From positions 1 through 64,000 of the forward strand of contig CANCER010000010.1 of the NCBI GenBank assembly GCA_947375135.1: DNA of 64,000 nt, in the 5' to 3' direction. Source of the stretch: Comamonadaceae bacterium (lineage in GTDB: Bacteria > Pseudomonadota > Gammaproteobacteria > Burkholderiales > Burkholderiaceae_C). The position numbers and the translations under genes are program-made. The notes beneath the pieces were generated by a model. The model did no database searches. It was given only the letters and a program-made list of their open reading frames with translations, and was not told where the DNA came from. Positions within the stretch are counted from its first letter, which is position 1, and each line of letters begins with the position of its first letter. This document shows, piece by piece, positions 1-64,000 of the stretch.

Positions 1-210
1 GTGACTCAAGCCCTCGAATGGCTTGCCGCACAGGGACTCACCGGACGGATGACTGGCTCAGGCAGTGCGGTGTTTGCGCACTTGTTGCATGCGCTTGATT
101 TGAGATCCGCACCCGGTGCGATGCAAATCAGGCAGTGCAGTAGTTTGGAAGTTCATCCGCTGGTAGGATGGGCAGACAGCGATGGTTTATCGGTTGCTAG
201 CGTTCGCTAG
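1..210 (+). CDS. ispE: 4-diphosphocytidyl-2-C-methyl-D-erythritol kinase, C-terminal part
   Basis: This is the last 69 residues of a gene that begins before the window. The motif MTGSGSAVFA is the glycine-rich ATP-binding loop of GHMP kinases near the C-terminus of IspE, and the ending RQCSSLEVHPLVGWA is typical of betaproteobacterial IspE. The enzyme phosphorylates CDP-methylerythritol in the MEP pathway of isoprenoid synthesis in the cytosol. In many Burkholderiales ispE is followed by tRNA-Gln and prs, exactly as seen here, which supports the call although only a fragment is present. Confidence 0.9.
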   Translation: MTQALEWLAAQGLTGRMTGSGSAVFAHLLHALDLRSAPGAMQIRQCSSLEVHPLVGWADSDGLSVASVR

Positions 211-220
211 GAACCCGTGT

Positions 221-297
221 AGGGGAGTCGCCAAGTTGGTTAAGGCACTGGATTTTGATTCCAGCATGCGAAGGTTCGAATCCTTCTTCCCCTGCCA
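221..297 (+). tRNA. tRNA-Gln (anticodon UUG)
   Basis: A full cloverleaf can be drawn. The acceptor stem AGGGGAG pairs with TTCCCCT (one G-U pair). The D arm is GCC...GGC. The anticodon arm is CTGGA-TTTTGAT-TCCAG, with TTG in the centre of the loop. The T arm contains GGTTCGAATCC. The CCA end is encoded. It lies 10 bases after the ispE stop and just upstream of prs, a common arrangement in beta- and gammaproteobacteria, where the tRNA is often cotranscribed with ispE and prs. Confidence 0.96.
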
Positions 298-375
298 AAT
301 CTGTTGTTGGACGTGCGTCCGCAACAGAATGCGCAAAGTTACGACGTAAACCTACACCTTTTCGCTGGAACCCGA

Positions 376-1353
376 ATGCAGGCACCCACTCCTCCCGATT
401 TCATGGTCTTTACCGGCAATGCCAATCCTGGCATGGCTGCATCGATTGCCGAGCACCTCGGCATCTCTTTGGGGGCTGCTACGGTAGGCCGTTTTTCGGA
501 CGGCGAGGTCACGGTCGAGATCAACCAGAACGTGCGTGCACGCGATGTGTTTGTGGTGCAAAGCACCTGCGCACCGACCAATGAAAATCTGATGGAACTG
601 CTGATCATGGTGGATGCGCTCAAGCGCGCATCGGCCGAACGCATCAGCGCCGTCATCCCCTATTTTGGTTATGCCCGTCAGGACCGCCGCCCACGCTCCA
701 CCCGCGTGCCGATCACGGCCAAGGTGGTGGCCAATATGCTGCAAGCCGTCGGCGTTGCACGCGTCCTGACCATGGACTTGCACGCTGACCAGATCCAGGG
801 CTTTTTTGACATCCCGGTGGACAACATTTATGCGTCCCCCGTACTGCTGGGTGATTTGCGCCAGAAGAATTACGAAGACCTGATCGTGGTCTCGCCCGAT
901 GTAGGTGGTGTGGTACGCGCCCGTGCTCTGGCAAAGCAACTCAACTGCGATCTGGCCATCATCGACAAACGCCGCCCGCGTGCCAATGTGTCCGAAGTGA
1001 TGCATGTGATCGGCGAGATCGACGGCCGCAACTGCGTCATCATGGATGACATGATTGACACTGCCGGCACACTGGTCAAGGCGGCTGAAGTGCTGAAGGC
1101 ACGCGGTGCCAAGAAGGTGTACGCCTATTGCACGCACTCCATTTTTTCGGGCCCTGCCATCGAACGCATTGCCAACGGCAGCGCGCTCGACGAAGTCGTG
1201 GTGACCGACACCATTCCCCTGAGCGCTGCCGCCAAGCAGTGCGCCAAGATTCGCCAACTGACCGTGGCTCCGCTGATCGCAGAAACGATTCAGCGTATTG
1301 CCAAGGGTGAGTCGGTCATGAGTTTGTTCTCGGACCAAGAAAACCTCTTCTAA
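376..1353 (+). CDS. prs: Ribose-phosphate pyrophosphokinase (PRPP synthetase)
   Basis: Prs transfers pyrophosphate from ATP to ribose-5-phosphate, making PRPP for purine, pyrimidine, histidine, tryptophan and NAD synthesis. The product has 325 residues, near the family's usual 310-320. Visible family motifs are [15 protein letters not shown], the ATP-loop region [11 protein letters not shown], the KRRP flexible loop, and the PRPP-binding [12 protein letters not shown]. The reading frame stays open back to 304, but the ATG at 376 gives the usual N-terminus of Comamonadaceae Prs; an ATG at 403 is the alternative. A strong hairpin terminator follows the stop. Confidence 0.96.
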
Positions 1354-1371
1354 GGTCCCGAGGCAAAAAGC

Positions 1372-1404
1372 AAACGCCGCTGCATGCTGCAGACGGCGTT
1401 TTTT
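1372..1404 (+). terminator. Rho-independent terminator after prs
   Basis: AAACGCCG at 1372-1379 pairs with CGGCGTTT at 1394-1401. The loop itself contains a small CTGCA/TGCAG palindrome, and the stem runs into a T tract. It sits 19 bases after the prs stop and separates prs from rplY. Confidence 0.85.
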
Positions 1405-1453
1405 GTTAAACCGGAGTCGCACTGGTCGCGGTGGATTCCAACAGGAGTAAGTT

Positions 1454-2113
1454 ATGAAATTTGTCGCTTTTGAGCGCGCTAAGCAGGGCACGGGTGCGAG
1501 CCGCCGTCTCCGCAATTCGGGTCGCACACCTGGTATTGTTTACGGTGGATCTACCGATACCACCCTGATCGAACTCGATCACAACGCCTTGTGGCACACC
1601 ATCAAGAAAGAAGCCTTTCACGCTTCCGTGCTGGACATGGAACTCAACGGCGTCGAGCACAAGGTTCTGTTGCGTGACGTGCAAATGCACCCCTTCAAGC
1701 AACTGATTCTGCACATCGACTTTCAGCGCGTGGACGCCACCACCAAGCTGCACATGAAGGTGCCATTGCATTTCTTCGGCGACGAACTGTCTCCCGCTGT
1801 CAAGACCGACGGTTGCATTGCCAACCACGTGCTGACCGAAATCGAAGTGCTGTGCCTGCCTACCGATCTGCCCGAGTTCATCAAGGTGGACCTGAGCGGA
1901 CTGAAGAAGGGTCGCTCACTGCACGTGACCGACATTGTTCTGCCCAAGGGTGTGACCGCTGCCAAGCACGGCAGCACCAACCCTGTGGTGGTCTCCGTGG
2001 TGATGATCGCCGGCGCTGTGGCCGAAGCGCCTGCTGCTGAGGCTGCCGCACCCGCCAAGGGTGGCAAGGCCGCTGCCAAGGCACCTGCTGCCAAGCCCGC
2101 TGCCAAGAAGTAA
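1454..2113 (+). CDS. rplY: 50S ribosomal protein L25 (general stress protein Ctc type)
   Basis: This is the long form of L25, which binds 5S rRNA in the large ribosomal subunit. The N-terminal L25 domain (about residues 1-95, [20 protein letters not shown] onwards) is followed by the TL5/Ctc beta domain (about 100-185) and an alanine/lysine/proline-rich tail, for 219 residues in total. An AGGAG ribosome-binding site lies just ahead of the ATG. The order prs-rplY-pth is a conserved neighbourhood. A GC-rich hairpin terminator follows. Confidence 0.95.
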
Positions 2114-2127
2114 TTTACTTTTTGCTT

Positions 2128-2157
2128 GAAAAAAGGCCCACCTCGGTGGGCCTTTTT
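2128..2157 (+). terminator. Rho-independent terminator after rplY
   Basis: GGCCCACC at 2135-2142 pairs with GGTGGGCC at 2145-2152. The stem is preceded by an A run and followed by five Ts, so it could terminate in both directions, but the only convergent-free reading is for rplY. Confidence 0.88.
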
Positions 2158-2214
2158 CGTGGGCCCTGCACATTGCTGGATTGGGCCCCATTTGATTTCA
2201 TCTACCATTCCCCC

Positions 2215-2871
2215 ATGATCAAACTGTTTGTCGGCCTGGGCAATCCCGGCCCGGAATACGAAGCCACGCGGCACAACGCCGGCGCGTGGTGGATAGACGC
2301 CCTGGCGCGCGAACTCAAGGTGCAGTTGGTGATGGATCGCAGCTACCACGGCTTTGTAGCGCGCACCTCGGTTGCCGGGCAAACGGTCTGGCTACTGCAA
2401 CCACAGACTTATATGAACCTGTCGGGCAAGTCGGTTGCAGCGCTCGCGCGCTTCTTCAAAATTCTGCCCGACGAAATTCTGGTGGCCCACGACGAGATGG
2501 ACGTGGTGCCCGGTGAAGCCAAGCTCAAACTCGGCGGCAGCCACGCCGGCCACAACGGCCTGCGCGATATCCATGCCCAGTTGGGCACTGATGCTTACTG
2601 GCGTTTGCGCCTGGGCGTGGGCCATCCTGGCATCAAGTCGGAAGTGGTCAGCTGGGTGCTGAAAAAACCCTCGTCCGACCACCGCATTGCCATCGAGCAG
2701 GCCATAGACCGTTCCATCAAGGCGGTGCCCCATCTGCTGGCAGGGGAGATGGACAAGGCCACCATGCTGATTCATACCAGCAAGCCGCCGCGCCCCAAGC
2801 CGCCCAAACCCGCCGCCAGCGAATTGGCCGCGCCTGTTGCGCCGCCAGCAGCCGAGGAAAGTGCCACCTAA
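2215..2871 (+). CDS. pth: Peptidyl-tRNA hydrolase
   Basis: Pth releases tRNA from prematurely dropped peptidyl-tRNA by cleaving the ester bond. The start [12 protein letters not shown] is the classical N-terminus. Asn10, the catalytic His20 (in RHNAG) and Asp93 (in AHDEMD) fall at the same positions as in E. coli Pth, and Asn68 in the YMNLSG motif is also present. The product is 218 residues, slightly longer than usual because of a C-terminal proline/alanine-rich tail (about residues 190-218). The frame is open further upstream to 2122, but that part overlaps the rplY terminator. Confidence 0.95.
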
Positions 2872-2908
2872 ACAGCGTTCCCCCAACCCACCTGAAGGAG
2901 AAAAGACC

Positions 2909-3358
2909 ATGAAGAGTTTTAAAACCCTGATCCCCGCCTGCCTGGTGTTGCTGGCCGCCTGCACCGGCGCTGCCGCACAGCAGGTTTACCGTTGCGGCAA
3001 CAGCTACAGCCAGACGCCCTGTGCCGGCGCAGTCCCGGTGCAAACCGATGACCCGCGCACGGCGGAACAACGGGCTGCTGCCCAACAGTCGCAGAGTGCA
3101 GCCAAGGCCCTGGCCAGGGACATGGAAGCCACACGCCGCAAGGACGCGGCACAAGCCATGGCAGCGGACAAGCTGGCGCTGGCCAGAGCAGTGGCCGCGC
3201 AAAAAAAGGCGGAAGACAAAAAGCCCACTCCGGCAAAAGCCAAGAAAAAAGCCGGCGGCACCAGAACGGTAAAGGTCAAAGAGCCCGAGTTCTTTACTGC
3301 CACCGACGGTGCGGCCAACAGCAAGAAGAAAACAAGCAAAAAAGCAGCCAAGTCCTGA
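2909..3358 (+). CDS. Secreted lysine/alanine-rich protein with a DUF4124-like N-terminus
   Basis: This 149-residue protein of unknown function starts with a signal peptide (residues 1-23, ending AAA-QQ). The mature start QVYRCGNSYSQTPC resembles the short Cys-containing DUF4124 segment found in many exported betaproteobacterial proteins. The rest is charged, rich in Ala, Lys and Gln, and probably helical (about residues 45-110). The last 40 residues are very lysine-rich. The start is fixed by GAAGGAG shortly upstream of the ATG and by the signal peptide. It follows pth by 37 bases. Confidence 0.7.
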   Translation: MKSFKTLIPACLVLLAACTGAAAQQVYRCGNSYSQTPCAGAVPVQTDDPRTAEQRAAAQQSQSAAKALARDMEATRRKDAAQAMAADKLALARAVAAQKKAEDKKPTPAKAKKKAGGTRTVKVKEPEFFTATDGAANSKKKTSKKAAKS

Positions 3359-3407
3359 GGCACAAGCCAGAGCACAGCGGACAATGCGCGGGCCCGCTGC
3401 CGTCTAA

Positions 3408-3701
<294 letters not shown>

Positions 3702-3758
3702 TTATCGCAAGCTCGCAGATAATCCAGACCGTCCTCCCACCAATCACCTACCAAATAC

Positions 3759-5183
3759 ATGAGCACCGCCACCGAGCAGTCCCTACCGCTGCATGAATGG
3801 AGCGCAACGGCGCTGGCGGATGCCTACCGGTGCCGCGCCCTGTCTCCGGTGGAGGTAACGCAGGCCGTGCTGGAGCACATCGCGCAATGGGAGCCCCATC
3901 TGCAGGCCAGCTACCTGCTGCGCCCCGAGGCCGCCCTGGCAAGTGCCCGCGCCTCCGAATTGCGCTGGTTGCAAAAAGCGCCCTTGAGCCCGCTGGACGG
4001 CGTGCCCCTGACCCTCAAGGACAACATCGCCACCCGGGGCGACTGCATGCCCCTGGGCACCCGCGCCACCGACAGTGCGCCAGCGACAGCAGACTCGCCC
4101 CCGGCCGCGCGCCTGCGCGAAGCCGGGGCCGTACTGGTGTGCAAGACCACCATGCCCGACTACGGCATGCTGTCCTCCGGCGTGTCGAGCTTCCACCCGC
4201 TGGCGCGCAACCCCTGGGACGTGAGCAAAACGCCGGGCGGCTCCAGCGCCGGGGCGGCAGCCGCTGCGGCGGCCGGCTATGGCCCGCTGCATGTGGGCAC
4301 GGACATTGGTGGCTCGCTGCGCCTGCCGGCCGGCTGGTGCGGCATCTTCAGCCTCAAGCCCAGCCTGGGCCGCATACCGATTGACCCGCCCTACACCGGT
4401 CGCGCCGCCGGCCCCATGACGCGCACCGTGGGCGACGCCGCCCTGATGATGCAGGCCCTGAGCTGGCCCGATGCGCGCGACAGCATGAGCCTGCCCTTTG
4501 CCGCCATTGACTGGAACAACTGGGAAACACCCCTGGCCCTGCTCGAGGGCGTGCGCATCGGCCTGCTGCTGGACGCCGGCTGCGGCCTGCCGGTAGACCC
4601 CGAGGTGCAACTCGCCGTGCAAGCTGCCGCTCTGCTGCTGGAAAGCGCCGGTGCCATCATCACCCCCATGCAACCGTTTTTGACGCGCCAGATGCTCGAC
4701 GGCATGGACCACAGCTGGCGCATGCGTTCGCACCTGGACCTGGCTGCGTTGAGCGAAGAACGCCGCGCCAGCATGTTGCCCTACATCCGCGCCTGGGCCG
4801 ACAGCGCCGCCGGCATGTCGGGTGCCGCCATGTTTGCCGCCACCAGCCAGTTCCACGCCACCCGTGTAGCCACCGTGAAAGCCTGCAACGCGTTTGACTA
4901 TGTGATCTCGCCCACTGCGCCCGTGGTCGCCTTTGCTGCGGAACTGCACTCACCCACCAATGACCCCTTGCGTCCGCTGGAGCACATCGCATTCACCGTG
5001 CCCTTCAACATGTCGGAGCAACCGGCAGCCAGCATCAACTGCGGTTTTACGCAAAGCGGCCTGCCCATAGGCCTGCAGATTGCGGGACAGCGTTTTGATG
5101 ATTTGGGCGTGCTGCAGCTCAGCCGCGCGTTTGAAATGCTGCGCGGAACCCAACGCCCCTGGCCGCAACCGCCTAACTCTTGA
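3759..5183 (+). CDS. Amidase-signature family amidohydrolase
   Basis: This 474-residue enzyme of the amidase signature family hydrolyses an amide whose identity cannot be told from sequence. The Ser-cisSer-Lys triad is visible: Lys87 (LTLKDN), Ser162 (PGGSSAG) and Ser186 (GTDIGGSLR). The 24-residue Ser-Ser and 75-residue Lys-Ser spacings are those of GatA. It lacks GatB/GatC neighbours, so it is more likely a catabolic or accessory amidase than tRNA-Gln amidotransferase. The start follows closely on a putative promoter region shared with the divergent ferredoxin gene. Its end overlaps the convergent coaD by 11 bases. Confidence 0.88.
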   Translation: MSTATEQSLPLHEWSATALADAYRCRALSPVEVTQAVLEHIAQWEPHLQASYLLRPEAALASARASELRWLQKAPLSPLDGVPLTLKDNIATRGDCMPLGTRATDSAPATADSPPAARLREAGAVLVCKTTMPDYGMLSSGVSSFHPLARNPWDVSKTPGGSSAGAAAAAAAGYGPLHVGTDIGGSLRLPAGWCGIFSLKPSLGRIPIDPPYTGRAAGPMTRTVGDAALMMQALSWPDARDSMSLPFAAIDWNNWETPLALLEGVRIGLLLDAGCGLPVDPEVQLAVQAAALLLESAGAIITPMQPFLTRQMLDGMDHSWRMRSHLDLAALSEERRASMLPYIRAWADSAAGMSGAAMFAATSQFHATRVATVKACNAFDYVISPTAPVVAFAAELHSPTNDPLRPLEHIAFTVPFNMSEQPAASINCGFTQSGLPIGLQIAGQRFDDLGVLQLSRAFEMLRGTQRPWPQPPNS

Positions 5184-5667
5184 GCGCGAGTTTGGCCGTC
5201 AGGCGGTCAAACACCTGTGGCGCCACAAACTGCCGCACGTCGCCCTTGAGCGTGGCAATCTCGCGCACCAGCGTGCTGCTGATGTACTGGTAGCGCGCAT
5301 CCGGCGTCAGAAACAGCGTATCCACGTCCGGCGCCAGCGCCCGGTTCATGCCGGCGAGTTGCGCCTCGTAATCAAAGTCGGTCACCGAGCGCACGCCGCG
5401 CACCATCACGCCGGCGCCGTGCCCCACCGCAAAATCCCGCACCAGTCCGGTGAAGGGTTCCACACGCACGTTCGCAACGGATGCAAACACCGCGCGCACC
5501 GTCTCCAGGCGCTCGTCCAGGGTGAACATCGTCTTCTTGTGGTGCGCCGCAGCCACCGCCACGATCACGGTGGCGAACAAGTCGGCGCTGCGGCGTATCA
5601 GGTCCTGGTGGCCCAGCGTGATCGGATCAAACGTGCCGGGAAAAACTGCAATCACTGCCTGGGCCAT
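5173..5667 (-). CDS. coaD: Phosphopantetheine adenylyltransferase
   Basis: CoaD makes dephospho-CoA from 4'-phosphopantetheine and ATP, the fourth step of CoA synthesis. The product is 164 residues, the usual length. The nucleotidyltransferase motifs are GTFDP (11-15), TLGH (17-20) and the C-terminal ISSTLVR. It lies 30 bases downstream of rsmD on the same strand; rsmD-coaD is a widely conserved pair. It converges with the amidase gene. Confidence 0.96.
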   Translation of the reverse strand: MAQAVIAVFPGTFDPITLGHQDLIRRSADLFATVIVAVAAAHHKKTMFTLDERLETVRAVFASVANVRVEPFTGLVRDFAVGHGAGVMVRGVRSVTDFDYEAQLAGMNRALAPDVDTLFLTPDARYQYISSTLVREIATLKGDVRQFVAPQVFDRLTAKLALKS

Positions 5668-5697
5668 GGTGGCTCTCCACAGAAATAAGAAAGGGAC

Positions 5698-6321
5698 TCA
5701 GGCCAGGCGCAGCAGATGCGCGTGCACCGCACCGGCCTTGAGGTATTTGTGTATCACCAGCCCCATGGGCGTGAGCAGTTCATCGGTCCACTTCGTGGGC
5801 GACTCCAGATAAATCCAACCCGTGGGCGCAATGGCCTTGGCGCAGGCATTGAGCGCGGGCTCGAGCAGCGGCGCATCAAACGGCGGGTCCAGAAAAATCA
5901 GATCGCAACTGGCGGGTGCGGCCTGGCGGATAGAGACCACGCCGTCGCCCCGCTGCAACTGCACCGCAGTGGCGGCCAGCTGGTCCTTGGTCTTTTGCAA
6001 CTGGGCAACTAGCGCGGAGTCGGACTCCACCAGCACCACATTGCCGGCGCCGCGCGAAGCGGCCTCAAAACCCAGCACGCCGGTGCCGGCAAAGGCGTCT
6101 ATGCAGCGCCAGCCGGTCAGGTCCTGGCCCAGCCAGTTGAACAGCGTCTCGCGCACGCGGTAGGGCGTGGGGCGCAGGCCGGGTTTGTCGGACACCTTGA
6201 GTTTGGTGCGCTTCCACAAGCCGCCAATGATGCGGACTTCGTGGGTTTGCGCGGCACGCGGCTTGAACACGCGTTTGGGTTTGCTGGAGGGGGATGCTTT
6301 TTTGGTGGCTTTGGTGCTCAT
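5698..6321 (-). CDS. rsmD: 16S rRNA (guanine966-N2)-methyltransferase
   Basis: RsmD methylates G966 of 16S rRNA using S-adenosylmethionine. The 207-residue product has a lysine-rich N-terminal extension (about residues 1-25), then RIIGG, RPTPYRVRETLFNWL, the SAM-binding loop DAFAGTGVLGFEAASRGA (75-92) and the catalytic DPPF motif (145-148). It is followed by coaD. Upstream is the AT-rich spacer before the fimbrial operon. Confidence 0.94.
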   Translation of the reverse strand: MSTKATKKASPSSKPKRVFKPRAAQTHEVRIIGGLWKRTKLKVSDKPGLRPTPYRVRETLFNWLGQDLTGWRCIDAFAGTGVLGFEAASRGAGNVVLVESDSALVAQLQKTKDQLAATAVQLQRGDGVVSIRQAAPASCDLIFLDPPFDAPLLEPALNACAKAIAPTGWIYLESPTKWTDELLTPMGLVIHKYLKAGAVHAHLLRLA

Positions 6322-6809
6322 GGGGATAGCTTAAAGGCTTTTCACCAGTTGCCGACCCGCCCGTTCCGCACACAGCCGCCAGGTGCGCGCCTCGGCTGAA
6401 AGAAAGAAGCCCGCACAAACCACCTCAACCGGATATCTCAAAACAAGAAAAATTTATTTAAAAAATTGAGAATTATCAAGACTAAATATATTAAAAACAG
6501 TTACCAGATACTAATCATATTAGTAGCATCAAAAAAATTCAGAATCAACGTGAATTTTGCGAATTATCAACAACATCATAGCTTAACAAAATGAAACTTG
6601 CGCAATAACGGGTTGGGTGATATTTTTCTTATAAATCGAATTTTTCAAATTTTTAAATGCGCTTAAATATAAAAATATGGCAGACACCATATAGAAAAAA
6701 TAACACCATAACAACATACTTCATACGCACGCTGGCCAAACAGCAGAAATGCCGGAGATCAGATGCAAAAGGTATTTTATTTAATCAACTTTAGTATTAG
6801 GAGTATTTC
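6322..6809. promoter_or_regulatory. Long AT-rich spacer and probable control region of the fimbrial operon
   Basis: There is no gene in these 488 bases. From about 6430 to 6800 the sequence is strikingly AT-rich compared with the GC-rich surroundings, with many A and T runs. An inverted repeat, ATATGG at 6675-6680 and CCATAT at 6687-6692, could be a regulator site. An AGGAG ribosome-binding site lies at 6799-6803, seven bases before the first fimbrial ATG. Such DNA is typical of a curved or silencer-bound promoter (H-NS/MvaT-like proteins), but that role is inferred only from composition. Confidence 0.6.
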
Positions 6810-7301
6810 ATGAGTATTCTAAAAAAGACAGCCTTGGCCGCGGCTTGTGTCGGCACCTTGTTGTTTGCAGGTGCTGCCTCTGCCGCCGGCATGGGTAGCC
6901 TGCAGATCAAAGGCACCGTGGCGGGCACTTGCGAGTTTCACACGCCAACCACTGCGTATGTCATGGACTTCGGCCCATTGGACACAAGCGCCACCTCGCC
7001 TGCGACTGCCGTCGCTGATTTGGCTTACCACTGCACGACCGGCACGCCTGCGGCACGTCTCTTTATCGACGGTGTTATCGGTGGCAACCCCAGCGGTAAC
7101 TCGGGTGAGACCCTCAACATGAACTCCGGCGCCAACCGCATTCCCGTGACGCTGACTTGGACCGTGCCGACAACTCCCGGTACGGGCTTTGCTACAGCGC
7201 CGCTGCATATGAATGTGAACGGTAGCATTTCTGTGGCGAACCTCAATGCAGCAGTAGCCGGCACCTACACGGCGACCTACCCCATGCTCATCCTGCCGTA
7301 A
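6810..7301 (+). CDS. Spore coat U / Csu-type major fimbrial subunit
   Basis: This 163-residue exported structural subunit probably forms the pilus fibre. It has a signal peptide (1-25, cleaved after AASA) and then a beta-rich spore-coat-U (SCPU) domain. That domain includes LQIKGTVAGTCEF near its start, a second Cys in YHCTTGTP, and the typical pilin ending GTYTATYPMLILP. The two cysteines probably form the disulphide of this fold. It is the first gene of a subunit-chaperone-usher-subunit operon, with the chaperone starting 7 bases after its stop. Position and abundance-type signal (strong RBS) suggest the major subunit. Confidence 0.85.
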   Translation: MSILKKTALAAACVGTLLFAGAASAAGMGSLQIKGTVAGTCEFHTPTTAYVMDFGPLDTSATSPATAVADLAYHCTTGTPAARLFIDGVIGGNPSGNSGETLNMNSGANRIPVTLTWTVPTTPGTGFATAPLHMNVNGSISVANLNAAVAGTYTATYPMLILP

Positions 7302-7308
7302 GTAGCAA

Positions 7309-8082
7309 ATGCAGTGCCAAAACATTCACTGGTTGAAGGCACTCGTCAAGGCGGCCCCTTTGGGGCTTGCCTTGATGTGGTGGTCTGTCATGCAACCGTT
7401 GCCTGCGCGGGCGGCGAGTTTTTCGGTCTATCCCACCAGAATGGAATTTGAAGCGGGCACCCGTGCGTCGGTTATTGGAATCAATAACAGGGACGAGCGC
7501 CCCATCCGTTTTCAAATGACCTTGGTTGAGTGGACACAAAACGCCAAGGGTGAAGATATCTATACACCAAGCAACGATCTGATTTACTTCCCCCGGCAGT
7601 TAACGGTAAAGCCCGGTGATCGGGCCATTGTTCGGCTTGGTCCCAAAAACATACCCACTGGCACCGAGAAAGCGTACCGCTTAAAGGTGGAGGAATTGGC
7701 TGAACCCATGCCGGAGAATCCGGGCTCCACCCTGGGCCTGACCGTTACCTTCGCAGTACCCGTTTTTGTGGGTAAGCCTGACGGGAAGCCGGCAGCGTCC
7801 ATCGCCGGGTTGGGAATGCAAAGCGGCAAGCTGGCTGCCACCGTACACAACACGGGCAATTCGCAATTCCGGATTAATTCCTTGGAGGTGACAGGTGCCA
7901 ATGGCTATACCCAGAACATGGGCGGCTGGTATTTGCTGTCTGGCGCAAGCCGGCAATACACCCTGGACATTCCGCCTGATGTGTGTCGCGCACAAAAGCG
8001 CCTCAGCCTGCACGTCAAAGTGGGCGAGGAGAGCTTCTCATCCGATTTGGACATAGACCCGTCCATGTGTGGCAGCACATGA
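7309..8082 (+). CDS. Periplasmic fimbrial chaperone (PapD-like, Csu/archaic type)
   Basis: This 257-residue periplasmic chaperone should cap subunits and deliver them to the usher. The signal peptide ends ARA-AS near residue 36. The PapD N-terminal domain follows, with FSVYPTRMEFEAG, then YFPRQLTVKPGDRAIVRLG and the conserved region AYRLKVEELAEP. The C-terminal Ig-like domain covers about residues 155-257. It lies between the first subunit and the usher, with 19 bases to the usher ATG that I prefer; a GTG start at 8069 would overlap it. Confidence 0.88.
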   Translation: MQCQNIHWLKALVKAAPLGLALMWWSVMQPLPARAASFSVYPTRMEFEAGTRASVIGINNRDERPIRFQMTLVEWTQNAKGEDIYTPSNDLIYFPRQLTVKPGDRAIVRLGPKNIPTGTEKAYRLKVEELAEPMPENPGSTLGLTVTFAVPVFVGKPDGKPAASIAGLGMQSGKLAATVHNTGNSQFRINSLEVTGANGYTQNMGGWYLLSGASRQYTLDIPPDVCRAQKRLSLHVKVGEESFSSDLDIDPSMCGST

Positions 8083-8101
8083 CATAGAAAGCACTCTTCC
8101 C

Positions 8102-10459
8102 ATGCAACGGTTCCATAAAAGCAAAAAAGTCGGACTTGCGTTTGCCATCGCCCTCTTGGTGGGTTCTGCCGTGGCAGTCGCGGCAGGTGAAGAAGGCATG
8201 TTTCTGGACATCAAGGTCAACCAGGTGCAGCGCGGGGAGTTTGCAACCTACCGGGCGGCCGATGGTGACATTTACATTCGCTTATCTGATTTTCCCCAAC
8301 TGGGCCTGAAACGTGACATCAGCCTGCCCCGTGTGCGCATTGAGGGCGAGAGCGGCAGCTTCGTCTCCTTGCGTGACATGGGCGCTATCCGCATGGAACT
8401 GGACATCGACAAGATGGCACTGGCGCTTGAGTTGCCACCGGAGGTGTTTGACACAACCGCACTTGACTTGGGCAACCGGGCAACCCGTGATTCACTCACC
8501 GCTGCGCAGAGCAGTGGGTTCTTGAACTACCGGCTGGCCGACACCGCCTATGGTTCAGCCGACCCCTCGCGCACCCTTGCCACCGAAATCGGGCTGCGCT
8601 ATGGCCGCGTGCTGTTGCTCAACCAAAGCCAGTTTCGCGAGAACGGTGACACCTCGCGCTATCTCACGCAGTTGGTGTACGACAGGCCGGAGGACCAGCA
8701 GCGCTTGGTTGCTGGTGACTTTGTCGGCACTTCCGGCGAGTTGGGATCTGCCTTGAACATGGGGGGCTTGAACTTTTCCAAGGTCTACAGCATGACCCCC
8801 GAACTCATCCCCCAGCCCCTGGCCGGGTTTGCCGGGGTTGCCAACTCGCCCTCGCAGGTGGAGGTGCGCATGGGCGGCGTGCCGGTCGCCTACTCCCAAG
8901 TGGCCACCGGGCCTTTTCAATTGCAAAACCTGCGCCAATATGGTGGCGCAGGTGATGTGCAGGTCATCGTGCGCGATGCATTGGGGCGCGAGCAGTTGTA
9001 CACCTTCCCCTTCTACTTCTCAGACCAGTCCCTGCGCGAAGGCTTGCAGGAATACAGCTATTCACTGGGGAAAATTCGCACCAACCCGGGCCTACCCAGT
9101 GAGGACTATGGCAAGACCGCGTTCTCTGCATTTCACCGTTTTGGCTACAGCAATGCCCTGACGCTGGGCGCGCGCGCCGAGGCAGCCGAGAATCTGACCA
9201 ATGTGGGTCTGAGTGCCATCTGGCGCAGCGACCAGTGGGGCGTACTGTCCGGTGCGGCGTCGGGCAGCGACTACGCAGGGCAGGTTGGCGATGCGGAAAT
9301 GCTGGCATACAACTTCCAGCGGTCCAACTTCGGACTGGGCACCGTTGCCCGCAGTTACAGCGCCCACTACGCGCCCCTGGAAACGCTGACCACCCCCTTC
9401 AAACGCAGTGGCGAATACGGCGCCAGCCTGTCCTGGCGCCTGGGTGTGAGCCAGAGCCTGAGTTTCGATCACACCCTGAGACAGACGCGCGACCTGGGTG
9501 ACACGCGCACAAGCAGCCTCAACTATTTCCAGAACCTGGGACGCAACAGCGTGCTGTACGCCACCTTGCAGCGCACGGATGACAACACTGCTTCGCAGCC
9601 CAACACCTCGCTGTTTGTCGGCTGGCTCTATCGCTTCGACAACAAGTACACCGCCTCCGCAAGCGCAAGCCAGGACGAGAAGGGGCACCAGACTTTGTTC
9701 ACGCAAGTGGGGCGTGACATACCTACCGGTGAAGGACTGGGATACCGCGTGGGTTGGAGCGGCACCCAGCCCGAGAACTCAGACCGCTTCAATGGCTATG
9801 CGCAATGGAATCTGCCTGCTGCCAGCGTGTCGGTGGACGCAAACACCTATCCGTCCCAGGCCGGCAGTGGGGATTACCGCGAGTTGGCCGTCGCGGGCTC
9901 CATTGCGTTTGCCGGCAGCGCCTGGGGCTTTTCGCGGCAAATCAATGACAGCTTCGCCATCGTCCGGATGGGTACGCCCGTGTCCGGGGTACCGGTCATG
10001 GCCAACAGCCAGCAAATTGGAGTCAGCAATACCAGCGGGCAAGTCATCAGCCCCAGCGTTGGGTCTTTCTACGAGTCGCGCATTTCCATTGACGACAAAA
10101 ATGTCCCGTTGAACTATGTGATGGGACGGGACTTCTTCACTGTCAAGCCCGCCTACCGCAGTGGTGTGGACGTGAACTTCGGGCTGCGGCGTATGCGGGG
10201 GCTTGATGGTGTGGTCCGTGTGCGCGAGGGCGAGGACACGCCCACGGCGGATAACCAACTCCTGACCCTGACCAGGGAGGGCGTGCTTGAACAGGAAATT
10301 CAGATCGGTCGGGGCGGTCATTTTTACATTGAAAACATCGCTCCCGGCGCGTACCGCGGCGAGATCAAGACGGCAAAACAAACCTGCCATTTTGTGATGC
10401 AGGTGCCGGACAGCGGGGAAGTCGTTTTCGCTTTGCCAGGAGACCTCATCTGTGAATAA
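8102..10459 (+). CDS. Fimbrial outer-membrane usher protein
   Basis: This 785-residue usher forms the outer-membrane pore through which subunits are polymerised. A signal peptide covers residues 1-27 (ending AVAA). An N-terminal periplasmic domain, a large beta-barrel (about 110-640, with the plug region near GGVPVAYSQVATGPF) and C-terminal beta domains follow. A cysteine near the end (KTAKQTCHFVMQV) and the final DLICE are typical of ushers. The ATG at 8102 is chosen because the signal peptide begins there; a GTG at 8069 in the same frame would add eleven unlikely residues. The stop overlaps the next subunit by 8 bases. Confidence 0.9.
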   Translation: MQRFHKSKKVGLAFAIALLVGSAVAVAAGEEGMFLDIKVNQVQRGEFATYRAADGDIYIRLSDFPQLGLKRDISLPRVRIEGESGSFVSLRDMGAIRMELDIDKMALALELPPEVFDTTALDLGNRATRDSLTAAQSSGFLNYRLADTAYGSADPSRTLATEIGLRYGRVLLLNQSQFRENGDTSRYLTQLVYDRPEDQQRLVAGDFVGTSGELGSALNMGGLNFSKVYSMTPELIPQPLAGFAGVANSPSQVEVRMGGVPVAYSQVATGPFQLQNLRQYGGAGDVQVIVRDALGREQLYTFPFYFSDQSLREGLQEYSYSLGKIRTNPGLPSEDYGKTAFSAFHRFGYSNALTLGARAEAAENLTNVGLSAIWRSDQWGVLSGAASGSDYAGQVGDAEMLAYNFQRSNFGLGTVARSYSAHYAPLETLTTPFKRSGEYGASLSWRLGVSQSLSFDHTLRQTRDLGDTRTSSLNYFQNLGRNSVLYATLQRTDDNTASQPNTSLFVGWLYRFDNKYTASASASQDEKGHQTLFTQVGRDIPTGEGLGYRVGWSGTQPENSDRFNGYAQWNLPAASVSVDANTYPSQAGSGDYRELAVAGSIAFAGSAWGFSRQINDSFAIVRMGTPVSGVPVMANSQQIGVSNTSGQVISPSVGSFYESRISIDDKNVPLNYVMGRDFFTVKPAYRSGVDVNFGLRRMRGLDGVVRVREGEDTPTADNQLLTLTREGVLEQEIQIGRGGHFYIENIAPGAYRGEIKTAKQTCHFVMQVPDSGEVVFALPGDLICE

Positions 10460-10934
10460 ACCAAGCACAAACCTGCATGCACTGCGCGCCTGTTGGGTTG
10501 CACTGGCATGCGTCTCGGGAAGCAGTTGCCTGCACGCGGGGATAGCGTGCGATGTAGACAGTGCCGCGCTGACCTTTGGCCTGTATGACCCGTCCAGCAC
10601 CAGCCCGACCGACGGCGTGGGCACTGTCGATTTGAAGTGCACCAGCCTGGCGACCGCCACACCCAACGGCGCCAATGTGGCACTCAGCATCAGCCCTGCC
10701 AGCAACCGCAAGATGCTCAGCAACGGGTACGCGCTGAACTATGGCATTTACAGCAACGCTGCACGCTCCGCGAACTGGGGGGACGGCTCGGCCGCGCCCA
10801 TGCTGAGTACGGGCGCCATGCAAGCCAATGAGAGCAAGTCCTTGCGCTTCACGCTGTACGGCCGCATACCGCCATTGCAGAACATCGCTGCGGGGACCTA
10901 CTCGGACGCCCTGCTGATCACCATCACACCTTGA
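10452..10934 (+). CDS. Spore coat U-like minor fimbrial subunit
   Basis: This 160-residue exported protein starts with GTG and overlaps the usher end, implying translational coupling. The signal peptide is about residues 1-29. The mature part has an SCPU fold signature: CDVDSAALTFGLYDP, then TVDLKCTS, LNYGIYSNAARS and the pilin ending GTYSDALLITITP. LNYGIY and WGDG are classical SCPU motifs (LNYNLY...WGDG). The single-domain size and position after the usher suggest a tip or minor subunit. Confidence 0.85.
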   Translation: MNKPSTNLHALRACWVALACVSGSSCLHAGIACDVDSAALTFGLYDPSSTSPTDGVGTVDLKCTSLATATPNGANVALSISPASNRKMLSNGYALNYGIYSNAARSANWGDGSAAPMLSTGAMQANESKSLRFTLYGRIPPLQNIAAGTYSDALLITITP

Positions 10935-10942
10935 AGCCCACC

Positions 10943-11842
10943 ATGACGACCCCCCTCAAATCCACAGACTTGCCCTTGCCTCTGGGCGAGTTTCTGAGCT
11001 CTGCAGGCCTGGTGCCACCGGATCAGGTGCGGTATGCGCTGGACTTGCAGCGCACGACGGGCGAAAGACTGGGCGAAGTTCTGGTGCGGCAAGCGGCCAT
11101 CGATCCCAAGGACATCGCCGCCGTTGTGGAAGTGCAGCAGCAGGTTCGCGAACACCTGAGCCGCGAAAAGGGCCAACCCACCCATGCCCTGCCTGACTGT
11201 TTGAGCGTAGGTGAATTGCTGGTGGCACGGGGTGATGTCACCCGTGCGGTGCTGACTCAAGCCCTGCAGAACAAGCCCAAGGATGCGGATCTGGGTGAGG
11301 TACTGATAAAAATGGGGGCCGTAAAACCAGAGACGCTGTCCCATGTGGTGCCACTGCAAAAGCGTTTGCTCAGCGCCGTGCTGTGTGCCGGTTTGGGCTT
11401 TGCATTTGCGTTCGCGACGCAAACGGCCAGGGCCGCAGGCAGTGGCTCATCGCGCTTGCTGATCACAGCCACCGTACCCAGAGGCGTTCAGCTCACCATC
11501 AAAAGCCACCCCGCCGGATTTACCGTGAGCGAGCAGGACATTGCGCGCGGCTACGTCGACGTGGCGCAGGCCAGCGTGTTTGACATCAAGACCAATAGCG
11601 CCGAGGGCGTCGCCCTGGAATTCCATGGCGTGCACAACGGTGGCGTGATTCAGAGCGTGCAAATCGTCGGCGGAGCCAGTGGCTTCCAGATGCCGGCGTC
11701 GGGTGGCGTCATGCTGATCCAGGGTGGCTGGCGCCCTACGGAAGTTCGCAGTTTCAACCTCCGCTACCGCTTGTACTTGGGCCCCAGCGCACAGCCCGGC
11801 GCGCACGACTGGCCTTATTCGATGACCGTCACTGCGCTGTGA
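10943..11842 (+). CDS. Fusion protein: tandem MshEN-like repeats, internal signal/TM segment and fimbrial-type C-terminal domain
   Basis: The protein has 299 residues from the ATG (the track frame also allows TTG at 10931, overlapping the previous stop). Residues 13-36 and 42-65 are two 24-residue repeats (PLGEFLSSAGLVPPDQVRYA... and RLGEVLVRQAAIDPKDIAAV...) separated by exactly five residues. This is the architecture known for the MshEN domain, which binds cyclic di-GMP in MshE-type ATPases. A second, weaker pair lies at 88-111 and 116-139. A hydrophobic stretch at 142-159 ends in ARA-AG, looking like an internal signal peptide or anchor. Residues 165-299 form a beta-rich domain ending YSMTVTAL, as in fimbrial proteins. 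No ATPase domain is present. Function is unknown; coupling of cyclic di-GMP to the pilus is an inference. Confidence 0.75.
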   Translation: MTTPLKSTDLPLPLGEFLSSAGLVPPDQVRYALDLQRTTGERLGEVLVRQAAIDPKDIAAVVEVQQQVREHLSREKGQPTHALPDCLSVGELLVARGDVTRAVLTQALQNKPKDADLGEVLIKMGAVKPETLSHVVPLQKRLLSAVLCAGLGFAFAFATQTARAAGSGSSRLLITATVPRGVQLTIKSHPAGFTVSEQDIARGYVDVAQASVFDIKTNSAEGVALEFHGVHNGGVIQSVQIVGGASGFQMPASGGVMLIQGGWRPTEVRSFNLRYRLYLGPSAQPGAHDWPYSMTVTAL

Positions 11843-11869
11843 AGCCACCGTTTCGTAGCGAGTCCCCGC

Positions 11870-12526
11870 ATGAACACTTGGCCGCTGATACTGATCGTGG
11901 ACGACTCCAGCGCCGACGCGCTGGCTCTGTCCGGCATGTTGAGTCTGGAGTACCGTATCCAACGCGCGCACAGCGGCGCTGACGCGCTGGACAGGGTGCA
12001 GCGAAGCCCGACGCCGGACTTGGTGTTGCTGGACCTCGTGATGCCGGGCCTGGACGGTTTTGAGGTGTGCAAACGCATGAAGCAATCCGCCGTCACACGC
12101 GATGTTCCAGTGGTCTTCATCACTGCCGTACACGATGCCGCACAGGAAGCACGCGCCCTGGAACTGCAGGCCGCAGACTACATCACCAAACCCTATTCGG
12201 TAGAGGTGGCGCGGGCCCGCATTCGCAAGGCCTTGTGGTCCAAGTCCAAGGCTGCTTTGCAATTGCCCAACGGCCACGCCAAGGGCGGCCAGTCGCAGGA
12301 AGAAATCCAGACGACCCCGGATTCTTTACCCCGCCTGGGCAAACGCGAAATGCAAGTGATGGCACTCATTGCCGAGGGCCTGACCTCTGCCGAAATTGCC
12401 GAGCGACTCTTTATCGCCAAGGGCACGGTCGAGGTGCACCGCGAAAACATCATGCGCAAGCTGGGCGTGCGCAACATCGCCGGGCTGGTGAAGTGCGCCG
12501 TGCGCAACGGCTTGCTGGCGCCCTGA
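11870..12526 (+). CDS. Response regulator with receiver and LuxR-type DNA-binding domain
   Basis: This 218-residue two-component regulator has a receiver domain at 1-125 with Asp11-Asp12, the phosphoacceptor Asp55 (LVLLDLVMPG), Thr85 and Lys107 (ITKPYS). A linker (about 125-150) leads to a LuxR/GerE helix-turn-helix (about 152-215: LGKREMQVMALIAEG, SAEIAERLFIAKGTVEVHRE). It starts 27 bases after the fimbrial fusion gene and has no partner kinase beside it. By position it probably controls the fimbrial operon, possibly through the AT-rich control region, but the sequence does not prove this. Confidence 0.88.
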   Translation: MNTWPLILIVDDSSADALALSGMLSLEYRIQRAHSGADALDRVQRSPTPDLVLLDLVMPGLDGFEVCKRMKQSAVTRDVPVVFITAVHDAAQEARALELQAADYITKPYSVEVARARIRKALWSKSKAALQLPNGHAKGGQSQEEIQTTPDSLPRLGKREMQVMALIAEGLTSAEIAERLFIAKGTVEVHRENIMRKLGVRNIAGLVKCAVRNGLLAP

Positions 12527-12527
12527 A

Positions 12528-13877
12528 CTATTTAGCCTCTTCAGCCCCCAGCACCACCGTCACCATGCGCTCCGGTTGCACGGCACGCGCAAAGGCGGCG
12601 CGGATATCGACCACGGTAAGCTGTTGCACCCGGGCGGTCCAGGCTTCCAGGTAGTCCAGCGGCAAGTTGTTCCAGGCGATATTGGCCACGTTGTCGAGCA
12701 GTTTGCGGTTGCTGTCCAGGCGCAGGGCAAAGCCGCCGATCAGGTTGTCCTTGGCAGCCTGCAGTTCCTTTTCGGTCGGGCCCTCATTCACAAACTTCGC
12801 CAGCACCTCGCGCACCAGCGTCAGTGCCTGCTGCGCCTGGTCCGGGCGCGTCTGCAGGCCGATGGTGAAGGCGCCCGCATGCAAACCCGGCGCGAAGGCG
12901 CTGTAGACGCTGTAGGTCAGGCCCCGCTTTTCGCGCACCTCTTCGGTCAGCCGTGCGGTAAAGCCGCCACCGCCCAGAATGTGGTTGCCCACCGTCAGGG
13001 CGAAGAAGTCCGGTGAATTGCGCTTGACGCCGGGCTGGCCGACCAGCACATGGGCCTGGGCCGAGGCAAAGGCAATGCGCTCCTCGCGTGCAGCGGTCAG
13101 TGGCGCCACCTCGGGCACCGCCGGCAAAGCGTCACAACCCCTGGTGGGCAGATAGGCCAGCAGCTTGCTGACCAGCGCATCGGCCTGGGCCCGGTTCAGC
13201 GCCCCCACGATGCTCACCTTGGCGCTGCAGGCCCTGAGCGCCTGCGCGTGCAGGCTGCGCAGGTCCGCCGCGCTGATGCGGCCCAGCGACGCTTCGGTGC
13301 TCTCGGCACCATAGGGATGGTCGCCATACACGGCATGGGCAAAGGCCCGTGCGGCCAGGGTGGCGGGCCGGGTGTTGGCTTCTTTCAGGCTGGCCACCAG
13401 TTTGGGGCGGTCGCGCAACCAGGGCGCTTCCGGATAGGCCGGATCGCCCAACTGGCGTGCCGCCAGGGCGGTGGCTTTTTCCAGCAGGTCCGGGTAGGTG
13501 AGGGAGCGCAAGGCAAAGCTCAGGCGGTCGGCACCGGCACTGCCGCCCAAGCTAGCCCCCAGATCGGCCCAGGCGTCGCTCAGGCCGTTTTCATCCAGGG
13601 CGGCATCCTGACCCCTGGCCTTGACGCCATAGGCCGTGCCGGAGGCCATCAGGTTGGCCAGGCCGGGCTTGTCCTTCGGGTCGCGCCGGCCACCGGCGTC
13701 GAAGTCGATCTGCACGTCCACCATGGGGATGGCCGGGCTTTCCACCAGATACACCTGGGCGCCGGAGGCTTGCGTCCAGTGGGCAATCGGGATGGCAGCG
13801 TGGCTGGTCAGGGCACAGCAGAGCGCGGCAAGACCGAGCAGCGCCAAGCGGGCGGGTGTGAAGGAAATCGCAGTCAT
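12528..13877 (-). CDS. M16-family peptidase-like protein, non-catalytic partner subunit
   Basis: This 449-residue exported protein has a signal peptide (about 1-28, ending SHA-A). It shows the M16 fold: VQIDFDAGGRRDPKDKPGLANLMASGTAYG aligns with the region that in active members carries HxxEH, but those residues are missing. A C-terminal segment, TVGNHILGGGGFTARLTEEVREKRGLTYSV, is the conserved M16 C-domain motif. The upstream gene encodes the zinc-binding member, so the two likely form a heterodimer in the periplasm. The ATG at 13877 is preferred to a TTG at 13898 because it begins the signal peptide and leaves 17 bases after the previous stop. Confidence 0.87.
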   Translation of the reverse strand: MTAISFTPARLALLGLAALCCALTSHAAIPIAHWTQASGAQVYLVESPAIPMVDVQIDFDAGGRRDPKDKPGLANLMASGTAYGVKARGQDAALDENGLSDAWADLGASLGGSAGADRLSFALRSLTYPDLLEKATALAARQLGDPAYPEAPWLRDRPKLVASLKEANTRPATLAARAFAHAVYGDHPYGAESTEASLGRISAADLRSLHAQALRACSAKVSIVGALNRAQADALVSKLLAYLPTRGCDALPAVPEVAPLTAAREERIAFASAQAHVLVGQPGVKRNSPDFFALTVGNHILGGGGFTARLTEEVREKRGLTYSVYSAFAPGLHAGAFTIGLQTRPDQAQQALTLVREVLAKFVNEGPTEKELQAAKDNLIGGFALRLDSNRKLLDNVANIAWNNLPLDYLEAWTARVQQLTVVDIRAAFARAVQPERMVTVVLGAEEAK

Positions 13878-13894
13878 GGTGCAGTTCTGCCGGT

Positions 13895-15322
13895 TCAATG
13901 ACGCAGGCCGGCAGGCGCGGGTCGGGGTTTACGGGTGGTATCCAGCGGCTGCGGCAGCAGGGTGGCCACGGTGAGCGCGTCGTCACCAAAGTATTTGGCG
14001 GCCACGGCTTGCACCTGGGCAGCTGTTACGGTGCGCAGGCGGGCGATCAGCTTGGCATCGGCATCCAGGGGAAAGCCGGTGGCCCAGTGGGTGCCCAGGA
14101 TGCGGCCCTGGTTGAACACACTGTCGAGCTTGTACACCTCGCTGGCAATCCACTGGTTTTTAACGCGCTGCAGCTCGGTGGCCTGCACGCCCTCTTTGGC
14201 GATCAACGCCACCTGGGCGCGCAAAGCCGCTTCCACTTGCGCGGCGGTCTTGCCGGCCGAGGGCACGCCGTACAAAAAGCACATTTCCGGCCCGCGTGCG
14301 CCCATGCCGCAGTGGGCACCGGCGCTGTCGGCCACATGGTCATCGTTTTGCGTCAACGCACGGTCCAAGCGGGCGTTGTCGTAACCGCTGAGCACGGCGG
14401 CCAGCACGGTCAGCGCCAGGGCATCGTTGCCGGCCGCGTCAGAGTCGTTGTCCAGCGCGGCGGCCGACATACCGGGAATCTTGAAGGCCAGAGTCACGCT
14501 GGCCTGCTCGGCCGGGGCCTTGAAGTCCAGACGGCGCATGCCGCCCTGCTCGGGCTCCACACGGGGCTTGCGCAGCGGCACGGCATGGCCGGTGATGCCG
14601 CCGTAGAACTTTTGCGCCAATGCGTACACCGCGTCCGGCTCCACATCACCAGCCACCACGATGGCGGCATTGGCCGGGGTGTACCAGCGCTGGAAGAAGG
14701 CGCGGGCGTCGTCCGGCGTGAGGGCGTCCAGGTCATTCATCCAACCCACGATGGGGCGGCGGTAGGGCGAGGCGGTGTAGGCCACGGCGTGCAGGGCCTC
14801 ACTCAGGCGCGCATGCGGGCTGTCTTCGGTGCGCAGGCGGCGCTCTTCCTTCACCACCGCCAACTCCTTGGCAAATTCCTCGTCGCTCCACTGGCTGTGG
14901 GCAAAGCGGTCGGCTTCGAGCTGCATCACATCGGCCAGGCGATTGGCCGGTATCTGCTGAAAGTAGCCCGTGTAGTCCTTGCTGGTGAAGGCGTTTTCGC
15001 GCCCGCCCAGGGCTGCCACCTTGCGGGAGAAGTCTCCCGCCTTCACGGCGGGCGTGCCCTTGAACATCATGTGCTCCAGCACATGGGCTACGCCGCTGGT
15101 GCCGTCCACTTCGTCCATGGAGCCCACGCGCACCCACAGCATGTGCACGGCCGTGGGGGCACGGTGGTCGGGCTGCACGATCAGCGTCATGCCGTTTGGC
15201 AGGGTGTATTGGCGCACGGTGGCAACCTCTGCCACGGCAGCGCCAGCAGCCCAATGGCACAGGCCCAGGAACAAAGCACAGCCGGTTTGAAGGCGCAAGC
15301 GCCAGGTGTTTGTGTGTTTCAT
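13895..15322 (-). CDS. M16-family zinc metallopeptidase, catalytic subunit
   Basis: This 475-residue exported peptidase related to pitrilysin and PqqL has a signal peptide of about 1-31 (ending AGAAVA). The inverted zinc motif His80-xx-Glu83-His84 (HVLEHMMFKG) and the third ligand Glu160 (VVKEERR) lie 76 residues apart, as in the family. The C-terminal M16 domain is also visible. A much longer open frame runs upstream, but that is only the antisense of ftsY and the ABC operon. The ATG at 15322 starts the signal peptide and faces divergent ftsY, whose start is 28 bases away. Confidence 0.9.
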   Translation of the reverse strand: MKHTNTWRLRLQTGCALFLGLCHWAAGAAVAEVATVRQYTLPNGMTLIVQPDHRAPTAVHMLWVRVGSMDEVDGTSGVAHVLEHMMFKGTPAVKAGDFSRKVAALGGRENAFTSKDYTGYFQQIPANRLADVMQLEADRFAHSQWSDEEFAKELAVVKEERRLRTEDSPHARLSEALHAVAYTASPYRRPIVGWMNDLDALTPDDARAFFQRWYTPANAAIVVAGDVEPDAVYALAQKFYGGITGHAVPLRKPRVEPEQGGMRRLDFKAPAEQASVTLAFKIPGMSAAALDNDSDAAGNDALALTVLAAVLSGYDNARLDRALTQNDDHVADSAGAHCGMGARGPEMCFLYGVPSAGKTAAQVEAALRAQVALIAKEGVQATELQRVKNQWIASEVYKLDSVFNQGRILGTHWATGFPLDADAKLIARLRTVTAAQVQAVAAKYFGDDALTVATLLPQPLDTTRKPRPAPAGLRH

Positions 15323-15350
15323 AGAATGGGTGATTCTAAGAACGGCACCC

Positions 15351-16472
15351 ATGTTCAGCTTTTTCAAGAAAAAATCCCCTTCCATTCCCCCAGCAGCTGT
15401 GACGCAGCCCCCTGACGCGCCAGCCCAACCCGCTGCGCCCGGCCCGCTTACGCCCTCCGTTGCAGCCCCCGCGCCTTCGGGGGCCTCGCTTGTTCCCCCC
15501 GGTGGCTCCCTGATCGGCAGCGCGCTGGCGGCACCCATCGCGGTGGCAGACATCCCGGCCGCAGCTCCGCCGGAGCGCCAAAAATGGCTGGCCAAGCTCA
15601 AGGCCGGTTTGGGGAAAACGGCTGCCAGTCTGTCCGGCGTCTTCGGTGGCGCCAAGGTGGACGAGGCGCTGTACGAAGAACTGGAAAGCGCCCTGCTGAT
15701 GGCCGATGCCGGCGTCTCGGCCACCCAGTTTTTGACCGACACCCTGCGCAAGCGCGCCAAGGCGGCGGGGGTAACGCACCCGGTGGCGCTGAAGAACCTG
15801 CTGATCGCCCTCCTGGCCGAGCTGCTGCAGCCGCTGCAAAAGCCCCTGGTCATCGGCCAGCATACGCCCACCGTGATCATGGTCACCGGCGTCAATGGCG
15901 CGGGCAAAACCACTTCGATTGGCAAGCTCACCCGCCACCTGGCCGAGGACGGCGCCAGCGTGCTGCTGGCTGCGGCCGACACCTTCCGCGCCGCTGCGCG
16001 CGAGCAGCTCAGCGTCTGGGCCGACCGCAACACGGTGGAAATCATCAGCCAGGCCGGGGCCGACCCGGCAGCCGTCAGCTTTGATGCGGTCGCCGCAGGC
16101 AAGGCGCGCGGCAAGGACGTGGTGCTGATCGACACCGCAGGGCGCCTGCCCACACAGGTACACCTGATGGAAGAGTTGAAAAAAATCAAGCGCGTGATCC
16201 AGAAGGCCGACCCCACGGCGCCGCACGAGGTGCTGCTGGTGATTGACGGCAACACCGGCCAGAACGCGGTGTCGCAGGTCAAGTCGTTTGACGACGCGCT
16301 GGGCCTGACCGGCCTGATCGTGACCAAGCTGGACGGCACGGCCAAGGGCGGTGTGCTGGCAGCCATTGCGCGCGAGCGGCCCGTGCCCGTGTACTTCATC
16401 GGTGTGGGCGAGCAACTCAACGAATTGGAAACCTTTAACGCGCGTGAATTCGCCCAGGCCTTGCTGGCCTGA
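15351..16472 (+). CDS. ftsY: Signal recognition particle receptor FtsY
   Basis: FtsY docks ribosome-nascent chain-SRP complexes at the inner membrane. The product is 373 residues. The start MFSFFKKK is the typical membrane-targeting beginning. Residues 10-75 are a proline/alanine-rich stretch in place of the acidic A domain of E. coli. The NG domain follows: G1 GVNGAGKT (180-187), DTAGRLP (261-267) and TKLDG (325-329). Its start is 28 bases from the divergent peptidase start. An ABC-type operon follows 14 bases downstream. Confidence 0.96.
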   Translation: MFSFFKKKSPSIPPAAVTQPPDAPAQPAAPGPLTPSVAAPAPSGASLVPPGGSLIGSALAAPIAVADIPAAAPPERQKWLAKLKAGLGKTAASLSGVFGGAKVDEALYEELESALLMADAGVSATQFLTDTLRKRAKAAGVTHPVALKNLLIALLAELLQPLQKPLVIGQHTPTVIMVTGVNGAGKTTSIGKLTRHLAEDGASVLLAAADTFRAAAREQLSVWADRNTVEIISQAGADPAAVSFDAVAAGKARGKDVVLIDTAGRLPTQVHLMEELKKIKRVIQKADPTAPHEVLLVIDGNTGQNAVSQVKSFDDALGLTGLIVTKLDGTAKGGVLAAIARERPVPVYFIGVGEQLNELETFNAREFAQALLA

Positions 16473-16486
16473 AGGACCTTTTGAAA

Positions 16487-17713
16487 ATGGCTTTGACAGA
16501 CAAACCCCGGACCCCGTTGAACCGCCGCCACGCCCTCACCTGGGGCGGCGCCGGTCTTGCGTTGGCATTCCAGCGCACCGCCCGGGCGGCCAACAGCGAC
16601 TGGGAGGCGATAACCAGACAAGCGCGCGGCCAGACCGTGTACTTCAACGCCTGGGCCGGTGCCGAACCCATCAACGCCTACATCCGCTGGGCCGGGCAAC
16701 AGGTGCTGGAGCAGTTTGGCGTGCGCGTCGAGCATGTCAAGATCAGCGACGCGGCCGATGTGGTCAAGCGCGTGCGCAGCGAAAAGGCCGCCGGCAAGCA
16801 GGAGGGCACGGTGGATCTGGTCTGGATCAACGGCGAGAACTTCCTGGCCATGAAGCGCGAGGGCCTGCTCTATGGGCCCATCACGCCCCAGTTGCCGAAC
16901 TTTGCGTTGGTGGACGTGCAAGGCAAGCCCACCACCCGGCTGGACTTTGCCGAGCCCGTGGAGGGCATGGAAGCCCCCTGGGGCATGGCGCAACTCACCT
17001 TCATGGTGGACAGCAAACAGGTTCCCCAGCCGCCGCAAAACCTGCAGGAGCTGCTGGCCTTCGCCAAAGCCAAGCCCGGGCGCGTCACCTACCCGCGCCC
17101 GCCGGACTTCCACGGCACCACCCTGCTCAAGCAATTCCTGCTGGACCTGAACCCCGCACGCGATGCGTTTTACCAGCCGGTGACGCCCGCCGCCTTTGCC
17201 AAGGCCACGGCACCGCTGTGGGCCTATCTGGATGCGCTGCACCCGCAGCTGTGGCGTGCGGGCAAGCAGTTTGCCAACAATGCGGCCGCTGTGCGCCAGA
17301 TGCTGGCCGATGGCGAGCTGCGCTGGGCACTCACCTTCAACCCGAATGACGCCGCCAACGAAATCGCTGCCGCAGGCTTGCCCGCCAGCGTGGTCAGCTA
17401 CCAGTTCAGCGGCGGCACCATTGGCAACACCCACTTTATCGCCATCCCGGTCAATGCCCGTGCCAAGCAGGGCGCCATGGTGTTCGCCAACTTCCTGCTC
17501 AGCCCGCAAGCGCAGGCCCGCAAGGCCGACATCCGCATCTGGGGCGATCCCACCGTGCTGGCCCAGGCCAAGCTCAACGCCAAAGACCAAGCGCTGTTTG
17601 CCGGCACGCAGGCCCCCGGACAGGTGCACAATGCAGCCCCCGCCCTGCCCGAACCGCACGGCTCCTGGGTTGCCCCCCTGGAGCAGGAATGGCTGAAACG
17701 CTACGGCACTTAA
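16487..17713 (+). CDS. YnjB-like ABC transporter substrate-binding protein
   Basis: This 408-residue periplasmic binding protein has an N-terminal RRHALTWGGAGLALAF (twin-arginine type) signal ending ARA-AN near residue 33. The body resembles YnjB-type extracellular solute-binding proteins: TVYFNAWAGAEPINAYIRW and later VDLVWINGENFLAMKREGLLYGP. It should bind the transported ligand for the permease at 19707 and ATPase at 21880. The substrate is not evident; relatives act on thiamine, iron or unidentified compounds. GAAGGA lies upstream of the ATG at 16487. An alternative TTG at 16481 is less likely. Confidence 0.82.
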   Translation: MALTDKPRTPLNRRHALTWGGAGLALAFQRTARAANSDWEAITRQARGQTVYFNAWAGAEPINAYIRWAGQQVLEQFGVRVEHVKISDAADVVKRVRSEKAAGKQEGTVDLVWINGENFLAMKREGLLYGPITPQLPNFALVDVQGKPTTRLDFAEPVEGMEAPWGMAQLTFMVDSKQVPQPPQNLQELLAFAKAKPGRVTYPRPPDFHGTTLLKQFLLDLNPARDAFYQPVTPAAFAKATAPLWAYLDALHPQLWRAGKQFANNAAAVRQMLADGELRWALTFNPNDAANEIAAAGLPASVVSYQFSGGTIGNTHFIAIPVNARAKQGAMVFANFLLSPQAQARKADIRIWGDPTVLAQAKLNAKDQALFAGTQAPGQVHNAAPALPEPHGSWVAPLEQEWLKRYGT

Positions 17714-17728
17714 AGCAACCAGACACCT

Positions 17729-18409
17729 ATGCAGAAAAAAATGCTTCCCCGATTCGAAATGGAATCGGCCCCCTCCCCCACCGCAGCCGTCATCCTGCTG
17801 CACGGCCTGGGCGCCAACGGCCACGACTTTGCCGGCCTGGTGCCGGAGCTCGATCTGAAAGGCTGCCGGGCCATCCGCTTTGTGTTTCCCCATGCGCCCT
17901 CCATCCCCGTGACGGTGAACGGCGGCTACAGCATGCCGGCGTGGTACGACATCACCGGCACCGATCTGGTCAGCGACCAGGATGCCGCCGGCATCCAAAA
18001 CTCCGAGCTGGCGGTGCTGGCCCTGATTGCCCATGAGATGCAGCGCGGCATTGCCTCTGAGCACATCGTGCTGGCCGGCTTCAGCCAGGGCGCAGCCATG
18101 GCCTTGCACACCGCCTTGCGCCTGCCGTTTGCGCTGGGCGGCATCATGGCCCTGTCGGGCTATTTGCCGCTGGCAGACCGCTTGCACATCGAGCGCTCGA
18201 ACGCCAATGCCGTCACCCCCCTCTTCATGGCCCACGGCAAGCACGACACCGTCGTGATCCCGCAGCGTGGTGAAGAAACCCGCGACGCGCTGCTGGCGCT
18301 GGGCCACCCGGTGCAGTGGCATAGCTACGAGACCGAGCACAACGTGATCCCCGAAGAAGTGGAAGACATGGCCGCGTTTTTGCGCCAGGTTCTTCCGGCC
18401 AAAGCGTGA
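17729..18409 (+). CDS. Carboxylesterase / phospholipase-type alpha/beta hydrolase
   Basis: This 226-residue cytosolic esterase of the carboxylesterase 2 family is related to E. coli YpfH/YjfP-type and Pseudomonas EstB enzymes. Ser119 lies in the GFSQG nucleophile elbow, with Asp173 (GKHDTVV) and His204 (ETEHNV). The oxyanion loop LLHGLGANG (23-31) is clear. It sits within the ABC operon, 15 bases after the binding-protein gene, and its end overlaps the Hsp70-like gene by four bases (GTGA). Its role with the transporter is unknown. Confidence 0.92.
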   Translation: MQKKMLPRFEMESAPSPTAAVILLHGLGANGHDFAGLVPELDLKGCRAIRFVFPHAPSIPVTVNGGYSMPAWYDITGTDLVSDQDAAGIQNSELAVLALIAHEMQRGIASEHIVLAGFSQGAAMALHTALRLPFALGGIMALSGYLPLADRLHIERSNANAVTPLFMAHGKHDTVVIPQRGEETRDALLALGHPVQWHSYETEHNVIPEEVEDMAAFLRQVLPAKA

Positions 18410-19680
18410 GCACCCGCCCTCCAGTCCTGGGGATCGACTTCGGCACCTCCAACTCCGCGGCCGCACTCATAGACGCGCAAGGTGCCATGCAAGTGGTGCC
18501 GCTGGACGGCAGCCGTGCCGAGATGCCCACCGCAGTCTTCTTCAACCAGGAAACGCACAGCGTGCTGTACGGCAGCGAAGCCATGCAGGCTTACCTGAGC
18601 GGCACCGAAGGCCGCCTGCTGCGCTCGCTCAAAAGCCTGCTGGGCAGCAGCCTGATGGACGAGTACACGGCCGTGGGCGAGCGCAGCCTGCGCTACTTTG
18701 ACATCGTGGTGCTGTTCTTCAAGGAGCTCAAGCGGCGCAGCGAGGCCCATGCCGGCCAGGCGTTGACGCACGCCATGCTGGGGCGCCCGGTGCACTTTGT
18801 GGACGACAACCCCGAGCGCGATGCGCTGGCGCAGGAGACCCTGGGCCGCGCCGCGATGGAGGCCGGCTTTGGCCACATCGGCTACCAGCTCGAGCCGATA
18901 GCCGCCGCACTCGACTACGAGCAGCGCGTGCAGGCCGAGACCGTGGCCCTGGTGGTGGACATTGGCGGCGGCACCTCCGACTTCACCGTGATCCGCCTGA
19001 ACCCGGCGCGCAGCACGCAAGCCGACCGCAAGGCCGACATCCTGGCCACCACCGGCGTACACATTGGCGGCACCGACTTCGACCGCCTGCTCGACCTCTC
19101 TACCGTGATGCCGCTGCTGGGCTACCGCCACATCGGCACCGGCAACCGGCCGGTGCCCAACGGCGTGTTTTTTGACCTGAGCACCTGGCACCTGATCCAT
19201 CAGGCGTACACGCGCAAGGCCATGCACTTTGCCAAGGAACTGTGGACCGACTTCAAGGACCAGGCCCTGCACAAGCGCCTGATGGCCGCACTCGAAGGCC
19301 AGTACGGCCACCGCATGCTGGCCGAGGTGGAGACGGCAAAAATCAAATGCTCCATCAGCGGGGAAGATGCCGCCGTGCATCTGGAGTTTCTGGATGCCGC
19401 TCTGGCACCCCACGTCACCGCCGCAGGCATGGAGCACACCTTGCAGGACGCGATTGGCCAGGTGGTGCGCTGCGCCCAGGACTGCGTCGTGCGCTCCGGC
19501 GTGGCGCAGGTGGGTGTGGTGTACCTGACCGGCGGCTCCTCGGCCCTGCAGCCCCTGGTGGCCGCCCTGCAAAGCGCCATGCCGCAGGCCACCCTGGTCT
19601 CGGGCAACCGCTTTGGCGGCGTGGCGGCGGGCTTGGCCTATGCCGGCTCGGTGTTACCGGACGCTTTGCTGCAGGACTGA
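18406..19680 (+). CDS. Hsp70/YegD-family actin-like ATPase
   Basis: This 424-residue protein consists only of the Hsp70 nucleotide-binding domain; no substrate-binding domain is present. The phosphate motifs are GIDFGTSNSAAAL (near 9-21) and VVDIGGGTSDFTVI (near 183-196), with an adenosine motif near YLTGGSSALQPL. This is the layout of E. coli YegD, a chaperone-like protein of unclear role. It starts with GTG inside the esterase stop, so the two are translationally coupled. The permease begins 26 bases downstream. Confidence 0.88.
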   Translation: MSTRPPVLGIDFGTSNSAAALIDAQGAMQVVPLDGSRAEMPTAVFFNQETHSVLYGSEAMQAYLSGTEGRLLRSLKSLLGSSLMDEYTAVGERSLRYFDIVVLFFKELKRRSEAHAGQALTHAMLGRPVHFVDDNPERDALAQETLGRAAMEAGFGHIGYQLEPIAAALDYEQRVQAETVALVVDIGGGTSDFTVIRLNPARSTQADRKADILATTGVHIGGTDFDRLLDLSTVMPLLGYRHIGTGNRPVPNGVFFDLSTWHLIHQAYTRKAMHFAKELWTDFKDQALHKRLMAALEGQYGHRMLAEVETAKIKCSISGEDAAVHLEFLDAALAPHVTAAGMEHTLQDAIGQVVRCAQDCVVRSGVAQVGVVYLTGGSSALQPLVAALQSAMPQATLVSGNRFGGVAAGLAYAGSVLPDALLQD

Positions 19681-19706
19681 TTCCCCCACGCTGGAGGCTG
19701 CACCCC

Positions 19707-21443
19707 ATGTACGCCGCCCGCGCATCCGGTCACTCTGTGCGCTTCGCCAGCCTGCTATGCCTGGCCTTTGTGCCGCTGCTCTGGAGCCTGGGGCACGCCG
19801 TGCTGGTGGTTCTGGATGCGGCGGCCTGGCTGGCGTTGTGGCAGGACAGCCAGACGCTGCCCGCCCTGGGCCTGAGCCTGTGGACAGGGCTGGCCAGTGT
19901 GGCGCTGGCCACGGCAGCTGCAGCGGCGCTGTTGTCGCTCAGCGCCACACCGGCCTTGCAGCAACGCCTGGCCCGCCGCCAGCCCTTCATGCTGGCCGTG
20001 CCGCACGCGGCTTTTGCCATGGGCCTGGTGCTACTCATCGCGCCTGCGGGCTGGCTGCTGCGTCTGCTGTCCCCTTGGGCCACCGGCCTGCTTGCCCCCC
20101 CGCCCTGGCCCACCACGCAAGACCCCTGGGGCCTGGGCCTGATCGCCGTGCTGGCGCTCAAGGAGACCCCGTTTTTGCTCTGGGCCGCGCACGCGCATCT
20201 GCTACGGCCCGATGTGGCACAGCGCCTGCAGCGCGAACTGCAACTCGCCGCCAGCTTTGGCTATGGCGCACAGGCTGCCTGGTGGCGCATCGTCTGGCCA
20301 CAGCTGCTGCCGCGCCTGGCCGCCCCCCTGCTGGCGGTGCTGGCCTATGGCCTGACGGTGGTGGATGTGGCGCTGGTCATAGGCCCGGCCTCGCCACCCA
20401 CGCTGTCGGTGCTGGCCTGGCAATGGCTGCAGGACGCCGGCGCGCTGGAGAACGCCAAGGGCGCGGCCGCAGCCTGGGCGCTGGCCGCCTCGGTGGCTGT
20501 CAGCGCGGGCCTGGGCTGGGCGCTGCTGCATGCGCCGCTGTGGCGGCGGCTGCGCACAGCGGGGGCTGTCCAGCCGCGCAACGCACAGCCCACGCCACCG
20601 GCTAGGCGCGCACTCCTGCAAGTCTTGTGCGCATGGCTGTCGGACACAACCAGCCGCGTGGCACCGCTGGCACTGCCCGCCGTTTACCTCGCCATGTACT
20701 TCGCCGTATTGGCCGCCCTGCTGCTGGGCAGCTTCATCGGCAGCTGGCCCTTCCCGGAGCTGCTGCCCGCGCGCTGGAGCCTGGCCGCCTGGGGCACGGT
20801 GTGGGACAGTGCTGCCACGCTCTGGACCACACTCTGGCTGGGCGTTGCAAGTGCAACCTGCACCCTGCTCTGGGTCGTGGCCTGGCTGGAATGGGCGCCG
20901 CCGCGCTGGCAACAGCGCCTGCAAGCCCTGGCCTATGCGCCCCTGCTGCTGCCTGCGCTGCTATGGGTGATAGGCCTGCACCGCCTGGCCTTGTCCTGGG
21001 GCCTGGATGCCACGGGCACCGGCGTCTGGTTGGCGCACACCCTGGCCTGCCTGCCCTATGTGCTGCTGACCAGCAGCGGCGCCTACCGCGGGTTCGATGC
21101 CCGTTACGCGCAACTCGCAGCCACGCTGGGGCAATCGCGGTGGAGCTTTTTGCTGCGGGTGAAATGGCCGCTGCTGCGCGCCGCGCTGGCCTCCGGCTTT
21201 GCCGTGGGTTTTGCGGTGAGCGTGGCGCAATACCTGCCCACGCTGTATGTGGGCGCAGGGCGTTTTGCCACCGTCACCACCGAGGCCGTGACCCTGGCCG
21301 CCGGTGGACAGCGCAGCCTGATGGCGGCCTTTGCCTGGCTGCAGTGGCTGCTGCCGGTGGCCGTGTTCGCTGTGGCCGCGTGGCTGGGGCGCAGCCGTCG
21401 CTTTGCGCGACCCGTCCAGGCCCTGGGCACAATCGCCCCATGA
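19707..21443 (+). CDS. YnjC-like ABC transporter permease (two fused membrane domains)
   Basis: This 578-residue inner-membrane permease has about 12 hydrophobic segments arranged as two halves. Each half has a binding-protein-dependent transport loop: AASFGYGAQAAWWRIVWPQLLPRL near residue 187 and AATLGQSRWSFLLRVKWPLLR near residue 472. This fused layout is characteristic of YnjC- and ThiP-type permeases. The ATG at 19707 has GGAGG ahead; longer open frames upstream are antisense or out-of-frame. It overlaps the Rieske gene by 4 bases. Confidence 0.88.
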   Translation: MYAARASGHSVRFASLLCLAFVPLLWSLGHAVLVVLDAAAWLALWQDSQTLPALGLSLWTGLASVALATAAAAALLSLSATPALQQRLARRQPFMLAVPHAAFAMGLVLLIAPAGWLLRLLSPWATGLLAPPPWPTTQDPWGLGLIAVLALKETPFLLWAAHAHLLRPDVAQRLQRELQLAASFGYGAQAAWWRIVWPQLLPRLAAPLLAVLAYGLTVVDVALVIGPASPPTLSVLAWQWLQDAGALENAKGAAAAWALAASVAVSAGLGWALLHAPLWRRLRTAGAVQPRNAQPTPPARRALLQVLCAWLSDTTSRVAPLALPAVYLAMYFAVLAALLLGSFIGSWPFPELLPARWSLAAWGTVWDSAATLWTTLWLGVASATCTLLWVVAWLEWAPPRWQQRLQALAYAPLLLPALLWVIGLHRLALSWGLDATGTGVWLAHTLACLPYVLLTSSGAYRGFDARYAQLAATLGQSRWSFLLRVKWPLLRAALASGFAVGFAVSVAQYLPTLYVGAGRFATVTTEAVTLAAGGQRSLMAAFAWLQWLLPVAVFAVAAWLGRSRRFARPVQALGTIAP

Positions 21444-21883
21444 CCGAGCCACGTCCCGCCCCCACCGTTGCCATCCAGGCGGCCCAAGCGCCGCTCGTCT
21501 GGCATGCCCTGCCCCACGCACCGCTGCCCGGCACCCTGCTGGGCCATATGGACGAGGTGCCGGATGGCCAGGCATTGGTGCGCCAGGTCTTTGCCGCTGA
21601 AGACAGCGCACAGCAACACCCCTTCAAGCTGCTGTTGCTGCGCAGCGGCCAGAACATCCGGGCCTATGCCAACCGTTGTGCCCACTTCGGTGTGCCGCTG
21701 GCCGCCAGACAGGAGCAGCTGAAATTCCAGCCCCACACCAGCATCAGCTGCAATGTGCATTACGCCCGTTACCGCTGGAGCGACGGCGTCTGCGACAAGG
21801 GCGATTGCGAGGGCGAGTCCCTGATCGCCATTCCCCTGCAGGTGGATGCACAGGGCCGGATCCGCATCGCGCAAACTGCATGA
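21440..21883 (+). CDS. Small Rieske [2Fe-2S] protein
   Basis: This 147-residue soluble protein contains a Rieske-type motif, Cys80-Ala-His82 and Cys104-Asn-Val-His107, which would hold one [2Fe-2S] cluster. The 21-residue gap between the halves is a little longer than the usual 15-17. It has no signal peptide or membrane anchor. It overlaps the permease and the ATPase by four bases on each side (ATGA/ATGA), so it is made together with the transporter. Electron transfer or a redox sensing role for the imported ligand is possible, but nothing in the sequence decides this. Confidence 0.82.
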   Translation: MTEPRPAPTVAIQAAQAPLVWHALPHAPLPGTLLGHMDEVPDGQALVRQVFAAEDSAQQHPFKLLLLRSGQNIRAYANRCAHFGVPLAARQEQLKFQPHTSISCNVHYARYRWSDGVCDKGDCEGESLIAIPLQVDAQGRIRIAQTA

Positions 21884-22500
21884 GCCTGCGCATAGAAGTC
21901 CGCACGCTCAGCAGCCCCGCAGGCGTGCTGTTGCGGGACCTGACCCTGGCGATCGCCCCCGGCCAGGTGCACACGCTGATGGGTGCGAGCGGCAGCGGCA
22001 AGTCCAGCCTGCTGGCGGCTGTCTGCGGCACGCTGGATGAGGCCCTGCGCTTTGAAGGCAGCGTACTGCTCAACGGACAGCGCATAGACCTGCTGCCCAC
22101 GCAGGCGCGCCGCGTGGGCATTCTGTTTCAGGACGACCTGCTGTTCCCGCACATGACGGTGCGCGAGAACCTGCTGTTCGCCATGCCCCGGGGTGCGAAT
22201 GCAGCGCGTGAAGCCCTGGCCGCAGAGGCGCTACTTGATGTGGAGATGGCCGACTATCTGCACGCCGACCCGGCCACCCTCTCCGGCGGCCAGCGCGCCC
22301 GCGTGGCCCTGGCCCGCGCCCTGCTGGCGCAACCGCAGGCGCTGCTGCTGGACGAGCCCTTCTCGCGTCTGGATGCGGCGCTGCGCCAGCGCATGCGCGC
22401 ACTGGTGTTTGGCATGGTGAAGGCGCGCGGCATACCGGCGCTGCTGGTGACGCACGATGCCGAGGATGTGGCGGATGCGACGGCGCTGACCCGGATCTGA
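21880..22500 (+). CDS. YnjD-like ABC transporter ATP-binding protein
   Basis: This 206-residue ATPase powers the permease at 19707. Walker A is GASGSGKS (35-42), the Q-loop LFQDDLLFPHMTVRENL, the signature LSGGQRARVALARALL, Walker B ALLLDEPFSRLD and the switch histidine VTHDAEDV. It is short because it lacks a C-terminal regulatory domain. The open frame starts at 21676, but the ATG at 21880, inside the Rieske stop, starts a normal ABC domain. Confidence 0.92.
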   Translation: MSLRIEVRTLSSPAGVLLRDLTLAIAPGQVHTLMGASGSGKSSLLAAVCGTLDEALRFEGSVLLNGQRIDLLPTQARRVGILFQDDLLFPHMTVRENLLFAMPRGANAAREALAAEALLDVEMADYLHADPATLSGGQRARVALARALLAQPQALLLDEPFSRLDAALRQRMRALVFGMVKARGIPALLVTHDAEDVADATALTRI

Positions 22501-22567
22501 CCGCCCGGCAAGGACTCCGCAGCAGGGCCAAAGCACTACTGGATGCTTTGAAAGCTTACCCCAAAAG

Positions 22568-22590
22568 AATATACTTTCCTTTTTGTATAT
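22568..22590. promoter_or_regulatory. Inverted repeat ahead of the VapBC-like operon
   Basis: ATATAC at 22569-22574 and GTATAT at 22585-22590 form an inverted repeat with a 10-base T-rich spacer, 16 bases before the antitoxin ATG. AbrB-type antitoxins usually repress their own promoter through such palindromes, so this is a likely autoregulatory operator. No experiment supports it. Confidence 0.5.
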
Positions 22591-22606
22591 CCAAGAGAGT
22601 ATTTTC

Positions 22607-22852
22607 ATGCAAGTTGCCAAATGGGGGAACAGCCTCGCAGTGCGATTGCCCGTGGCCCTGGTGCAGGAGTTGGGTATTGCGGATGGGGATGAACTGGAAT
22701 TGCGGCCTGCACCCAAAAAATCAGGCAAACCTGCAAGCGCCACCGTGGAGCGCAAACCCGGCAAGCTGGAGCGATTGCAGTCCGCGCGCAAATTCCGTGC
22801 GGCCTGGCCTGCCGACTTTGCCTTTGACCGCGACGAGGCCAACGCGCGGTGA
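22607..22852 (+). CDS. AbrB/MazE-type antitoxin (VapB-like)
   Basis: This 81-residue antitoxin has an N-terminal swapped-hairpin AbrB DNA-binding domain, MQVAKWGNSLAVRLP...ELGIADGDELEL (1-40), and a C-terminal toxin-wrapping tail with KLERLQSARKFR. It is the first gene of a two-gene toxin-antitoxin unit, overlapping the toxin by four bases. An inverted repeat just upstream may be its operator. The frame is open eight codons further, but the MQVAKWGNS start is standard. Confidence 0.9.
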   Translation: MQVAKWGNSLAVRLPVALVQELGIADGDELELRPAPKKSGKPASATVERKPGKLERLQSARKFRAAWPADFAFDRDEANAR

Positions 22853-23265
22853 GAGCCTTTATCGACACCAACGTGCTGATCTACTGGGTTGACGATTCGA
22901 CGCGTGCGGACACCGTGGAACAGTTGCTGGCGGATGAGTCTGTCATCAGCGTGCAGGTACTGAACGAATTTGCCAATGTGTTGCGAAGGAAGCGCGCCAT
23001 GACTTTGGCCGATATCCAGTCCCTATCCAACACGCTGATCAACACTTGCGAGGTCTATGACCTGAGCGTGCGCACGCATCAGACTGCCCTGGTCTTGATG
23101 GAGCGCTATTCGCTGTCCCTGTATGACGCCAACATCGTGGCGGCGGCGGGCTTAAGCGCTTGCACCGTCCTGTACAGCGAGGACATGCAGGACGGTCTCA
23201 ATATCCAGCTACCCGAGTCCATGGGCAGCACCACGTTGTCGATACGCAACCCGTTCCGGCTCTGA
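22849..23265 (+). CDS. PIN-domain ribonuclease toxin (VapC-like)
   Basis: This 138-residue PIN-domain endoribonuclease has the expected acidic residues: Asp6 (FIDTNVLIYW), Glu40 (VQVLNEFANVL), Asp93 (LYDANIVAAA) and a C-terminal Glu111-Asp112 (YSEDMQDG). VapC toxins cleave specific tRNA or rRNA sites; the target here is unknown. The GTG start lies in the antitoxin stop region (GTGA). It converges on mdcH with a 22-base gap. Confidence 0.92.
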   Translation: MRAFIDTNVLIYWVDDSTRADTVEQLLADESVISVQVLNEFANVLRRKRAMTLADIQSLSNTLINTCEVYDLSVRTHQTALVLMERYSLSLYDANIVAAAGLSACTVLYSEDMQDGLNIQLPESMGSTTLSIRNPFRL

Positions 23266-23287
23266 GACTGCACAGCAACAACCTGAC

Positions 23288-24202
23288 CTACCTCGCATTC
23301 CGCTCCATCCACCGCGCTGCACCCGCCACATCCCTGAATTCTTCCAACGAACGCGCCGGGATTTCAGGGTGGCGCTGGTTCCACATTTTGGAGAGCGTGC
23401 TGCCCGCACCGACTTCGATGACGCAGGCCACGCCCTGCTCGGCCAGCGCATCCATGCAAGCGGCCCATTGCACGGTGTGGTCGATTTGTGCGCTGAGCGC
23501 GCGGCGCAGGGTTTGGGGCTCGCGGCTGCTGGCGCCAGTGGCGTTCAGCACCAGGGCCGCATGCGGGCGCGCAAAGGACATGGCCTCCAGTTGCGCCGCA
23601 AAGCCCATGGCGGCGCTGGCCATCCAGCGGGAGTGGGACGCCACGCGCACCTCCAGGCGTTTGCACAGCGCGCCCTGTGCTGTCAGCGCGTGTTCACCCG
23701 CCGTGAGCGCTGAGACCTCACCGGCGTATATGCCCTGATCGGCGCCGATCTCAATCGCACATTCCAGCGCCGACTGCGCCTGCAGCACCTGCGCCACGCC
23801 GAAGCCTGACACCGACAGCAAGCCCGTGTCCAGCCCGAGAACGGCCGCGTCCATCAGGGACGCGCGCTGCACCACCAGGGCTATGGCAGTTTGCACGGTG
23901 AACACACCGGCGCAAGCATAGGCCGCCAACTCGCCCACGCTGTACCCAGCCACGGCGGCCGGCCGTTCATCCAGCGCCGATGCAAGCGCGGCCCAAGCAG
24001 CCAGTGCCGTGCCGGTAATCAGCGGCTGGGCGAAGGCATTGCGGCTGCGCTGTTGTTCGTCCGCCAAGCCCGCACGCCAGTCGCTGCCGATCGTCTGCGC
24101 CAAGGCCGCCAGCACAGCGCGGCTGGCGGGCTCGGACTCCAGCCAGGGCAGCATGCCGGCGTTTTGTGTGCCCTGGCCGGAAAACAATACGGCGTATCTC
24201 AT
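23288..24202 (-). CDS. mdcH: Malonate decarboxylase malonyltransferase (epsilon subunit)
   Basis: MdcH loads malonyl from malonyl-CoA onto the acyl-carrier subunit MdcC to start the decarboxylase cycle. The product is 304 residues with the FabD-like fold: LFSGQGTQ at 7-14, the nucleophile Ser88 in GYSVGE, and a histidine in VASHSRWM near residue 192. It is the last gene of the mdc operon and overlaps mdcB by four bases. The open frame extends upstream inside mdcB; the ATG at 24202 gives the normal start. Confidence 0.92.
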   Translation of the reverse strand: MRYAVLFSGQGTQNAGMLPWLESEPASRAVLAALAQTIGSDWRAGLADEQQRSRNAFAQPLITGTALAAWAALASALDERPAAVAGYSVGELAAYACAGVFTVQTAIALVVQRASLMDAAVLGLDTGLLSVSGFGVAQVLQAQSALECAIEIGADQGIYAGEVSALTAGEHALTAQGALCKRLEVRVASHSRWMASAAMGFAAQLEAMSFARPHAALVLNATGASSREPQTLRRALSAQIDHTVQWAACMDALAEQGVACVIEVGAGSTLSKMWNQRHPEIPARSLEEFRDVAGAARWMERNAR

Positions 24203-25170
24203 GCAGTCCAAGCGGATGCCAGCAAGGCAAACGGTGCGGAATGCGCCGCCGCAGGGTGCACATCGCTCCGGTCCTGCCGGGAGCTTGCGGCGACAGCCTT
24301 CACAAGCAACACGGCGGGGGCCTCCTGTTGCAAATCCTGCACCCAGCAGGCCGCAGCCAACACATCGGCCGCACCACCGGGTGAGAGCCGGCGTGCGACG
24401 AATTCCGCATGGATGGCACGGGCCTGCGCCAGCCACTCGTTCTGCGCCACACCACCGGCATCCAGAAATGCCCGGGCCGAGGTTTTAACAAACTGAACGC
24501 CTTCCCAGCCACCGCGGTGCGCGGTGTTGGTGTCGTCCAGCACCGCCATGGTGGCGAAGAAGGCCTGCACCCGCGCAGCGCGTGGTGCGTGGCCTGCCTG
24601 CAGTGTCGATTGCAAGGCAGGCAAGGTGACTTCAAACAGCGTGGGGAACCCCAGGGCCGCTTCGTCCCCGGCGCTGCGCATGCCAAAACGGCGGGCCGCG
24701 TGCTGGCCATTGGATACCGGCGCGGCCCGCGCAGCGGACTCGGCACGCCAGCGCAAGGCCTGACCCCATTGCTTCATCAAGCAGTCGCGCAGGGCCTGGG
24801 CAGTCAAGTCGTCGCCCTTTGCAGACAAGCGCCCGGCCGACGCGCAGAGCAGGCCCAGCAGGAATACAGCGCCGCGATGCGTGTTGACGCCGCCCGTGGA
24901 CTTCAGCATGCGTTCCTCCGCGCCCAGCCCCAGGGCCTGCAAGAAATCAAAGGAATGGGCCAGTGCACCGGCACGCGCCATGTGGCCAAAGTAATGGCGC
25001 AGTGCAAACAGGCTTTTGACAAAGGTGGCGGCGCTCATGTCGGTGTGGCTGCCGTTGTCGCGCAGGGAGACCAGACCGGGCTTGGGCTCCAGCACCACTT
25101 CGGCATAGAGCGCGCGCACGGCGCTTCGGGCAATGCGACTGGCCTCCCGATGCACCGTGGGGTTCAGCAT
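24199..25170 (-). CDS. mdcB: Triphosphoribosyl-dephospho-CoA synthase
   Basis: MdcB makes the 2'-(5''-triphosphoribosyl)-3'-dephospho-CoA precursor of the prosthetic group from dephospho-CoA and ATP. The product has 323 residues, with the CitG/MdcB family signatures EVVLEPKPGLVSLRDNGSHTDM (28-49) and STGGVNTHRGAVFLLG near residue 95. The ATG at 25170 lies inside the end of mdcG (7-base overlap). A TTG at 25185 is the alternative start. Confidence 0.92.
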   Translation of the reverse strand: MLNPTVHREASRIARSAVRALYAEVVLEPKPGLVSLRDNGSHTDMSAATFVKSLFALRHYFGHMARAGALAHSFDFLQALGLGAEERMLKSTGGVNTHRGAVFLLGLLCASAGRLSAKGDDLTAQALRDCLMKQWGQALRWRAESAARAAPVSNGQHAARRFGMRSAGDEAALGFPTLFEVTLPALQSTLQAGHAPRAARVQAFFATMAVLDDTNTAHRGGWEGVQFVKTSARAFLDAGGVAQNEWLAQARAIHAEFVARRLSPGGAADVLAAACWVQDLQQEAPAVLLVKAVAASSRQDRSDVHPAAAHSAPFALLASAWTA

Positions 25171-25817
25171 GGCACAGCCTGCCAATGCGCCATGGCAGAC
25201 AGTTGCACACCGGTGCGGTGCTTGACCAGCACCTGCTCCACCTTGCCGCCGATCAGCTGCGCGTATTCACGCCAGGCCACGGCATGGCCATCCGGAAACT
25301 GCAACTCGCCATCCACGCGGCAAGCCAGATGCAGCCCGCGCAAAAGCCATACGACTTGACCGGCAACGTCCCCGTCCGGCACCGGGATGATCAGGTCCAG
25401 ATCCGAGCTGTTGCGCACACAGGGCAAACCGGACAACAGCTGCCAGCCGTACGAGCCATACACCCGCGCCGGCACCTCCAGCACGGCCAGATGCTGCAGG
25501 AAGTTTTGCAGCGGCGCGACACCTTCAGGCCCCAGCAGCCCAGGGCTCAACAACGGGAAGTTGCCCACCCTTTCAATGTCCGCATCCGCCACCTCCAGCG
25601 CCAGTTTTCGCCGCTCCCACTGCAGGGGTGCGGGCAGGCCCAGGCTGAGGGTGTGGGTGCTCTGCGGCACGCGTTGGCGGCATACCACCAGCGGCAGTTG
25701 TTGCAGGTGCCAGTGCGTCAGGATGTCTTGCGCCTGGTCATCCCAGGCGCGCGCGCGCACCTGTTGCCAGGCCGCGTCGCTCAGCCAGACCAATTGGTTG
25801 CGATGCAGTGCGCGCAT
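25164..25817 (-). CDS. mdcG: Malonate decarboxylase holo-ACP synthase (phosphoribosyl-dephospho-CoA transferase)
   Basis: MdcG attaches the triphosphoribosyl-dephospho-CoA group to a serine of MdcC. The 217-residue product has a nucleotidyltransferase-like motif, SSDLDLIIPVP, preceded by YGSYGWQLLSGLP. The end shows VEQVLVKHRTGVQL. It is placed between mdcE and mdcB, as expected for the accessory genes. The ATG at 25817 is preferred over TTG at 25829. Confidence 0.9.
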   Translation of the reverse strand: MRALHRNQLVWLSDAAWQQVRARAWDDQAQDILTHWHLQQLPLVVCRQRVPQSTHTLSLGLPAPLQWERRKLALEVADADIERVGNFPLLSPGLLGPEGVAPLQNFLQHLAVLEVPARVYGSYGWQLLSGLPCVRNSSDLDLIIPVPDGDVAGQVVWLLRGLHLACRVDGELQFPDGHAVAWREYAQLIGGKVEQVLVKHRTGVQLSAMAHWQAVPC

Positions 25818-25834
25818 GCCAGTGCCCAAGCAGG

Positions 25835-26533
25835 TCAGGCCGCCAGCACGCGCTGCGTCACGGCGTTGGAGAGCTTGCGCCCGCCGCGTGCAGCACCCAG
25901 AGCCGCACGCTGGTCGGTGCTGTCTTCGTCAGCCAGTGCTGCCAGCAAACTGGCCTGCAAATCGCCCCGCCACAGCGACGCAATGCCGCCCATGGCCACA
26001 TAGTTTTCCACGCCCGGTGCGAACACCGGGTTGGACAGCGACAGCGCCGCGAGCACGTCTTCGGCAATCTTGGTGACGCGGCTCATGGCGGGCAGGCGCA
26101 TAACGCGGATTTCGGCTTCGGGCAATGCGTGGCAGGTGTCGGCCATCAGCCCGGAGGTGATGAAGCCGCCGGACAGGGCCTGGTCGTACACCAGGGCAAT
26201 GACGCGGTGGCCGCTGCGCCGCGCCAGGTCCACACAGCAACCCATGTGGGCCATGTAGCGGTTGATGCAGAGCAGTTCGTCGCGGTGGCGCAGGCGCTGG
26301 CCTTGGGTGTCAACCAGCAGCAGGATGGCGCGGCCGGGGTGGTGTTGCACGGTTTCCAGAATGACCTTGGCCTGGGCCAGGGCGGTTTCTACGCCGATGG
26401 GGGCATGGTCGGTGGTGCCGACCACGGCCAGGGTTTGGCCTTGCAGTTGCGCCGTGCCGCTGAGGACATCGCCGTTGCGTTCAATCGTGTGTGCGGCGCC
26501 GAACAGGGCCTGCACCAGTGTTTGCCAGTTCAT
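25835..26533 (-). CDS. mdcE: Malonate decarboxylase gamma subunit
   Basis: MdcE, with MdcD, forms the carboxyltransferase-like part that decarboxylates malonyl-S-ACP. The product is 232 residues, with the crotonase-like region RAILLLVDTQGQRLRHRDELLCINRYMAH and a glycine-rich stretch, ALSGGFITSGLMAD, forming an oxyanion hole. It overlaps mdcD by four bases (ATGA). The open frame upstream lies in mdcD; MNWQTLVQALFG is the natural start. Confidence 0.93.
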   Translation of the reverse strand: MNWQTLVQALFGAAHTIERNGDVLSGTAQLQGQTLAVVGTTDHAPIGVETALAQAKVILETVQHHPGRAILLLVDTQGQRLRHRDELLCINRYMAHMGCCVDLARRSGHRVIALVYDQALSGGFITSGLMADTCHALPEAEIRVMRLPAMSRVTKIAEDVLAALSLSNPVFAPGVENYVAMGGIASLWRGDLQASLLAALADEDSTDQRAALGAARGGRKLSNAVTQRVLAA

Positions 26534-27489
26534 GCGCGCTCCATTGCGTTGTCGTTCAGCAGGGATTGCATCTGCGCTGCTTCCATATCCGTCACCTGCT
26601 CGGGGTGCGCCACACCCAGGCGCTGCCAGATCTCCAGCGCGTCGTGGCAATCGCCAAAGCGTTCGATGCGCTCGGTCAATAGCGCGTGTTCGGCCAGCAG
26701 GCCTTGCAAGGTCAGTGCACGGCTGTCACCGAGGAGCGCGGTGGCGGCGGCGCGGAAGGCGTCCATATCGTCTTCCACCAGCCGGTCGCAGTCACCCATC
26801 AAAAAGCGGTGCTTGCCGCCGGTGGTGCGCCAGACCAGGGCGCGGTCGCGCGAATCAAACTCTTCCACGCCGTGCGAGGACTCGATCACCTCGGGGCCGG
26901 ACATGGACATGCGGGCGGTGTCGCTCATCACGATGTGGTCGGCACAACGGGCAATCAGGCCCATGCCGCCAAAGCAGCCATTGGCGCCGCCGATCAGCAT
27001 CACCACCGGAATGCCGGCGGCGCGCACATCGAGCAGGGCGCGCATGACTTCGGAGACGGCGATCAGGCCGGCATTGGCCTCGTGCAGGCGCACGCCGCCG
27101 GACTCGGCCAACACCAGCACGGCGGCCGGGCGCGTTTGCAGGGCGCGGCGCAGGATGCCGACCAGCTTGGCGCCATGCACCTCGCCCACGCCACCGCCCA
27201 TGAACTCGCCCTCTTGCGCGGCGATCAGCACCGGCCGCGCGTTCAGCGTGCCGCTGCCGATGACCACGCCATCGTCAAAAGAAAAGGGCACGCCCAGGAG
27301 TGCCAGATGCGGGCTGACCACGCGTTCGGCGGGGCCCAGGATCTCGGTGAACGTGCCGGCATCGAGCAGATGCGCCACGCGCTCGCGGGCGCTCAGTTCG
27401 GCAAAGCTCAAATGCCCGCCGGATCGTGCCCGCGCTGGCATCCGCACATCGGGCGTGGCCAGGATGGCGTGAGGGTCACGGTGTGTCAT
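26530..27489 (-). CDS. mdcD: Malonate decarboxylase beta subunit
   Basis: MdcD is a 319-residue acetyl-CoA-carboxylase-beta-like subunit that works with MdcE to decarboxylate the malonyl thioester. Visible motifs include FSFDDGVVIGSGTLNARPV, GGVGEVHGAKLV and the glycine-rich LIGGANGCFGGMGL acyl-binding region. It overlaps both mdcC (27486-27489) and mdcE by four bases. The ATG at 27489 is followed by the usual N-terminal region; the longer frame is antisense or mdcC sequence. Confidence 0.93.
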   Translation of the reverse strand: MTHRDPHAILATPDVRMPARARSGGHLSFAELSARERVAHLLDAGTFTEILGPAERVVSPHLALLGVPFSFDDGVVIGSGTLNARPVLIAAQEGEFMGGGVGEVHGAKLVGILRRALQTRPAAVLVLAESGGVRLHEANAGLIAVSEVMRALLDVRAAGIPVVMLIGGANGCFGGMGLIARCADHIVMSDTARMSMSGPEVIESSHGVEEFDSRDRALVWRTTGGKHRFLMGDCDRLVEDDMDAFRAAATALLGDSRALTLQGLLAEHALLTERIERFGDCHDALEIWQRLGVAHPEQVTDMEAAQMQSLLNDNAMERA

Positions 27490-27809
27490 GGCATGGCTCC
27501 TGACACGCCGGGCAACGAAGCCGCCGCCTGGTCCAGCCGCAGGCTGACCACAGCCGGGGTGGCGCCCATGTCGTTGATGGAAATGGCCACGCCGGCAAGC
27601 TGGTGCTGCGCCTGAAAGTTGTGCGCCACCGCTTCCCAGATGGGGCCGAAGCCGCGTGCCGATGTGGTGATGGAAATCGTGCAACGGGCCGAATCCTGGC
27701 TTGGCTCCATCAGCACTTCCAGGTTGCCCGATCCCACGACGCCCACCAAAATCGCATCAAATTGCTGCGGCACATGCTGGCCCGCGAATGCATAGCTCAA
27801 ATGTTCCAT
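27486..27809 (-). CDS. mdcC: Malonate decarboxylase acyl carrier subunit (delta)
   Basis: MdcC is the 107-residue acyl carrier that holds the prosthetic group carrying acetyl and malonyl. The attachment serine is probably Ser27 in VGVVGSGNLEVL, the conserved site of MdcC/CitD proteins. It starts 14 bases after mdcA and overlaps mdcD by four bases. The frame is open further upstream in mdcA, but MEHLSYAFAG is the natural start. Confidence 0.9.
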   Translation of the reverse strand: MEHLSYAFAGQHVPQQFDAILVGVVGSGNLEVLMEPSQDSARCTISITTSARGFGPIWEAVAHNFQAQHQLAGVAISINDMGATPAVVSLRLDQAAASLPGVSGAMP

Positions 27810-27823
27810 AAGTCTGTAGCGCC

Positions 27824-29500
27824 CTACCAATTGCGAAAACGTTGCGGCGGGTTGTAGAGCCCGCCCGAGGCGCGCACCAGGTCCCGCATATTGCGCGCGG
27901 CCAAGAGGCTGCGCGTGGCCTGGCGCTTGTCGATGCCGAGGTCTTCGGCGCGCCGGATGACGCCGCGGTCGCGCAGGTTTTCCACCATGCGCGCATCGCG
28001 TGCCAGACCCACCGGGGTGTAACCGGCCACGCCGCGGATCGCCTGCTCGCGCTCCTCGTCGGTGCGGCACAAGAGCAGGTTGGCAATGCCTTCTTCGGTC
28101 AGGATATGGGTCACGTCGTCGCCGTAAATCATCACCGGCGGGATTTCCATCTTCGCCTGCTCGGCCAGCTTCCAGGCGTCCAGGGTTTCGACGAACGCGG
28201 GCTGCATGTGCTCGCGGAAGGTCTCCACGATTTGCACGACCAGCTTCTGGCCACGCGGCATGGCGTGCACACCGCCCCGCCCCTGGCGGGCCTGCGCGCC
28301 AGCCTTGAGCCAGGCGGGAGAAGCATGACGGCGTCCGCGCGCATCGGCACCCATATTCGGTGCGCCGCCAAAGCCGGCAATGCGCCCGGCCGTGGCCGTG
28401 GAGCTGTGGCCGTTCAGATCGATCTGCAGCGTGCTGCCGATGAACATGTCACAGGCGTAATGGCCGGCCGCCTGGCACAGCGCGCGGTTGCTGCGCAGGC
28501 TGCCGTCGGCGCCGGTGAAGAACACATCGGGCCGCGCGCTCACATAATTTTCCATACCCAGCTCGGAGCCAAAGGAATGCACCGACTGCACCCAACCAGC
28601 TTCAATCGCGGGGATGAGTGCGGGATGCGGGTTCAGCGCCCAGTGCTGGCAGATCTTGCCCTTCAGACCCAGCGACTCGGCATAGGTCGGCAGCAGCAGC
28701 TCGATGGCTGCGGTGTCAAAGCCGATGCCGTGGTTCAGACGCTGCACGCCGTATTCGGCATACAGGCCCTTGATGGCCATCATCGCCATCAGCACCTGGA
28801 TCTCGGAAATCTGCGCCGGGTCGCGCGTGAACAGCGGCTCGATCACATTGGGCTTGGGGGCCAGGATGACAAAGTTCACCCAGTCGCCGGGGATGTCCAC
28901 GCGCGGCAGGTGGTCCAGCATCTCGTTGACCTGGGCGATCACGATGCCGCCCTTGAAGGCCGTGGCCTCGACGATGGCCGGCGTGTCTTCGGTGTTGGCA
29001 CCGGTGTACAGGTTGCCCTGCGCGTCCGCCGCCTGCGCGCAGACCAGGGAGATGCGCGGCGTCAGGTCGACGAAGTAGCGGGCAAACAGTTCCAGATAGG
29101 TATGGATGGCGCCGATCTGAATGCGCCCGCTAGAGACCATCTTGGCCAGGCGCGCGCTCTGCGGGCCAGAGAAGGAAAAGTCCAGCTTGCTGGCGATGCC
29201 GTTCTCAAACAGGTCCAGGTGCTCGGGCAGGGCCAGCACCGACTGCACCATGTGCAGGTCGTGCACCTGGGCCGGGTCGAGTTGCGTGAGCGCCCGAGCC
29301 AGAAAGTCGGCCTGCTTCTGGTTGTTGCCTTCCAGGCAGACGCGGTCGCCGCATTCCAGCACGGCCGTCAGTAACTTGACGGTGTCGTCCGCTGCCACCT
29401 GCTTGCCGCGCAAGCCATTGCCCAAGGCGTTGGCAGCGCGGGCCAGGCGGCGGGCGCGGCTTTGCGCCTGCTGGTTCCAGATGCGGTCGGGGGCGTTCAT
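27824..29500 (-). CDS. mdcA: Malonate decarboxylase alpha subunit (acetyl-S-ACP:malonate ACP transferase)
   Basis: MdcA exchanges the acetyl group on MdcC for malonate. At 558 residues it has the usual size. Clear motifs are CLEGNNQKQADFLARAL, DLHMVQSVLALPEHLDLFE, GSELGMENYVSARPDVFF and the glycine-rich DLNGHSSTATAGRIAGFGGAPNMG. It begins one base after the TRAP large-subunit stop, so the transporter and the enzyme are translated from one message. Confidence 0.96.
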   Translation of the reverse strand: MNAPDRIWNQQAQSRARRLARAANALGNGLRGKQVAADDTVKLLTAVLECGDRVCLEGNNQKQADFLARALTQLDPAQVHDLHMVQSVLALPEHLDLFENGIASKLDFSFSGPQSARLAKMVSSGRIQIGAIHTYLELFARYFVDLTPRISLVCAQAADAQGNLYTGANTEDTPAIVEATAFKGGIVIAQVNEMLDHLPRVDIPGDWVNFVILAPKPNVIEPLFTRDPAQISEIQVLMAMMAIKGLYAEYGVQRLNHGIGFDTAAIELLLPTYAESLGLKGKICQHWALNPHPALIPAIEAGWVQSVHSFGSELGMENYVSARPDVFFTGADGSLRSNRALCQAAGHYACDMFIGSTLQIDLNGHSSTATAGRIAGFGGAPNMGADARGRRHASPAWLKAGAQARQGRGGVHAMPRGQKLVVQIVETFREHMQPAFVETLDAWKLAEQAKMEIPPVMIYGDDVTHILTEEGIANLLLCRTDEEREQAIRGVAGYTPVGLARDARMVENLRDRGVIRRAEDLGIDKRQATRSLLAARNMRDLVRASGGLYNPPQRFRNW

Positions 29501-29501
29501 C

Positions 29502-30851
29502 TCACTTCACTCCCATCACCATGTTCGGCAATCCCGTGGCAATGCCGGGGAAGGCGCAGAGCAGGAACACGGCCAGGAACATCAGGCCCACAAAAGGCAT
29601 CACGCCCCAGATCACGTCCTTGAGGGGAATGTCCGGCGCGACGTTCTTGATGACGAAGATGTTCAGGCCCACGGGCGGATGGATCAGGCCCATTTCCATC
29701 ACGATGGTCATCACCACGCCGAACCAGATCAGATCGAAACCGGCGGCTTTGAGCGGCGGCAGGATGATGGGCGCGGTCATCAAAATAATCGACACCGGCG
29801 GCAGGAAGAAGCCCAGCACGATGACCATCAACAGCACCACGGCCAACAGCACCCACTTGGACAAGGCCATGCCGACAATCCACTGCGCCGCGCCCTGGCT
29901 GATGTGCAGGTGGCTCATGACATAGCTATAGAGCAGCGACATGCCGATGATCAGCATCAGCATGGTGGACTCCTTGAGCGTGGCACCCAGGATGGGCGCC
30001 AGGTCTTTCGGACGCCACAGGCCGTAAACAACAGCCACCAGACCCAGGGCCAGCAGGCCACCCAGACCGGCGGTCTCGGAAGGCGTGGCCAGGCCGCCGT
30101 ACAGCGCCACCATCACACCCAGCAACAGGATCAGAAAGGGCAGCACGCGCGGCAGCATCTCGACCTTTTGCGCTAGTGTAAAGTGCTCTTTTTCCAGATA
30201 GGCCGACTTGGGTCCGCCGTTTTCGTAAATGACGAGTGCTGCCTTGTATTCCTGGCGCGCCTTCATCACCGCGTACGCGGCAAACAGGCCCACCATCAAA
30301 ATGCCCGGGCCAATGCCGGCCAGGAACAGGCGACCCAGCGACTGCTCTGCCGCCACCGCGTACAGAATCATCACGACCGAGGGCGGCAACAAAATGCCCA
30401 GCGTGCCACCGGCGGCGATGATGCCGGCCGCAAAACCGGGCGAGTAACCACGGCGGCGCATCTCGGGGATGCCGGCGGAGCCGATGGCCGAGCAGGTAGC
30501 CGGGGAGGAGCCGGCCATGGCGGCGAACAGCGCGCACGCAAACACATTGGCGATGCCCAGACCGCCGGGTACCTTGTGCAGCCAGGCGTGGATGGCGGAA
30601 TACAAATCCTTGCCGGCGCGTGAACGGCCAATGGCCGCGCCCTTCAGGATGAACAGCGGAATCGCCAACAGGGTGATGGAGGCCATCTCCTCGTAGACGT
30701 TTTGCGCCACCGTGTCCAGCGAGGATGCGGGCATGAACAGGTACATGAAGGCCGCAGCCACCGTGCCCAGCGCAAAGGCGATGGGCATGCCGGAAAACAT
30801 CACCAGCAGGGTGGCGGCGCCGTAGGAGAGGCCTATGCCGAGTTCGCTCAT
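29502..30851 (-). CDS. TRAP transporter large permease subunit (DctM type)
   Basis: This 449-residue inner-membrane protein has about 12 membrane helices. Typical DctM motifs include LLAIPLFILKGAAIGRS, MAGSSPATCSAIGSAGIPEM and GGTLGILLPPSVVMILYAV. With DctQ and DctP it forms a sodium-driven, binding-protein-dependent carboxylate importer. Its fusion by overlaps to the mdc operon makes malonate the most likely substrate, replacing the MdcF or MadLM carriers found elsewhere. Confidence 0.92.
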   Translation of the reverse strand: MSELGIGLSYGAATLLVMFSGMPIAFALGTVAAAFMYLFMPASSLDTVAQNVYEEMASITLLAIPLFILKGAAIGRSRAGKDLYSAIHAWLHKVPGGLGIANVFACALFAAMAGSSPATCSAIGSAGIPEMRRRGYSPGFAAGIIAAGGTLGILLPPSVVMILYAVAAEQSLGRLFLAGIGPGILMVGLFAAYAVMKARQEYKAALVIYENGGPKSAYLEKEHFTLAQKVEMLPRVLPFLILLLGVMVALYGGLATPSETAGLGGLLALGLVAVVYGLWRPKDLAPILGATLKESTMLMLIIGMSLLYSYVMSHLHISQGAAQWIVGMALSKWVLLAVVLLMVIVLGFFLPPVSIILMTAPIILPPLKAAGFDLIWFGVVMTIVMEMGLIHPPVGLNIFVIKNVAPDIPLKDVIWGVMPFVGLMFLAVFLLCAFPGIATGLPNMVMGVK

Positions 30852-31417
30852 TTCTTTTCTTTCGGAACTTCACCGCCGGTGAGGTGCACCAGGGTTTGCA
30901 AAAACAGTTGCAGGGTCAGGATGGTCATGCCGGCGGCCATCAGGGAATAGGGAATCCACAGGGGCGGCGCAAAGCTGCTCGATGTGGTCTGCCCCTCGCT
31001 CCAGGCCTCATGGAACAGCGCCCACGATTTCCAGCTGAAGAAACAGCAGAACAGCGTGGAGATGATGTCCACCAGAAACAGGCGCGCCCGGTTCAGCAGG
31101 GGCGGCAACAGATTGGCAAAGGCCTCAATGCCCACGTGGCCGCGCAGCGACTGCACATGGGCTGTTGTCATGAAGGTGGCACCCACCAGCAGGAACACAG
31201 CCACTTCATCCTGCCAGTCGGTAGAGGTCTTGAGAAAGTAGCGCGTCACCACCGACCACGTCAACACCGCAGCCGCACATATCAGGGCCACCATGGAGAT
31301 GCGCAGCACCAGCGCATTGAGCACATTCAAGGCGGTGGCCGCAGCGGCAGCTACCGCGTTTTTGGGCCGCAGGGTGCCCGGAGCCAGTGAAGGCTCCAGC
31401 TCGAAACCGTGGCTCAT
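30848..31417 (-). CDS. TRAP transporter small permease subunit (DctQ type)
   Basis: This 189-residue membrane protein has four hydrophobic helices (around residues 36-58, 72-90, 110-130 and 155-178) and the family motif TDWQDEVAVFLLVGATFM. It overlaps both neighbours by four bases. It joins the binding protein cycle to the large permease. Confidence 0.9.
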   Translation of the reverse strand: MSHGFELEPSLAPGTLRPKNAVAAAAATALNVLNALVLRISMVALICAAAVLTWSVVTRYFLKTSTDWQDEVAVFLLVGATFMTTAHVQSLRGHVGIEAFANLLPPLLNRARLFLVDIISTLFCCFFSWKSWALFHEAWSEGQTTSSSFAPPLWIPYSLMAAGMTILTLQLFLQTLVHLTGGEVPKEKK

Positions 31418-32439
31418 AGGGTTTGCTCGGCCAGGGCCAGCAGCTTGGCGCTGCCTTCATTCTTGGCCGCGTAGTCCTTCCACGCGGTCTGGCGGGCGAT
31501 GGCCTGCCACTTCTTGATGGAAGCAGCGGACAAATCGACCACCTTGGCGCCGGCCTTCTCATACACCTTGGCCACATCCACGTCGTCCTTCTTGGCGGCT
31601 TCCATGGCGAACTTTTCCATATCGGCGCCCACGGCCATGATGGCGTCGCGCTGGTCTTTGGGCAGGGCGTCAAAAATCTGCTTGGACATCATCAGCGGCT
31701 CGAACATGAACCAGTAGGCACCGGTGCGCCCGCTGGTGAGCGACTTGGCCACTTCTTCCAGGCGGAAGGAGATGAAGGAGGTGGACGAGGTCATGGCCGC
31801 GTCCATGGCGCCGGTCTGCATGGCGGCATAGATTTCGTTGCTGGGCAGGCTGACCACGGAGGCACCGGCCTCTTTCAAAATCATGTCCACCTCGCGCGAG
31901 CCGCCGCGCACCTTCATGCCCTTGGCATCTTCGGGATCGATGATGGGCTTGCCGCGCGAAGCCACACCACCAGCCTGCCAGATCCAGCTGATCAGCTGTA
32001 TGCCCTTGGCCTGCAGCACGCGGTCCAGCTCGGCGCCCACCGGCTTGGTCTTCCAGCCATAGGCCTGTTCGTAGGACACCACCAGGCCGGGCATCAGGCC
32101 GATATTCACTTCCGGAATCTCGCCGCCAGCGTAGGACAGGGGAATCAGCGCCATGTCCAGCGCGCCCTTGCGCATGGAGGAGAACTGGGCGTTGGTCTTC
32201 ATCAGCGAAGAGCCGGGGTATATCTCGAACTTCAGCGCGCCCTTGGTGCGCTTTTCCACATCGGCGGCGAACTGGCGCACCAGGCGGTCGCGGAAGTCGC
32301 CTTCTTTGAGCGTGCCGCCGGGGAACTGGTGCGAAATCTTCAGCGTGGCGCTTTGGGCGAAGGCGCTGGTGGCCGTAGCTAGGCCGAGCGTGCCCAGGGT
32401 CAGGGCGGAAAGGGTTTGAAGTAGGTGTCTGCGCTGCAT
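31414..32439 (-). CDS. TRAP transporter periplasmic solute-binding protein (DctP type)
   Basis: This 341-residue binding protein has a signal peptide at 1-28 (ending AFA-QS). DctP features include ISHQFPGGTLKEGDFRDRLVRQF, KFEIYPGSSLM and the ligand-contact region GGSREVDMILKEAGASVVSLPSNEIYAAMQTG, with Arg in KVRGG as the usual carboxylate-binding arginine. It is the first gene of the transporter-mdc operon, with a promoter facing away from the gntR gene. GAGGAGACAAACC precedes the ATG. Confidence 0.92.
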   Translation of the reverse strand: MQRRHLLQTLSALTLGTLGLATATSAFAQSATLKISHQFPGGTLKEGDFRDRLVRQFAADVEKRTKGALKFEIYPGSSLMKTNAQFSSMRKGALDMALIPLSYAGGEIPEVNIGLMPGLVVSYEQAYGWKTKPVGAELDRVLQAKGIQLISWIWQAGGVASRGKPIIDPEDAKGMKVRGGSREVDMILKEAGASVVSLPSNEIYAAMQTGAMDAAMTSSTSFISFRLEEVAKSLTSGRTGAYWFMFEPLMMSKQIFDALPKDQRDAIMAVGADMEKFAMEAAKKDDVDVAKVYEKAGAKVVDLSAASIKKWQAIARQTAWKDYAAKNEGSAKLLALAEQTL

Positions 32440-32474
32440 GGTTTGTCTCCTCGGGTTGGATGTCCGTCGTGTTT

Positions 32475-32484
32475 ATGTATACAT
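32475..32484. promoter_or_regulatory. Palindromic candidate operator in the dctP-gntR intergenic region
   Basis: ATGTATACAT is a perfect 10-base palindrome, 35 bases before dctP and 92 before the gntR ATG, in a locally AT-rich stretch. FCD-type GntR regulators of malonate and related genes bind TGTATACA-like palindromes, so it could be the site by which the divergent regulator controls both directions. This is inference from position and motif. Confidence 0.5.
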
Positions 32485-32576
32485 TAATGTATTCATTTGT
32501 ATTTTTTGTTGATACTGGTGAATACCCTGATGCAGAATTAGAATCCATTAATCAAAAGAGGTGGGACAATCAGCGC

Positions 32577-33242
32577 ATGAAAATTTCCGACACACTGCGT
32601 GAAAAAATTGAAGAGCAGATCGCCACCGGCGCTCTGCCGCCGGGCAGTTCGCTGGACGAAGCTACGCTGGTGGAGCAGTACGGCGTGTCGCGCACGCCGG
32701 TGCGCGAGGCACTGATCCAACTGGCTACCGAAGGGTTGATTGAAATCCGCCCACGCCGCGGCGCCGTGGTCACCAGCATTGGCCCCACGCGCCTGAGCGA
32801 GATGTTTGAAGTGATGGCCGAGTTGGAAGCCATGTGCGCCCGGCTGGCGGCGCGGCGCATGACGGATGCCGAGCGCCGTGCACTGCAGACCGCGCACCAG
32901 GCCTGCGAAGACGCACGCTCCAAGGACGACTCCGACGCCTACTTTTACTGCAACGAGCAGTTTCACAGCGCCATTTACGCCGGCAGCCACAACCTCTTTT
33001 TGATCGAGCAGGCCAGCCAGCTACAGCGCCGCCTGCGCCCCTACCGGCGCCTGCAGCTGCGCGTGCGCAACCGCATGGTTACGTCCTTCCAGGAGCACCA
33101 AACCGTGGTGCAGGCCATAGCGGATGGCGACACCGAGGGCGCCGCCCAGGCCCTGCGCAGCCACGTGGTGGTGCAAGGCGAACGCTTTGCCGATTTACTG
33201 GCTTCGCTGCACGCGCTGACACCGCAGGCTGAGGCGGCCTGA
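32577..33242 (+). CDS. GntR-family transcriptional regulator with FCD domain
   Basis: This 221-residue regulator has a winged helix at about residues 5-72 (ATLVEQYGVSRTPVREALIQLATEGLIEIRPRRGAVV). The FCD effector domain at about 80-210 has the metal/ligand residues spread in EQFHSAIY and QEHQTVVQAI. It diverges from the TRAP-mdc operon, which it most likely controls in response to malonate or malonyl-CoA. An AAGAGGTGGG stretch lies ahead of the ATG at 32577. The frame is open back to 32460 but with unsuitable sequence. Confidence 0.9.
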   Translation: MKISDTLREKIEEQIATGALPPGSSLDEATLVEQYGVSRTPVREALIQLATEGLIEIRPRRGAVVTSIGPTRLSEMFEVMAELEAMCARLAARRMTDAERRALQTAHQACEDARSKDDSDAYFYCNEQFHSAIYAGSHNLFLIEQASQLQRRLRPYRRLQLRVRNRMVTSFQEHQTVVQAIADGDTEGAAQALRSHVVVQGERFADLLASLHALTPQAEAA

Positions 33243-33419
33243 GGCTATCAAAACGTGGCGCAGGGCCAGCATCCTGCCAATCCACTGTGTGGGGGTGATG
33301 CTGAGCGGACCGGGCGGGCAGGCCACGTCCGCTCGGGACGTCGCAGCCGCCGCATAAAAGTCACGGTCCTGGAACGGTCTGCACGGCAAAGGCCGTGGAC
33401 TGGCACAAACACAAAGCCC

Positions 33420-34244
33420 TCATTTCGCCAACTTGTCGTTGACCCAGTGAAGCAGGTCTCCCCACATTTCGCGCACCTCACCCGGATGGGGCAAACGCGT
33501 GGCACTGGCCAGTTCGACCGTTACTACCGGTATGTGCCGCTGCATGCCACCGTAATTGCCGAGCGAACCAGGGAAGACTCCGATCTGATCAAGGAAGAGT
33601 CGCCCGAGTCGGACGGGTGGTGAAGAGTTACCGTCAAAATCCACCACCGCGTAGGGAGCGTGCACACTCACTATGAGATTGGGCTTGAAGCTGGCCATCT
33701 GCGACAGCACGAACCGGGTCTCCGGCTCGGACGCAGAGGTCGGCCCCGGCCAGCGTCGCGGGTCTTTCCTGGTGCGCTGTTCCCAATGAATTTTGGAATC
33801 ACGCGCCCAGTTCAGGGTCGGGAAATTGCGGTTCAAATCGACCCCCCTGGCATTGGTCCGGCGTGGCGGCTTGGCAAATAATCCATCGGGGTTAACCACT
33901 GGAATAAATCGCCAGTAAATGCGCAGCGGAGTCCCCGCCAAAGGGGTGCGCGCCATGGAAAGCCATTCGTGGACAAGCCCTCCAGAGGTCATCTCGTCAC
34001 CATGAATCCCTCCTATGACCAACACGTGCAGATCCGGCTTCTCCACCGGTACATCCACACCAAAAATCGTGCGCCCAAGCACGGTTTTAGCGTGCATGTC
34101 CCGCCAGGAGGCCGCATCGCACTCTGCTGCGGTCAAGCCGGGGATTCTTGCAGAATACTCTTGACAGACGCTTGCTGCCTGCGCAGTAAACGGGATGAAA
34201 AATAGAGCCAGAATGGCTTTATATATAGAGGACACGGTCGGCAT
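33420..34244 (-). CDS. Exported M14-family zinc carboxypeptidase / murein peptide amidase-like protein
   Basis: This 274-residue metallopeptidase has a signal peptide at 1-23 (ending AQA-A). Zinc ligands are His81 and Glu84 (GGIHGDE) and His195 (SVHAPYA). The catalytic Glu244 lies in VTVELAS. DLNRNFP (136-142) is the arginine region common to M14 enzymes. The closest recognisable relatives act on peptidoglycan peptides (MpaA type), but here it is secreted. Base composition seems lower in GC than neighbours. The ATG at 34244 begins the signal peptide; a longer frame from 34319 adds a second hydrophobic stretch. Confidence 0.82.
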   Translation of the reverse strand: MPTVSSIYKAILALFFIPFTAQAASVCQEYSARIPGLTAAECDAASWRDMHAKTVLGRTIFGVDVPVEKPDLHVLVIGGIHGDEMTSGGLVHEWLSMARTPLAGTPLRIYWRFIPVVNPDGLFAKPPRRTNARGVDLNRNFPTLNWARDSKIHWEQRTRKDPRRWPGPTSASEPETRFVLSQMASFKPNLIVSVHAPYAVVDFDGNSSPPVRLGRLFLDQIGVFPGSLGNYGGMQRHIPVVTVELASATRLPHPGEVREMWGDLLHWVNDKLAK

Positions 34245-34445
34245 TTGGTTCACGGAAGCTGAAGTAGCCGTTGTTAGGGAGACAGCGAGTATCACCCCAA
34301 TCAGGTTCGCGTGGCGCACTTCAAACCATGCAAGGCGCTGCGATCTGCGCTACCGAAGAATAGATTTACCCAACGCTATCCTGTGCATTCATCGGCTACG
34401 GTTGAGCCAAGGCGCCTGACCCCATGCCAGTGGACGCGGCCCCCG

Positions 34446-36488
34446 CTACAGGTCTTTCACCAGGCGCAGGGCGTCGTAAATCGCCGCATGGGTGTTACGC
34501 GCGGAGACGGCGTCACCGATGCGGAACAGCTGGTAGCCATTGCCTGTGGAGGCAGCATGCGGCTGCGGCCGACCAGCCAGCAACGCGTCGTAATCCACCG
34601 CACCGCCGTTGAGAGAATCTGCCTTGAGCTCGAGGTACAAGTCGTCCAGCGGGCGCGTACCGTGGTTGATCACCACCTGGTCCACATGGCGCTGCTGGTG
34701 CACGCCGCCGTAGTCGCTGCCGACATGGGCGATCAGGCCGTTCGGACCACGCTCCACCGACTGCAGCCGGTAGGTGACGGTGAAGGTGACATCCAGCTTT
34801 TGCAGGCTGCGCATATAGGGCACCAGGTTCATGGCCATAACCTCAGGCGCAAAGCTGCGGTCCGGCGTCATCACCTCCAGATGCGCGCCGCTGGCGGCAA
34901 TCACCTCGGCCGCCTGCAGGGCGGCGTGGTCGCCGGCGTCGTCAAACAGCAGCACGTTTTTGCCCGGTTTGACGACACCGCTGATGAGGTCCCAAGTGGA
35001 TTCGACCAACCCATTGCCGCTGGACAGCACCTCGGTATGCGGCAGGCCGCCGGTGGCGATGATGACCACATCCGCCACTTCGGCCAGCACGCGCTCTGTG
35101 TCGGCCAGGGTGTTGTAGTGGAACTGCACGCCCTGCTCTTCGCAGCGCGCAATGCGCCAGTCGATGATGCTGATCATTTCGCGCCGGCGCTGGCTCTGCG
35201 CCGTCAGGCGAATCTGGCCGCCGGGCTTGTTGGCGGCTTCGAGCACCGTCACGCGGTGGCCGCGCTCGGAGGCCACGCGCGCTGCTTCCACACCGGCCGG
35301 ACCCGCGCCTACCACCAGCACCTTGCGCAGCGTGCTGGCCTTGGGTATGACGTGCGGCATGGTCAGCTCGCGCCCGGTGGCCGGGTTGTGCAGGCAATAG
35401 GCCTCGCCGCCCTGGTAGATGCGGTCCAGGCAAAAGTTGGCACCGACGCAGGGGCGGATCTGGTCCTCGCGGCCCTGGATCATCTTGCGCACGATGTGCG
35501 GGTCGGCCATGTGGGCGCGCGTCATGCCCACCATGTCGAGCTTGCCGCTCTCAATCGCATAGCGCGCGGTGGTCACGTCCTGGATCTTGGCGGCGTGGAA
35601 GGTGGGGAAACCGGTAGCCGTGCGGATTTCGCCGGCAAAGTCCAGGTGCGGCGAACTGCGCATGCCCTGCACCGGGATCAGGTCGGTGAGGCCCGCATCG
35701 GTGTCGATGTGGCCGCGCACCACGTTCAGAAAATCGACCATGCCGCTGTCTTTGAGGCGCTTCGAAATCTCCAGCCCTTCTTTGGGGCCGAAGCCGCCCG
35801 GCAGGTCTTCATCGCCCGTGTAGCGCACGCCGACCAGAAAGTCCGGGCCCACGGCCTTGCGGATCTGTTCCAGCACCTCGAAGGTGAAGCGCAGACGGTT
35901 GTCCATGCTGCCGCCATAGGGCGCGTCCAGGTGGTTGGTGAGCGGCGACCAGAACTGGTCCATCAAATGGCCGTAGGCCTGGATCTCGATGCCGTCCATG
36001 CCGGCGGCCTGCATGCGCTGGGCCGCGGCCACATAGTCGCGCTGGATGCGTGCAATGTCCCAGTTCTCCATTTTCTTGGGGAAAGCCCGGTGCGCCGCCT
36101 CGCGCTCATGCGAGGGCGAGACCACCGGCAGCCAGTCGCCCTTGTTCCAGCCGGTGCGCCGGCCCAGGTGGGTGAGCTGGATCATCACCGCCGTGCCGTG
36201 CTCGTGGCAGGCGTCGACCATGTCCTTGAGGTAAGGCACCACTTCATCCTTGTAGGCCAGGATGTTGTTGAACACCGGCGGGCTGTCGCGCGAAACGGTG
36301 GCCGAACCAGCCGTCATGGTCAGCGCAATGCCGGCCTTGGCGCGCTCCACGTGGTAGGCGCGGTACTTGGCCTTGGGCATGCCGTCCTCCGGGTAGGCCG
36401 GCTCGTGCGAGGTGATCATCATGCGGTTTTTGAGCCGCAGGTGCTTGAGCTGGAAGGGTTGCAGCAGGGGGTCGTTTTCAGGGGACAT
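34446..36488 (-). CDS. FMN/Fe-S/FAD oxidoreductase of the trimethylamine dehydrogenase / 2,4-dienoyl-CoA reductase type
   Basis: This 680-residue enzyme has an N-terminal TIM barrel with FMN (about 1-340). An iron-sulfur region holds Cys347, Cys353 and Cys365; the position of the fourth usual cysteine is Ala350. An FAD/NAD domain begins with VVGAGPAG (392-399). This set is found in enzymes that demethylate N-methylated amino acids, such as dimethylglycine or N-methylproline demethylases. It follows the MttB-like methyltransferase gene on the same strand (60-base gap), so both probably act in one methylamine or betaine pathway. Confidence 0.85.
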   Translation of the reverse strand: MSPENDPLLQPFQLKHLRLKNRMMITSHEPAYPEDGMPKAKYRAYHVERAKAGIALTMTAGSATVSRDSPPVFNNILAYKDEVVPYLKDMVDACHEHGTAVMIQLTHLGRRTGWNKGDWLPVVSPSHEREAAHRAFPKKMENWDIARIQRDYVAAAQRMQAAGMDGIEIQAYGHLMDQFWSPLTNHLDAPYGGSMDNRLRFTFEVLEQIRKAVGPDFLVGVRYTGDEDLPGGFGPKEGLEISKRLKDSGMVDFLNVVRGHIDTDAGLTDLIPVQGMRSSPHLDFAGEIRTATGFPTFHAAKIQDVTTARYAIESGKLDMVGMTRAHMADPHIVRKMIQGREDQIRPCVGANFCLDRIYQGGEAYCLHNPATGRELTMPHVIPKASTLRKVLVVGAGPAGVEAARVASERGHRVTVLEAANKPGGQIRLTAQSQRRREMISIIDWRIARCEEQGVQFHYNTLADTERVLAEVADVVIIATGGLPHTEVLSSGNGLVESTWDLISGVVKPGKNVLLFDDAGDHAALQAAEVIAASGAHLEVMTPDRSFAPEVMAMNLVPYMRSLQKLDVTFTVTYRLQSVERGPNGLIAHVGSDYGGVHQQRHVDQVVINHGTRPLDDLYLELKADSLNGGAVDYDALLAGRPQPHAASTGNGYQLFRIGDAVSARNTHAAIYDALRLVKDL

Positions 36489-36548
36489 GGCGGGATTCTG
36501 TTGCGCTTGCGGGGGATGTGGTTTGCGTGGTCCGTGCGGCCGGCGGCT

Positions 36549-38159
36549 TCAATACCACTGGTCGCTCATGGAGCCTTTTTTGCGTGCCACAAAGTCTTTC
36601 AGTGCCTCGTCGGTCGCCACATCCATGGGCGGCATCTCGTACTCGGCCAGTGCCGTCTTCCAGCGGGTGTTGGCACGCTGGGCGCTGTCGGTGCGGCCGG
36701 ACTCGTTCCAGCTCTCGAAGGGCGTGTTGTCGGAGATGGTGGAGTCGTAAAACGCCGTGGTGTAGTTGGCCATGGTGTGGGCACTGCCCAGGTAATGGCC
36801 GCCGGGCGTGACTTCTTTGAACGCGTCCATGGCCAGGGTGTTGTCGTCCACCACCACGCCACCCAGGTAGCTGTGCAGGGCGCCGCAGAAGTCGGCATCC
36901 ATCATGAATTTTTCGTAGCTCATGGACAGCAGGCCGTCCAGGAAGCCGGCCGAGTGCAGGATGAAATTGGCACCGCAATGGATGGCCGACAGCATGGACA
37001 TGACGCTCTCCTGCATGGCCTGACCATCCGGCAGCTTGGAGGTCGTAAACGAGCCTGCGCAGCGCAGCGGCAGGTTCAGGCGACGCGCCAGCTGGCCGAT
37101 CACCATGGAGCCAATGGCAGGCTCGGGTGTGCCGAACGTGGGCGAGCCGGAACGCAGCGACATGCTGGAGAGGAAGTTGCCGTAGATGACGGGCGCACCC
37201 GGGCGCTCCAGCTGGGTGATGGCGCAGCCGACCATGGTCTCGGCGTGCGCCTGGGCGATGGCGCCGGCGTTGGTCACCGGTCCCATGGCGCCACCCAGGA
37301 TAAAGGGCACGATAACGGCGGCCTGGTTGGCCCGCGCATAGGCCCGCGCCGACTTGGTCATGGTGCCGTCCCACAGCAGTGGCGAGTTGACATTGACGTT
37401 GCCGAGGATGACGCAGTTCTGGTCCACAAAGTCCTTGCCGAACAGGATGCGCGACATTTCAATCGAATCTTCCGCGCGCTCCTCGGATGTGATGCTGCCC
37501 ATATAGGCCTTGTCGGAATAGCGCATGTGGGCATACACCATGTCCAGGTGCCGCTTGTTGACCGGCACATCGGTGGGCTCGCAGACCGTGCCGCCGCTGT
37601 GGTGCAGCCAGGGGCAGGCGTAGGCCAGCTTGATGAAGTTCTGGAAATCGTCCAGCGTGCCGTAGCGCCGGCCACGGTCCAGGTCCATCACAAAGGGCGA
37701 ACCATAGGCCGGTGAGAACACGACGTGGTTGCCGCCGATCTGCACGCTGCGTGCCGGGTTGCGGGCGTGTTGGGTGAAGACCTTGGGCGCGGTCTTCAAA
37801 ATTTCCCGCACATGGCCGGGCTCGAAGGTGACGTGCATGCCATTGACCTTGGCGCCGGCCTTTTTGAACATGGCCAGGCATTCGTCGTCGTCGCGGATGT
37901 CCAGGCCGACTTCGGCGAGGATGCGTTCTGCGGTGGCTTCGATCTTGAGCAGGTTTTCCTCGCCCATGACGTCATAAGTCGGGATGTTTCTTGTGATGTA
38001 GGCCGGACCGGTGATTTTGGCTTTCGGGTCACGGCGTTCGCGGCCGCCTGCCCTTCTGTGTTTTTTATGCTCGGGTGCTGCTTCTGTTGATGCTGCTTCT
38101 GTTGAAGGCACGTCAAGTGTGGCTGTGTCTGCGTTGGTCATGGTGCTTGGCTCGGTCAT
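36549..38159 (-). CDS. Trimethylamine methyltransferase (MttB) family protein, non-pyrrolysine type
   Basis: This 536-residue MttB-superfamily enzyme reads through without any in-frame amber codon, so it does not contain pyrrolysine. Known non-pyrrolysine members demethylate glycine betaine, proline betaine or carnitine and pass the methyl to a corrinoid protein. Recognisable regions are AERILAEVGLDI, YGSPFVMDLDRGRRYGTL, GGAMGPVTNAGAIAQAHAE and SAIHCGANFILHSAGFLDGLLSMS. The first 45 residues are Ala/Thr/Glu- and Arg/Lys-rich. No corrinoid protein gene lies in the window. The LysR gene diverges 517 bases away. Confidence 0.86.
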   Translation of the reverse strand: MTEPSTMTNADTATLDVPSTEAASTEAAPEHKKHRRAGGRERRDPKAKITGPAYITRNIPTYDVMGEENLLKIEATAERILAEVGLDIRDDDECLAMFKKAGAKVNGMHVTFEPGHVREILKTAPKVFTQHARNPARSVQIGGNHVVFSPAYGSPFVMDLDRGRRYGTLDDFQNFIKLAYACPWLHHSGGTVCEPTDVPVNKRHLDMVYAHMRYSDKAYMGSITSEERAEDSIEMSRILFGKDFVDQNCVILGNVNVNSPLLWDGTMTKSARAYARANQAAVIVPFILGGAMGPVTNAGAIAQAHAETMVGCAITQLERPGAPVIYGNFLSSMSLRSGSPTFGTPEPAIGSMVIGQLARRLNLPLRCAGSFTTSKLPDGQAMQESVMSMLSAIHCGANFILHSAGFLDGLLSMSYEKFMMDADFCGALHSYLGGVVVDDNTLAMDAFKEVTPGGHYLGSAHTMANYTTAFYDSTISDNTPFESWNESGRTDSAQRANTRWKTALAEYEMPPMDVATDEALKDFVARKKGSMSDQWY

Positions 38160-38186
38160 GTTTTTATGCTCCTGTTTTTGTACCTA

Positions 38187-38259
38187 CCGGAGCGGGGTAT
38201 GCCCGGCGGCTCATACTGCGGCATACGCACAAATCGCCGCCGGGCACACCCCGCCCCGG
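38187..38259. repeat. Stem-loop repeat element, family 1, copy 1
   Basis: Arms 38187-38210 (CCGGAGCGGGGTATGCCCGG then CGGC) and 38236-38259 pair over 24 positions with two mismatches. They enclose a 25-base centre (38211-38235) starting TCATACTGCGGCATACGCAC. The same centre occurs in reverse orientation at copy 2, while the arms differ. This arrangement suggests a mobile or structured element rather than chance, but I know no named family. Confidence 0.75.
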
Positions 38260-38450
38260 CGAAGGCGGTGCGTTGCTGCGCTCGCCCTGTGAATACCCGA
38301 TACCGTTGGTGCGTCGGCTGTTCCCGGTTACTGCGTTGGTGGCGCGCATAGTGATCAATGCATTCAGCGCGGGTTTACCGACCTGTAACGCAAGTGCGTA
38401 TCGCATTCATTTCTCCGGTTTCCATGCTGGATAACCACCACGTAGCGCAA

Positions 38451-38525
38451 GCGCGTGCGGGGTATGCCGGTGGCCGATTTGTGCGTATGCCGCAGTATGA
38501 GGACACCGGCATACCCCGCACGCGC
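38451..38525. repeat. Stem-loop repeat element, family 1, copy 2 (inverted)
   Basis: Arms 38451-38472 and 38504-38525 are perfect 22-base inverted repeats around a 31-base centre (38473-38503). The reverse complement of that centre contains the same 25-base segment as copy 1. The inner arm core GGGGTATGCC is shared with copy 1, but the outer arm bases differ and still pair. Confidence 0.78.
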
Positions 38526-38676
38526 ATCCCCACATGTCAGGCATACAACAGGCCCCAGGCGCACATACACCCCAGTCACACGCATAGTCTTTCTTCATCG
38601 CCATACCCGCCAGCTTATGCGAACCGGGAGAGCTTGTGAACGGCAACCGAACTCATAGGTGCCATAAACTCAGTTC

Positions 38677-39585
38677 ATGTCCAGCGCCAAATCCTCCAAC
38701 GCCACCAAGTCCCTCAACAACCTGCTGGTCTTCGAATCCGCCGCCCGCAGAGGCAGCTTCACCCGCGCTGCGGAAGACTTAGCGATCAGCCAACCTGCTG
38801 TCAGCCACGCCATGCGCCTGCTTGAAGCCGACCTGGGCGTGGCCCTGTTCGAGCGCCAGCACAAAGGCGTGCAAACCACCGACGCCGGCAAGTACCTGCT
38901 GGAGCAGGTGGGCATGGGCCTCTCGCTCATCGACCAGGCGCTGCGCGAAGTGCGCAGCATGCAGGCGCACCAGGTCACGCTGGCCGTGTCCACCGCCACG
39001 GCCACCTGGTGGCTGCTGCCGCGCATTGCGCGCTTCAAGCAGCAGCACCCGGATATTGAACTGCGCATCATCACCACCGACACCGATCTGGACATGGCGC
39101 GCGAGCGCATTGACCTCTCCATCACCCTGGGCGCGGACGACTTTGCCAACTACCAGCGCTGGCACTTTGTGGATGAAGAAATCTTTCCGGTCTGCAGCCC
39201 CAAGTTTCTGCAAACCAACCCACTGCCCGACCTCAAGGCCCTGGCACACAGCCCACTGCTGGTGCTGGAGGAACGCTACCGCCCGCGCATGGGCTGGAAA
39301 GACTGGCTGGCACAGTTTGATATGGGCCTGCCGCGCCAGCCCAAGCTGTTTCGCTTCAACGACTACTCCATCGTGCTGCAAGCAGCCATCGAAGGCCAGG
39401 GCGTGGCGCAAGGCTGGCGCCACATCGTGCAGCCGCTGATTGCGCAGGGCCTGCTGCTGCGGCCTTTGAAACAGAGTGTCACCACCGACCAGCCGCTGTT
39501 TATTACCGCCCCGCAAGGCAAGGTGCTGCGCCCGGATGTGGCGTATCTGAAGGACTGGCTGGTGGCGGAGGCGGCGAACACCTAA
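38677..39585 (+). CDS. LysR-family transcriptional regulator (GcvA-like)
   Basis: This 302-residue regulator has an N-terminal winged helix (about 12-70: NLLVFESAARRGSFTRAAEDLAISQPAVSHAMRLLE). An effector domain at about 95-295 begins VTLAVSTATATWWLLPRI; the WWLLPRI element is typical of GcvA-type members. It is divergent from the mttB-like/oxidoreductase pair and is the obvious candidate to control it, sensing a methylated amine or its product. Two stem-loop elements separate the genes. Confidence 0.9.
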   Translation: MSSAKSSNATKSLNNLLVFESAARRGSFTRAAEDLAISQPAVSHAMRLLEADLGVALFERQHKGVQTTDAGKYLLEQVGMGLSLIDQALREVRSMQAHQVTLAVSTATATWWLLPRIARFKQQHPDIELRIITTDTDLDMARERIDLSITLGADDFANYQRWHFVDEEIFPVCSPKFLQTNPLPDLKALAHSPLLVLEERYRPRMGWKDWLAQFDMGLPRQPKLFRFNDYSIVLQAAIEGQGVAQGWRHIVQPLIAQGLLLRPLKQSVTTDQPLFITAPQGKVLRPDVAYLKDWLVAEAANT

Positions 39586-40568
39586 GCAGGACTATTCCCG
39601 AACGGCGCCGTACCCTCCCACGCAAAGCGCGGCCGTGGCCAGGCCTGGTTCCACAGCGGTACCGTCCAGCTGCACAGGAACAGCATCACGATCAACCCGT
39701 GCGGCTGGTACCAAACGTACTGCCAGAAGAATGCGGCCAGCGCCACCAGCACCGCATAGGCCATGCGGGCGCGCGGGTGCTGCGGTGTGGTCATGGGGTC
39801 GCTGACCATGAAGAAGGCGAACAGCAGCACCGCGCCGCTGTTGATCTGCTGCAGCCACATGGCCGCACCCGGGTCCCAGGTGTAGCCGAGCCAGAGCAGG
39901 CGCGCGACCAGCAGCACTCCCCAGGCCGACAGAAAGGCCAGCGACACATCCCGGCGCTGGATGCGCTGCGTCACCAGGCCGCCCAAGGCGATGAACCACA
40001 GCGCCAGCAGGCTTTCCGAACCCCATTGCGCCGGGCTGAGCCAGGCACCGGGCATCCAGGCCCAGGCCAGAAACGCCGCAAAGTTAGCGGGGTTGAGCAC
40101 ATGGCTTTTGCAGGATGGCGGGCCCAGGCGGATCAGGTACTTGCTGCTGATGGCCAGCAACGCCAGCAGGGGATGGACCCAGTCGCTTTCGGCCCGCACC
40201 AGAATACTCAGGCCCAGGCTGGTGACCAGGGCGCTGAGGTAGCCGCCCCATTGGGTTTTGGTCGGCAGGTCCAGCGCCCATTGCCAGGCCGCCTGCGTCA
40301 TCGCGGCCACGGTCACGGCCAGCAGCACCTGTGCCGGGCGCAAGGCAAAGTCGCGCGCCCAGGTGCCCACCAGCAGGAAGCTGAGCAGAAAGACGATCTG
40401 GAACCAGCGTGCATCCATGCCCTGCCATACGCGCAGGCACATCTGCGCGAGGGAGGTCGCGCGTAACCCGGCATCTGCAATCTGCACGACGGGCGATGAC
40501 GCGGCCTCGCGCGGGGCTACTGCAGCACGCTCCCTCTGCGATGCAGATGAGGACATGACAACGCGCAT
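39582..40568 (-). CDS. RnfD/NqrB-like membrane protein
   Basis: This 328-residue inner-membrane protein has about ten hydrophobic segments. Regions KYLIRLGPPSCKSHVLNPANFAAFLAW and FAFFMVSDPMTTPQHPRAR match the RnfD/NqrB family, which moves ions during electron transfer. It stands alone here, without other Rnf or Nqr genes. I do not find the SGAT-type motif that binds FMN covalently in RnfD. It follows the DUF2330 gene 11 bases later (ATG at 40568), and the pair is probably cotranscribed. The open frame begins in the DUF2330 gene. Its end overlaps lysR by four bases, convergently. Confidence 0.75.
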   Translation of the reverse strand: MRVVMSSSASQRERAAVAPREAASSPVVQIADAGLRATSLAQMCLRVWQGMDARWFQIVFLLSFLLVGTWARDFALRPAQVLLAVTVAAMTQAAWQWALDLPTKTQWGGYLSALVTSLGLSILVRAESDWVHPLLALLAISSKYLIRLGPPSCKSHVLNPANFAAFLAWAWMPGAWLSPAQWGSESLLALWFIALGGLVTQRIQRRDVSLAFLSAWGVLLVARLLWLGYTWDPGAAMWLQQINSGAVLLFAFFMVSDPMTTPQHPRARMAYAVLVALAAFFWQYVWYQPHGLIVMLFLCSWTVPLWNQAWPRPRFAWEGTAPFGNSPA

Positions 40569-40579
40569 CGCGGCCCCGC

Positions 40580-42226
40580 TCAACGCAACGGGTTGAAGCT
40601 GAACAGGCGCTCCCACCAGGTCTTGGGTTGGATGACAGGCTTGACCGGTTCGCGGCTGTCCTGTGCCGTGTACTTGCGCGCATCGGGCATTTGGTCAATA
40701 CGGGCCAGGCCCCAGCCGGTCAGCTCGGCCAAGGTTTGCTTTTCGGACTGGAGGCGCTGCGGCAGGCTTTGCTGGTAGTAGCGGGCAGCGGCCTCGATGC
40801 CGCTTTGCTTGGAGGCGGTGCAGGCGGCCACGCAGGCGTTTTGCAGTTCTGCGGAGTTCTTGCCACGGTAGCTTTCGTAGAAGCCGGAGCGATCGGAACC
40901 CTGCAGGTCACGCTGCACGCTGTCTACGCGGGTCTTGCACATGCCCTCGCAATCCGCCTGCGCCATCTGGCTGCTGCAGGCGGCCACGCTGCTGTCGTAG
41001 GGCTGCTGGATCACGTAGCGCGCCTGCCAGTTCTGCCGGTCGCGGGTCTGGGTGAACATCAGGTCTTCGGGGAAGGTGTTGGCGGTGTAGCGCACATGCA
41101 GGCGCGTCAGCACCACCGGTTGCCCGCCGCCACCCGGGGGCAGCATGATTTTGGGCGAGGGGCTGCCGGCCGGTGCGCGCATGGCATCAAACTGCGCCTC
41201 CGCATTGCCGCCCAACCAGAACACACCGGAGTCGCGCAACTCCTTGCTGCTCAGAGGCTCGGCAGCGCAGGGGTCGCACCAGCCCATGTCCCAGAAGTAT
41301 TCGGTAAACACCACGCGGTGCTGCTCCTTGCTGGCCTGGTTGTCGAACAGGGCCTTGTACACATCCTGGAACTTGGGCTTGGTGAAAAACGGCAGGTTCA
41401 TGTTGGCGGGCAGCTTCACGGTGCGGTAGTTGCTGCTTTCCACCCGGCCCTGTTGCGTGAGCGCATAGACGATCAAGTCCTGCGGTTTGTCGGGCGGCGC
41501 GTTGAGCATGCCCAGACGCAGGGGCAGCATGAATTTTTCGCTCTCGAAGGCGAACTGCAGCGGGCGCAGCGTGGTGTAGCCGGTCTTGGCCTGCTCCTGC
41601 AAATTCACCTTGGCCACAAAGAACTTCATGCCCTGGTTGATATAGGGCTTGAGCGCGGCGCTGGCGCCCTTGGGCACGCTGTAGCCGTTCTCGCGCAGCC
41701 AGGTCTCCAGCCCGTCCGACTGGGTGGCCGACAGGCTGACGATGTCGTATTCCTCCAGCGTGTACTGCAGCTCCACGGTGACACCTAGGGCCTTGTTGCG
41801 TGCGCTCCTGTCTTCCATGGCAGCGGCCCTGGCCATCGGTGCGGCCATCGCAACCGGGTAGGGAATCGGCGGCTGTCCCCAGGCGAAATTCAGCTGGCAG
41901 GGATCGGCGTCGCGGTACTCCGCCAGGCGCGGGCTGCTGTAAGCGTCCAGCCGGTCGAACACCAGCGTGTCGGCAATGCGCACCTGGCCTTTTTGCAGCG
42001 TGGTGGGCGTGGGCACCACCAGCGCGAATTCCTTGAGCGGGCCCTTGTAGTCATTGCGCATGGACAGCACGGTGCGGTTGCCGTCCCGCACCAGCACCAC
42101 CTGGCTGGCCTCGTTGAAGAGATTGGCGTCGGCCTTGCCGGCATAAAAGCCACAAAAGGCCTGGGCAGGAACTTGGGCCAGTGCGGCCAGCGCGACTCCG
42201 GCCAGAAGGGTTCTTATTGTTTTCAT
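40580..42226 (-). CDS. Exported DUF2330 protein
   Basis: This 548-residue protein of unknown function has a signal peptide at 1-24 (ending AQA-FC). The mature start FCGFYAGKADANLFNEASQVVLVRDGNRTVLSMRNDY is the signature of DUF2330. Several cysteines are present (WCDPCAAEP and two near VAACSSQMAQADCEGMCK), suggesting disulphides in the periplasm. It is paired with the RnfD/NqrB-like gene. The ATG at 42226 begins the signal peptide; an upstream in-frame start is less likely. Confidence 0.78.
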   Translation of the reverse strand: MKTIRTLLAGVALAALAQVPAQAFCGFYAGKADANLFNEASQVVLVRDGNRTVLSMRNDYKGPLKEFALVVPTPTTLQKGQVRIADTLVFDRLDAYSSPRLAEYRDADPCQLNFAWGQPPIPYPVAMAAPMARAAAMEDRSARNKALGVTVELQYTLEEYDIVSLSATQSDGLETWLRENGYSVPKGASAALKPYINQGMKFFVAKVNLQEQAKTGYTTLRPLQFAFESEKFMLPLRLGMLNAPPDKPQDLIVYALTQQGRVESSNYRTVKLPANMNLPFFTKPKFQDVYKALFDNQASKEQHRVVFTEYFWDMGWCDPCAAEPLSSKELRDSGVFWLGGNAEAQFDAMRAPAGSPSPKIMLPPGGGGQPVVLTRLHVRYTANTFPEDLMFTQTRDRQNWQARYVIQQPYDSSVAACSSQMAQADCEGMCKTRVDSVQRDLQGSDRSGFYESYRGKNSAELQNACVAACTASKQSGIEAAARYYQQSLPQRLQSEKQTLAELTGWGLARIDQMPDARKYTAQDSREPVKPVIQPKTWWERLFSFNPLR

Positions 42227-42367
42227 TCTTTGCCTTGTGGAACAAGCCCGCACACTCTGCACGGTGCCTGGGCGCCATTCTGCAATGTCAGCCGTATTTA
42301 TTCAAATACACCCACCTTCCAAATGGCAACAAAACGTAAAAAGCCAAACCCCGGCTTTCGCCGATAA

Positions 42368-42452
42368 TCCACCCCTGCTAGAGGTGCCACCGCCGGTGGC
42401 TGAGAAATACTCTTCGAACCTGATCTGGGTCATGCCAGCGTAGGGAAGCCCG
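42368..42452 (+). promoter_or_regulatory. TPP riboswitch controlling thiMED
   Basis: The thiamine-pyrophosphate box is easy to read: GAGGTGCC (42381-42388), the CTGAGA (42400-42405) of the pyrimidine-sensing helix, GAACCTGATCTGG, and GCCAGCGTAGGGAAG at the end. It lies about 40 bases before the thiM ATG. TPP binding is expected to lower expression of the downstream genes, probably by hiding the ribosome-binding site. Confidence 0.95.
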
Positions 42453-42493
42453 CTTCACTTGCACACGCATGGTCTGTATCGCACTACAACAGG

Positions 42494-43330
42494 ATGACCA
42501 TGACCGACTTGCTTTCCTCCTCCGACATCTGGGCCGACATCAGCGCCGTGCGCGAACGCAGCCCGCTGGTGCACAGCATCACCAACTTCGTGGTGATGAA
42601 CCTCAACGCCAACGTGCTGCTGGCTGCCGGCGCCTCGCCGGTGATGGCGCACGCGCATGAAGAAGTGCAGGCCATGGCCGGTATTGCGCAATCGCTGGTG
42701 CTCAACATCGGCACGCTGGAGCCCGCATGGATTGAAAGCATGCGCCTGGCCCTGCTGACGGCCTCGCAGCGCGGCATTCCCACCGTGCTGGACCCGGTGG
42801 GCGCCGGTGCCACGGCCTACCGCAACGCCAGCATTGAGCTGCTGCTGAACACTGCATCGCCCAGCGTGGTCCGCGGCAACGGCTCCGAGATCATGAGCGT
42901 GGCCGGCGCCAATGTGCAGACCAAGGGTGTGGACAGCGGCGCTGCCGCCAACGATGCGCTGGGTTCGGCCCGCGCCCTGGTGGGCCGCACCGGCGGTGTG
43001 GTGTGTGTGAGCGGCCAGACCGACCACATTGTGGACAGCACACGCTGGGCATTGCTCTCCAATGGCCACCCCTGGATGACCAAGATCACCGGCGTGGGCT
43101 GCTCGGCCACCGCGTTGATCGGCGCCTTCTGCGCGGTGCAGCCGGATGCCTGGCGCGCCACCGTCTCGGCCATGGCGCTGATGGGAGTGGTGGGCGAAGT
43201 GGCCGCCGAAAAAGCCGTGGTGCGTAAACAGGGTGTGGGCAGCATGCAGGTGCTGATGCTGGACGAACTGCAGCTGCTGGACCAGGCCACGTTTGAGGCG
43301 CGCCTGAAAATGGAATTCAAGCCTTGGTAA
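42494..43330 (+). CDS. thiM: Hydroxyethylthiazole kinase
   Basis: ThiM phosphorylates 4-methyl-5-hydroxyethylthiazole for thiamine salvage. The 278-residue product has the ribokinase-like fold: [21 protein letters not shown] at the start, DPVGAGAT, and the catalytic region [15 protein letters not shown], where the family's active Cys/Asp position is in the VGC element. It is the first gene after the TPP riboswitch. A second ATG six bases on is an alternative start. Confidence 0.94.
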
Positions 43331-44007
43331 GCCAAGCTGCAAGCGGCACGGCAACGGGCTCCATCTGGAGTCGCGCCCGCCTGCGCGAGGCGCTGCGCTT
43401 GTATCTGGTGACCGACGGGCCCAGCCTCAAGGACCGCACGCTCATCGACCTGGTGCAGTCTGCGGTGCAAGGCGGCGTGACCTGCGTGCAGCTGCGCGAG
43501 AAGCACGCTAGCAGCCGCGACTTTTATGCACAGGCAGTGGCGCTGATGGACCTGCTCGCACCACTGAACATTCCGCTGATCATCAACGACCGTCTTGACA
43601 TCGCACTTGCCTGCGGCGCCCATGGCGTGCACCTGGGGCAAAGCGACATGCCGGTACATGCAGCCCGCAAGTTGCTGCCGCCCGGGGTGTTCATCGGCTG
43701 GTCGGTGGAGACTCTGGAAGATGTGGCCCACAGCGCCACGCTGCCGCTGGATTACCTGGGCGTGAGCCCGGTGTTTGCCACGCCCACCAAGACCGACACC
43801 GCCACGCCCTGGGGGCTGGAAGGCTTGCAGCGCATACGCGCCGCAACCGATCTGCCGCTGGTTGCCATTGGCGGCATCCAGCTGCACAACGCAACGCAGG
43901 TGCTGCAAGCCGGTGCCCACAGCCTGGCCGTGGTCAGCGCTATCTGCTCGGCCGACGACCCGCGCGCGGCCAGCCAACAGTTACGAGATTTGATCGATGC
44001 CCGCTAA
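43324..44007 (+). CDS. thiE: Thiamine-phosphate synthase
   Basis: ThiE joins HMP pyrophosphate and thiazole phosphate to thiamine phosphate. The 227-residue TIM-barrel protein has the motifs [50 protein letters not shown] and AIGGI. It begins with TTG inside the thiM stop region (7-base overlap). The upstream 15-20 residues are extra compared with E. coli. Confidence 0.94.
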
Positions 44008-44851
44008 CACTTTGCCCCCTACCCTGCTGTTCAGCTACCCCCGCGTGCTCAGCATCGCCGGCTCCGACAGCGGCGGTGGCGCGGGCATTCAGGCCGACCT
44101 CAAAACCATGTCCGCGCTGGGCTGCTACGGCATGACGGCCATCACCGCGCTGACCGCGCAAAACACCTGCGGCGTGCGCAGCATCCACGGCGTGCCGCCG
44201 CAGATGTTGCGCGACCAGATCGATGCGGTGGTGGAAGACATTGGTGTGGACGCGGTGAAGATCGGCATGCTGCATTCGCCCGAAATCGTGCGCACCGTGG
44301 CGCAAGCAATTGAGCGCCATGCGCTGCCGAACGTGGTGTTCGACCCGGTGATGGTGGCCACCAGTGGCGCGGTGCTGATTGATAACAGCGCGGTCGATGT
44401 GCTGGTGCGCGAACTGTTTCCACGCGCCGTGCTGATCACACCGAATCTGGACGAAGCGGCCTTGTTGGTGAAGCGCGCGCTGCACACCGAGAGCGATATA
44501 GAAGCCGCAGCCACCGCGCTGCTGGCCAAGGGTGCGCGGGCGGTGCTGGTCAAGGGCGGGCATTTGCAGGGCGAGGTGGTGAGCGACCTGCTGGCTCTTC
44601 CCTCAGGTGAACGCGTATGGATGCGGGACTCGCGCATTCACACGCCCAACACGCATGGCACGGGCTGTACGCTGTCGTCGGCGATTGCGTCGTATCTGGC
44701 GCTGGGGCAGGATTTGGTGCAGGCGGTGGCGTCTGCGCGTGTGTACATACGCGGCGCATTGCAAGCAGGTTCGCAGGTGCGTACGGGCAAGGGTGGCGGG
44801 CCTTTGAACCATGGCTTTGCGCCGCAGGTCATGGTGCGCATGCCGCTGTAA
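43997..44851 (+). CDS. thiD: Hydroxymethylpyrimidine kinase / phosphomethylpyrimidine kinase
   Basis: ThiD phosphorylates HMP twice to give the pyrimidine substrate of ThiE. The product is 284 residues. Signatures are SIAGSDSGGGAGIQADLKTMSALGCYG, DPVMVATSGA, LLVKGGHLQG-like VLVKGGHL, and the ATP/anion-hole motif NTHGTGCTLSSAIAS. It overlaps thiE by 11 bases. With ThiM and ThiE it makes a salvage operon; no thiC or thiG lies in the window. Confidence 0.95.
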   Translation: MPANTLPPTLLFSYPRVLSIAGSDSGGGAGIQADLKTMSALGCYGMTAITALTAQNTCGVRSIHGVPPQMLRDQIDAVVEDIGVDAVKIGMLHSPEIVRTVAQAIERHALPNVVFDPVMVATSGAVLIDNSAVDVLVRELFPRAVLITPNLDEAALLVKRALHTESDIEAAATALLAKGARAVLVKGGHLQGEVVSDLLALPSGERVWMRDSRIHTPNTHGTGCTLSSAIASYLALGQDLVQAVASARVYIRGALQAGSQVRTGKGGGPLNHGFAPQVMVRMPL

Positions 44852-44872
44852 GACACCTCGGCCTCAGGCCGC

Positions 44873-44949
44873 CATGGCATTCAACTCCGTTCGTGTCCCC
44901 CGCCCGCTTAAGCGGGCTCCTCCTTTACCTCACTGCGTTAAACGCCATG
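44873..44949. repeat. Stem-loop repeat element, family 2, copy 1
   Basis: Arms 44873-44885 (CATGGCATTCAAC) and 44937-44949 (GTTAAACGCCATG) pair with two mismatches. The central segment contains CGTGTCCCCCGCCCGC, then a TTAA turn, and GCGGGCTCCTCCTTTACCT; it forms its own small CCCGC/GCGGG hairpin. The same centre, inverted, occurs in copy 2 at 45123-45164. Confidence 0.68.
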
Positions 44950-45002
44950 CCGTCCTGAGTCAGCCAGCGTGGTTGGCGTGCGAACGGTTGGAATGCCGCA
45001 AT

Positions 45003-45026
45003 GCAGGAATGCAGGAATGCAGGAAT
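45003..45026. repeat. Short tandem repeat, three units of GCAGGAAT
   Basis: Three perfect 8-base units are flanked by partial copies (GCAAT on each side). The repeat lies between two stem-loop elements in non-coding DNA and could change length by slippage. No function is suggested by position. Confidence 0.8.
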
Positions 45027-45102
45027 GCAATGCTTACTTCTGCAGTGTTTACATGCAGTCGGTATTCAGTCATCGCACACCAACAAGGCTGGTTGCCGAT
45101 GG

Positions 45103-45184
45103 CAGTGGGGTGGATGGTTCCGGTAGGTAAAGGAGGAGCCCGCGCAGCGGGCGGGGGACACGGACGGAACCATCCACCCCGCTG
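45103..45184. repeat. Stem-loop repeat element, family 2, copy 2 (inverted)
   Basis: Arms 45107-45122 (GGGGTGGATGGTTCCG) and 45165-45180 are perfect 16-base inverted repeats, extended to about 20 pairs (45103-45184) with one G-T pair. The 42-base centre (45123-45164) is the reverse complement of the copy 1 centre apart from the small turn (GCA versus TTAA). The arms are unrelated to those of copy 1. Confidence 0.75.
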
Positions 45185-45263
45185 GCAGCGGCGTACACAA
45201 AGCTACATGAGCCAACAGAAGCGAACTGCACCGCTGGCAGCGGCGTACGCAAAGTAGTTACGC

Positions 45264-46562
45264 CTACCCCCGCTTGCGCGTCGCAATAGCCAACACACCT
45301 GTCAACAGCAAGGAAGGCAGCGTGGCACCCCATTGTGGTGCCCAGTTGGTCAGCGCCTGAAACACGCCAATACCCACGATCCAAATGACTGCGGCCACAT
45401 AATCCACCTTCACTGACGGCATAACCGAACCGGCAGATCCGAAACCCAGCCGTCCCAAAATCACGCCATACAAGGGCACGAACACCGAGCTCAAAATCAA
45501 CAGGAACGGCTCCAGCCCACGCATGGGCAACACCAGTGCCAGACCGGTACACAAAACGGCCAGCGCCATGCCCCACGCCCGGATGGACACCTGGGGCAAC
45601 AGGCTGTGGCTGGAGACCGCGCCCGAGTACACATCGCCATAGGCGTTGTCGATCTCATCCACCAGGATCAGCGAAAGCGCAATCAGCCCACCCTGCGCCA
45701 GCAACAAGGTGTTGACCAGATCGGCATCGGGTGCCGAGACACTGGCCACCATCACCCCCAGCGCGTAACACCAGATATTGGCCACGGCATAACCGATCCA
45801 GGTTCCACTGAAGGCACCCTTGCCGCTCTTGCCAAAGCGCGCGTAGTCGGCCACCAGCGGCAGCCAGGACACGGGCATGGCAATCACCAGGTCCATGGCC
45901 GAGAGCAGGCCCATGCTGCCGTCACCGGCGCGCGACACAAAAGCATCCAGACCGTTGGCATGCACCTTGGCGCCAAACTGCCAGCTCAACCAGACCAGCG
46001 AAGCGATCACCAGCGGCAGGCCGTAGCGGCCGATGATCTTGCGCACGAGCTGCGTCATGGAACCCATCAGCAGCAGCGTCAGCACCGCGCCCCAGAGCAG
46101 GGTGGTGGCCGCATTGCCAGCTACACCATCCAGCGCCCAACCGAAGGACTGCTTGCCAATGGCGGCGGTGCCGTCGCGCATGATGACCAGTTCGAACGTG
46201 GTCCAACCGATCAGCTGGGCAATGTTCAGCAGCACCGGCAGGCGGGCAAACAGGCTCCCATAGGTCTGGTGCATCAGGCCGGCGCTGGTAAGCCCCGTCT
46301 CGGCGCCGAGCTTGGCCGTCCAGGCCAAAAGGCCGGCACCGATGGCGGTGCCCAGCGCAATGGCCAGCGCCGCGTCGCGCGTGCCGACGGCGGGCACCAG
46401 GTAGGCGCCCATCTGCATAACCAGGAGGCCCACGCCCAGGCTGAACCAGAGGGAGGCGTGTTCGTGCCAGCTGAACACGCGCGCGCCAGCAGGCAGGCTG
46501 CTCAAGGCTTCATTGGGGACGTGGGGGGTACCGGCTTGGTTGCCGGTGGGATACATTGCCAT
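45264..46562 (-). CDS. cytX: CytX-like permease for hydroxymethylpyrimidine or thiamine precursor
   Basis: This 432-residue NCS1-family (cytosine/purine) permease has about 12 membrane helices. Motifs include SLGVGLLVMQMGAYLVPA, WTTFELVIMRDG and SWLPLVADYARFGKSG. A TPP riboswitch lies directly upstream on the same strand, so its substrate is most likely a thiamine precursor such as HMP, feeding the thiMED operon that runs towards it. CytX is the name given to riboswitch-controlled members. Confidence 0.85.
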   Translation of the reverse strand: MAMYPTGNQAGTPHVPNEALSSLPAGARVFSWHEHASLWFSLGVGLLVMQMGAYLVPAVGTRDAALAIALGTAIGAGLLAWTAKLGAETGLTSAGLMHQTYGSLFARLPVLLNIAQLIGWTTFELVIMRDGTAAIGKQSFGWALDGVAGNAATTLLWGAVLTLLLMGSMTQLVRKIIGRYGLPLVIASLVWLSWQFGAKVHANGLDAFVSRAGDGSMGLLSAMDLVIAMPVSWLPLVADYARFGKSGKGAFSGTWIGYAVANIWCYALGVMVASVSAPDADLVNTLLLAQGGLIALSLILVDEIDNAYGDVYSGAVSSHSLLPQVSIRAWGMALAVLCTGLALVLPMRGLEPFLLILSSVFVPLYGVILGRLGFGSAGSVMPSVKVDYVAAVIWIVGIGVFQALTNWAPQWGATLPSLLLTGVLAIATRKRG

Positions 46563-46649
46563 TCAGTTGCTCCATGCAAAAGTTTGGCAGGTGGGCTCAA
46601 TCCGTGGGAACACGGTGCCAGAAGAGAAAGCGCGGCACCGCTGTGGATT

Positions 46650-46728
46650 TGCTTCCCTGCGCGAGGATTACCTCAATCAGGTTCAAAGGGACTTTCTCAG
46701 CCGCTCCGAAGAACAGCACCCCTAGCGA
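46650..46728 (-). promoter_or_regulatory. TPP riboswitch controlling the CytX-like permease gene
   Basis: Read on the minus strand, the aptamer has AGGGGTGCTG, then GCGGCTGAGAAAGTCCC, TTTGAACCTGATTGAGG and CGCGCAGGGAAGC in the correct order. It ends about 90 bases before the permease ATG. It is an independent copy from the thiM riboswitch, with a different P3 and P4 sequence. Confidence 0.93.
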
Positions 46729-46765
46729 ATGTGTTCTTGCAAACACCGGCGTATTGTAAGCGGCG

Positions 46766-48328
46766 CTAGGCTGCGTAGGCGTTGCGCAGTTGGCGCTTGA
46801 GCAGCTTGCCGCTGGGATTCTTGGGCAGGCTGTCGACAAACACCACGCGCTTGGGTGCCTTGAAGCCGGCCATGTGCGCATGGCAATGCGCCAGGACTTC
46901 CTGCTCCGTCAAGCGGTGTTCGGCCTTGACGACGATGACCGCGGTAACCGCCTCCACCCACTTGGGGTCCGGCAGGCCGATCACGGCCACCTCGCTGACG
47001 GCAGTCAGGCGGTAAATCATTTCCTCGACTTCGCGGCTGGCCACGTTCTCGCCGCCGGTCTTGATCATGTCCTTCTTGCGGTCCACCACGGTGATGAAAC
47101 CATCGGCATCCCGGGTAGCCAGATCGCCGCTGTGGAACCAGCCCCCCTCGAAGGCGGCGCGGGTGCGCTCCGCGTCCTTGAAGTAACCCAGCATCAGGTG
47201 CGGCGAGCGGTGCACGATTTCACCCACCTCGCCCACGGCCACGTCCTGCATCAAGTCGTCCACCACACGTGTTTCCACATTCAGCACGGCCTTGCCGCAG
47301 GAGCCGGGTTTGCGCAGTTGGTCCAGTGGCCCGAGCATGGTGGCCAGGGGCGCGATCTCGGTCTGGCCATACAGATTCCACAAGCGCACCGTGGGCAGGC
47401 GCGCGGCCAATTCGCGCAGCACCTCCACCGGCATGATGGACGCGCCGTAGTAGCCTTTTTGCAGACTGGCCAGTTTGGCCGGATCAAACAGCGGGCTGCG
47501 CAGCAGCGCAATCCAGACCGTGGGTGGTGCAAAGAAGCTGCTGATCTGGAACTTCTCGATCAGCATCAACAAATTGTCGGGCACCGGTTTGGCGGTAATG
47601 ACGTTGGTGCCGCCTATGTACACGCCGGGCCCGAAGAACACATCGAGCTGGGCGCAGTGGTAGAGCGGCAGCGCATGCAGGGTGATGTCGTCCTGCACGA
47701 TCTCGGCGTCCACCATGCAGCTGACATATTGCCAGAGCACGGCGTCGTGGGTGAGCAGCACGCCCTTGGGCGAAGACTCGGTGCCGCTGGTGTAGACGAT
47801 TTGCGCCACATCGTGGTCGGTCACGGCCACCTCGGGCAGCGCGTCGGTGCAGGCGGCCAGGGTGTCGAAGTTGTGCATGCCGGGCACCGGCTCGGTCGGG
47901 TCTTCCGAGGGCATCCAGATGAACTGCGTCACTTCGGTGTCCAGTTTGGCTGCGGCCTGCGCCAGCCCGGCCAGGCCACTGTCGGTGGCCAGGGCCTTGG
48001 CTCCGGCATGGCGCAGGATGAAGGCCACCTCGTCGGCCTTGAGCATGAAGTTGATGGGCACCAGCACCGCGCCCCGGCGGGCCAGCGCAAAACGCAGCGC
48101 CGCAAAACCGTGCGAGTTGCGCGCCAGCACCGCCACCGCATCGCCTTCAGCTACGCCGATGCGCGCCAACCCTGCGGCCAGGCGGCTGACCAGGGCATCG
48201 AACGCGGCGTATGTCCACTGCGTGGCGCCGCACACGATGCCGATCTTGGCCGGCAGGCGCAGCGCGGTGCGGCGCAGTGCGTCGGAAAGGGTTTGGCGCC
48301 GCAGCACCGGGGGGATGGCGTGTGTCAT
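46766..48328 (-). CDS. AMP-forming acyl-CoA synthetase (fatty acid or short-chain acid ligase)
   Basis: This 520-residue ATP-dependent ligase joins an acid to CoA through an acyl-adenylate. The motifs are IVYTSGTESSPKGVLLTH (AMP-binding P-loop), YGQTE, GWFHSGDLATRDADGFITVVDRKKDMIKTGGENV, and the catalytic lysine in PKNPSGKLLKRQL near the C-terminus. The substrate cannot be read with certainty. The ATG at 48328 is preceded by AGGAGACAGACC. The longer frame upstream is antisense of the next gene. Confidence 0.9.
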   Translation of the reverse strand: MTHAIPPVLRRQTLSDALRRTALRLPAKIGIVCGATQWTYAAFDALVSRLAAGLARIGVAEGDAVAVLARNSHGFAALRFALARRGAVLVPINFMLKADEVAFILRHAGAKALATDSGLAGLAQAAAKLDTEVTQFIWMPSEDPTEPVPGMHNFDTLAACTDALPEVAVTDHDVAQIVYTSGTESSPKGVLLTHDAVLWQYVSCMVDAEIVQDDITLHALPLYHCAQLDVFFGPGVYIGGTNVITAKPVPDNLLMLIEKFQISSFFAPPTVWIALLRSPLFDPAKLASLQKGYYGASIMPVEVLRELAARLPTVRLWNLYGQTEIAPLATMLGPLDQLRKPGSCGKAVLNVETRVVDDLMQDVAVGEVGEIVHRSPHLMLGYFKDAERTRAAFEGGWFHSGDLATRDADGFITVVDRKKDMIKTGGENVASREVEEMIYRLTAVSEVAVIGLPDPKWVEAVTAVIVVKAEHRLTEQEVLAHCHAHMAGFKAPKRVVFVDSLPKNPSGKLLKRQLRNAYAA

Positions 48329-48472
48329 GGTCTGTCTCCTGTTTTTTTGTTTCTCGGGCCTGCTTGCGATTTCGCAACGCAAAGCGGCTCTGCAAATTCG
48401 AATATAGGCATTGGTGGATGCGCTGCTCGGGCAGGCATTTGTACATACCGATTTCATTGTAGGAGTCTGAAG

Positions 48473-49120
48473 ATGCAACCTTCCCTGCCCCTGGCAACAG
48501 GCCTTCTGGCCTGTACTGCTTTGTCCCTGTGCCTGATCCAAGCCGCACAAGCGCAAACGCCCATTACACCCAAGGCGCAGTTCACCGCCGACAGCAAGGC
48601 GGCTTCGGCGCGCTACGCCAGCGACAAGACGCTGTGCAATGACGAGACCAACACCAACGCCCGCCTGCAATGCCGCCGCGATGCCAAGGCCGAATACGAC
48701 AAGGAGCTCACGCAAGCCCGCGCCCGCATGACCGCAGCAAGCCAGGCTGGCAAAGCCGCAACAACTGCCGCACCCGCCAGCCCGGCACTCTGCGCCGACT
48801 GTGGCAAGGTGACGGAAGTGTCCGTGACCGAGAAGAGCGGCGAAGGCGGTCCGCTGGGCATGCTTGCCGGGGGCGCAGCGGGCGCTTTGCTGGGGCACCA
48901 GGTCGGCTCGGGTTCCGGCAAGGACCTGGCCACCATTGCCGGGGCCGTGGGCGGTGCCTATGCCGGCAAGAAGATTGAGGAGAAGGTGAAGACCCACAAG
49001 GTGTGGAGCGTCGGTGTCGACTTTGCCGACGGCAGCAAGGGCCGTTTTGAGTTTGCGCAGGACCCCGGTTTCAAGGTGGGTGACACCGTGAAGAAGTCCG
49101 GCGAAACCGTGGTCCGCTAA
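48473..49120 (+). CDS. Exported glycine-zipper protein
   Basis: This 215-residue envelope protein has a signal peptide at 1-28 (ending AQA-QT). The central part is charged and helical. A glycine-zipper segment at about 125-166 (GMLAGGAAGALLGHQVGSGSG, then AGAVGGAYAGKKIEE) can insert into a membrane, and a short beta-rich C-terminus follows. Such proteins resemble SlyB/OmpA-anchored 2TM-zipper proteins. The ATG at 48473 has AGGAG upstream. It diverges from the acyl-CoA synthetase. Confidence 0.78.
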   Translation: MQPSLPLATGLLACTALSLCLIQAAQAQTPITPKAQFTADSKAASARYASDKTLCNDETNTNARLQCRRDAKAEYDKELTQARARMTAASQAGKAATTAAPASPALCADCGKVTEVSVTEKSGEGGPLGMLAGGAAGALLGHQVGSGSGKDLATIAGAVGGAYAGKKIEEKVKTHKVWSVGVDFADGSKGRFEFAQDPGFKVGDTVKKSGETVVR

Positions 49121-49145
49121 GGCGGCTGCAAAGGGCCTGCGGGCC

Positions 49146-50852
49146 TTAGTCCGTATCGCCATCCCCGCCGGAACGGCCACTGCGCTGAATGGAGCGCAAA
49201 AGCCACAGGCCGCCCAGCACAGCGCCTACAAAACCCAGGAAGCCGAACAGCGGCAGGCCCAGAACGGTCGGTCCGCCCTGCACGTTCATGACGATGGACG
49301 AGCCCACCACCAGCGCCGCAATGACCAAGGCCATGGACAGGCGGCTGGCCGCCCGGTCAATCTGGTCGCCTACCCGCCGCAGATGGGCCAACTCAATACC
49401 CACATGCACCCGGCCGCGTCTGGCGTTGCGCAGCAGTTTGGACACATCGTGGGGGAACTGTTCGGCAAAGCTCAGCGTGCGGCGCAGGGCCGTCCAGCCG
49501 CGCAGGGCCAGCACCTTGGGCTGGTAGGCGGCGCGCACCATCTGGCGCAACATGGGGGTAGCCTGGGTGACCACGCTAAAGCCGGGGTCCAGGCCCCGCC
49601 CCATGCCCTCCAGGGAGATGAAGGCTTTGATCAGCAAGGCCAGATCGGAGGGAAGCCCCAAGCGGTTGTCCCGCAGGATGGACGTGATGTCGCTCAGCAT
49701 TTGCCCCAGATTGAGCTCGGCCAGCGGGGTGCCGTGGTACTGGTCCACAAAGGCCTCGATCTCGCCTTCCAGTTGCGACAGGTTCACGCCGTGGTCGTCA
49801 CCGGTCCAGTCCAGCAGCACGTCGGCCACCGCCTGGGCTTGCCGCTCCACCAGACCCAACAGAAGCTGCAAGAGCTCTTCGCGGCGGCGCTTGGAGAGGC
49901 GCCCGACCATGCCGAAGTCGATGAATGCCAGCCGGTTACCCGCCAGGTAAAACACATTGCCGGGGTGGGGGTCCGCATGGAACAGGCCGTCCTGCACAAT
50001 CATTTTGAGCACCGCCTGGGCACCTTGCCTGGCCAACAGACGGCGATCAAAGCCGGCTTCGGGCGTGAGCAACTCCAACTGGTTGCCGGGTACGCCGCTG
50101 ACGAAGTCCTGCACATTCACCCGCGCGCCGGTGTGCTGCCAGTACACCTTGGGAATCACGATGGAGGGCAGGCCTTTCATATTGGCCGCAATGCGCTCCG
50201 CGTGGTGGCATTCGGCTGCCAGGTCCAGCTCACGGCGCAGGGACTTGGCGAACTCACGCACCAGCAGTTGCGGGCGGTAGGGTTTGAGCCATTCCATCTC
50301 GGCCTCGGCCAGAGCGGCCAGGTGGCCCAGCAAGCGCAGGTCAGCCTCCACCACGGCGGAGATGCCGGGGCGCCGTATCTTGACGACGACTTCCTCACCG
50401 CTGAGGAGTTGGGCCCGGTGTACCTGGGCGATGGAGGCCGCAGCCAAAGGCTCGGTGTCAAACCGGGCAAATACCGCTTCGGGCTCGCCCCCCAGGTCTT
50501 CGCGCAGCTGGGCTCTGAGCGAGTCCAGGGGCACGGCGGGCACCTGGCTGTGGAGCTTGCCGAATTCCGCAATCCATTCCGGTGCGAACAGGTCTGCCCG
50601 GCCCGCCAGTATTTGCCCCAATTTAACGAAGGCAGGCCCCAGCTCTTCCATAGCCAGCCGCACCTGCACGGGTGGCGCCAAACGCGCCAGATCGGCCGCA
50701 TGTTCCCAGCGCAGCGCATGGCCCGCGCGCGCCAGGCGGTCGGCCAGGCCCAGGCGGCGCACGCTGTCGCCCAGGCCGTGGCGCACCAGCACGCCGGCGA
50801 TGTCGTAGAGGCGGCCCATGTCATGGGCGGCAGCAAGCGTTTCAATCAGCAT
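49146..50852 (-). CDS. UbiB/ABC1-family atypical kinase
   Basis: This 568-residue member of the UbiB family is needed in relatives for ubiquinone synthesis or extraction. Features are the KxGQ motif (FVKLGQILAGR), AAASIAQVHRA with the family's alanine-rich loop, VVVKIRRPG, the catalytic HADPHPGN and IDFGMVGRL. Two membrane helices lie near the C-terminus (about 510-560). Because this is not the ubiE-ubiJ-ubiB locus, it could be a second copy. The longer frame upstream overlaps another gene; MLIETLAAAHDMGRL is the better start. Confidence 0.85.
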   Translation of the reverse strand: MLIETLAAAHDMGRLYDIAGVLVRHGLGDSVRRLGLADRLARAGHALRWEHAADLARLAPPVQVRLAMEELGPAFVKLGQILAGRADLFAPEWIAEFGKLHSQVPAVPLDSLRAQLREDLGGEPEAVFARFDTEPLAAASIAQVHRAQLLSGEEVVVKIRRPGISAVVEADLRLLGHLAALAEAEMEWLKPYRPQLLVREFAKSLRRELDLAAECHHAERIAANMKGLPSIVIPKVYWQHTGARVNVQDFVSGVPGNQLELLTPEAGFDRRLLARQGAQAVLKMIVQDGLFHADPHPGNVFYLAGNRLAFIDFGMVGRLSKRRREELLQLLLGLVERQAQAVADVLLDWTGDDHGVNLSQLEGEIEAFVDQYHGTPLAELNLGQMLSDITSILRDNRLGLPSDLALLIKAFISLEGMGRGLDPGFSVVTQATPMLRQMVRAAYQPKVLALRGWTALRRTLSFAEQFPHDVSKLLRNARRGRVHVGIELAHLRRVGDQIDRAASRLSMALVIAALVVGSSIVMNVQGGPTVLGLPLFGFLGFVGAVLGGLWLLRSIQRSGRSGGDGDTD

Positions 50853-50874
50853 GGTGGATGGCTCTTGCGGGTTG

Positions 50875-51813
50875 CTAGAACGCCGGGACGGGCGGTGCAC
50901 GGGGGGCCGCTGCGTCAATCGTTTGCTGGAGCCGGCGCTGCCCATCATATTCCTGCCGCTTGGATTGCAGGTAGTCCTGGCGCTCGATTTCATGCAGTTG
51001 CACCGGGTACTGCTCCGTGAGGTCGAACCAGCGCGCCAGCGCCCGCTCAAAGCGTTGCGACTGGGGCAGGGAGAGGCATTCCAGATAGGCCTGCACCGCA
51101 AAGTAGTAGCGCACGGCATTGCGCTCCACGATGCCCCGCAGGCCGCGCACGTAGTGGGGCGTGCCGTCGCCATCGCTCCCCGTGACGGTAAAGCCCTGCT
51201 TGCCCTGCCCCAGCGTGGACAGGTACACCTGTGTGGCCAGGCGGCTCAGGACGGACGTGCGGAATGCGTAACTCACGCGCACAAAGCTGCCCTGCGCCAC
51301 CGGGATGGCAGCGACGGTGATGCGGTAGTCGCTGCTGCCCAGGGGGCCGGCCTGCGCGCGCAAGTTAATCTCCAAATGCAGCGGATGCACGTCGGTGTTT
51401 TGAAACGCAAAGCGCAGGGGATAAGCCGAACCCGGTGCCTCAAAGCCTTTGCGCCCGCTGTACAGGGTCAGCCAGTCGCGCCCGCCGGCCTGCGCGGTGG
51501 TGCAGGCCTTGGTATTGAGGTGAAGCAGCGACAACTCGCACCAGACGGCGGGCTCGGTGAGTTGTGACAACAGGCTGTTAAAGGGCTGCTCCAGCAGGGC
51601 ATAGACATCACCATGCAGCTGGTCCCCCGCCTCGCTGGAATCCACCCAGGCAGGTACACCCAGCGGCTTGGCTGCAAGCTGCGCGCGCAGCGTCTGGTAG
51701 CGGTGCAACAAGGTATCTGCCGCGCTTTCCTGACAACGGGCCTGCACTCCCGGAAGCAGCCATGCGAACAGGACAAAAATACACCGGGCACGAAACCACG
51801 CAGCGGCGACCAC
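50875..51813 (-). CDS. Exported protein of unknown function
   Basis: This 312-residue protein starts with GTG directly after the stop of the upstream lipoprotein gene, so the two are coupled. The hydrophobic stretch at 7-24 (ending VQA-RC) is a likely signal peptide. I recognise no domain. The middle part is beta-rich and the last 50 residues are charged and helical (RQDYLQSKRQEYDGQRRLQQ). It lies 22 bases before the UbiB-like gene on the same strand. Confidence 0.6.
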   Translation of the reverse strand: MVAAAWFRARCIFVLFAWLLPGVQARCQESAADTLLHRYQTLRAQLAAKPLGVPAWVDSSEAGDQLHGDVYALLEQPFNSLLSQLTEPAVWCELSLLHLNTKACTTAQAGGRDWLTLYSGRKGFEAPGSAYPLRFAFQNTDVHPLHLEINLRAQAGPLGSSDYRITVAAIPVAQGSFVRVSYAFRTSVLSRLATQVYLSTLGQGKQGFTVTGSDGDGTPHYVRGLRGIVERNAVRYYFAVQAYLECLSLPQSQRFERALARWFDLTEQYPVQLHEIERQDYLQSKRQEYDGQRRLQQTIDAAAPRAPPVPAF

Positions 51814-52374
51814 TCAGGGTGCGCCCTTCATCGTCTCGCCCATGCTTTGCAGCGGCCCCAGCGGGTTGACGCGCACGTCGGTGGACTCGACCTTGGGCTC
51901 ACCGCTCCACTGCTTGTAAACCACCACCTCGTCGATCACGACGACGAGTGCCGAGAACTTCCACCCGGTGGTTTCTGTCACCCGTTTGAAGTTCAAAAAG
52001 TCCAGGAAGAAGTTGCCGGTGCGCTTCTGATTGACTTTGCTGGGTTCAATCAGGTAGCCGGTGCAGGCCTCCTGCACACGCATGCAATCCGTAATGCCCC
52101 GGGGGATGGAGGCGCGCTCCTGCAAGGGCGAGGGCAACACCGCGTTGACCACCTGCGCCTGGTTCAGAACCTGCATGTTGGGGGTCTTGTAGGGATCAAA
52201 CCCGAGGTGGCGCACCGTGGAGATGGTCGTGCTGTAGGGTGTGATCTGGTCGTAGCACCGCTTGGCATCCTCAAAATCCTGCCAGGAATGGCTGACATCC
52301 TGCCGGGCAGCGGGCAAAAGGCCGGCGCACCCGCCCAGAAGCAGCCCAAGGAGAACGCCCGGCAATCCCCGCAT
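51814..52374 (-). CDS. Putative lipoprotein of unknown function
   Basis: This 186-residue protein has a signal peptide with lipobox LLGGC (Cys16), so it should be lipid-anchored. Five further cysteines are not obvious, but a CMRVQEAC pair lies near residue 100. No known domain. Zero-base spacing to the next gene suggests both products work together in the envelope. Confidence 0.65.
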   Translation of the reverse strand: MRGLPGVLLGLLLGGCAGLLPAARQDVSHSWQDFEDAKRCYDQITPYSTTISTVRHLGFDPYKTPNMQVLNQAQVVNAVLPSPLQERASIPRGITDCMRVQEACTGYLIEPSKVNQKRTGNFFLDFLNFKRVTETTGWKFSALVVVIDEVVVYKQWSGEPKVESTDVRVNPLGPLQSMGETMKGAP

Positions 52375-52406
52375 GAGAACGCCTCAATCAGGCCACGGGG
52401 CCGCTT

Positions 52407-52829
52407 TCACTTGGCCTTGCGCGCGCGCCCGGGCTTGCACTCAGGGAGGGACCGCAGGGCACCCAGAAACGCGGCGTCCGACAACGTGGCCAGGGCCTGG
52501 ATGCCGGCACGAACCAACTTGTTCTTTTTCACAGGCGCGGCCAAGCCGCCCGCGCGCCGTTTCAACTCGGCCAGCAATGCGTACTCAGGCTTCGGTACCG
52601 CAATGCTGGCACGCACCAGCTTCACCTTCTTTGCCTTGGCGGGCTGGGTGCCGGCCTGCGCGCCTGCTGCGCGCACTTGCACCTTCGCAGCCGGTGCTGC
52701 AGCGGTTGCAGCCGCACCCGGCTTGGGCGCCCGGGCGCCGTTGGTTCCCGGAACCCGCGCAACTGCCGCGCGCCCGCGGGAAACGGCAGAGGGGGAGGCG
52801 CTTGCTGGGCTGACTGGGCTAGCTTTCAT
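52407..52829 (-). CDS. Small basic Ala/Pro-rich protein with a ribbon-helix-helix-like C-terminus
   Basis: This 140-residue protein has residues 1-75 of low complexity, rich in Ala, Pro, Lys and Arg. The C-terminal part, KLVRASIAVPKPEYALLAEL (about 78-97) followed by KKNKLVRAGIQALATL, has the strand-helix-helix pattern of small DNA-binding proteins, and I have seen similar uncharacterised proteins in Burkholderiales. It may be a nucleoid or DNA-binding protein. ATG at 52829. Confidence 0.6.
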   Translation of the reverse strand: MKASPVSPASASPSAVSRGRAAVARVPGTNGARAPKPGAAATAAAPAAKVQVRAAGAQAGTQPAKAKKVKLVRASIAVPKPEYALLAELKRRAGGLAAPVKKNKLVRAGIQALATLSDAAFLGALRSLPECKPGRARKAK

Positions 52830-52940
52830 GACAAAACTCCATGGGTTGAACAAGACAGAGTGTCCGGGTCTTCCACGGGGTGGAATTTGCGAATTCGCAA
52901 GCCGGAGCGCCGGCCGCGCGAATTATTTTGTTCCTGAAAA

Positions 52941-54116
52941 CTAGAGGGCTATCGGGCCGATGGCGCTGATGGCGAAGTCCACCTTGCCCGCCAGATCGTC
53001 CGCCGAATCGGCATAGCGGTTCGCAATGCTCTGGAACGCATGCTGCAGTTCCAGAAAAGCATCCACCAGTTCCGGCGCAAAAAAGGTGCCGCTTCCCTCC
53101 ACAATAATCTGGGCCGCCTTGGCGTGCGGCATGGCAGGTTTGTAGACACGCGGACTGATGAGCGCGTCATACACATCTGCAATGGCCATCAGGCGCGCCG
53201 AGATGGGAATTTGCGTGCCGCGCAAGCCCTGCGGGTAGCCGCTGCCGTCCCACTTCTCGTGGTGCGAGTGCACCAGCTCTTTGGCGATTTCGAAAAAATC
53301 GGCCGGACCACCGAGCTGGCTGGCGGCACTGCCCGCCACGCGTTGCGCACTTTGCAGCGCATCGCGGCCCAGCGTGGGGTGGCGCTTCATCAATTCGTAT
53401 TCTTCTGCCGTGTATTTCCCGGCCTTGAGCAAAATGCGGTCCGGAATGCCGACCTTGCCAATGTCATGCAGGGGCGCACAGCGGTACAGCACGTTGACCA
53501 CCTCGTCGTTCAGGTAATCCGCATAGCCGGGCTTGGACTGCATGTGCTGGGCCAGCACGCGCACATAGTTCTGGGTGCGGCGCAAATGGTTTCCGGTGTC
53601 GGTGTCCCGCGTTTCTGACAAGGAGGCCATGGCCAGAATGGTGACGTCCTGCATGGCGGTGAGCTGCTTGGCACGTTTGCTGACCTCGAACTCCAGGTAC
53701 TCGTTGTTCACCCGCATGGCGCGTACAGAGTTGGCTTCCGACAGATGGGCCCGCACGCGTGACAGCAGGATGCCGGGCCGGATGGGCCGCGTGATGTAGT
53801 CCACCGCCCCCAGGCTCAGCCCGAGTTCTTCGTTTTCGGTGTCGGTCTGGCTGGTCAGAAAGATCACCGGGATGTGTTGGGTCATGCTGTCGGCCTTGAG
53901 CCGGCGGCAGACCTCGTAACCATCGGTGACGGGCATCATCACGTCCAGCAGGATCAGATCCGGCTGTTCGTTTTGCGCCAGCTCCAGGGCACGTTCTGCA
54001 TCCTTGGCCACCTTGACTTGGTAATGGTCCCGCAACAGGCCCGCCACCAGGGACAGGTTGGTGATTTCGTCATCCACGACCAGGATGCTGTTCTTGACCG
54101 GAAAAAATGTGTCCAT
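52941..54116 (-). CDS. Response regulator with HD-GYP cyclic-di-GMP phosphodiesterase domain
   Basis: This 391-residue protein has a receiver at 1-125 with phosphoacceptor Asp58 (LILLDVMMP) and Asp15-Asp16. The conserved lysine is replaced by Arg110 (ITRPIRPG). The HD-GYP domain at about 155-360 contains HDIGK (217-221) and HHEKWDGSGYP (285-295), so it should hydrolyse cyclic di-GMP. It is the last gene of the signalling operon, 7 bases after the hybrid kinase stop. Confidence 0.92.
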   Translation of the reverse strand: MDTFFPVKNSILVVDDEITNLSLVAGLLRDHYQVKVAKDAERALELAQNEQPDLILLDVMMPVTDGYEVCRRLKADSMTQHIPVIFLTSQTDTENEELGLSLGAVDYITRPIRPGILLSRVRAHLSEANSVRAMRVNNEYLEFEVSKRAKQLTAMQDVTILAMASLSETRDTDTGNHLRRTQNYVRVLAQHMQSKPGYADYLNDEVVNVLYRCAPLHDIGKVGIPDRILLKAGKYTAEEYELMKRHPTLGRDALQSAQRVAGSAASQLGGPADFFEIAKELVHSHHEKWDGSGYPQGLRGTQIPISARLMAIADVYDALISPRVYKPAMPHAKAAQIIVEGSGTFFAPELVDAFLELQHAFQSIANRYADSADDLAGKVDFAISAIGPIAL

Positions 54117-54123
54117 GGTTTTT

Positions 54124-57726
<3,603 letters not shown>

Positions 57727-59910
57727 TCAGCGGTCCCGCACCAGCTGCAACAGGCCTTCGGCCGAGACCGGCCGCCCGGCATAAAAGCCCTGGATCACGC
57801 GGCAACCTTGCTCAGCCAGCACCCGGGCCTGTGCTTCGGTTTCCACCCCCTGGGCGATGACCTCAATTCCCATGGCCTGCCCGATGGCAACCATGCAGTT
57901 GCTGATGGCGCGGGCATCGGCGCTGTGTTCCAGGTCCTGCACGCACTGGGGGTTGATCTTGAAGCTGCTGATGGTCAGAAAATTCAAGCGCGACAGGCTG
58001 GAGAAGGAGATGCCATAGTCGTCAATCGCAATACGCACCCCCAGCTCCTTCATGGACTGGATGTGCCGGGTGTCGCCCTCGACAAAGGCCATGGCTTGGG
58101 CCTCGCTGATCTCCATCTCCAGCAGTTGGGGATCCAGCTGGTTGTCTTCCAGTGCCTTCTTGACGCAGCCCACGAAGTCCGGATCACGCAGTTGGCGCAA
58201 GGACACGTTCAGCGACAGCGTGATTTCCAGCATGCCCTGTTCGCGCCAGATGCGCATCTGTCGACAGCCCTGCGTCACGGCCCAATTGCCCAAGGGCACG
58301 ATGGCGCCACTGCGTTCGGCCAGGGAGATGAATAGCGCGGGATCCACCTCGCCGGCCAGCGGATGCGTCCAGCGCATCAGGGCCTCGCAGCCGCGCACGG
58401 TGCGCGCGGCGTCGCTGCGAAGCTGTGGCTGGTAGACCAGGCAGATCTGCTGGCGCTCCAGTGCCAGCCAGAGGTCGCGCTCCAGATTCGGCTTGTCACT
58501 CTCGTCCATGCCGACGTCGTAACGGCAAAAGGGAAGGCCAAAGCGCTTGGCACTGTACATGGCAGCATCGGCATGCTGGAGCAGGGTCACCATGTCCTCA
58601 CCATCGCGCATGTACTCTGCGCAGCCGATGCTGGCACCCACCGTGAGCGAGCGCTCTTTGATGAACATGGCCGGCTTGAGCGCCAGTTGCAAGCGCGCCC
58701 CAACGGCCTCCACCTGCTGCACATGCTTGGCGCCGCTGAGCACCACCACAAACTCATCCCCCCCGACCCGGGCCAGCAGGTGGCTGTGGGGCAGCGCTTT
58801 GCGCATGCGCGACGCGACTTCCTGCAACACCAGATCCCCGACTTCGTGGCCCAATTCGTCGTTGATCGGCTTGAAACGGTTCAAATCAATAAAGAGCAGG
58901 GCCAGCGCATGGTGGGAACCCACGGCTTCGGCAAAAAACCGTTCCAGGTGTTCGATCATCATCCGCCGGTTGGGCAGGCCGGTCAGCGGGTCGGAATAGG
59001 CCAAGGCCTCCAGGCGCTTACTGGACGGTCCGGTGTGCGACATATCCGCCATGGTCGATATATAGGACACGACTTGGCCTTCCACGTTTTCGACCATGGT
59101 GACGGTCTGCCACAGCAGGAAGACCTGGCCGCCTTTGCGGCGGTTGAAAATGGTGCCGCTCCAGCGACCGGTGTCCAACAATTCCAGCCAGAAATCGTGA
59201 TAAAAGTCAGCGTCATGCCGTCCCGAACTGAGCATGCGCGGATTTTTTCCGACCAGTTCCGCCTCCGCGTAACCGGTCATGCGGCAACAACCGCTGTTGA
59301 CGGAAGAGATGGTGCCAAAGGGATTGGCCACCATCACCCCGTGTTCAGGGTCTACCTGGTGGGCAAAGGCACTTTGCGCCTGCAGCAGGCTGCCCTCGCC
59401 CGGTGAAGCGGGCGTCAAAAACCAGTAAACCTCGACCTTGTCGCCTTGCCTGATTTGCATCAGCAAGGCGTCCCATACCGCGTCTTGCTGCGACGGCAAT
59501 GGCCCGGCCATTTCCAAGCGGCATTGCACTGCATGGGCCGAAGACTGCTGCGCGGCCACCCGCTTTGCCAGGGCCTCCATCAGACCCTCTTGCGGCGGGC
59601 GCACCAGTTGGGCCACGTTGCGGCCCACCAAAGCGCCCATCTGCCGGGCAAATTGCCAGTGCAACTGGCTGCTGGCGTGGGTGATGAGGCCGGTCGCGTC
59701 GCTCACCCAGTACATGGGCGAGGCCCGCATCAGCAGATGGGGCAGCAGATCGGCACTGGGCACTTCCTGTCCCATCGACTGAAGAATCATCTGGTGGTGC
59801 TGTTGCAGGCGGTTGTGCTCACGCATCAACGCCTCCATGTCCTGCGCGTAACGGAAAAGTTGTTCGGTCACGGTGCCCCCACCCCTTGCGGGCAGGGTCG
59901 GCGTACTCAT
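57727..59910 (-). CDS. PAS-GGDEF-EAL protein with intact GGDEF and degenerate EAL
   Basis: This 727-residue cytosolic protein has two PAS-like domains (about 55-165 and 180-295), then GGDEF (383-387, RVGGDEF) and EAL (starting at 509, GCEALMRW). The GGDEF motif is intact, but no RxxD inhibitory site precedes it. In EAL, the glutamate of the usual AEGVET is Gln687 (AQGVET), and the KID aspartate is Asn653 (FKIN). Those changes remove residues needed for cyclic-di-GMP hydrolysis, so it is probably a cyclase with a non-enzymatic EAL. ATG at 59910 overlaps the receiver stop. Confidence 0.9.
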   Translation of the reverse strand: MSTPTLPARGGGTVTEQLFRYAQDMEALMREHNRLQQHHQMILQSMGQEVPSADLLPHLLMRASPMYWVSDATGLITHASSQLHWQFARQMGALVGRNVAQLVRPPQEGLMEALAKRVAAQQSSAHAVQCRLEMAGPLPSQQDAVWDALLMQIRQGDKVEVYWFLTPASPGEGSLLQAQSAFAHQVDPEHGVMVANPFGTISSVNSGCCRMTGYAEAELVGKNPRMLSSGRHDADFYHDFWLELLDTGRWSGTIFNRRKGGQVFLLWQTVTMVENVEGQVVSYISTMADMSHTGPSSKRLEALAYSDPLTGLPNRRMMIEHLERFFAEAVGSHHALALLFIDLNRFKPINDELGHEVGDLVLQEVASRMRKALPHSHLLARVGGDEFVVVLSGAKHVQQVEAVGARLQLALKPAMFIKERSLTVGASIGCAEYMRDGEDMVTLLQHADAAMYSAKRFGLPFCRYDVGMDESDKPNLERDLWLALERQQICLVYQPQLRSDAARTVRGCEALMRWTHPLAGEVDPALFISLAERSGAIVPLGNWAVTQGCRQMRIWREQGMLEITLSLNVSLRQLRDPDFVGCVKKALEDNQLDPQLLEMEISEAQAMAFVEGDTRHIQSMKELGVRIAIDDYGISFSSLSRLNFLTISSFKINPQCVQDLEHSADARAISNCMVAIGQAMGIEVIAQGVETEAQARVLAEQGCRVIQGFYAGRPVSAEGLLQLVRDR

Positions 59911-60269
59911 TTCAGGCGCTCGCGCAACCACGTCACGACTTGCAGGGGGCTGAAAGGCTTGATGAAATAGGCATCGGCTCCACGCCGGTTGGCCTCGTCA
60001 CGGTCCGCCTGCTGGCCGCGTGCAGTCAGCATGGCCACCAGAATTTCCTTGGTCTTTGCATTGGACTTGATGGCATCCAGCACCTGTAGACCATCGATTT
60101 CACCCGGCATCATGACGTCCAACAGCACCGCTACCGGATGGTATTTGCGAATGGCGTACAGAGCGGCCGTACCGTTGTCGGCCTCCACAATTTCATATTG
60201 CTTGCCTAAGGTGATACTGAGCAAACGCCGGATGTCCGCATGGTCGTCAACGATCAGGATGTAGTTCAT
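59907..60269 (-). CDS. Single-domain response regulator (receiver only)
   Basis: This 120-residue CheY-like protein has Asp8-Asp9, phosphoacceptor Asp51 (VLLDVMMPG), Thr88-region MLTA and Lys109-type FIKPFS. It lacks an output domain, so it acts by binding a partner, probably the downstream GGDEF-EAL protein whose start it overlaps by four bases, or as a relay intermediate of the hybrid kinase. MNYILIVDDH at 60269 is the natural start. Confidence 0.92.
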   Translation of the reverse strand: MNYILIVDDHADIRRLLSITLGKQYEIVEADNGTAALYAIRKYHPVAVLLDVMMPGEIDGLQVLDAIKSNAKTKEILVAMLTARGQQADRDEANRRGADAYFIKPFSPLQVVTWLRERLK

Positions 60270-60527
60270 GGTGAGGCTCTGTAACATCTAACGGACGCCG
60301 AGACGACCCGGTTGGGCGCCGCCCGCTCGGCAAGCAACAACACGTTCGGCTTCCCGTACGGCAATGCCTCCTGATCCCCTCTCCCAAGAATAAAGCAGCA
60401 CGAATAGTATTTCATTAAATTAAATGCATTTTTATCAAATTAAGGTTTTTACTACCCTTTTTTTGTCCACCCCCCAACAATCCCACACCACATCACATCA
60501 CATTACAGCAGTTCCAAAGGCAAGTCC

Positions 60528-60555
60528 TTGAAGTTCGCAAAAATGGCCTTATCAT
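60528..60555 (+). promoter_or_regulatory. Probable sigma-70 promoter of groESL
   Basis: TTGAAG at 60528-60533 and TATCAT at 60550-60555 are separated by 16 bases. The CIRCE repeat begins at the last base of the -10 box, the usual layout for HrcA repression. It is called from spacing and position only. Confidence 0.6.
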
Positions 60556-60581
60556 TAGCACTCAAGTCAGGCGAGTGCTAA
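60555..60581. promoter_or_regulatory. CIRCE operator (HrcA-binding) ahead of groES
   Basis: TTAGCACTC at 60555-60563 and GAGTGCTAA at 60573-60581 are a perfect inverted repeat with a nine-base spacer, the exact CIRCE consensus. It is the target of the heat-shock repressor HrcA. Confidence 0.97.
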
Positions 60582-60668
60582 CATTGCTACCTGAAGTTTT
60601 GCGAGTGCCAGCCGATTGTGGTCGGCACTTTGTTTTTTTACCCTGTTCCGAAATCAAGGAGATTCCTC

Positions 60669-60959
60669 ATGAACCTGCGTCCTCTGGCCGACCGCGTGAT
60701 TGTTAAGCGCATTGAAAGCGAAACCAAAACAGCCTCCGGCATCGTCATCCCTGACAACGCCGCTGAAAAGCCTGACCAAGGCGAAGTTCTGGCCGTCGGC
60801 CCCGGCAAGCGCAACGACAAGGGCGAACTCGCCGCTCTGACCGTCAAGGTGGGCGATCGCGTTTTGTTCGGCAAGTACAGCGGCCAAACCGTCAAGGTTG
60901 CCGGTGACGAGCTGTTGGTCATGAAAGAAGACGACCTGTTTGCTGTTGTCGAGAAGTAA
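60669..60959 (+). CDS. groES: Co-chaperonin GroES
   Basis: GroES is the 96-residue lid of the GroEL chamber. [20 protein letters not shown], the mobile loop around [18 protein letters not shown] and the ending [17 protein letters not shown] are typical. AAGGAG lies at 60656-60661, just before the ATG. It forms an operon with groEL (55-base gap) under the CIRCE operator. Confidence 0.97.
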
Positions 60960-60996
60960 TTTCTCCACGCAAACCAAGTCACTTTTTAATTTTTAA

Positions 60997-62667
<1,671 letters not shown>

Positions 62668-62679
62668 GCTCGCCTTGCC

Positions 62680-62759
62680 TGAGGCTCCAGGCCGTCGTTG
62701 CAAGGGCTTGCCGTAGCGCTGCTACTGTCTGCGCCCTTGCGCCTAGGCCTGGAACCTCA
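62680..62759. repeat. Long two-step inverted repeat after groEL
   Basis: An outer arm (62680-62693, TGAGGCTCCAGGCC) pairs with 62746-62759 with one mismatch. An inner arm GCAAGGGC (62700-62707) pairs with GCCCTTGC (62733-62740). A 25-base centre (62708-62732) begins TTGCCGTAGCGCTGCTACTG. It resembles the two-arm-plus-conserved-centre design of the elements near 38 kb and 45 kb, but only one copy is present here. Confidence 0.7.
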
Positions 62760-62798
62760 TGCTGCGTTGTAGTGGAGCTTCTTCACTTCAGCAAAAAA

Positions 62799-62836
62799 CA
62801 AAACCCCGCAGGGCTTGCCTTGCGGGGTTTTGTTTT
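62799..62836 (+). terminator. Rho-independent terminator after groEL
   Basis: AAACCCCGCA at 62801-62810 pairs with TGCGGGGTTT at 62821-62830, with A tract before and T tract after. It may also serve the convergent parE gene, whose stop begins at 62863. Confidence 0.88.
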
Positions 62837-62862
62837 TGTGGGAGGACTCTTAACTCCGTTGC

Positions 62863-63180
62863 TCAGTGGTAATCGTCTTCGCGTTGGTGGCGGATGGCGC
62901 CGATGATCACGGTCTGGCTGTCCGCGATGTCGAACAGGGCCACGTAGCCTGCACTTGCAAATGGGATGACCAGTTCACGCACAAAAGGACTGTTGCCGGA
63001 TTTGCGGCAGGCAAAGGGAAAAGATTGCAGAAAGGCAATGCCATTCTTGATCGCTTGCAGCGCTCGGTCTGGAATACCCAGGTCACCGGTTTCACTGTCC
63101 ATCTCACGCTGCAGCGCGAAGTCAAACAGGCGCTCCAGGTCTTCTGCAGCAGCCGGACTGAATACGACGCTGTACTTCAT
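62863..63180 (-). CDS. ParE/RelE-type toxin
   Basis: This 105-residue protein has the ParE-fold: MKYSVVFSPAAAEDLERLFDF at the start, then SGNSPFVRELVIPFASAGYVALFDI and VIIGAIRHQREDDYH at the end. ParE toxins poison DNA gyrase, RelE types cut mRNA; the ending favours ParE. It overlaps the antitoxin gene by four bases. It converges on groEL. Confidence 0.88.
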   Translation of the reverse strand: MKYSVVFSPAAAEDLERLFDFALQREMDSETGDLGIPDRALQAIKNGIAFLQSFPFACRKSGNSPFVRELVIPFASAGYVALFDIADSQTVIIGAIRHQREDDYH

Positions 63181-63458
63181 CGTGCGCGTTGTGCCTTGGC
63201 CTGCCTTGCAACGCGCAATTTGGCTTCCAGTTTGGCGATCACCAGGTCGGCGGGAATTCCGGTGCCGCTTCGTTGGGTCTCTTCAATGGCAGCGATTCCC
63301 CGCCGAACAAATTCCGCCTGGTTCTTGCGCCTGGTGACCGACTCACGGATGGCACTCTCAACGAACACCGACAGCGATTCGCCCGGGGCCAGTACGCCTT
63401 CCAGCTCGGCTCTGAACTCGGGTGCTACTCGAATGGGAGGGATGGTGGCGGTTTTCAT
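63177..63458 (-). CDS. Antitoxin of the YlcI/YnfO type paired with ParE
   Basis: This 93-residue protein starts MKTATIPPIRVAPEFR, a ribbon-helix-helix-like N-terminus, followed by VLAPGESLSVFVESAIRESVTRRK and a basic C-terminal tail that should bind the toxin. It is the first gene of the pair. ATG at 63458; the longer frame upstream has no suitable sequence. A small palindrome lies just upstream. Confidence 0.82.
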   Translation of the reverse strand: MKTATIPPIRVAPEFRAELEGVLAPGESLSVFVESAIRESVTRRKNQAEFVRRGIAAIEETQRSGTGIPADLVIAKLEAKLRVARQAKAQRAR

Positions 63459-63470
63459 ATCTAAATAGTA

Positions 63471-63482
63471 TCGCAAATGCGA
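63471..63482. promoter_or_regulatory. Small palindrome ahead of the antitoxin gene
   Basis: TCGCA at 63471-63475 and TGCGA at 63478-63482 form a short inverted repeat within ATAGTATCGCAAATGCGATG, 13 bases before the antitoxin ATG. It could be the autoregulatory operator, by analogy to other toxin-antitoxin operons. Confidence 0.4.
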
Positions 63483-63577
63483 TGCAAATAAAAACAGATG
63501 TGCGGGTGCCACGCTCTGCAATCAACCGCTCCGCCACTGACATGGGACGACAAGGATCGAATCTGCCCCGGATCCGC

Positions 63578-64000
63578 TTACAGCTTGTTCAGGTCCAGCT
63601 GCTTGCGCGCGGTGAGCGCGGCCTCGCGCACAAAGCAGCTTTCCTCATGGTCGTTCACCAGGCCCATGGCCTGCATGAAGGCGTACATGGTGGTGGGGCC
63701 TACGAACTTCCAGCCGCGTTTTTTCAGGTCTTTGGACAGGGCCAGGGACTCGGCGCTTTGCGTCATGGCACGCAGAGTTTCGCGGGTGATGTGCTTCGGG
63801 CGTGACGCGGCCGATGGCTCGAACTTCCAGAAGTAGGCCGCCAGGGAGCTTTCGGACTCCAGCAGCTTTTCGGCGCAGCGCGCGTTGTTGATGGCGGCCT
63901 CGATCTTGCCGCGGTGGCGGATGATGCCGGCATCCAGCACCAGACGCTCGATGTCCTGGTCGCCAAAGCGCGCGACTTGGGTCCAGTCGAAGTTGGCAAA
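63578..64000 (-). CDS. tag: DNA-3-methyladenine glycosylase I, C-terminal part
   Basis: This gene runs off the window, leaving 140 residues. It excises 3-methyladenine from alkylated DNA. FGDQDIERLVLDAGIIRHRGKIEAAINNAR and KRGWKFVGPTTMYAFMQAMGLVNDHEESCF are well-known Tag signatures. Zinc-binding residues near the C-terminus (His in NDHEESC and Cys) are seen. The start lies beyond position 64000. Confidence 0.94.
   Translation of the reverse strand, partial: FANFDWTQVARFGDQDIERLVLDAGIIRHRGKIEAAINNARCAEKLLESESSLAAYFWKFEPSAASRPKHITRETLRAMTQSAESLALSKDLKKRGWKFVGPTTMYAFMQAMGLVNDHEESCFVREAALTARKQLDLNKL

Follow-up and report, generated by a model that had tools for sequence, protein, structure and literature searches.

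A chaperone–usher operon gene that joins MshEN-type c-di-GMP motif repeats to a predicted pilin-like domain: a possible ligand-gated pilus subunit precursor

The fifth gene of a chaperone–usher operon in a Comamonadaceae bacterium encodes, in one open reading frame, a protein of 299 residues in which tandem MshEN-type c-di-GMP motif repeats are followed by a hydrophobic helix with a signal-peptidase-like site and then by a predicted pilin-like beta domain. The architecture of this fusion, its conservation and its linkage to the operon are evident from the sequence itself. We propose that the protein may be the precursor of a chaperone–usher subunit that a c-di-GMP receptor holds in the inner membrane, and that c-di-GMP would gate its release or presentation; we regard this reading as an even call. 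Control of chaperone–usher pili by c-di-GMP is known mainly at the level of transcription, as with MrkH for type 3 fimbriae. If the proposal is correct, the second messenger would here act post-translationally, at the step of subunit release. The fusion family would couple c-di-GMP physically to a pilus subunit. Through it, the cell interior may govern how much of a pilus part is supplied beyond the inner membrane.

Gene, operon and reading frame

The features of the operon and of the fusion protein are compiled in Table 1; the window is the whole stretch of 64,000 nucleotides that was analysed. The genes follow each other in the order fimbrial-type pilin, chaperone, usher, spore-coat-U-type subunit, fusion protein and receiver/LuxR-type response regulator, and Pfam matches identify the chaperone and usher genes linked to the fusion gene. 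A response regulator lies directly 3' of the fusion gene also in two further loci (L002 and L003). Inspection by eye of the spore-coat-U-type subunit (10452–10934) revealed no donor-strand motif behind its signal peptide, which fits the expectation for a tip subunit. The window's own genome holds 14 GGDEF matches, and c-di-GMP is thus probably made there.

Table 1. Coordinates (window positions) of the operon genes and of the segments of the fusion protein
Feature	Position	Strand	Evidence
Fimbrial-type pilin of the operon	6810..7301	+	PF00419 17.1 bits, below cut-off 25.6; LQIKGTV behind signal peptide
Periplasmic pilus chaperone	7309..8082	+	PF00345 40.5 bits
Outer-membrane usher	8069..10459	+	PF00577 106.8 bits
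Spore-coat-U-type subunit	10452..10934	+	PF05229 83.6 bits
Fusion protein: MshEN-type repeats, membrane/signal segment and predicted pilin-like domain, 299 aa	10943..11842	+	open ORF; full-length homologues
First c-di-GMP motif pair, residues 13-65	10979..11137	+	NF053729 53.3 bits, above cut-off; 24+5+24
Second motif pair, residues 88-139	11204..11359	+	NF053729 37.3 bits, just below cut-off; motif scan
Hydrophobic helix and signal-peptidase-like c-region, residues 142-164, ends ARA	11366..11434	+	register with last motif; site offset; conservation
Donor-strand-like motif LLITATV, residues 172-178	11456..11476	+	pattern in 145/151 fused, 120/120 beta-only
Predicted pilin-like beta domain, residues 182-299	11486..11839	+	AlphaFold2 model and fold matches
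Response regulator (receiver and LuxR-type), directly downstream of fusion gene	11870..12526	+	PF00072, PF00196

The reading frame is open without interruption from the ATG at 10943 to the stop at 11842, and the genome search found the same frame free of stops across 10943–11842. The preliminary description had raised a frameshift or assembly error at about 11360–11400, fusing two ordinary genes. Nothing in the window points to such an error, and the one relative that could be cited for it (L015:2676–3910, from a MAG) carries the fusion gene in pieces that lie in three different frames, perhaps through sequencing error or decay; the gene's neighbours there are a spore-coat-U-type gene and a chaperone. 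Against it, 38 of the 41 proteins, counting the window's own, that were found at E ≤ 0.01 cover at least 91% of the query, at identities down to about 30%, the junction carries no insertion in 151 fused proteins, and fused loci recur in other genomes. These findings refute the error, to which we assign a negligible probability. The fused set comprises P0001–P0040 and P0161–P0271, with the window's protein included.

A survey of other operons for the same fusion had also been suggested, and the fusion is indeed found there. Thirteen distinct fused loci, including the window, were identified, and in 11 of these an usher and/or a chaperone lies within the examined stretch. One of them, L004, has a chaperone only and is close to a contig end. 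The remaining two loci (L009 and L079) have neither gene nearby, and an usher is present elsewhere in both genomes.

The c-di-GMP motif repeats

The preliminary description placed two repeats of exactly 24 residues, separated by a five-residue spacer, at residues 13–36 and 42–65, and a second, weaker pair behind them. A motif scan agrees with the first pair in every respect and locates the second at residues 88–111 and 116–139, where the spacer is one residue short and K replaces Q at the end of the first motif; in the relative P0028 the second pair is intact. The NCBIfam model NF053729 (c-di-GMP_motif) matches the whole protein in two stretches with 84.5 bits against a cut-off of 38 (the values in Table 1 refer to the motif pairs scored singly on the genome), and at E ≤ 0.01 it matches 29 of the 30 members of set A1, the window's protein counted. 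The profile proposed earlier as a check, PF05157 (MshEN), for which a lack of hits was to count as refutation, did not behave as anticipated: it gave no match in the window's protein at E ≤ 10 and none in the 30 A1 members at E ≤ 1, leaving the tandem-motif model as the only positive one. On the window's own genome PF05157 is silent at this locus and matches four long ORFs elsewhere; as a positive control, the search returned matches in 5 of 14 control genomes. DUF4388 (PF14332), which spans the last repeats and the helix, was rejected as the family (20.1 bits, under its cut-off of 25). Weak matches to it occur in 28 of the 30 A1 members at E ≤ 1, and many fused relatives bear it as a precomputed label; FumaraseC_C and DUF2949 are further weak Pfam labels among the relatives.

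The published MshEN consensus consists, in passages of PMC5013675, of two 24-residue motifs with a 5-residue spacer. In the first pair of the window's protein, the ligand positions L2, G3 and Q24 are kept in both motifs, position 17 is Val/Ile and position 21 Leu/Val, and R1 is Pro in motif I. Among 27 close members (window included), the terminal Gln is found in 27/27 for three of the four motifs and Gly3 in 25–27/27 for all four. Conservation at L2, G3, L17, L21 and Q24 exceeds that at the other motif positions, with means of 0.89 vs 0.59 over all fused proteins and 0.85 vs 0.72 in the close members, motif position 1 being left out of both sides. At least three motifs are present in 150 of the 151 fused proteins, the exception (P0027) being a piece of 176 residues. 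The beta-only proteins have no motif in 115 of 120 cases and one motif in 5, a contrast that is partly by construction since the two sets come from separate searches with length limits.

The Pro in place of the usual Arg in the first repeat, which had been taken to make binding uncertain, is present; in the fused alignment, the motif start that aligns with residue 13 is most often Leu (88/151), and Pro stands there in 19/151. The doubt drawn from it is weaker. Passages of PMC5013675 report that changes of Arg9, Asp12 and Gln32 in V. cholerae MshE shift the affinity at most fivefold, whereas changes of G11 and G40 there abolished the effects of the ligand; the conserved motif Gly residues of the window's protein are 15 and 44. 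According to passages of PMC11731258, Lys and Leu occupy motif position 1 in a Thermus PilF domain in which one motif lacks a residue and which binds at 6 nM, and another domain, with Pro starting one of its three motifs, shows about MshEN-like affinity. Judging from these excerpts, Pro at motif position 1 would not be fatal to binding. Equally, because the Gln32 change in MshE costs no more than fivefold, the conserved Gln alone is no proof of tight binding. On the strength of its motifs, the N-terminal half looks like an MshEN-type c-di-GMP receptor, from which we infer ligand binding.

The conservation of the ligand positions bears also on the question whether c-di-GMP controls the subunit at all. 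The repeats might only dock or localise the precursor, export being constitutive. Consistent with this notion, the second pair is degraded in the window's protein, one relative (L020, see below) apparently lost the repeats and kept the exported domain, and beta-only forms adjoin related ushers. However, conservation within the motifs is highest at the ligand positions L2, G3, L17, L21 and Q24, taken together, and we consider constitutive export improbable.

The only other site of the genome above the NF053729 cut-off (L058, G000:C17:26222-26377) lies within an ORF of 292 residues. We take this ORF to resemble an EpsG-type tyrosine kinase, adjoining what by eye we presume to be a chain-length-determinant-like ORF.

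Junction helix, putative cleavage site and beta domain

No type II secretion or type IV pilus ATPase domain follows the repeats. As the preliminary description had it, residues 140–299 are made up of a hydrophobic segment, present in the translation at about residues 142–158 and ending ARA-AG, and the beta domain. In the alignment of the 151 fused proteins, Gln139 (the last residue of the last motif) and Leu142 are invariant (151/151), there is no insertion at residues 117–158 and no gap at 125–150. The piece P0027 has gaps before residue 125, 14 of the 151 proteins have gaps at 151–158, i.e. a slightly shorter helix, and insertions accumulate only past residue 158. The register between the last motif and the hydrophobic helix is fixed across the fused proteins. 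The predicted model depicts one continuous helix, H129–156, with a confidence below 50 from residue 152. Lys-Arg (140–141) immediately precedes the hydrophobic helix, as expected for an N-in orientation.

Helix conservation was compared between pairs of fused and pairs of beta-only proteins, the latter carrying the same beta domain after an ordinary-looking N-terminal signal peptide. At a beta-domain identity of 0.5–0.7, the mean helix identity was 0.66 for the fused proteins vs 0.27 for the beta-only signal peptides in an alignment-based comparison (149 fused, 120 beta-only), and an alignment-free measure, the best 12-mer identity around the hydrophobic segment, gave 0.81 vs 0.42 (141 fused and 113 beta-only proteins usable, 2500 random pairs each). 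At a beta identity of 0.3–0.4 the excess was small, with 0.35 vs 0.24 by alignment and 0.50 vs 0.41 by best 12-mer. By these identities, whose pairs are not independent because a few clades make up most of each set, the fused helix is about twice as conserved as the beta-only signal peptides among closer relatives.

The argument for a cleavage site rests on column and offset counts. The pattern [AVSTIL]x[AGS] is found at offset 25 behind the invariant Gln in 70% of the 151 fused proteins, compared to 7–16% at offsets 21–24, and strict AxA occupies offset 25 in 42%. It should be noted that the loose pattern is found elsewhere too, with 71% at offset 15 and 58% at offset 19, inside the helix, and 22–45% at offsets 27–32, and that strict AxA occurs anywhere in the region in 113/142 fused and 97/116 beta-only proteins, a count that omits 13 proteins lacking the anchor motif. 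On this pattern, signal peptidase can probably cut after ARA.

The fold and topology of the fusion protein are predictions. An AlphaFold2 model of residues 163–299 has a mean pLDDT of 90.9, and the nearest solved folds to the beta domain are CanA and chaperone–usher subunits, at modest Z. The C-terminal half is therefore predicted to be a pilin-like beta domain, in keeping with the fimbrial-type domain claimed at the outset. No Pfam pilin or SCPU family matches the beta half at E ≤ 10, nor do 8 beta-only members match one; a known Pfam pilin is ruled out on these grounds. The alternating donor-strand-like pattern recurs in both protein sets (Table 1; in the beta-only set, Val too was allowed at the small position), and the LQIKGTV of the operon's own pilin stands in a like position. 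A subunit with a donor strand is unlikely to sit at the tip; it could be a base or terminator subunit.

In what we infer of cleavage, gating and the direction of control, the MshEN-type repeats would stay cytoplasmic, ahead of a Sec signal segment, and the hydrophobic helix would span the inner membrane N-in/C-out. Contact with c-di-GMP requires the repeats to lie on the cytoplasmic side, and the pilin-like domain would then sit in the periplasm. The terminal helix of the last c-di-GMP motif appears to continue directly into the membrane helix, so that ligand binding could act mechanically on the latter and alter its insertion, its tilt or the access of signal peptidase. A cut after ARA would leave AGSGSSR-LLITATV as a normal pilin N-terminus, available for donor-strand exchange, and a subunit still tethered would be unable to leave via the usher. 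By gating cleavage, release or chaperone presentation, c-di-GMP would set the supply of a subunit that might serve as base or terminator. Both suggestions of the preliminary description, an inside sensor acting on the pilus outside and a cleaved two-part product, are compatible with the sequence evidence, and capping of the pilus by the fusion protein, also suggested there, is possible. Since one helix would serve both as the last ligand-contacting element and as the export or membrane segment, we tentatively extend the proposal to a c-di-GMP-gated signal peptide, in which a cytoplasmic ligand would decide on insertion, cutting and periplasmic release of a pilus subunit, with the balance of probability against this specific form.

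The main rival to gated release is an uncleaved, LapD-like protein: a single-pass inside-out sensor in which c-di-GMP switches the periplasmic pilin-like domain, which in turn holds or blocks chaperone, subunit or usher. The higher conservation of the membrane helix relative to beta-only signal peptides would suit such a sensor, as would the fixed register of this helix with the last motif and the small-residue spacing A145xxxA149 (A in 138 and 145 of 151 proteins). Conversely, the peak of the signal-peptidase-like site at offset 25, the donor-strand motif right after the site, as in the operon's own pilin, and the ordinary-looking signal peptides of the beta-only relatives point to cleavage, and we judge the uncleaved form unlikely. 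LapD is an inside-out c-di-GMP receptor, with a cytoplasmic receptor, a membrane helix and a periplasmic output for surface adhesion, and contains HAMP and periplasmic PAS-like domains. It works like the uncleaved sensor considered here, but its domains are unrelated: LapD uses an EAL-type c-di-GMP domain, and the Pfam search of the fusion protein returned no EAL-type, HAMP or PAS-like family. The likeness is one of functional analogy only. Passages of PMC10519070 name LapD.

Two products of one gene were considered as well. Met124 (ATG at window position 11312) is a candidate internal start with GAGGT upstream, from which a second, signal-peptide-bearing subunit might be made beside the long form, and Met124 is kept in 25 of the 27 close members. 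In the fused set, however, Met is found in only 27 of 151 proteins (the 25 close members and the shorter P0027 and P0030), the rest having mostly Ala or Ser. Internal initiation can therefore not be a general mechanism, and we deem it very improbable.

Known systems, relatives and history

The fusion protein shares with V. cholerae MshE and the Thermus PilF GSPII domains the tandem of 24-residue motifs, the 5-residue spacer, the NF053729 match and the LG and Q ligand positions. It differs from MshEN_N receptors in that it has neither an ATPase nor a PF05157 match, and in that its last motif helix appears to enter a membrane or signal helix with an exported pilin-like output. With chaperone–usher subunits (FimA, FimG, FimI, PapH; spore-coat-U type) it has in common a predicted pilin-like sandwich, an adjoining chaperone and usher, and a donor-strand-like N-terminus behind a signal-peptidase-like site. 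In contrast to these, it carries an N-terminal, presumably cytoplasmic receptor, lacks a Pfam pilin or SCPU match and shows modest fold similarity. The NCBIfam model of NfrB, a c-di-GMP-activated glycosyltransferase and as such unlike the fusion protein, scores 33.1 bits here on model stretch 654–710 of 723, far under its cut-off of 1170.

Either half by itself is of a familiar type; their combination and the shared helix are undescribed in the literature surveyed. No description of MshEN-type repeats fused to a pilus subunit was found in titles, abstract starts and passages on MshEN/c-di-GMP and chaperone–usher pili, and the supplementary tables of MshEN architectures of PMC5013675 may list it. 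Passages of that paper name receiver, HD-GYP, CheA and other fusion partners, and its main text is without the terms usher, fimbri-, transmembrane, signal peptide or periplasm. The family would widen the possible outputs of MshEN-type domains, and it suggests that a signal sequence might be under ligand control.

The family is widespread and little noticed: the fused profile matches 335 proteins at E ≤ 1e-20, and among the best 120 of these the source names, where one is given, are mostly 'hypothetical protein'. Beta-only relatives number 429 at E ≤ 1e-5, the best 120 of which form the beta-only set. The nearest named locus found is L002, from a Burkholderiales MAG, with 87% identity over residues 15–299. 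Among the beta-only loci, 13 of 25 have an usher in the examined stretch, and 8 of the other 12 are stretches of about 3–3.5 kb. Going by these gene neighbourhoods, beta-only and fused forms both adjoin related ushers, which offers a simple genetic handle.

Across 299 genomes of the window's family, a full-length match occurs only in its own genome, among the matches listed. In 399 genomes of the order, the beta domain is found at E ≤ 1e-6 in 9, fused in 4 of these including the window's own, so the distribution is patchy. The beta-domain tree (a sample of 79 domains over 125 columns, with L001, L015, L025, L026 and L027 left out) lends no support to a single origin of the fusion: it needs 6 changes of the fused label, of which the starred branches force 2, and it fixes neither the number nor the direction of the events.

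In Polaromonas glacialis (L020:9067–9690), the beta domain falls within the fused group. All that it keeps in front is the region of the last motif helix, now as an N-terminal signal-like segment. The c-di-GMP repeats were apparently lost here, the internal segment turning into an ordinary signal peptide. In four other Polaromonas loci (L012:2585–4030, L013:8872–10495, L014:701–2269 and L016:8938–10571), two tandem beta-only genes are convergent with an usher gene.
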